IMG/VR virus record: IMGVR_UViG_3300010885_008822
Location: 1-21,752 of that record
Origin: a virus
Length of the DNA stretch: 21,752 nucleotides
Strand: one strand, 5' to 3'
Made by a program: the position numbers and the translations under genes. How positions within the stretch are numbered: position 1 is the stretch's first letter; every line of letters begins with the position of its first letter. The notes under the pieces are model-generated. The model saw nothing but the letters and a program-made list of their open reading frames with translations, did no database searches and was not told the origin of the DNA. Positions 1 through 21,752 of the stretch are shown here, piece by piece.

Positions 1-2
1 CA

Positions 3-173
3 TTATTTATTCTCCATCTTATTTACAATTTCAGCCAACTTTTTACGCTGAGTTTCATTTAGCAAACTCCAACACAAACCAGACAGGTAAGGGTATGGAG
101 CATCGGCAGATACCGAAGCCTTTACTTTTAGGGCTTCTACTACTTCATAGATGTTTGAGTTTTTATCTAGCAT
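3..173 (-). CDS. Hypothetical small protein (56 aa)
   Basis: I do not recognise this protein. It is 56 residues long, has a Lys-rich C-terminal helix (KKLAEIVNKMENK) and one Cys, and shows no signal peptide or membrane segment. The ATG at 173 follows a purine-rich leader with GGA, and one of the repeated early promoters lies about 30 bp upstream (202-224). Its TAA overlaps the ATG of another gene (TAATG at positions 5-1), so the next gene of the unit begins at the window edge and continues outside. It is probably an early or accessory phage gene. Confidence 0.65.
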   Translation of the reverse strand: MLDKNSNIYEVVEALKVKASVSADAPYPYLSGLCWSLLNETQRKKLAEIVNKMENK

Positions 174-201
174 TTATTTTCCTATTCTTTTCTTATTTAC
201 A

Positions 202-224
202 ATTATAGCGAATACCGCTGACAT
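202..224 (-). promoter_or_regulatory. Early promoter copy A
   Basis: On the minus strand ATGTCAGCGG (224-215) is followed after exactly 7 bp by TATAAT (207-202). The same arrangement occurs four more times in this arm. It drives the gene starting at 173. It overlaps the stop codon of the 225-338 gene, and unlike copies B, C and E it has no upstream GGGGCGC block. Confidence 0.7.
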
Positions 225-338
225 TTAGCCTAGTGGATAGCGGTGAATGTGTTCGGCAGACAACTTTTCAAATTCTTCATTAGTAGCAAATTCAATTTCA
301 GTGCCACACTTGGCACACTCAGCAATTACAAGTTCCAT
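225..338 (-). CDS. Small putative zinc-binding protein (37 aa)
   Basis: This 37-residue protein has a CxxC pair (Cys8, Cys11) near the N terminus and an HxH (His30, His32) near the C terminus, which together could bind one metal ion. The ATG at 338 follows the repeated leader AGAAATGAGAAATAAA. That leader also contains an in-frame ATG four codons upstream, but in other copies of the leader that ATG is out of frame, so I prefer 338. Promoter copy B lies about 30 bp upstream. Function is unknown; tiny CxxC proteins are common in the early regions of actinophages. Confidence 0.65.
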   Translation of the reverse strand: MELVIAECAKCGTEIEFATNEEFEKLSAEHIHRYPLG

Positions 339-369
339 TTTATTTCTCATTTCTTTTTATCTACTACCT

Positions 370-392
370 ATTATAAGGGCTACCACTGACAT
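370..392 (-). promoter_or_regulatory. Early promoter copy B
   Basis: ATGTCAGTGG (392-383), 7 bp, then a perfect TATAAT (375-370) on the minus strand. It reads into the 37-residue gene starting at 338. The conserved tandem GTTAT/GGGGCGC block lies 42-70 bp upstream (425-453). Confidence 0.75.
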
Positions 393-424
393 TTAGGTTA
401 GTTTTATTAGTGTTTTGCGACTTT

Positions 425-453
425 GTTATTTATTTGTTATAATTCGGGGCGCA
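425..453 (-). repeat. Upstream regulatory block, copy B
   Basis: On the plus strand two GTTAT words start at 425 and 436, 11 bp apart, followed 10 bp later by GGGGCGCA (446-453). The first GTTAT starts 42 bp, and GGGGCGC 63 bp, from the ATGTC element of promoter B. Identical distances occur at copy E. This is probably a binding site for a regulator on one DNA face. Confidence 0.65.
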
Positions 454-480
454 AAAAATTTGAGGTATTGCTACCCAAAT
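453..480 (-). terminator. Intrinsic terminator after the 486-893 gene
   Basis: On the minus strand ATTTGGGTA (480-472) can pair with TACCTCAAAT (467-458), with one bulge and one G-U pair, around a four-base GCAA loop. Six T residues follow (458-453). It begins 5 bp past the stop codon at 486 and closes the unit that starts at promoter D. Confidence 0.65.
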
Positions 481-485
481 TAGTT

Positions 486-893
486 TTAGCGTTGCTCTAT
501 TCGCCAAGAGTGAGCAAGCAACACACGAGAACGCAACACGCATTCCATTTTTAGAAATCCTAAGAAATAACTTTCGCCATCACTAACACGCATTTCGTTA
601 GAATAACTTTTTACGCCTAACGCATTTAGTTCATCAAGTAAGTTTTTTACTTTTACAAACTCACTCGTAGCAAAACTATCTAATTCAGCAGAATAACTAC
701 GACCATTTTTAGCAATTAGCATTGTGTCATTTTCATAGTCATAGTTTAGATAAACATTACTAAGGTTGATTAGTTTGTTATGAATAGCAGAATGTTTTTC
801 ACCAATAGGCAATTCTGCGATAGTCGCATAAAACTTGCGATAGTCGCTAAGTGATAGAAGGATTTGGGTTTCTTTCCAAGTTTTTAGTTTCAT
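486..893 (-). CDS. Hypothetical protein (135 aa)
   Basis: This is the largest leftward gene in the window, and I do not recognise it. The 135-residue product is mixed and soluble-looking, Tyr- and Leu-rich, with no obvious catalytic motif or membrane segment. The ATG at 893 follows the shared leader AGAAATGAGAAATAAATG. In that leader a four-codon mini-ORF (MRNK) ends in TGA overlapping this start (ATGA), which may couple translation. It lies 30 bp after the 56-residue gene at 924-1094 and ends at a terminator. Confidence 0.75.
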   Translation of the reverse strand: MKLKTWKETQILLSLSDYRKFYATIAELPIGEKHSAIHNKLINLSNVYLNYDYENDTMLIAKNGRSYSAELDSFATSEFVKVKNLLDELNALGVKSYSNEMRVSDGESYFLGFLKMECVLRSRVLLAHSWRIEQR

Positions 894-923
894 TTATTTC
901 TCATTTCTTTTTTAGTTAGTTAT

Positions 924-1094
924 TTAGTTTTCGTCTTCAAGTCTTCGCTTGATTATGTTGATTGCGTATTTCATTCCAACACAAACATCACAATTAGGAT
1001 TATCTTCATTACAAGTTGCGATAGACTTTTGAATTTCAGTGATTATCTTCCAGCGTTCAACTTCTCTGGTAAGCAATTCAATTCGTTCATTCAT
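924..1094 (-). CDS. Small Cys-containing protein (56 aa)
   Basis: This 56-residue protein looks mostly helical and is charged at both ends. A Cys cluster (Cys28, Cys35, Cys38; C-x6-C-x2-C) sits in the middle. Three Cys could bind a metal with one further ligand, but this is not a named motif. The ATG at 1094 follows the repeated AGAAATGAGAAATAAA leader, again with an overlapping MRNK mini-ORF ending at the start. It lies between the 48-residue gene (102 bp upstream) and the 135-residue gene (30 bp downstream), probably in one unit. Confidence 0.65.
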   Translation of the reverse strand: MNERIELLTREVERWKIITEIQKSIATCNEDNPNCDVCVGMKYAINIIKRRLEDEN

Positions 1095-1196
1095 TTATTT
1101 CTCATTTCTGTTAGTAGTGATTTAGTTTTTTATTTGCTAATAAGTTTATTTGCGATTTCTCGGCTCACCTTATTAGGCTCACAAACTAAATAAGTT

Positions 1197-1343
1197 TTAT
1201 TTGTAGTCTCTAAGTTTCATCAAGTTAGACAACTCGGCAAACTCGGTATTGGACATAAAATCTCCAAACTGAGCAATCCACATCAACTCACGATAACGGA
1301 TAGCCTGAACAGCGTTTAGACCTGATTTTGATTTCTTAGCCAT
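1197..1343 (-). CDS. Hypothetical small basic protein (48 aa)
   Basis: First gene of the unit driven by promoter D. The 48-residue product has a Lys/Ser-rich N terminus (MAKKSKSG) followed by a predicted helical region. I chose the ATG at 1343 because it directly follows the shared AGAAATGAGAAATAAA leader. An in-frame ATG inside that leader would add only MRNK. A longer reading from 1406 would run through the promoter and is unlikely. Function is unknown. Confidence 0.65.
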   Translation of the reverse strand: MAKKSKSGLNAVQAIRYRELMWIAQFGDFMSNTEFAELSNLMKLRDYK

Positions 1344-1372
1344 TTTATTTCTCATTTCTTTTAGGTATTTAT

Positions 1373-1395
1373 AGATTAGCAGTAGCCACCGACAT
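1373..1395 (-). promoter_or_regulatory. Early promoter copy D
   Basis: ATGTCGGTGG (1395-1386), 7 bp, then TAATCT (1378-1373) on the minus strand. The -10 is the weakest of the five copies. Two GTTAC words at 1428 and 1439 keep the 42-bp distance and 11-bp period of the upstream block, but the GGGGCGC word is missing. It reads into the genes at 1343, 1094 and 893. Confidence 0.65.
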
Positions 1396-1439
1396 TTAGG
1401 GGACATTTTGGGGTGTGTCGCCTAAGCGTTACCAAACTG

Positions 1440-1523
1440 TTACTTTTTCTTTTCGGCTTCCAACTTGGCAGAGTTAGCACGGACGATTTGAGCCATAACG
1501 GCTTTTAGTTGTTTTTCATTCAT
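1440..1523 (-). CDS. Very small leaderless gene (27 aa)
   Basis: The 27-residue product is a short amphipathic, Lys-rich helix (MNEKQLKAVMAQ... ending AEKKK). Promoter C ends only 6 nt before the ATG at 1523, so the transcript should begin at or near the A of the start codon, with no ribosome binding site. The placement of a perfect copy of the early promoter is the main evidence that the gene is real. Function is unknown. Confidence 0.5.
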   Translation of the reverse strand: MNEKQLKAVMAQIVRANSAKLEAEKKK

Positions 1524-1529
1524 ACTTAC

Positions 1530-1552
1530 AGTATAAGGCTAACCACTGACAT
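1530..1552 (-). promoter_or_regulatory. Early promoter copy C (leaderless)
   Basis: ATGTCAGTGG (1552-1543), 7 bp, then TATACT (1535-1530), followed after 6 nt by the ATG at 1523. The conserved upstream block is 11 bp, about one helical turn, further away than in copies B and E. Confidence 0.7.
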
Positions 1553-1595
1553 TTTAGGGAGCGACACGCCGTATTTAGGGGGTTATTTATTTATC

Positions 1596-1624
1596 GTTAT
1601 CATTTCGTTATTTTTCGGGGCGCA
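1596..1624 (-). repeat. Upstream regulatory block, copy C
   Basis: GTTAT starts at 1596 and 1607 (11 bp apart), and GGGGCGCA occupies 1617-1624 (10 bp later). The internal spacing matches copies B and E exactly. The block sits directly beyond the T-run of the preceding terminator. Confidence 0.65.
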
Positions 1625-1662
1625 GAAAATTGGGGGCATGTCAATTAGACACACCCACCAAT
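1625..1662 (-). terminator. Probable intrinsic terminator of the five-gene unit
   Basis: On the minus strand ATTGGTGGGTGTG (1662-1650) can pair with CATGCCCCCAAT (1640-1629), with a bulged T and G-U pairs, followed by TTTTC. It starts right after the stop at 1663. The imperfect stem and short T-run keep confidence moderate. Confidence 0.5.
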
Positions 1663-1722
1663 CTACTGATTGATAAATAGCCATATGCCTAAGCCTATAA
1701 CTATTAGGGCTATTACCTCCAT
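1663..1722 (-). CDS. 19-residue putative membrane peptide
   Basis: The peptide is almost entirely hydrophobic (MEVIALIVIGLGIWLFINQ), long enough for one membrane helix. The ATG at 1722 comes just after the stop of the 48-residue gene, and the G-run at that gene's end could act as ribosome binding site. It is the last gene of the unit, directly followed by a terminator. Coding is inferred from its position and composition only. Confidence 0.45.
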   Translation of the reverse strand: MEVIALIVIGLGIWLFINQ

Positions 1723-1724
1723 GG

Positions 1725-1871
1725 CTACCCCCCAAGCAAACTAGATAGCCAGTTACCAGCCTGATAGCCTACTACACAGCCAGACACACCAGCCCAATTT
1801 ATCTGGGATACGAATGACCACGCTGTTATTAGGAATAAGCCTAGACCTGTAAATACAAAGGGCTTAGTCAT
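1725..1871 (-). CDS. Small membrane protein (48 aa)
   Basis: The 48-residue product has two hydrophobic stretches (about residues 5-22 and 25-46) rich in Gly, Trp and Val, so it probably has one or two membrane helices. The start overlaps the stop of the 26-residue gene (ATGACTAA, frames shifted), which suggests coupled translation. Two further very small membrane peptide genes flank it. Function is unknown; small phage membrane proteins can be holin-like, antiholin-like or superinfection-exclusion factors. Confidence 0.55.
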   Translation of the reverse strand: MTKPFVFTGLGLFLITAWSFVSQINWAGVSGCVVGYQAGNWLSSLLGG

Positions 1872-1944
1872 CACGCTTACCCCTTTCCTTATCCTTGAAG
1901 AATAGATACGCTACTGCTAACAATAGAATAGTCTCCATACCCAT
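1864..1944 (-). CDS. 26-residue putative membrane peptide
   Basis: A hydrophobic N-terminal half (residues 4-16) is followed by a highly charged tail (KDKERGKRDD), which suggests a single-pass membrane peptide with a cytoplasmic tail. The start is a TAATG overlap with the stop of the upstream 51-residue gene, and its own end overlaps the next start. These tight overlaps support real coding despite the length. Confidence 0.5.
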   Translation of the reverse strand: MGMETILLLAVAYLFFKDKERGKRDD

Positions 1945-2099
1945 TACACACACCTACATTTCTTTACTGAGATTTTGTTATTCTTTACTACCACGGATGC
2001 GATAGTGTGGCAAGACTTACAAGCATAAGCCTTTACAATAGGCATAGCCCTATTGCGTAGTGTTTTGATAGTAGTTAGTGCTAGTAGTGATAGCCCCAT
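1944..2099 (-). CDS. Small zinc-ribbon-like protein (51 aa)
   Basis: Two Cys pairs, CxxC (Cys27, Cys30) and CxC (Cys48, Cys50), are separated by a short beta-type stretch, the layout of a minimal zinc ribbon. The N-terminal 20 residues are basic and partly hydrophobic. The ATG at 2099 follows AAAGAAAGGTAACAC, the same leader as the preceding gene. It may bind nucleic acid or be a structural Zn protein; there is no sequence basis for choosing. Confidence 0.6.
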   Translation of the reverse strand: MGLSLLALTTIKTLRNRAMPIVKAYACKSCHTIASVVVKNNKISVKKCRCV

Positions 2100-2113
2100 T
2101 GTGTTACCTTTCT

Positions 2114-2299
2114 TTACCATAGGTTAGCGGTAGAGTTGCCAAATACTTCAAAGTCAAATGTAGCATTAGGGTTATTCTTGATTAGTTCCTGAGTAGCAAG
2201 GATGATTTCTTCTGCCTTAGCCCACGAGTGAACTTCATAGACAGGTGAGATAGTGTTAGTGCCATTGAAGACATTGATTTTTAGGGATAGAATGTTCAT
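2114..2299 (-). CDS. Hypothetical small protein (61 aa)
   Basis: First gene of the five-gene unit driven by promoter E. The 61-residue product has a beta-rich start and a central helix (AKAEEIILATQELIKN), with no membrane segment or metal motif. I chose the ATG at 2299 because of the GAAAGGTAAC ribosome binding site just upstream. A longer reading would begin inside promoter E. I do not recognise the family. Confidence 0.65.
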   Translation of the reverse strand: MNILSLKINVFNGTNTISPVYEVHSWAKAEEIILATQELIKNNPNATFDFEVFGNSTANLW

Positions 2300-2327
2300 T
2301 GGTGTTACCTTTCTTTGTTGTGTTTCT

Positions 2328-2350
2328 ATTATAGCGTTACCCACCGACAT
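2328..2350 (-). promoter_or_regulatory. Early promoter copy E
   Basis: ATGTCGGTGG (2350-2341), 7 bp, then a perfect TATAAT (2333-2328). It reads into the five small genes from 2299 down to 1663, with a short leader carrying AAAGG. Confidence 0.75.
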
Positions 2351-2382
2351 TGTTATCAAGATAGTTAGTGTTTCTGTGTACC

Positions 2383-2411
2383 GTTATACAATCGTTACAT
2401 TTGGGGGCGCA
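2383..2411 (-). repeat. Upstream regulatory block, copy E
   Basis: GTTA words start at 2383 and 2394 (11 bp apart), with GGGGCGCA at 2404-2411 (10 bp later). The distances to the promoter element (42 and 63 bp) equal those of copy B. Confidence 0.65.
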
Positions 2412-2418
2412 GATTAGG

Positions 2419-2497
2419 TGTGCGTGTAGTACATTTCTCAAACAGACGAGGTATGCGTATAGTGTTGTGTGCTCACTATATCGACTATGCGTATAGT
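2419..2497. repeat. Three iteron-like direct repeats
   Basis: TATGCGTATAGT is repeated exactly at 2452-2463 and 2486-2497. A degenerate copy, TGTGCGTGTAGT, lies at 2419-2430. Spacing is 33-34 bp, about three helical turns. They lie between promoter E and the HTH gene unit, in sequence with no convincing gene. Possible roles are operators for the neighbouring HTH protein or replication iterons; the sequence does not decide. Confidence 0.55.
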
Positions 2498-2583
2498 ATT
2501 CTTTCTTGTATCATACATCTTTACAAAATATTCAGATTTTGCTAATTATGAAAATAAAAAATTTTTCAGATTTGCCAGGTATG

Positions 2584-2679
2584 CTAAATATTAAGTAACA
2601 ATTTGATAACGAATTGAAACAAATACATAAATGTGGGAATAAAAATGATTGCACCCAGTAGATAAAGTGCTTTTTTCAT
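2584..2679 (-). CDS. 31-residue single-helix membrane peptide
   Basis: MKK is followed by a hydrophobic stretch across residues 4-30, consistent with one membrane helix. There is no cleavage site, so it is more likely a membrane peptide than a secreted one. The start is a TAATG overlap with the end of the HTH gene, which points to coupled translation and possibly a joint role. Function is unknown. Confidence 0.55.
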   Translation of the reverse strand: MKKALYLLGAIIFIPTFMYLFQFVIKLLLNI

Positions 2680-2852
2680 TATGGCAACTTCAAATCGGGG
2701 GTATGTTTAAGCAATCCATGCTTAACAGCCCATACGTTAATCAATTTATATGACACACCAACCTCTTTTGCAATTTCTCGTGTAGTTTTGGTCTTTAGTT
2801 GTTCTGATAGCCATGCTTTGTCTTCATACAACTTGTCGAAATGCTTATCCAT
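2679..2852 (-). CDS. Small helix-turn-helix DNA-binding protein (57 aa)
   Basis: Residues about 24-47 read TREIAKEVGVS, then an aromatic/basic recognition helix, the pattern of the HTH domain found in many small phage regulators and in DNA-binding domains beside HNH endonucleases. The N terminus is acidic and helical. The ATG at 2852 has a good ribosome binding site (GGAGAG), and a TGC-TATACT extended -10 sits 23 bp upstream. It is the first gene left of the divergence point, where phages often place a regulator. Its target is unknown; nearby repeats are candidates. Confidence 0.75.
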   Translation of the reverse strand: MDKHFDKLYEDKAWLSEQLKTKTTREIAKEVGVSYKLINVWAVKHGLLKHTPDLKLP

Positions 2853-3214
2853 ATCTCTCCTATGTTAGGTTATAAGTATAGCATAAAAAATTTCGGGTAC
2901 ACAAGTGCGAAGCACTCTTGATTTGGTCTCAATAACACCTAATAGGAACACCTCTGACAGTCAATGTTTATAAGGAAGTGTAAATTAGACCGTATGTGAG
3001 TTCGTCGGATAGTATCAAAATCGATTCTAGGGGCATTCTGGGGCTTCCTGGGCTATGTTTTGGATAGGCTGCTATCTAACAAAATCATCCATACGCATTT
3101 ATGTCAATGCATAGTGGATTTGGTGTCTCTATTTCGCCGCTTTTTAAAATCGAAATTATCCCGAACTCTAAATTCCGCCGAAAACTTTATCAAATGTGTA
3201 GTAAAATAGACAGT
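2853..3214. other. Divergent intergenic control region
   Basis: I see no supportable gene in these 362 bases. On the minus side is the HTH gene promoter: extended -10 TGC-TATACT (2883-2875) with a possible TTGTGT -35 at 2904-2899. A short inverted repeat AGTGC-GAA-GCACT lies at 2904-2916. On the plus side, TAAAAT (3202-3207) lies 7 nt before the ATG at 3215. The rest is unexplained and could hold operators. Confidence 0.5.
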
Positions 3215-3502
3215 ATGACCGTAATAGAATCAGTGCTTGCATTAATCATAAGTATTGCAACAATCATCACATCAGTAGGACTAGGAGTTAGATGGCTAAC
3301 TAAACACTACTTTGATGAAATCAAACATGAAATCAAACCTAATGGTGGTTCATCAATGAAAGACCAGGTTAATAGAATGGAATCAGATATCTGTGAATTA
3401 AAGAATCAGAACCTAAAAGGTGAAGAATACCATGAGAAACTAGATAATAAAATCGACGACCTTACTAGACTGTTTGTTGAATATGTTTCTCGCCAAAAGT
3501 AA
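3215..3502 (+). CDS. Small membrane protein, holin-like (95 aa)
   Basis: Residues about 4-26 form one membrane helix, followed by a basic junction (RWLTKHYFDEIKHE), the motif KPNGGSSMKDQVNR, and a charged, coiled-coil-like tail to residue 95. A membrane helix followed by a PNGGSS-type motif and coiled coil is common in small actinophage membrane proteins, often annotated as putative holins; that is family recollection, not proof. I start it at 3215 (MTVIES): the ATG follows TAAAAT by 7 nt, and the upstream frame from 3101 looks non-coding. The lysis hydrolase is not adjacent (8196-8780). Confidence 0.65.
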   Translation: MTVIESVLALIISIATIITSVGLGVRWLTKHYFDEIKHEIKPNGGSSMKDQVNRMESDICELKNQNLKGEEYHEKLDNKIDDLTRLFVEYVSRQK

Positions 3503-3506
3503 ATCC

Positions 3507-3558
3507 GATTATTATATATAATATAATATATATATCTTATATATTAATATATATTATA
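3507..3558. repeat. A/T-only tract
   Basis: About 50 bases of almost uninterrupted alternating A and T follow the membrane protein gene. Such a tract melts and bends easily, and next to several inverted repeats it could be a replication or control site. I see no gene in it. Confidence 0.6.
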
Positions 3559-3559
3559 G

Positions 3560-3601
3560 CCCTAAATCCTTGTATTTAGAGGGTATCACACATTTTGTGA
3601 T
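3560..3601. repeat. Two adjacent inverted repeats
   Basis: CCCTAAAT (3560-3567) pairs with ATTTAGAGGG (3574-3583), with one bulged A and a 6-base loop. ATCACA (3585-3590) pairs with TGTGAT (3596-3601) around 5 bases. Neither is followed by a T-run on either strand, so I do not call a terminator; operator or structured DNA is equally likely. Confidence 0.5.
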
Positions 3602-3636
3602 TTGTCAAATTAATTGGTAACAAAAACGTAACGATT

Positions 3637-3651
3637 ATTCTATGATAGAAT
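3637..3651 (+). promoter_or_regulatory. Palindromic extended -10 promoter
   Basis: ATTCTATGATAGAAT is a perfect palindrome apart from its central base. It contains TGA-TAGAAT, an extended -10 reading right. Transcription should start around 3657-3660, at the 5' edge of the long stem-loop. Confidence 0.5.
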
Positions 3652-3655
3652 ATAA

Positions 3656-3709
3656 GGGAGCCAGTGTCTGATAACTCTCTCTCATACCCACTTTCAGGCA
3701 CTGGTTCTC
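3656..3709 (+). ncRNA. Candidate structured RNA: 16-bp stem-loop
   Basis: Bases 3656-3671 (GGGAGCCAGTGTCTGA) can pair without a break with 3694-3709, using three G-U pairs, around a 22-base pyrimidine-rich loop. The stem starts at the expected start point of the promoter at 3646-3651 and ends 25 bases before the next gene. It could be a small RNA, a 5' cap structure protecting the late message, or a transcription-control element. The G-U pairs fit an RNA reading on the plus strand. No T-run follows, so it is not a clear terminator. Confidence 0.45.
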
Positions 3710-3721
3710 TAATTTATGGTG

Positions 3722-3733
3722 TATACTTATATT
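3722..3733 (+). promoter_or_regulatory. -10 box of a leaderless promoter
   Basis: TATACT (3722-3727) ends 6 nt before the ATG at 3734. This decides the start: the longer reading from ATG 3716 would place the -10 inside the coding sequence. Confidence 0.6.
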
Positions 3734-4114
3734 ATGACTAATTGTGCAATCCCCGATAACTTTGGAGCAGACCCTGCGTTTGTTCAATGGAAGGTCGTCC
3801 GTGGTGATACCGCCCGAATCCGTATTGAATTCTATGAAACCGATGGGGAAACACTTTATAATATCACAGGTTGGACCTTTTTATCAAGTGCCTATGACCT
3901 AAAGAATGGTGGCTTTGATGCGTTGACAGTTACTGCTGGCACTGGATATGTTGACATCACTGCTCCTGCAAGTTTAACAAAGACATGGGGTACTGGTCAG
4001 TCAACCGTTGTTACTGAACTATCATTTGACCTACAGGTAACCATTAACTCGGAAATCTGGACACCAGTAATCGGTAAAATCACCGTACTTGCTGATGTGA
4101 GCATTAACGCCTAA
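3734..4114 (+). CDS. Phage structural protein, baseplate/fibre-associated (126 aa)
   Basis: The product is a compact beta-rich protein without signal or membrane segment. The stretch 'VVRGDTARIRIEFYETDGETLYNITG' style (about residues 20-45) resembles the small beta-sandwich domains at the N terminus of phage baseplate or fibre-attachment proteins (BppU-N-like), though I cannot verify the family. It is first in a three-gene set: its TAA overlaps the ATG of the collagen-like gene (TAATG), so the three are translated together and probably assemble as one fibre or adaptor. The -10 box just upstream suggests a leaderless message. Confidence 0.65.
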   Translation: MTNCAIPDNFGADPAFVQWKVVRGDTARIRIEFYETDGETLYNITGWTFLSSAYDLKNGGFDALTVTAGTGYVDITAPASLTKTWGTGQSTVVTELSFDLQVTINSEIWTPVIGKITVLADVSINA

Positions 4115-4410
4115 TGACAACCTATCAATCGCCAGCAATCCTAGGACAAACAGTTCCTAACAACACAAACGATGTAATTATTAAGATTATTAATCAAGCA
4201 CAAACTCCTACTCTTAAACTTCTTCCTATGCCTGGAGCCAAAGGCGACACTGGTAGCCAAGGAATTCAAGGAATTCAAGGAATTCAGGGTATACAGGGTA
4301 TTCAAGGACCAGCAGGTGCTTTGGGAAACCTTACTGTAGGTGGCGGTCTAGGCTATGACCAGAATACAAACACTCTTACTCTTTTAAAAGTAGACGCAGG
4401 TGAAATCTAA
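4114..4410 (+). CDS. Collagen-like fibre protein (98 aa)
   Basis: Residues about 40-69 form a Gly-X-Y collagen-like run that contains five consecutive GIQ triplets, encoded by a 9-bp tandem repeat at about 4261-4305. The N-terminal 38 residues are beta-like and the C terminus (GGLGYDQNTNTLTL) resembles a short fibre cap. Phage collagen-like segments form trimeric rods. The gene overlaps both neighbours by TAATG, so it belongs to a three-gene translational unit. It may be a short linker fibre. Confidence 0.8.
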   Translation: MTTYQSPAILGQTVPNNTNDVIIKIINQAQTPTLKLLPMPGAKGDTGSQGIQGIQGIQGIQGIQGPAGALGNLTVGGGLGYDQNTNTLTLLKVDAGEI

Positions 4411-4967
4411 TGGCTAATATTGTTAAGATTGTTCCTAAAACTATTACCCCTGCAGTTGTGAAGATTGCTGGCGTAGTTGGTCCCTCTGGAAGTGCTGGAA
4501 GTACAGGAGCGACTGGACCTGCTGGACCAACTGGACCAACTGGGGCTACTGGACCTGCTGGACCAGCCTTAAATCCTACATCACAATCATTTAACCCAGT
4601 TTGGAGCGGAACTGGATTAACCTATACAGGAACTCCAGCAACTGGAGCATATATTCAAATCGGAAAACTTGTTCATTTTAGAATAAATGTTGCTTGCACA
4701 AATGTTACAAATTTTGGAACTGGTCAATACTCTTTAACTTTGCCATTTGCACCAGTAGGAGACTATGTTTTTAGGGATGGTGGATTCCATGATACATCTA
4801 CTGGAAACCATCACGCAATTGCAGCAGATGCAGAAAGCGGAACCACAACAATGACATTGTGGCATCCAGGCTCAAGTGCCAGAGACTATGCATTTGACCA
4901 CAATACCCCTCTAACGATTCAAACAGCAGATTACTTCTATATATCTGGAACCTATCTAATTCCTTAA
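4410..4967 (+). CDS. Collagen-like fibre with C-terminal head domain (185 aa)
   Basis: After a 20-residue beta-like start (MANIVKIVPKTITP...), residues about 23-53 are Gly-X-Y triplets (GPSGSAGSTGATGPAGPTG...). Residues about 55-185 form a Gly/Thr/aromatic-rich beta domain typical of trimeric fibre heads. It therefore looks like a complete short receptor-binding fibre: attachment, rod, head. It starts by TAATG overlap with the preceding collagen-like gene, and the two N termini may attach to the same partner. An extended -10 follows immediately (4971). Confidence 0.8.
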   Translation: MANIVKIVPKTITPAVVKIAGVVGPSGSAGSTGATGPAGPTGPTGATGPAGPALNPTSQSFNPVWSGTGLTYTGTPATGAYIQIGKLVHFRINVACTNVTNFGTGQYSLTLPFAPVGDYVFRDGGFHDTSTGNHHAIAADAESGTTTMTLWHPGSSARDYAFDHNTPLTIQTADYFYISGTYLIP

Positions 4968-4976
4968 TGCTATAAT
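4968..4976 (+). promoter_or_regulatory. Extended -10 promoter of the first glycosyltransferase
   Basis: TGC-TATAAT (4968-4976) lies right after the fibre gene stop. A leader of about 20 nt with AAAGGA (4988-4993) precedes the ATG at 5003, so this message is not leaderless. The second glycosyltransferase has the same TGCTATAATAGA...AAAGGATT layout. Confidence 0.65.
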
Positions 4977-5002
4977 AGATATCTAACAAAGGATTTCAGG
5001 GT

Positions 5003-5956
5003 ATGAAAATCGCAGTTTATACAATTGCACTTAATGAAGAAAAACACGTTGAACGCTGGTATAACTCAGTAAAGGACGCTGACTATATCCTTATTGCTGA
5101 CACTGGCTCTACTGACCGTACCGTGGAAATTGCCAAGTCGCTTGGCATCAATGTCTACAACATCTCAATCAAGCCTTGGCGTTTTGACGTTGCAAGGAAC
5201 ACAGCCCTAGCACTATTGCCAGCAGATATTGACCTATGTGTTTCGTTAGACATGGATGAAGTGATTTCAGAAGGCTGGAGACAAGAACTAGAAAAGACTA
5301 CTGGAAATCAGATTACATATGTTTGGGATAACCAGAACCAAGGAAAAAGCATGATAGCAAATAAGATACATTCTAGAAATGGATATGTCTGGAAGTACTT
5401 GGTTCACGAAGGCATAGTTCAGGATAGGCTATTGCCAGATATTGAATTTGCTCAGGGTATTGAAGTAACACATTTCCCAGATTTGCAAAAATCAAGAGAT
5501 GGATACACAGACTTAATCAAGGCTGCCATAGACGAGAACCCAAACATCACAAGGTACTACAAATACTACACGGATGCCTTAGTTTCTATGAAGCGTTATG
5601 AAGAAGCAGAGGCTTACTATATTGAGATGATGAAGGTTCCAGGATTTGAAGATACCGACAAGGCTCACGTTTATAAACTCATGGCTGACATAATTCCAGA
5701 GAAAGAACACTCTTATCTTATTGCTTGCTTGCAGTATGCCCCAGAAAGAAGAGAGCCTTACTACTACCTAGCACAATACTTTTTTAAGCAGGGTGACTAC
5801 ATCATTGCAAGCCACTATGTAAAGCAAGCACTAGAGCACACAGGTTCAAAACTAGATGTTTTTAATAACAAAGAAGTCTGGACTGGTGGGATAGAAAAGT
5901 TACAGGCAGACATTCAGGAATGCTATAATAGAAAAGACCAAAGGATTAAAGAATGA
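5003..5956 (+). CDS. Family 2 glycosyltransferase with TPR-like C terminus (317 aa)
   Basis: GT-A fold glycosyltransferase, family GT2. The start MKIAVYTIALNE is followed by ADTGSTD (residues 32-38, nucleotide-sugar binding) and the DxD motif (Asp83-Met-Asp85-Glu), which coordinates the metal and sugar diphosphate. The C-terminal half (about 170-300) has Tyr/Ala-rich helical pairs like TPR repeats, which often bind the acceptor protein. It would transfer a sugar in the cytoplasm; donor and acceptor cannot be read from sequence. Placement between fibre genes suggests it glycosylates a virion fibre, but host-glycan modification is possible. It overlaps the next gene by ATGA. Confidence 0.85.
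   Translation: MKIAVYTIALNEEKHVERWYNSVKDADYILIADTGSTDRTVEIAKSLGINVYNISIKPWRFDVARNTALALLPADIDLCVSLDMDEVISEGWRQELEKTTGNQITYVWDNQNQGKSMIANKIHSRNGYVWKYLVHEGIVQDRLLPDIEFAQGIEVTHFPDLQKSRDGYTDLIKAAIDENPNITRYYKYYTDALVSMKRYEEAEAYYIEMMKVPGFEDTDKAHVYKLMADIIPEKEHSYLIACLQYAPERREPYYYLAQYFFKQGDYIIASHYVKQALEHTGSKLDVFNNKEVWTGGIEKLQADIQECYNRKDQRIKE
5921..5929 (+). promoter_or_regulatory. Extended -10 promoter inside the end of the first glycosyltransferase gene
   Basis: TGC-TATAAT lies within the last codons of the upstream gene. AAAGGA (5940-5945) follows as ribosome binding site for the ATG at 5953. The layout repeats that of 4968-4993, so promoter and gene were probably duplicated together. Confidence 0.6.
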
Positions 5957-7005
5957 AAATTGCGGTATACACAATTGCCCTAAACGAACAGGATAACGTT
6001 CAGCAATGGTACGATTCTGCCAAAGATGCAGACTACCTGCTAATTGCAGACACAGGTTCTACAGATAAGACTATTAGGCTTGCTAAGAAACTAGGAATTA
6101 ACGTTGTTAAGGTTTCAATTAGTCCTTGGAGATTTGACGATGCTCGTAATGCTGCCCTTGCACTCCTACCTGCCGATATTGATATGTGTGTATCTCTTGA
6201 CATGGATGAAATACTTGCTCCTGGATGGAGAGCGGCATTAGAAGAACTTGATGATGATGTAACCCAAGTTAATTACAAATATACTTGGTCATGGAGAGAC
6301 CCTACTTCAAGAACTCAACCACAAGTTGTTTATGTTGCTGATAAGGTTCATGCTCGTCATGGATATCGCTGGAAATATCTAGTTCACGAAGTAGTTGTTC
6401 CAGATAGAAATGATTCTCACAAAAAGGTTGATTCTGAAGATTTTGAGATTTATCACTATGGCGATATTGAAAGAAGTCCTAATAGATATAATGAAATGGT
6501 CTATCAAACTTGGGAAGAAAACAAAGATGATAAAAGATATTGGGTATATAAGTACGAATGTCTTTTGGCAGAAGATGCCGATAAGGCACGAGCAACAGTT
6601 TTTGAATACCTTAAGAAATTTAAGAACGACCTAAGCAATGAAGAAAAGGCAAGGGCATACCGCACAATCTTTTTAACAAATAGTTTTAAATATTATAAAA
6701 TGTTAAAAAAGTCAATAAGGCTATCACCAAATACTCGTGACTACTATGTAGATTCAGCCATTGTTGAGTTTAATCGTGGTCACCTGAGACGTGCCAGGAA
6801 GTTTGCAAAGAAAGCCATGACTATAAGTACTAGAAAACTAGACATGACCTATCAGGAATATGTCTGGGGATATTTGATGAAAAACATGCTATATGTGTGT
6901 AATTATAATCTTAGGTTCAAAAACAAAAAGAACAAACTTGCTTTTAATGTTTCCTCTCTAACCAGTTCCAGTTTTGATTTATTTAAAGACTCAGACGTGC
7001 TATAA
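5953..7005 (+). CDS. Family 2 glycosyltransferase, paralogue (350 aa)
   Basis: Paralogue of the preceding gene: I count 66 identical residues in the first 86, including ADTGSTD (32-38) and DMDE (83-86). Beyond about residue 100 the two diverge; this one has a longer, basic helical C terminus with TPR-like pairs (about 190-320). Conserved catalytic ends with different C termini suggest the same chemistry on different acceptors. It overlaps the upstream gene by ATGA, and its TAA stop is embedded in the -10 box of the next gene. Confidence 0.85.
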   Translation: MKIAVYTIALNEQDNVQQWYDSAKDADYLLIADTGSTDKTIRLAKKLGINVVKVSISPWRFDDARNAALALLPADIDMCVSLDMDEILAPGWRAALEELDDDVTQVNYKYTWSWRDPTSRTQPQVVYVADKVHARHGYRWKYLVHEVVVPDRNDSHKKVDSEDFEIYHYGDIERSPNRYNEMVYQTWEENKDDKRYWVYKYECLLAEDADKARATVFEYLKKFKNDLSNEEKARAYRTIFLTNSFKYYKMLKKSIRLSPNTRDYYVDSAIVEFNRGHLRRARKFAKKAMTISTRKLDMTYQEYVWGYLMKNMLYVCNYNLRFKNKKNKLAFNVSSLTSSSFDLFKDSDVL

Positions 7006-7013
7006 TATAGATT
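6998..7013 (+). promoter_or_regulatory. Leaderless extended -10 promoter
   Basis: TGC-TATAAT (6998-7006) ends 7 nt before the ATG at 7014, with no room for a ribosome binding site. The TAA inside TATAAT is the stop codon of the upstream glycosyltransferase. Confidence 0.65.
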
Positions 7014-8159
7014 ATGGCTACTCAAATTGGTTCAGGCTCAACTACCCTTGCAACATACATCCCAGATTTGGCAGATACTGCTAATATTCAGACTGCTCTT
7101 AAGCAGTTGTATTATGGTACTACTGGAGGAACACTTAGCACAACTACAGGTATTTATGGTGCTCTTTACACTCTTTATACTGGAAACCCAACCCTTTCTG
7201 GTAACGTGACAATTACTGGAGACCTAACGGTAAGTGGAACAACCACAACGCTTGACGTAGCAAATTTATTGGTAGAAGATAAAGAAATTATTATAGGAAA
7301 CGTCACTACTCCATCAAATACTACCGCTAATGGTGGCGGAATCAGGCTTGAGGCAGGTACAGATGTTGACAAAACAATCCTTTGGGATTCTACAAACTTT
7401 AACTGGACTACATCAGAAAACTGGAACATTGCTTCTGGTAAAACTTTAAAGATTAATAACGTAACACTTCTTGATACGAATGCCCCCAAGTCAATGGCGA
7501 CTTTGATGGGGTATACTTCAACTGCAACAGCAGCAGGTACAACAACTCTTACAAACACAAGTTCTTATTATCAGCAGTTTACAGGCTCAACCACACAAAC
7601 AGTGGTTCTTCCAGTAACAAGCACATTGATTACAGGATGGACATTCCACATTGTAAACAATAGCACTGGAAACGTAACAGTGAACTCTTCAGGAGGTAAC
7701 CAGGTTATTGTTGTTATTCCTGGAACTACCGCAATGGTAACCTGTATTGGAACCACGCTAACTACCGCCGCTGACTGGGAAGCAGGTCTTACAGACTTTA
7801 GCACATACACAGGAACTGGTGCGGTTGTTATGGGAACAACCCCAACAATTACTGGACCAGTATATGCTTCCAATACTTACGCTACAACACAAACTTTAAC
7901 AACATCTAACGATATCGTTCACCTTACTGCACCTGCAACTGGTTGGACACTAACTTTACCAACTCCAACAGCAGGAAAAATTCTTTATTTAAATAGAACT
8001 GATGCAACTGCAAACTTGATTACAGTTTCTGGACATATCAATGGAACTGCAGCAGCAAGCAATACTACATGGTTTCCAGTATCGACAGCAAACAGAAGAG
8101 TTATGCTAGTTTCTAACGGAACTTCTTGGTATCCAATGATTGCTGGAACTGTAGCATAA
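7014..8159 (+). CDS. Tail fibre / structural protein (381 aa)
   Basis: A Thr-, Gly- and Asn-rich beta protein without membrane segments. Residues about 60-95 carry the 'GNVTITGDLTVSGTTTT...VEDKEIIIG' type repeat known from structural proteins of aquatic phages. That is followed by a 'GGIRLEAGTD...ILWDSTNFNWTTSENWNIASGKTLKIN' segment found in the same proteins. The C-terminal 200 residues are further beta repeats. It is probably a virion fibre or appendage; whether it binds receptor is unknown. Transcription is probably leaderless, from the -10 at 7001. The gene ends just before a terminator belonging mainly to the opposite strand. Confidence 0.75.
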   Translation: MATQIGSGSTTLATYIPDLADTANIQTALKQLYYGTTGGTLSTTTGIYGALYTLYTGNPTLSGNVTITGDLTVSGTTTTLDVANLLVEDKEIIIGNVTTPSNTTANGGGIRLEAGTDVDKTILWDSTNFNWTTSENWNIASGKTLKINNVTLLDTNAPKSMATLMGYTSTATAAGTTTLTNTSSYYQQFTGSTTQTVVLPVTSTLITGWTFHIVNNSTGNVTVNSSGGNQVIVVIPGTTAMVTCIGTTLTTAADWEAGLTDFSTYTGTGAVVMGTTPTITGPVYASNTYATTQTLTTSNDIVHLTAPATGWTLTLPTPTAGKILYLNRTDATANLITVSGHINGTAAASNTTWFPVSTANRRVMLVSNGTSWYPMIAGTVA

Positions 8160-8160
8160 T

Positions 8161-8187
8161 AAAAATACCCCCAGATTTCTCTGAGGG
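8161..8187 (-). terminator. Intrinsic terminator of the hydrolase gene
   Basis: On the minus strand CCCTCAGA (8187-8180) pairs with TCTGGGGG (8175-8168) around GAAA, fully paired with one G-U, followed by TATTTTTATT. On the plus strand the G-U becomes an A-C mismatch, so it works best leftward, though it may slow rightward transcription too. Confidence 0.75.
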
Positions 8188-8195
8188 CATCTTTA

Positions 8196-8780
8196 TTAAT
8201 TAGTTTCTACTAGCCTAACAAATGCTATCTTGTCACCTTTAAAGTTTTTGAGCGATTGAACTACTGTTGTTCTATGCCAACTATTTCCATCGACAATCAT
8301 TCCATTGCCTAAGTAAATCCCAGCATGATAATACCAATAATCGCTACCTCTACTAAAAGTCACAATGTCTCCAGGTTTTGCGTTTTTATAACTAACCCTT
8401 TTACCAGAGTGTGCTTGTGCGGTTGCAGAATGCTTTAGTTCTATATTGAATTGCCCATAGGTCCATAAAACTAGACCAGAGCAGTCCCACCCAAATTTAG
8501 GGCTTGAGCCAGCAAACACATATGGGGTTTTGTTTTGTCTGCTTTTTAAATACTTTAGAATTTTTTTCATTCTGGTGGTATTTTTTTCTACCTTTTGAAG
8601 GCGTTGCTGTTGTTTTTGTATAAATGTCAAACTAGTAATTGGGTTAAAATTAATTGACTTTTGAACAACAGTTTTTGTTTCTATATTTAATTGTTTAGCA
8701 TTGGCTACAGAGCCAACGCAGTTTGTGAATCCTAGAATTATTGCTAATCCTATTCCTATTGCAGCAAATTTTTTATTCAT
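8196..8780 (-). CDS. Secreted NlpC/P60 cell-wall hydrolase, putative endolysin (194 aa)
   Basis: Residues 1-28 are a Sec-type signal peptide: MNKK, a hydrophobic core, and a VANA cleavage site. Residues 30-80 are a basic, Gln/Lys-rich helix; 85-190 are an NlpC/P60 domain with the catalytic Cys100 (GWDCSG) and His152 (YYHAGIYLGNG). The third polar residue is not certain. Such enzymes cut bonds within the peptide stems of peptidoglycan. It is the only minus-strand gene in the virion module, has its own promoter, a strong AAGGAGG site (8794-8788) and a terminator. Export by the host would avoid the need for a classical holin. A structural wall-degrading role is less likely, given the signal peptide. 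Confidence 0.85.
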   Translation of the reverse strand: MNKKFAAIGIGLAIILGFTNCVGSVANAKQLNIETKTVVQKSINFNPITSLTFIQKQQQRLQKVEKNTTRMKKILKYLKSRQNKTPYVFAGSSPKFGWDCSGLVLWTYGQFNIELKHSATAQAHSGKRVSYKNAKPGDIVTFSRGSDYWYYHAGIYLGNGMIVDGNSWHRTTVVQSLKNFKGDKIAFVRLVETN

Positions 8781-8812
8781 TTTGCTACCTCCTTATTTTT
8801 TATGTTGTTACT

Positions 8813-8833
8813 ATACCGCTGATTGCTCGGTAT
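8813..8833 (-). other. Hairpin in the hydrolase 5' leader
   Basis: ATACCG (8813-8818) and CGGTAT (8828-8833) form a 6-bp stem with a 9-base loop. ATTGCT (8881-8876 on the minus strand) can also pair with AGCAAT (8827-8822) across the leader, so the untranslated RNA may fold in alternative ways. A short GGAAG-GATG-CTTCC hairpin lies at 8909-8896. I do not recognise a known riboswitch class. Confidence 0.35.
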
Positions 8834-8850
8834 TCTGGCAGACAGTATTC

Positions 8851-8879
8851 TTTATATGAAGTAGAGTCTTGTAAAGCAA
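8851..8879 (-). promoter_or_regulatory. Possible second promoter of the hydrolase gene
   Basis: On the minus strand TTGCTT (8879-8874) is separated by 17 bp from TATAAA (8856-8851). It would give a leader of about 65 nt to the hydrolase start at 8780. Confidence 0.4.
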
Positions 8880-8909
8880 TAGCCTCCTTTAGGGGGGAAG
8901 CATCCTTCC

Positions 8910-8935
8910 ATTATAGCACCATTATGTGCTATAAT
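8910..8935. promoter_or_regulatory. Perfectly palindromic divergent promoter pair
   Basis: ATTATAGCAC (8910-8919), six bases, then GTGCTATAAT (8926-8935) form an exact 10-bp inverted repeat. Each arm is an extended -10 (TGC-TATAAT) facing outward. The right arm serves the 79-residue gene at 8981; the left arm serves the hydrolase on the minus strand. Two RNA polymerases could not easily sit here together, so the two directions probably compete, and a dimeric regulator could control both. Confidence 0.65.
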
Positions 8936-8980
8936 CTAGTAGTATCATAAAATTGATATCAAATATTTGAAAGGAACCAC

Positions 8981-9220
8981 ATGTCTAACAATTTTAGTGC
9001 TTATCTAACAGACGAGCAGAAACAGAACATTATCGCACAGCGTATTCAGCAGTTTGCTGTTGAGGGATACCAAATCTCTATCAACCGCAAGGTAGCAGAA
9101 GCAACTGGCGACGAAGCAGTAATTGCAGAGATTGACAAGAATATCGAAACTCTCACAAGCGTAATTGCAGCATACCAGGCTGAACTAGATGCTCTGCCAA
9201 AGACTGAGGTAACAGAATAA
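8981..9220 (+). CDS. Small coiled-coil protein of the fibre module (79 aa)
   Basis: The start MSNNFSAYLTDEQKQNIIAQRIQQFAVEGYQ and two helices with heptad-like Ile/Leu spacing (residues about 10-35 and 45-72) suggest a soluble helical hairpin or coiled coil. Similar short proteins lie beside tail-fibre genes in aquatic phages as I recall, but no function is established; chaperone or neck/fibre accessory are options. The gene has AAAGGA before the ATG, and its stop is followed after one base by the ATG of the next gene, so the two are probably coupled. Confidence 0.7.
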   Translation: MSNNFSAYLTDEQKQNIIAQRIQQFAVEGYQISINRKVAEATGDEAVIAEIDKNIETLTSVIAAYQAELDALPKTEVTE

Positions 9221-9221
9221 C

Positions 9222-9581
9222 ATGCCAACCATGCAGCAGAAGAGAGGATTAGCAAGTCGTTGGACTTCAACTAATCCCATTCTGCTTGCTGGAGAGATTG
9301 GAGTAGAAACCGATACTAACAAACTTAAAGTTGGTGATGGAGTCACTCAATGGAACAATCTAGGCTACACGAAAGTGGACCCTCAAACCATTTCTTATGT
9401 TCACACACAGAATGCACTTCTTTCTGTATGGACTATTACACATAACCTGTCTTTTAAGCCAAATGTCGTAATAACAGATTATAATGGTAATATCCTAGAA
9501 GGCGATATTGCATATGTTGGTAACAGTGGAGTCACTGTGACACTTTCGGAACCGCATATAGGATATGCGTACTTGTCTTAG
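9222..9581 (+). CDS. Fibre protein with Mtd-N-like domain (119 aa)
   Basis: Residues about 7-50 carry the pattern 'KRG.A..W...NPILLAGEIG.ETDTNKLKVGDGVTQWNNL', known from the N-terminal domain of Mtd-like and many other phage fibre proteins. Residues about 55-119 match a second small fibre domain ('W.I.HNL...P.V.ITD..GN' to 'G.AYLS'). Together they suggest a short virion fibre or cap. Despite the Mtd-like domain I see no reverse transcriptase or variable repeat, so there is no sign of a diversity-generating element. It is followed within the same unit by the 707-residue fibre gene. Confidence 0.75.
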   Translation: MPTMQQKRGLASRWTSTNPILLAGEIGVETDTNKLKVGDGVTQWNNLGYTKVDPQTISYVHTQNALLSVWTITHNLSFKPNVVITDYNGNILEGDIAYVGNSGVTVTLSEPHIGYAYLS

Positions 9582-9595
9582 AAGGAGAATAAGAA

Positions 9596-11719
9596 ATGTC
9601 TAGAAAATTTTTAACCAACATAGATTTAAATACTAATCTACTGTTGAATGCAACGCTGAACACACACTCAGCAGGAACCACCGCAGGTGCTTTGGCATAC
9701 TCAAGCGGAAGAATTCAGATTGGAAATGGCTCTGCAGCAGTAAGCACAGCCCTTAGTACAGACACAATTACCGTTGGTAGCACCGCTATCACAATTGGTG
9801 GCACTGCAACTACTATTGCAGGTCTATCGTCTGTAACCTCAACAACTTTTGTAGGTGCTCTTACAGGCAACGCATCTACCGCAACTACCCTTGCAACTGC
9901 TAGAAACATTAATGGTGTCTCCTTCAATGGCTCTGCCGATATCACTGTTACTGCTGCAGCAGGTACTCTTTCTGGTGCTACCCTAAATTCTGGGGTAACC
10001 GCATCATCCCTGACTAGCGTAGGAACTCTAACTGGTCTTACAATGGGTGGCAATATTGCTATGGGAAACAATAAGGTCACTGGTCTTGGAACTCCTACTG
10101 CAGATGCAGATGCCGCAACTAAACTTTATGTAGATACTATTGCTTCTGGTGTAAACGTTCACGAAGCAGTTAAGTATGCAACTACAGGTGCTCTAGGAAC
10201 TACTGGCAACCTTGTTGGTGGAACAATCACCCCAACATATTCAAATGGTACATCTGGTGTTGGTGCAACACTTACAATTGCTACCTCTTCAAACTGGTCA
10301 GCAGTCACTATTGATGGACAGACTCTGACAGTTAATGACCGTGTTCTTATTAAAGACCAGTCCTCTGCTCTTCAAAATGGTATCTATACAGTAACTTCTG
10401 TTGGTGCTGTTGCAAATACTACATCATTTGTATTTACTCGTGCTACTGACCAGGACGCATCCGCTGACATCAATGCTGGTGACTTGGTCTATGTTATCGC
10501 TGGTACTGTAAATGGTGGAGATGGTTATGTTCAGACAGTTACTGGAGTAACTACTGGAACTACTGGTATCGTATGGACACAGTTCTCTGGTGCTGGAGCA
10601 GTTCCACTAGCAACAATTACTACCCCTGGTATTGCCTCATTCCCTACCGCACAGTTCTCCGTAAACGGTGCAGGTGCTGTTCAGATTGACAACCTATCTG
10701 GTGGTTTGATTACTAGTGGAACAGTTGCCGATGGCAGAATTGCTTCTGCTCTTACTAGCAAGACTTATAACGGTCTTACGCTAACCGCTGCTGCAACAGG
10801 ATTTACTCTTGCTGGCGGTACAACAAGCAAGACTCTTACAGTAAGCAACACACTTACACTTGCTGGTACAGACTCTTCTACTCTTAACATTGGTTCTGGT
10901 GGTACTCTTGGTACTGCTGCATTTACAGCAACTTCTGCTTATCTTGCTGCTGGCGTAACATCGCTTCCATCAGTAACTAGTGTAAACGGCACAACCATTC
11001 CATCTTCTGCAACACTTCTGACTAACGGTGGTGCTCTTGGAACTCCTGCATCTGGTACTCTTACAAACGCAACAGGTCTGCCAGTATCAACTGGTATTTC
11101 GGGACTAGGAACTGGAGTTGCTACTGCTCTTGCAGTTGCTGTAGGTTCTGCTGGTGCTTTTGTAACTAACGGTGGAGCACTTGGTACGCCTTCAGGCGGT
11201 ACGCTAACAAATGCTACTGGTCTTCCAATTAGCACTGGTGTTTCTGGTCTGGGTACAGGTGTTGCAACATTCCTTGGCACTCCAACAAGTGCAAACCTTC
11301 GTGCAGCAATCTCTGACGAATCAGGAACTGGTGCAATCGTATTTGCTGGTGGTGACATTGGTGCTGCTACAGCAACAACTGCAACTGCTGGTAACTCTAG
11401 CACACTTGTTGCTACAACAGCATTCGTTGCTAACGCAGTATCCTCTTCGGGTACTAAAAAGTACACAGCAACCAACGCATCTATTACTCCATCATCTGGA
11501 ACTGCAACATGGACAATCCTAGCAACAACACACTTGCTTGGAAACACTCCAGCAATTCAGGTTCAGATGTTTGAAGTTTCTAGCGGTATGCTAGTTGATG
11601 CAGACTTTAAGGTAGACCAGACTGCTGGTTCTGCTGCTCCAACTGGAGATGTAACCATTACCTGGAATGCATCTGCAACTGTTTCTGCAGCAACTTATCG
11701 TATTGTGCTAATTGGATAA
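9596..11719 (+). CDS. Large tail-fibre protein (707 aa)
   Basis: A long low-complexity Thr/Ala/Gly/Ser-rich beta protein. Residues about 60-160 are repeats of fibre-shaft type. A PTADADAATKLYVD motif (about 166-180) leads into a globular domain (about 185-335, with DRVLIKDQSSALQNGIY) seen in many phage fibres. Residues about 475-560 hold two copies of a 'TNGGALGTP..GTLTNATGLP' unit, 48 residues apart. The last 70 residues form a terminal beta domain. It is probably the main long fibre and a receptor-binding candidate. A strong AAGGAG (9582-9587) lies 8 nt before the ATG, so it is the best canonical ribosome site in the module. Confidence 0.85.
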   Translation: MSRKFLTNIDLNTNLLLNATLNTHSAGTTAGALAYSSGRIQIGNGSAAVSTALSTDTITVGSTAITIGGTATTIAGLSSVTSTTFVGALTGNASTATTLATARNINGVSFNGSADITVTAAAGTLSGATLNSGVTASSLTSVGTLTGLTMGGNIAMGNNKVTGLGTPTADADAATKLYVDTIASGVNVHEAVKYATTGALGTTGNLVGGTITPTYSNGTSGVGATLTIATSSNWSAVTIDGQTLTVNDRVLIKDQSSALQNGIYTVTSVGAVANTTSFVFTRATDQDASADINAGDLVYVIAGTVNGGDGYVQTVTGVTTGTTGIVWTQFSGAGAVPLATITTPGIASFPTAQFSVNGAGAVQIDNLSGGLITSGTVADGRIASALTSKTYNGLTLTAAATGFTLAGGTTSKTLTVSNTLTLAGTDSSTLNIGSGGTLGTAAFTATSAYLAAGVTSLPSVTSVNGTTIPSSATLLTNGGALGTPASGTLTNATGLPVSTGISGLGTGVATALAVAVGSAGAFVTNGGALGTPSGGTLTNATGLPISTGVSGLGTGVATFLGTPTSANLRAAISDESGTGAIVFAGGDIGAATATTATAGNSSTLVATTAFVANAVSSSGTKKYTATNASITPSSGTATWTILATTHLLGNTPAIQVQMFEVSSGMLVDADFKVDQTAGSAAPTGDVTITWNASATVSAATYRIVLIG
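11021..11269 (+). repeat. Two-copy repeat inside the large fibre gene
   Basis: Two units of about 105 bp start at 11021 and 11165, 144 bp apart. Their translations differ at only about four of 35 residues, while the DNA differs at many third codon positions. The copies are therefore old or kept apart at DNA level, and protein sequence has been held constant. Confidence 0.65.
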
Positions 11720-11721
11720 TC

Positions 11722-11736
11722 TGCTATAATTTAAAT
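11722..11736 (+). promoter_or_regulatory. Leaderless extended -10 promoter
   Basis: TGC-TATAAT (11722-11730) lies just after the upstream stop and ends 6 nt before the ATG at 11737. No ribosome binding site is possible on the resulting message. Confidence 0.65.
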
Positions 11737-13011
11737 ATGGCAAGAATACAATTATCTGGAACACAAATACCAACAGTCTCTAAACTAAACATTGACGGTG
11801 AACTAACACTAGATGCTGCCTCTGGCACATCTGGTCAAGTACTAACTTCCGCTGGTGCAGGTGTAACTCCAACTTGGACAACTCCATCATCAGGCTCATT
11901 GGGATATATTGGAAATTATCAAACCACTGCATCATCAGTAACTTCAGGAACAGTCACTATAGGTGGTGCTACAGGAGCAAACATAGACCCATTTAAACTT
12001 AGTCTTCTTGGTGGTAACACTACTAGCGCCAGTACAACTGGTGGAAGCATCACTATAAGGGGCGGAAACTCAACAAATACTTCAGGAATAACTACTGGTG
12101 GAAGCATAACTATTGTCGCTGGCAATGGCAATGCTACCCAAGGTGCTGGCGGTAATGTCACTATTGAGGGTGGCACTGGTTCAGGTCCATCAGTAAATGG
12201 TAATGGAAATGTTTATATTGGAAATGCCTCTGCAACAGACATGGTGTCAATAGGAAATGGAAGTAATTCAATTTATCTTTCAGGTCTAATCAGCATGAGT
12301 GGAACAACAACACTTACTCTTCCACCAAGCCTTGTTCTACAGACCTCTGGTTCTCCTGGTGTTTTGGGAATCGGCACTGACCTACAACTTAATGTTAGTA
12401 ATAGTATTACCTATGATGGCTCTGGTGCACTTGGGTATTCTGGAGAAACCTATTACGGTGCTCAAACTTCTTCTGGTAGAGGACGAATACCTCTAGTTCA
12501 CTCAGTCTTTTCACAAGCAAACGCTACTGCTGGACCAAGTACTGGTTCTGTTACTGTTAGTGCTTTTGCTGCTGCCAATGATGTTTTATCTTCGCTACAG
12601 GCAGCAAAACTTTATAAATTTAGTGCTAAATATTTTATTAGTACAAGTTTTACCAGCGGTATTTATAACATGGCTTTGCTTTTTACATTTAGCAATGCTC
12701 CAGCATCAATTAAATACTCTTTTAAAACATATACACAAACTGTCGGAACAACAATAAAAGCCATGGGTTCTGGAACGTCAACAACACTTGACCCACTAAA
12801 TGGTACTCAGTCTGCCTCTGGAACTTGGGTGGTAGAGGTTGATGGATACTTTATAACCCATGCAACACTAACAAGCACACTTACTCCTCAAGTACAAATT
12901 AACCCATCAGCAGGTGGAAACAACGGAGCCACAGTTCAAGCAGGTTCCTGGATTGAAATTGAAAAAATTGGTACATCTACTCAAACAAAAATTGCTGGAA
13001 ACTGGGCATAG
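11737..13011 (+). CDS. Fibre protein with Gly-rich shaft and C-terminal head (424 aa)
   Basis: Residues about 25-55 hold the SGTSGQVLTS...PTWTTPSSG segment common in phage fibres. Residues about 90-190 are a Gly/Asn/Thr-rich shaft with a repeated GGSITI/GGNVTI pattern, likely a beta-helix. Residues about 246-424 are a more complex beta domain, probably a trimeric head exposed to the host surface. No membrane or signal segment is present. It is probably a second receptor-binding fibre or a fibre-tip protein. Its message appears leaderless. The reductase promoter begins immediately after its stop. Confidence 0.75.
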   Translation: MARIQLSGTQIPTVSKLNIDGELTLDAASGTSGQVLTSAGAGVTPTWTTPSSGSLGYIGNYQTTASSVTSGTVTIGGATGANIDPFKLSLLGGNTTSASTTGGSITIRGGNSTNTSGITTGGSITIVAGNGNATQGAGGNVTIEGGTGSGPSVNGNGNVYIGNASATDMVSIGNGSNSIYLSGLISMSGTTTLTLPPSLVLQTSGSPGVLGIGTDLQLNVSNSITYDGSGALGYSGETYYGAQTSSGRGRIPLVHSVFSQANATAGPSTGSVTVSAFAAANDVLSSLQAAKLYKFSAKYFISTSFTSGIYNMALLFTFSNAPASIKYSFKTYTQTVGTTIKAMGSGTSTTLDPLNGTQSASGTWVVEVDGYFITHATLTSTLTPQVQINPSAGGNNGATVQAGSWIEIEKIGTSTQTKIAGNWA

Positions 13012-13012
13012 T

Positions 13013-13058
13013 TTGACATTTCTTAAAACTGTGGTATACTATTACTAATCACAGTTTT
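13013..13058 (+). promoter_or_regulatory. Consensus promoter with operator-like inverted repeat for the reductase
   Basis: TTGACA (13013-13018), 16 bp, then TATACT (13035-13040), preceded by TGG, is the closest match to a consensus promoter in the window. AAAACTGTG (13025-13033) and CACAGTTTT (13050-13058) form a perfect 9-bp inverted repeat around the -10. Because the left arm lies upstream of the expected start, this is more likely a protein-binding site than an RNA hairpin. It does not match the NrdR box as I know it. Confidence 0.75.
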
Positions 13059-13075
13059 GGAAAGGCGGAAACGCT

Positions 13076-15115
13076 ATGTCAGATTTTTTCTCATTTACCC
13101 TACCCAATGATTTTGTCGAAAAGTACAAAACACTGGAATCTCCCTTTGGATTCGTGGATGCAGGTGGAAACGCACTAGGTGAAATTACCTTTGTTCGCAC
13201 CTACTCACGAGTCAAAGATGATGGAACCAAAGAACGCTGGTACGAAGTTGTACGCAGAGTTATCGAAGGCATGTATTCAGTACAGAAAAACCATGCTAAA
13301 GAAAACAGACTACCTTGGAACGACTACAAGGCACAGAAGTCTGCACAAGAAGCATTCGATAGAATGTTCAACCTAAAATGGACACCTCCAGGTCGTGGAA
13401 TGTGGACCTTTGGCACACCACTTACAATGGAAAAGCGTAACTCTGCTGCTTTGCAGAACTGTGCTATGGTGTCAACCAAGGACCTAGACAAGAATGACCC
13501 AGGTGCTTTGTTTGCTTGGGTTATGGATGCTCTAATGCTTGGTATTGGAGTTGGCTTCGATACCCTTGGTAAAGACAAGAACTTCCCAATCTACGCACCA
13601 TCAGAACCAGAAATAACTTACATTATTCCCGATACTCGTGAAGGCTGGGTAGAAGCAACTCGTTTGCTAATTAACTCATTCCTTCGTGCAGGTCAGAACA
13701 TTCAGAAGTTTGACTATTCTGAGGTTCGTCCAGAAGGTGCTCCAATCAAGGGATTTGGTGGCGTAGCCTCTGGTCCTGCTCCACTAATCAAGTTGCATGA
13801 GCGTATTGCTCACGTTCTTTCACAGCGTGTTGGAGACAATCTAGATGCTCGTGCCATTGTTGACCTAGTTAACCTTATTGGTACTTGTGTTGTTTCTGGT
13901 AACGTTCGTCGTTCTGCTACCCTTGCACTAGGCGTAGACGGAGACGAAGACTTCCTAAACCTAAAGAATGCAGATGTATTCCCAGAGCGTAACTCGTATG
14001 ACCCAGAGAACCCAGGTTGGGCTTGGATGTCAAACAACTCTGTCGCTGCAACTGTGGGCATGGACTACTCAAAGTACGTTGACCGCATTGCAGATAACGG
14101 AGAGCCAGGCTTTATCTGGCTAGATGTTGCTCGCAACCACGGTCGTCTTGCAGACCCAGCAGATGGTAAGGACTATCGTGTTATGGGATTCAATCCATGT
14201 GCAGAACAGCCACTAGAATCATACGAACTATGTACTCTAGTTGAGGTTCACCTAAACCGTCACGATAGCAAGGAAGACTTCTTACGCACTCTAAAGTTTG
14301 CTTACTTGTATGGAAAGACTGTTACACTTCTTCCTACTCACTGGCAACAGACCAACGGTATTATGCAGCGTAACCGCAGAATTGGTACATCGCTAACGGG
14401 CATTGCATCATTCGCTGACGAGCATGGTCTACCAACTGTCCGTACATGGATGGACGAGGGCTACAACAAGATTCGTTTCTATGACCGCAAGTATTCAGAA
14501 TGGCTATGTGTTCGTGAATCAATTCGTGTAACAACTGTTAAGCCATCTGGTTCTGTATCAATCCTTTCTGGTGCTACCCCTGGTGTTCACTGGGGTCCAG
14601 GCGGAAAGTTCTACCTACGAGCAATCCGTTTTGGTAACCAAGACCAGATGCTACACCTATTCCGTGCAGCAGGGTACAAGGTAGAAGCAGACCTAGTGTC
14701 AGCAAATACATCAGTTGTATACTTCCCAATTTCATCTGGTCACAAGCGAGCAGAGAAGGACGTAACTCTATTTGAGAAGACAGCCCTTGCTGCTACAGCC
14801 CAGAAGTATTGGTCAGACAACGGTGTATCGGTAACCCTATCTTTTGACAAGGAAACCGAAAAGCAGCACATCACCTCCGTACTAAACATGTACGAAGGTC
14901 AACTAAAGGCTGTATCGTTCCTATCAATGGGCAAGGACGTTTATCCACAAATGCCTTACACCGAGATTACAGAAGAGGAATACGACTACTACATTGGTCG
15001 TCTTGCAAAGATTGATTTCTCTGCAATTTATGACGGTGTAGAAAATCTAGATGCTATGGGAGAAGCATACTGTACAACAGATGCCTGTGAAATCAAGATT
15101 CCAGACAAGAAGTAA
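13076..15115 (+). CDS. nrdJ: Adenosylcobalamin-dependent ribonucleoside-triphosphate reductase (class II, 679 aa)
   Basis: Converts ribonucleoside triphosphates to deoxy forms using a B12-generated radical, supplying DNA precursors without oxygen dependence. Residues match the monomeric class II enzyme: Cys129 (ALQNCAM) and Cys386 as the redox pair; NPCAE (373-377) with the radical Cys375; Cys386 is exactly 11 residues on, as in the Lactobacillus enzyme. KPSGSVSILSG is the phosphate-loop region; Cys666 and Cys671 near the C terminus are the relay pair (CTTDAC). At 679 residues it is slightly shorter than the 739 of Lactobacillus. GGAAAGGCGG precedes the start. It stands alone among virion genes with its own promoter and terminator. 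Confidence 0.95.
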   Translation: MSDFFSFTLPNDFVEKYKTLESPFGFVDAGGNALGEITFVRTYSRVKDDGTKERWYEVVRRVIEGMYSVQKNHAKENRLPWNDYKAQKSAQEAFDRMFNLKWTPPGRGMWTFGTPLTMEKRNSAALQNCAMVSTKDLDKNDPGALFAWVMDALMLGIGVGFDTLGKDKNFPIYAPSEPEITYIIPDTREGWVEATRLLINSFLRAGQNIQKFDYSEVRPEGAPIKGFGGVASGPAPLIKLHERIAHVLSQRVGDNLDARAIVDLVNLIGTCVVSGNVRRSATLALGVDGDEDFLNLKNADVFPERNSYDPENPGWAWMSNNSVAATVGMDYSKYVDRIADNGEPGFIWLDVARNHGRLADPADGKDYRVMGFNPCAEQPLESYELCTLVEVHLNRHDSKEDFLRTLKFAYLYGKTVTLLPTHWQQTNGIMQRNRRIGTSLTGIASFADEHGLPTVRTWMDEGYNKIRFYDRKYSEWLCVRESIRVTTVKPSGSVSILSGATPGVHWGPGGKFYLRAIRFGNQDQMLHLFRAAGYKVEADLVSANTSVVYFPISSGHKRAEKDVTLFEKTALAATAQKYWSDNGVSVTLSFDKETEKQHITSVLNMYEGQLKAVSFLSMGKDVYPQMPYTEITEEEYDYYIGRLAKIDFSAIYDGVENLDAMGEAYCTTDACEIKIPDKK

Positions 15116-15127
15116 TTGGATGTTGAG

Positions 15128-15160
15128 ATGCCCTGTCTTTAGTTAGGCAGGGCATTTTCT
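15128..15160 (+). terminator. Intrinsic terminator of the reductase gene
   Basis: ATGCCCTG (15128-15135) and CAGGGCAT (15148-15155) form a perfect 8-bp stem with a 12-base loop, followed by TTTTCTT. It lies 13 bp past the stop codon and just before the next promoter. Confidence 0.85.
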
Positions 15161-15164
15161 TATG

Positions 15165-15180
15165 TGGTAGAATAGTAGAT
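15165..15180 (+). promoter_or_regulatory. Leaderless extended -10 promoter
   Basis: TGG-TAGAAT (15165-15173) ends 7 nt before the ATG at 15181. It lies only a few bases beyond the reductase terminator, so the large structural gene restarts transcription here. Confidence 0.6.
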
Positions 15181-18100
15181 ATGGCTACCAAAACTAATCT
15201 TTATATGGACAAGATTCTTCTAGAGCATCCGATTGCTGCGTGGACTCTCGATGAAGATTTTTCCACAACTGGACCATTTACAGACCTAGATTCATTCTAT
15301 ACATTAGTTCCAGTAGTAATTCCAGCACAAACGACATCTAATGGTGGTGGCTACATGTCTTTCAACACAACAGGAAGCCATAACTTAGTTGTTGGAGATT
15401 TTGTAACGATTGCTGGAGTTACCCCTACAGCATATAATGGAAAGTACAAAGTTTACGCAACTTCTTCGGCAACAAATTTTACGGTTGCTGGTTCTACAAC
15501 TGGAAACATTACCGTTGCTGGAACTGTAACCAAACACTACGCAGCCTACGAACTAACTGCATATAATAGTTCAAGACATCCAGGGTATGTGTGGACAACA
15601 AATCCATTAGTATCAAAAGTCCCAATGGTTTATGGTTCAGGGAAAGCACAGTATGGCTCTTTTATTCTTCCGTCATTCGGATTCCTGAGTTCAACTGGAA
15701 AGTATAATCAGTACACCCTTGAAACTTGGGTAAAGATTAAAAGAACTTCAGACACAAACAAAAGAAAACTAATTGGTTTATTTGATAATACAGCAAGCAC
15801 AGATGATGGTAACGGTCTTTACTATAATGACACATCGTTTATACTTAAAATTGGAAATAAGAGCGACTCTGCCTATATTAAACAAACAAACAAACCACTT
15901 CTGATTCATATTGGGTATTCAGAAAGTTCTGCATCGCTTTATGTAAATGGAGAGCAGTTAATCAATCTAGTACTTGAAGAAACAGACTTTGCGTTATTGG
16001 CAACACCAACTAACGGTAAAGATTATATCTCTTTGCAATCAGCAACCTTTGACTGCCCTGCAATTTATCCATATCGTTTGTCAGCAACCCAGGCAAAGGT
16101 TCACTATGCTTACGGTCAGGCTGTAAGTGTTCCAGAAACAATTAATAAAAAGTATGGTGGAAAAACAGTATCTATCGACTTCCCCAGTGCAGGGTACGGA
16201 CCAAGCCAAAACTATCCAACTAACGGTCAGTGGAAAAACGCTATCTCAGATAACTTAGAAATTGGAGACTACTCTATATCAAACAAAGAGTTTGACCTGC
16301 CAATATTTAATGTGTATGATACTGTCACAGAAGAAACTGGAACAATAGAGGATGTGGTTTCAGCACTTGGTTCAGGTGTTTGGAACATGAAGTCTGGAAC
16401 ATTGTCAAACTCAAACTCAAACATGCAATTTCCATCACTAAATTTATTTAATAATGGACTAAAGGCATTCTACACAAAATATCAAACCACATCAATATCA
16501 ACCTCAGAAAAAACTATCTTTAAGATTATTCATAAAATTAATAAAAACTATCTAAAAATAACAATGCAGTTAAATGGCTCAGACATTGAGATTAAGTATA
16601 AGTTTAAATACAATAGTGCAACAGAAACGACCCTTTCTACTAAAACAAATGCTCACTATCTCAATTCCTCAAACTATTACTTTTTTGTTGGTATGGACAT
16701 AGATAAATTTGCAACCAGTTATGACCTAAACATTAAAAACTTTTTCAACAACTTAGAAGAACTAACAATGTTTGCATTTGGAGATAACGACACATCCCTG
16801 GACACTACGCCATCAGTTCAAATTTATGGAATCAAATTTTTGACACAATTTGAATTAGACAAAAGAGGTGCATATTTAGTAGACGCTAACGGAAGATTCT
16901 TTTTCCCAGCAAACGCATTGACATCAACAACAATAGAAGCCTTGTCAGATTCATTTACAGCAAACTATGAAGTTAAGTACATCCAAAGCAAAAACACCTA
17001 CAACACTTCTTATACATATAGTTCAACACCATCGGCGGAGAATTACTTTGCTGTTGGCTCTTCTGGTTATTGGAAAAACGACACACCACTAAAACATTTT
17101 GCTAAGTATGTAAAAGACGGTAGCGGAAACGATGTTTATACATTTAACAATATTCAGTTTAACATCGACTATGACTCGCCAATAGTCAATACAACAAGCA
17201 CCAAGTACCTAGACTCAGCACTAGCAAATGTAAAGAGTTATGTAACTTTTGAACCAGTGGCTTCATCTTATAAAACAGATAGTTACTTTACTAATGGTAT
17301 CGCTAAACTTAGCATTGATAGAGTTGTTAGACCAGATGCAAACTGGGCAACTACAAAATACGAAGTGGTAGATGGAACAATCATTTATCCACCATCTGGA
17401 GTAGATATTTCAACTCTAACAATAGTTAAACATGTAGACATTGCAGTTTCAGATACTACTAATAATGCAGTTAGCATAAAACATCTAGAACTTGCATCAC
17501 AGGCGTTTTCTTTAAACACTACCACTCAAAATCCAGTCTATACAAAATATGGAGCAAAAATAATTCCATATACATACAATACTTCAACAAGCACTTATGA
17601 TTACTCTGGACTTTCAAATGCTAGAAACCCATACATTATTGAAAAGAAAACAAGTCCACACTTAAGTTTAGATAGACTTTCTGGAATCAGGCTAGTTGGT
17701 TTTGACGTAACACCAGCAAACACTGTTCGTGGGCTAAGGATTCCAATTAACGAAAAACTAAATGCTACATCTAAACTAAATGCTATTCAGATGTTTGTTT
17801 ATTATGATGCAACAATAGACCCAACACAATCAAACCGTGAAGCATTTCAATTTAGCACAAAAGAAATTTTTAACATAGTTGCTTCAGATAAAACCTTAAC
17901 TGGAACACTGACTAATACTGGTACTTATGCAGAAACGGCAACACTATCTACCTCAAGCACAATTTCGGCGGTAAATCAAGACATCCAATATTACATTAAT
18001 GGAGAACTAGCAGCAACACCAACCCTAAAAACTAATGAGTGGTCAGTTCTTACCATAGTTTTTACAAAGCCAATATCCTTCGATAACTTTGCTGGAAGTT

Positions 18101-18444
18101 TTAATATTACTGGTCCACTTGCTATGGATAACATAACATTTTATGGTGTTTCCGCTAATGAGTTCTTGGGTAATCTGGTTGATGGTTTGTGGTACAACGT
18201 TTTAAACCAACCAATTAGCGGAGAATACACATGGAATTCTTGGACAGGCGTTACCTGGAACGACTTGTTGACCGTATATCAAGCATCAAACTATCCAATC
18301 AGTCCAGAAAACATGTACGGTCTTTATACTGGAACTAACATTCTTTATCCTGGTCAATATGACCAAACAAAAAGAACTTTGGTTAAGGATGTTCAATATA
18401 AATTCTATGGTGGTTACAAAACTGCCAAATATACATATTCATAG
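15181..18444 (+). CDS. Large structural protein with LamG-like domain (1087 aa)
   Basis: The longest gene in the window. The N terminus (ILLEHPIAAWTLDE) and residues about 175-265 (TLETWVKIKR... then LYVNGEQL) have the pattern of a concanavalin/LamG-type carbohydrate-binding jelly roll. The rest is a long Thr/Ser/Asn/Tyr-rich beta protein without membrane segments or an enzyme motif that I can see. It could be a tail, baseplate or appendage protein that holds host glycan. Its base composition is more A/T-rich than the portal and reductase genes. The message appears leaderless. Confidence 0.7.
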   Translation: MATKTNLYMDKILLEHPIAAWTLDEDFSTTGPFTDLDSFYTLVPVVIPAQTTSNGGGYMSFNTTGSHNLVVGDFVTIAGVTPTAYNGKYKVYATSSATNFTVAGSTTGNITVAGTVTKHYAAYELTAYNSSRHPGYVWTTNPLVSKVPMVYGSGKAQYGSFILPSFGFLSSTGKYNQYTLETWVKIKRTSDTNKRKLIGLFDNTASTDDGNGLYYNDTSFILKIGNKSDSAYIKQTNKPLLIHIGYSESSASLYVNGEQLINLVLEETDFALLATPTNGKDYISLQSATFDCPAIYPYRLSATQAKVHYAYGQAVSVPETINKKYGGKTVSIDFPSAGYGPSQNYPTNGQWKNAISDNLEIGDYSISNKEFDLPIFNVYDTVTEETGTIEDVVSALGSGVWNMKSGTLSNSNSNMQFPSLNLFNNGLKAFYTKYQTTSISTSEKTIFKIIHKINKNYLKITMQLNGSDIEIKYKFKYNSATETTLSTKTNAHYLNSSNYYFFVGMDIDKFATSYDLNIKNFFNNLEELTMFAFGDNDTSLDTTPSVQIYGIKFLTQFELDKRGAYLVDANGRFFFPANALTSTTIEALSDSFTANYEVKYIQSKNTYNTSYTYSSTPSAENYFAVGSSGYWKNDTPLKHFAKYVKDGSGNDVYTFNNIQFNIDYDSPIVNTTSTKYLDSALANVKSYVTFEPVASSYKTDSYFTNGIAKLSIDRVVRPDANWATTKYEVVDGTIIYPPSGVDISTLTIVKHVDIAVSDTTNNAVSIKHLELASQAFSLNTTTQNPVYTKYGAKIIPYTYNTSTSTYDYSGLSNARNPYIIEKKTSPHLSLDRLSGIRLVGFDVTPANTVRGLRIPINEKLNATSKLNAIQMFVYYDATIDPTQSNREAFQFSTKEIFNIVASDKTLTGTLTNTGTYAETATLSTSSTISAVNQDIQYYINGELAATPTLKTNEWSVLTIVFTKPISFDNFAGSFNITGPLAMDNITFYGVSANEFLGNLVDGLWYNVLNQPISGEYTWNSWTGVTWNDLLTVYQASNYPISPENMYGLYTGTNILYPGQYDQTKRTLVKDVQYKFYGGYKTAKYTYS

Positions 18445-18452
18445 CAGTAATG

Positions 18453-18467
18453 TGGTATACTGTTGTT
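18453..18467 (+). promoter_or_regulatory. Leaderless extended -10 promoter
   Basis: TGG-TATACT (18453-18461) ends 6 nt before the ATG at 18468. The longer reading from 18450 would put this box inside the coding sequence, so I take 18468 as start. Confidence 0.65.
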
Positions 18468-18863
18468 ATGAATATTGACACTACAAAAGACTTTGGGCAG
18501 GTTATGCCTAATCAGATTGGTAAAACAAGAGTATCAATCGTTGAAGAACCATTTTCCAACTATGGAATCTATGTATGGCAGTTGCGTTCTGGCAAAGTTT
18601 TGACAGACGACCACGGTAATGCACTAAGCATCGACTCAATGAAGGACGATGAATCAAGAATTGCCCTACTTCGCAACGAGGCAAGATGGCTTGGATTCCC
18701 AGATGGTCAGCCTTTATTTTATGCAAACGTTCGCAAGGTATCTGACGAAGAGTATAGCGAGCAAATTGACCGTATGCAACAGGGATACATTCCTTCAGAA
18801 ACAGACCTTGGTGCTTTGATTGCAGCCAAGAAGACACAACTAGAATTTGGGAATGAAGAGTAA
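18468..18863 (+). CDS. Conserved-looking protein before the portal (131 aa)
   Basis: A soluble, acidic 131-residue protein with a beta-rich first half (YGIYVWQLRSGKVLTDDHGN) and a helical second half ending in charged residues. No motif of terminase, neck or head-completion proteins is evident to me. It overlaps the portal gene by TAATG, so the two are translated together. It is probably a head- or connector-associated factor, inferred from context only. Confidence 0.65.
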   Translation: MNIDTTKDFGQVMPNQIGKTRVSIVEEPFSNYGIYVWQLRSGKVLTDDHGNALSIDSMKDDESRIALLRNEARWLGFPDGQPLFYANVRKVSDEEYSEQIDRMQQGYIPSETDLGALIAAKKTQLEFGNEE

Positions 18864-20461
18864 TGAGTTACTATGAGTATGCAAACACACCTGCTCGCCT
18901 AGACGAGGTTCCAGAAGAAGTAAATCTCTTCAAGGACCTAGACCCATTCACCAAGTCATGGGACGACATCAAGTCATTCAATGGCATGAACACAAACTTC
19001 AAGCGTAGAAGCACTAGAATGGCTAAGGCTCTTGGAGACGATGCATACCTAGAATCTGCTGGAGCAATCCAGATGGGTGCAGGTGGAGCACGTTCAAATG
19101 CTATTAATCCAGGTGTAGTATTCCGTAACGCATACGCATTGTTTGACGTTATCACACCACCATACAACCTATACGAACTTGCCACATACTACGACACCTC
19201 GTTTGCTAACCACGCTGCTATTGATGCAAAGGTTGAGAACACTGTTGGTCTTGGCTATGACTTTGCAGTATCTGATAAAACAGGTCTTAAACTTGAGGCT
19301 GCATCAGCAGAGCAGATGGCTCGTGCTCGCAAGCGCATCGAACGACTAAAAGTTCAACTCCGTGATTGGCTTGAAGGTCTTAATCAGGACGAATCATTCT
19401 CTTCTGTAATGGAAAAGGTTTACACAGACGTTCACGCTATGGGTAACGGATACATTGAGGTTGGCAGAACAACCACTGGAGAAATTGGATACATTGGTCA
19501 CATTCCTGCTGCCACCATGCGTGTACGCAGACTCCGTGACGGATACGTTCAGATTATTGCTAACAAGGTTGTTTACTTCCGTAACTTTGGGGCAAAGAAT
19601 GTAAACTACATTACCGAAGACCCACGACCAAACGAGATTATCCACATTAAAGAATACTCTCCACTAAATACTTTCTACGGTGTTCCAGATGTTATGGCTG
19701 CTATGCCATCGCTTCTTGGAGATGCCTTGGCTTCACAGTACAACATTGATTACTTTAATAACAAGGCTGTGCCACGTTACATCGTAACTCTAAAGGGTGC
19801 TCAACTTACACCAGAGGCAGAAGACAAACTGTTCCGCTTCTTGCAGACAGGTCTTAAGGGACAGTCGCACCGAACTCTATACATTCCGCTTCCAGGCGAC
19901 ACAGATGGCAACAAGGTTGAGTTTGACATGAAGCCAATTGAGAATGGAATCCAGGAAGGCTCGTTCTCCCAGTATCGCAAGCAGGTTCGTGACGACATTC
20001 TTGTTGCCCACCAAGTACCGCTTTCAAAACTTGGCGGTAGCGATGCATCTCAGATTGCAGCATCACTATCACAAGACCGCACATTCAAAGAACAGGTTAC
20101 TCGTCCAGCACAACGTAACCTTGAGAAGATTCTTAACAAGATTATCCGTGAGAAGACAGATGTTCTAGAACTTAAGTTCAACGAACTAACCCTCACCGAC
20201 GAACTTGCTCAGTCACAGATTATCACCAACTACGTCAAGAACCAGATTATGGCTCCCAACGAGGCTCGTGATATCCTAAACCTTGCAGAACGTCCAGACG
20301 GAGATGCAATGGTTCAGCCAACAGCACGACAGGCTGCAGACTCCAACGCAAACAACGCACAAGACAGAACTCGTGATGGAGAACGCCAACAGGCACAAGC
20401 AGACAACACCGCAACTGCTGCTGGAAGAAATCCTAAAGGGGAAGGACGACGCTCTCAGTAA
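18863..20461 (+). CDS. Portal protein (532 aa)
   Basis: The dodecameric ring at the capsid vertex through which DNA enters. Residues about 100-130 (YELATYYDTSFANHAAIDAKVENTVGLGY), the central segment with HIKEYSPLNTFYGVPDV and the helical YNIDYFNNKAVP (about 255-300), and VPLSKLGGSD (about 387-396) match phage portal proteins of the broad HK97/PBSX-type family. The C terminus (about 480-532) is Asn/Gln/Ala-rich and disordered, often the interior-facing tail. Length is usual for the family. It is coupled to the upstream gene and directly precedes the protease gene; no terminase gene precedes it. Confidence 0.93.
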   Translation: MSYYEYANTPARLDEVPEEVNLFKDLDPFTKSWDDIKSFNGMNTNFKRRSTRMAKALGDDAYLESAGAIQMGAGGARSNAINPGVVFRNAYALFDVITPPYNLYELATYYDTSFANHAAIDAKVENTVGLGYDFAVSDKTGLKLEAASAEQMARARKRIERLKVQLRDWLEGLNQDESFSSVMEKVYTDVHAMGNGYIEVGRTTTGEIGYIGHIPAATMRVRRLRDGYVQIIANKVVYFRNFGAKNVNYITEDPRPNEIIHIKEYSPLNTFYGVPDVMAAMPSLLGDALASQYNIDYFNNKAVPRYIVTLKGAQLTPEAEDKLFRFLQTGLKGQSHRTLYIPLPGDTDGNKVEFDMKPIENGIQEGSFSQYRKQVRDDILVAHQVPLSKLGGSDASQIAASLSQDRTFKEQVTRPAQRNLEKILNKIIREKTDVLELKFNELTLTDELAQSQIITNYVKNQIMAPNEARDILNLAERPDGDAMVQPTARQAADSNANNAQDRTRDGERQQAQADNTATAAGRNPKGEGRRSQ

Positions 20462-20519
20462 AACTGTGTTATAATAACAATTATATAACAGTTCAGTAAA
20501 AGGGGGCTATAATTAGTCT
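20462..20519 (+). promoter_or_regulatory. Tandem promoters of the protease/scaffold gene
   Basis: The first -10, TGT-TATAAT (20467-20475), is set in AACTGT (20462-20467)...ACAGTT (20488-20493), an inverted repeat like that at the reductase promoter. Its message would carry AAAGGGGG (about 20499-20506) before the ATG. The second -10, TATAAT (20508-20513), lies 6 nt before the ATG at 20520 and would give a leaderless message. The gene may thus be read in two modes. Confidence 0.55.
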
Positions 20520-21752
20520 ATGAGTATTCAAAAAGCACACTTCGATATTGAAGGAAACAATGTTCGCATCTCAATGCCACTTACCAAAGTGGACGCAGAA
20601 CGTCGAATTGTTTCTGGCTTTGCTACCCTAGACAACCTTGACCGTCAGAATGACATTGTTACTCCAGAGGCTTCTCTAGAAGCGTTCTCTAAGTTCCGTG
20701 GCAACATTCGTGAAATGCACCAGCCAAAGGCTGTTGGCAAGATGGTCGCTTTCAAGGAAGACAAGTATTTTGACCCAGAAGAAAAGAAGTTCTATCAGGG
20801 CATTTATGTATCAGCATACGTTTCTAAGGGTGCTCAGGATGCATGGGAAAAGGTTCTAGATGGAACATACACAGGATTCTCTATTGGCGGTAAAATGAAC
20901 AAGTGGGACGATGCTTACGACGAAAAGATGGATGCAAGTATCCGTATCATTAAAGACTACACCCTAGTTGAGTTGTCACTTGTTGACAGCCCTGCAAACC
21001 AGTTTGCCAACATCCTATCTGTTGAAAAGGTAAACGGCGTTGACACCATTACTGGCGAGGGTACAGAAGCAGTTCTAGAAAACGTATTCTGGGACAAAGA
21101 ATCAGGATTGGTAACAATCTCAGAAGAAGAAACAGCAACTAGCCCAGTGACTGGTGCAAGTATGCAGAACATAGGTTTTGTTGAGAAGTCAGATGCTGAC
21201 AAACTTGACATGATAAAGTTCTTAGTTGATAGTGCTAAAGGCATTAATACTTCTAAGACTATTAAAAAGGAGAATGATAACATGACTGAAAACGAAAACG
21301 TTGAATCAGTAGATGTCGCTCCAGAGGCAGAAGTTGTTGACGCTCCTGCTACAGAAGAAGTTGTTGAAGAGGCTCCAGTAGCCGAGCCAGCACATGTAGA
21401 AGAAGTTGTAGAAGATGTTCCTGGTTCAGAGGAAGAAATTGCCAAGGCAGTTTCAGAACTAGGCTCAACAGTTGCAACAGCCTTTAGCGACATTACAGCA
21501 ATCATCAAGTCACTAGCAGATGCAAACGCATCACTAGTTGCTGACGTTGCTGAACTAAAAAAGTCTCTCGGACACGTTACTACCGTAGTAACTGAAACTG
21601 AGACAAATCTTGGAAAGCGTATTGACGCAGTAGAAGCAGACACCGCTTTCCGTAAGTCTGGTGACCTCGGTGAGGTCATTCAGGAACCAGTACTGGTGGA
21701 AAAATCAGTATGGGGCGGAAGTTTCCTCACAACATCCGATTTACTAAAATAA
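20520..21752 (+). CDS. Prohead protease fused to a scaffold-like domain (410 aa)
   Basis: Residues about 1-170 resemble the S78/XkdF-type prohead protease: 'IVSGFATLDNLDRQNDIV', His67 (REMHQPKAVGK) and Ser153 in ELSLVDSPAN are the expected catalytic pair. Such enzymes cleave scaffold and capsid protein during head maturation. Residues about 255-300 are very acidic and Val/Pro/Ala-rich, and about 305-375 form a coiled coil, features of scaffolding proteins. The last residues (WGGSFLTTSDLLK) could be a capsid-contact segment. The TAA is the last triplet of the window. An internal ribosome site may give a separate scaffold product (21282). Confidence 0.88.
   Translation: MSIQKAHFDIEGNNVRISMPLTKVDAERRIVSGFATLDNLDRQNDIVTPEASLEAFSKFRGNIREMHQPKAVGKMVAFKEDKYFDPEEKKFYQGIYVSAYVSKGAQDAWEKVLDGTYTGFSIGGKMNKWDDAYDEKMDASIRIIKDYTLVELSLVDSPANQFANILSVEKVNGVDTITGEGTEAVLENVFWDKESGLVTISEEETATSPVTGASMQNIGFVEKSDADKLDMIKFLVDSAKGINTSKTIKKENDNMTENENVESVDVAPEAEVVDAPATEEVVEEAPVAEPAHVEEVVEDVPGSEEEIAKAVSELGSTVATAFSDITAIIKSLADANASLVADVAELKKSLGHVTTVVTETETNLGKRIDAVEADTAFRKSGDLGEVIQEPVLVEKSVWGGSFLTTSDLLK
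21264..21272 (+). promoter_or_regulatory. Internal ribosome binding site in the protease gene
   Basis: AAAAAGGAG lies 9 bases before an in-frame ATG at 21282. It is as good as any Shine-Dalgarno site in the window, at exactly the junction of protease and acidic coiled-coil parts. Confidence 0.6.
21282..21752 (+). CDS. Nested in-frame scaffolding protein (156 aa)
   Basis: Starting at codon 255 of the protease gene (MTENENVES) and sharing its frame and stop, this product would be the acidic linker plus coiled coil (about 50-120) and C-terminal segment, without the protease. The arrangement is that of lambda C/Nu3, where a nested start makes the scaffold in excess of the protease. The support here is the strong internal Shine-Dalgarno site and the domain boundary; expression is inferred. 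Confidence 0.55.
   Translation: MTENENVESVDVAPEAEVVDAPATEEVVEEAPVAEPAHVEEVVEDVPGSEEEIAKAVSELGSTVATAFSDITAIIKSLADANASLVADVAELKKSLGHVTTVVTETETNLGKRIDAVEADTAFRKSGDLGEVIQEPVLVEKSVWGGSFLTTSDLLK

Follow-up and report, generated by a model that had tools for sequence, protein, structure and literature searches.

The window analysed here is the whole of a 21.8 kb virus record (IMGVR_UViG_3300010885_008822; 21,752 nt, 40% G+C). Five promoters on its - strand, A to E, share the form TGTCRGYGG-N7-TANNNT and belong to a series of small genes, arranged as an array, whose promoters are of the kind AAATGTCRGTGG-N7-TATAAT. Next to promoters B, C and E is a recurrent block made up of two GTTAY words, as read on the + strand, and the GC-rich word GGGGCGCA (Table 1). 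Promoter D keeps the GTTAY pair and lacks the GC word, while promoter A has neither. Transcription here runs along the - strand, which carries both genes and promoters, so that the block is upstream; in the sense of transcription its GC word is written TGCGCCCC.

Rechecking the coordinates and spacings given for B, C, D and E in a preliminary description of this DNA found them exact. Distances were measured to the last base of TGTCRGTGG, which is 383 in B, 1386 in D, 2341 in E and 1543 in C. In B and E the near GTTAY word lies 42 bp, and GGGGCGCA 63 bp, from that base; in C both are exactly 11 bp farther, and in D the pair again sits at 42 bp. Where GGGGCGCA is present (B, C and E), its distance from the start of the first GTTAY word is always 21 bp. 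Across the window GTTAY-N6-GTTAY is found seven times where 0.31 occurrences would be expected, a count that none of 100 shuffles reached. GGGGCGCA occurs three times against 0.19 expected, with 1 of 100 shuffles reaching three, and the joint pattern of pair and GGGGCGCA is found three times in the window and not once in a backward control.

Table 1 Features of the promoter array and matches to the upstream pair in the window. Boxes and GC words are given in the sense of transcription; GTTAY-N6-GTTAY positions refer to the + strand.
Feature	Position	Strand	Details
Promoter A	202..223	-	TGTCAGCGG-N7-TATAAT; element 223-215; stop codon immediately before
Promoter B	370..391	-	TGTCAGTGG-N7-TATAAT; precedes small gene 225-350
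Promoter C	1530..1551	-	TGTCAGTGG-N7-TATACT
Promoter D	1373..1394	-	TGTCGGTGG-N7-TAATCT
Promoter E	2328..2349	-	TGTCGGTGG-N7-TATAAT
Box B	423..440	-	ATAACAA-ATAA-ATAACAA; GTTAY-N6-GTTAY 425-440; 65 bp upstream of promoter B -10; box and distance recur in relatives
Box C	1594..1611	-	ATAACGA-AATG-ATAACGA; GTTAY-N6-GTTAY 1596-1611; 76 bp (one turn more) upstream of promoter C -10
Box D	1426..1443	-	GTAACAG-TTTG-GTAACGC, imperfect; GTTAY-N6-GTTAY 1428-1443; 65 bp upstream of promoter D -10
Box E	2381..2398	-	GTAACGA-TTGT-ATAACGG; GTTAY-N6-GTTAY 2383-2398; 65 bp upstream of promoter E -10
Perfect box, opposite orientation	2595..2612	+	GTAACAA-TTTG-ATAACGA; no -10 recognised at usual distance
Perfect box	3617..3634	+	GTAACAA-AAAC-GTAACGA; upstream of + strand gene at 3716
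Seventh pair match	20474-20489		
GC word of B	446..453	-	TGCGCCCC; follows terminator-like hairpin and U-tract (~454-476)
GC word of C	1617..1624	-	TGCGCCCC; follows terminator-like hairpin with U-tract (~1625-1660)
GC word of E	2404..2411	-	TGCGCCCC; before promoter E
57-aa helix-turn-helix protein	2679..2852	-	Candidate reader of TGTCRGTGG element

These phages are remote from annotated ones, with no match at the DNA level. Their portal protein is nearest to those of Streptomyces phages, at no more than 45%, and RNR is 62% to that of Actinomycetia phage DSL-LC01, a phage from which promoters of the AAATGTCRGTGG-N7-TATAAT kind are absent. Together with a WhiB found in one relative (G004) and LexA-like CGAACANNTGTTCG sequences, these proteins point to an actinobacterial host. 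The window probably derives from a phage of freshwater actinobacteria, and its host would be Nanopelagicales-like.

The promoter element and the helix-turn-helix protein

We scanned IMG/VR for the promoter element and found at least 119 stretches that carry it. Five related records (G001 to G005) contain 12 to 25 copies each on one strand, before most of the small array genes. Across 413 non-redundant promoters from related IMG/VR phages there is a strong TATAAT as the -10, and conservation of a -35 box is absent. Since much of the element was set by the search pattern, this collection informs about it only through the flanks and the variable positions. As the presumed start site we took the pyrimidine-purine step seen some 7 bp downstream of the -10. 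The element was also considered as a host promoter class and rejected, its 46 exact matches in 257 Gb of cellular DNA being spread over unrelated taxa at about the estimated chance level. No published description of AAATGTCRGTGG-N7-TATAAT promoters was found.

The arrangement resembles T4 middle promoters, where a phage element likewise replaces the -35, with a good -10 below it, in dozens of cases (PMC2988021). However, the T4 MotA box lies 12 +/- 1 bp above the -10 (PMC2988021), whereas TGTCRGTGG stands 7 bp above it, and no relative of MotA or AsiA was identified. A protein that may read the conserved TGTCRGTGG element is the 57-aa helix-turn-helix protein; in 13 records the promoter array begins with the gene of one of its homologues. 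Its recognition helix, SYKLxNxW, is invariant among 12 aligned sequences. A structure model of the protein has three helices (mean pLDDT 76), and a structure search with it returned weak generic matches only.

Form and helical phase of the upstream pair

Read with transcription, the pair is a head-to-tail repeat, RTWACRA-N4-RTWACRA (7+4+7), and in relatives the five-base cores are predominantly separated by 6 bp. We examined its placement after fixing each -10 from the promoter element and collapsing regions more than 75% identical. Defining the -10 in this way avoids a false -10, TAAAAT, that the A-rich edge of the element yields and that makes box C appear to start at 55 bp when its true distance is 76. 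Pairs started 65 bp (21 cases), 64 bp (7), 55 bp (6), 76 or 77 bp (4) and 86 or 87 bp (2) upstream of the -10, with others scattered. Between 40 and 100 bp these positions were helically phased (n = 55, Rayleigh p ~5e-9), also when distances of 64-66 bp were removed (n = 26, p ~0.02); related sequences share ancestry and are in part dependent, so the p values are guides only. Pairs with control gaps of 3, 4, 5, 7 or 8 were fewer and had no phase. Gap-9 pairs (n = 11) clustered in a different phase (p ~0.008), which counts against the main reading. The pair is present in a minority of promoters only; a single RTNACRA word stands 65 bp upstream in 22 of the 413 promoters, compared with 0-3 at shifts of 3-7 bp.

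The preliminary description had proposed that a protein contacts one face of the DNA here, and the whole-turn distances bear this out as far as spacing can indicate. It had also suggested that such a protein acts with the promoter element; a specific link between the two is not supported by the comparison: the 65 bp to the -10 is kept above TTGACA-type promoters as well (positions 15455 and 16447 in G002, 48587 in G004 and 18469 in G001). The pair is therefore placed relative to RNA polymerase and not to TGTCRGTGG. An upstream position on one helical face is that of a class I activator site, and the upstream position suggests an activator rather than a repressor or a DNA-bending factor. With phasing this precise, a class I mechanism can be tested directly.

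The GC-rich word and its exchange between phages

The two parts of the block fare differently in relatives. The preliminary description had named loss of the words or their spacing in close relatives as grounds for rejection; the GTTAY pair withstands this check, but GGGGCGCA fails it, being replaced by other words. TGCGCCCC is the GC word of the window, G001, G002, G003, L041 and L095; TGCCGACC that of G004, L025, L028, L097, L067 and L109; and GCACGCC that of G005 and L033. L020 has TGCCCGCC, L059 has GCTCGGGCA, L040 and L049 have GGTCGGGC, and L058 has TTTGGGCAAA. Tabulating words by phage over 19 records gives an almost perfectly diagonal table, the off-diagonal entries being single foreign-word copies in L049 and L040 and a one-base variant, TGCGCACC, in TGCGCCCC phages. 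In homologous intergenic DNA the word is swapped between phages with both flanks unchanged, and TGCCGACC occurs in both orientations (10/4 in G004 and 3/6 in L097). The word is confined to the promoter array, where most copies come after a hairpin or U-tract behind the preceding gene; of 54 copies in five records, 7 fall within ORFs at least 70 aa long.

A search for a protein that covaries with the word found none in these records, which are fragments. The helix-turn-helix protein is an unlikely reader, because its recognition helix stays constant across phages with six different words. A word specific to each lineage offers a ready comparative system in which to follow how a DNA-binding protein changes along with its numerous target sites.

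Cluster A mycobacteriophages provide a natural comparison, as their stoperators are also short, numerous and intergenic, with one form throughout a given phage and other forms in its relatives (PMC6550527). By this analogy, the GC word could be a stoperator, at which an immunity repressor specific to the lineage would block transcription at initiation or during elongation. We regard this as possible but on the unlikely side. Cluster A stoperators are oriented, and reversed copies fail (PMC9283540), whereas TGCCGACC phages carry both orientations. The GC word, unlike stoperators, sits at transcription-unit boundaries, and neither a repressor nor a lysogeny gene was found among the few proteins scanned from these fragmentary records.

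A combined reading and its alternatives

Head-to-tail half-sites with GTnAC cores and an 11-bp period, as found in the pair, are the features of OmpR/PhoB-family sites. The MtrA and GlnR boxes of Actinobacteria are also head-to-tail, with GTnAC cores, an 11-bp period and an A/T bias at low GC (PMC5650626, PMC13189361, PMC9045223). The MtrA site is (G/T)T(G/A)ACC-N5-GT(G/T)ACN in Streptomyces, consists of GTCACAgcg repeats in Mycobacterium and is A/T-biased in Corynebacterium (PMC5650626, PMC13189361); it resembles the GlnR site (PMC9045223). When the first half of the phage pair is fixed, its second half is GTnAC-like and not GaAAC-like. The GlnR consensus has a GaAAC-like second half, so that MtrA is favoured over GlnR. 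The pair is thus probably a class I activator site, likely for a host MtrA-type regulator, and the identity of that regulator is suggested by the match to its consensus. A screen of 12 phage records turned up no Trans_reg_C protein; among 297 genomes of the class, 262 have an MtrA that scores above the cut-off. Unlike known MtrA and GlnR boxes, the putative boxes described here are phage-borne, known from sequence and repeated before many promoters, a whole number of turns from the -10. A palindrome of the CRP family was considered for the pair and rejected, the extended half-sites being head-to-tail.

The best explanation as a whole, which we hold with slightly better than even confidence, combines a host-regulator class I box, a lineage-specific word and a phage-element promoter. 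A dimer of an OmpR/PhoB-family response regulator, most likely host MtrA or a GlnR-like relative, would bind RTWACRA-N4-RTWACRA, which spans roughly -77 to -60 relative to the presumed start or is shifted by one or two turns, and would act as a class I activator that contacts RNA polymerase from one face. The GC-rich 8-mer, TGCGCCCC in the window, would be bound by a lineage-specific and probably phage-encoded protein, serving as an operator or a boundary element. The promoter, without a -35, would depend on the phage element AAATGTCRGTGG, 7 bp above TATAAT and presumably read by a phage activator that acts much as T4 MotA does on its box; the 57-aa helix-turn-helix protein is the best candidate. 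Under this explanation, the pair and the GC word are separate elements that would function as neighbouring, independent sites and share a compact control region between transcription units. We put forward only tentatively the more far-reaching proposal that each lineage owns a private boundary word, read either way round by a co-evolving protein, alongside phased host two-component boxes and a new class of -35-less promoters.

The pair might alternatively be read by the phage itself, through an encoded direct-repeat binder (excisionase/Apl-like, or the 57-aa helix-turn-helix protein) acting as activator or repressor. Direct repeats spaced by one helical turn are the binding sites described for Apl-type factors (PMC7498355), and the helix-turn-helix gene accompanies the array with recognition helix and box both invariant. 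We consider this unlikely, although worth retaining, as the box fits a published host regulator site, the distance to polymerase is kept also at TTGACA-type promoters and the helix-turn-helix protein has an equally conserved alternative target in TGTCRGTGG.

An improbable alternative dispenses with an activator altogether and makes the pair an UP-element-like site, touched directly by the alpha C-terminal domains of RNA polymerase. The 11-bp period, the A+T-rich surroundings and a position fixed to polymerase would suit such a site, but instead of A/T tracts the words show a C that never varies and a conserved purine, and a start near -77 is beyond the usual UP sub-sites, which lie nearer. Still less probable is that the entire block, GC word included, forms the single operator of one regulator. 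TGCGCCCC and RTAAC are separated by a constant 5 bp in the window and, for G001 and G002, in the majority of such regions; across relatives, however, the gap ranges from 3 to 7 bp, either element is also found without the other, and the GC word varies among phages while the pair does not. For these reasons, and as the word is invertible, the earlier assignment of GGGGCGCA to the same site as the pair is not upheld. Chance, or common ancestry of a few copied intergenic regions, can be given almost no weight: some intergenic regions are indeed homologous between phages, but within this one window the pattern recurs before four promoters that serve different genes, and its phasing survives the collapse of similar regions.

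On the preferred reading the boxes would answer to a two-component regulator of the host, and infection would then be wired to an environmental signal that the host senses. Such wiring is known for cyanophages, where promoters carry Pho boxes under host PhoBR control (PMC10976474); we found none described for actinophages. Both cases would join phage genes to a regulator of the same family, predicted in ours, but the cyanophage boxes belong to another host phylum and another regulator, and strict phasing over many promoters is a feature of the boxes described here. In a first 23 host-like genomes the box was found 25 times, against 10 for a backward control; in a set of 121 from an actinobacterial order with small genomes its excess was only weak, with about 103 matches against about 83, as counted by eye. 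In three genomes, a gene for a sugar-binding protein is preceded by a possible -10 with a box 75 bp upstream of it.

Boxes on the structural-gene strand and in small genomes

Two perfect RTWACRA-N4-RTWACRA boxes lie on the structural-gene strand of the window, and neither has a -10 hexamer at the usual distance.

Perfect boxes on the + (structural-gene) strand of the window
Box	Position	Strand
First	2595-2612	+
Second	3617-3634	+

In three small actinobacterial genomes (L206, L212 and L219), the box is found 75 bp above a possible -10, ahead of a gene for a sugar-binding protein. Within the promoter set of relatives, word pairs whose five-base cores are separated by nine bases likewise cluster, at a phase that differs from the 65-bp one.

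Other words at phage promoters

Several array promoters of related phage records (L013, L014, L020, L025, L028 and L033) carry LexA-like palindromes, CGAACANNTGTTCG, which often occupy the expected position of the RTWACRA pair. In another phage set (L023, L027, L065 and L075), promoters are preceded by DnaA-box-like GTTATCCACA words, and ACGAAAGG is frequent.

A second dispersed word

A second dispersed word, GGCGTGTCG / CGACACGCC, has a copy at 1562-1570 in the window and is present in many relatives. It occurs in both orientations and, in contrast to the GC-rich boundary word beside the box, is constant across lineages.
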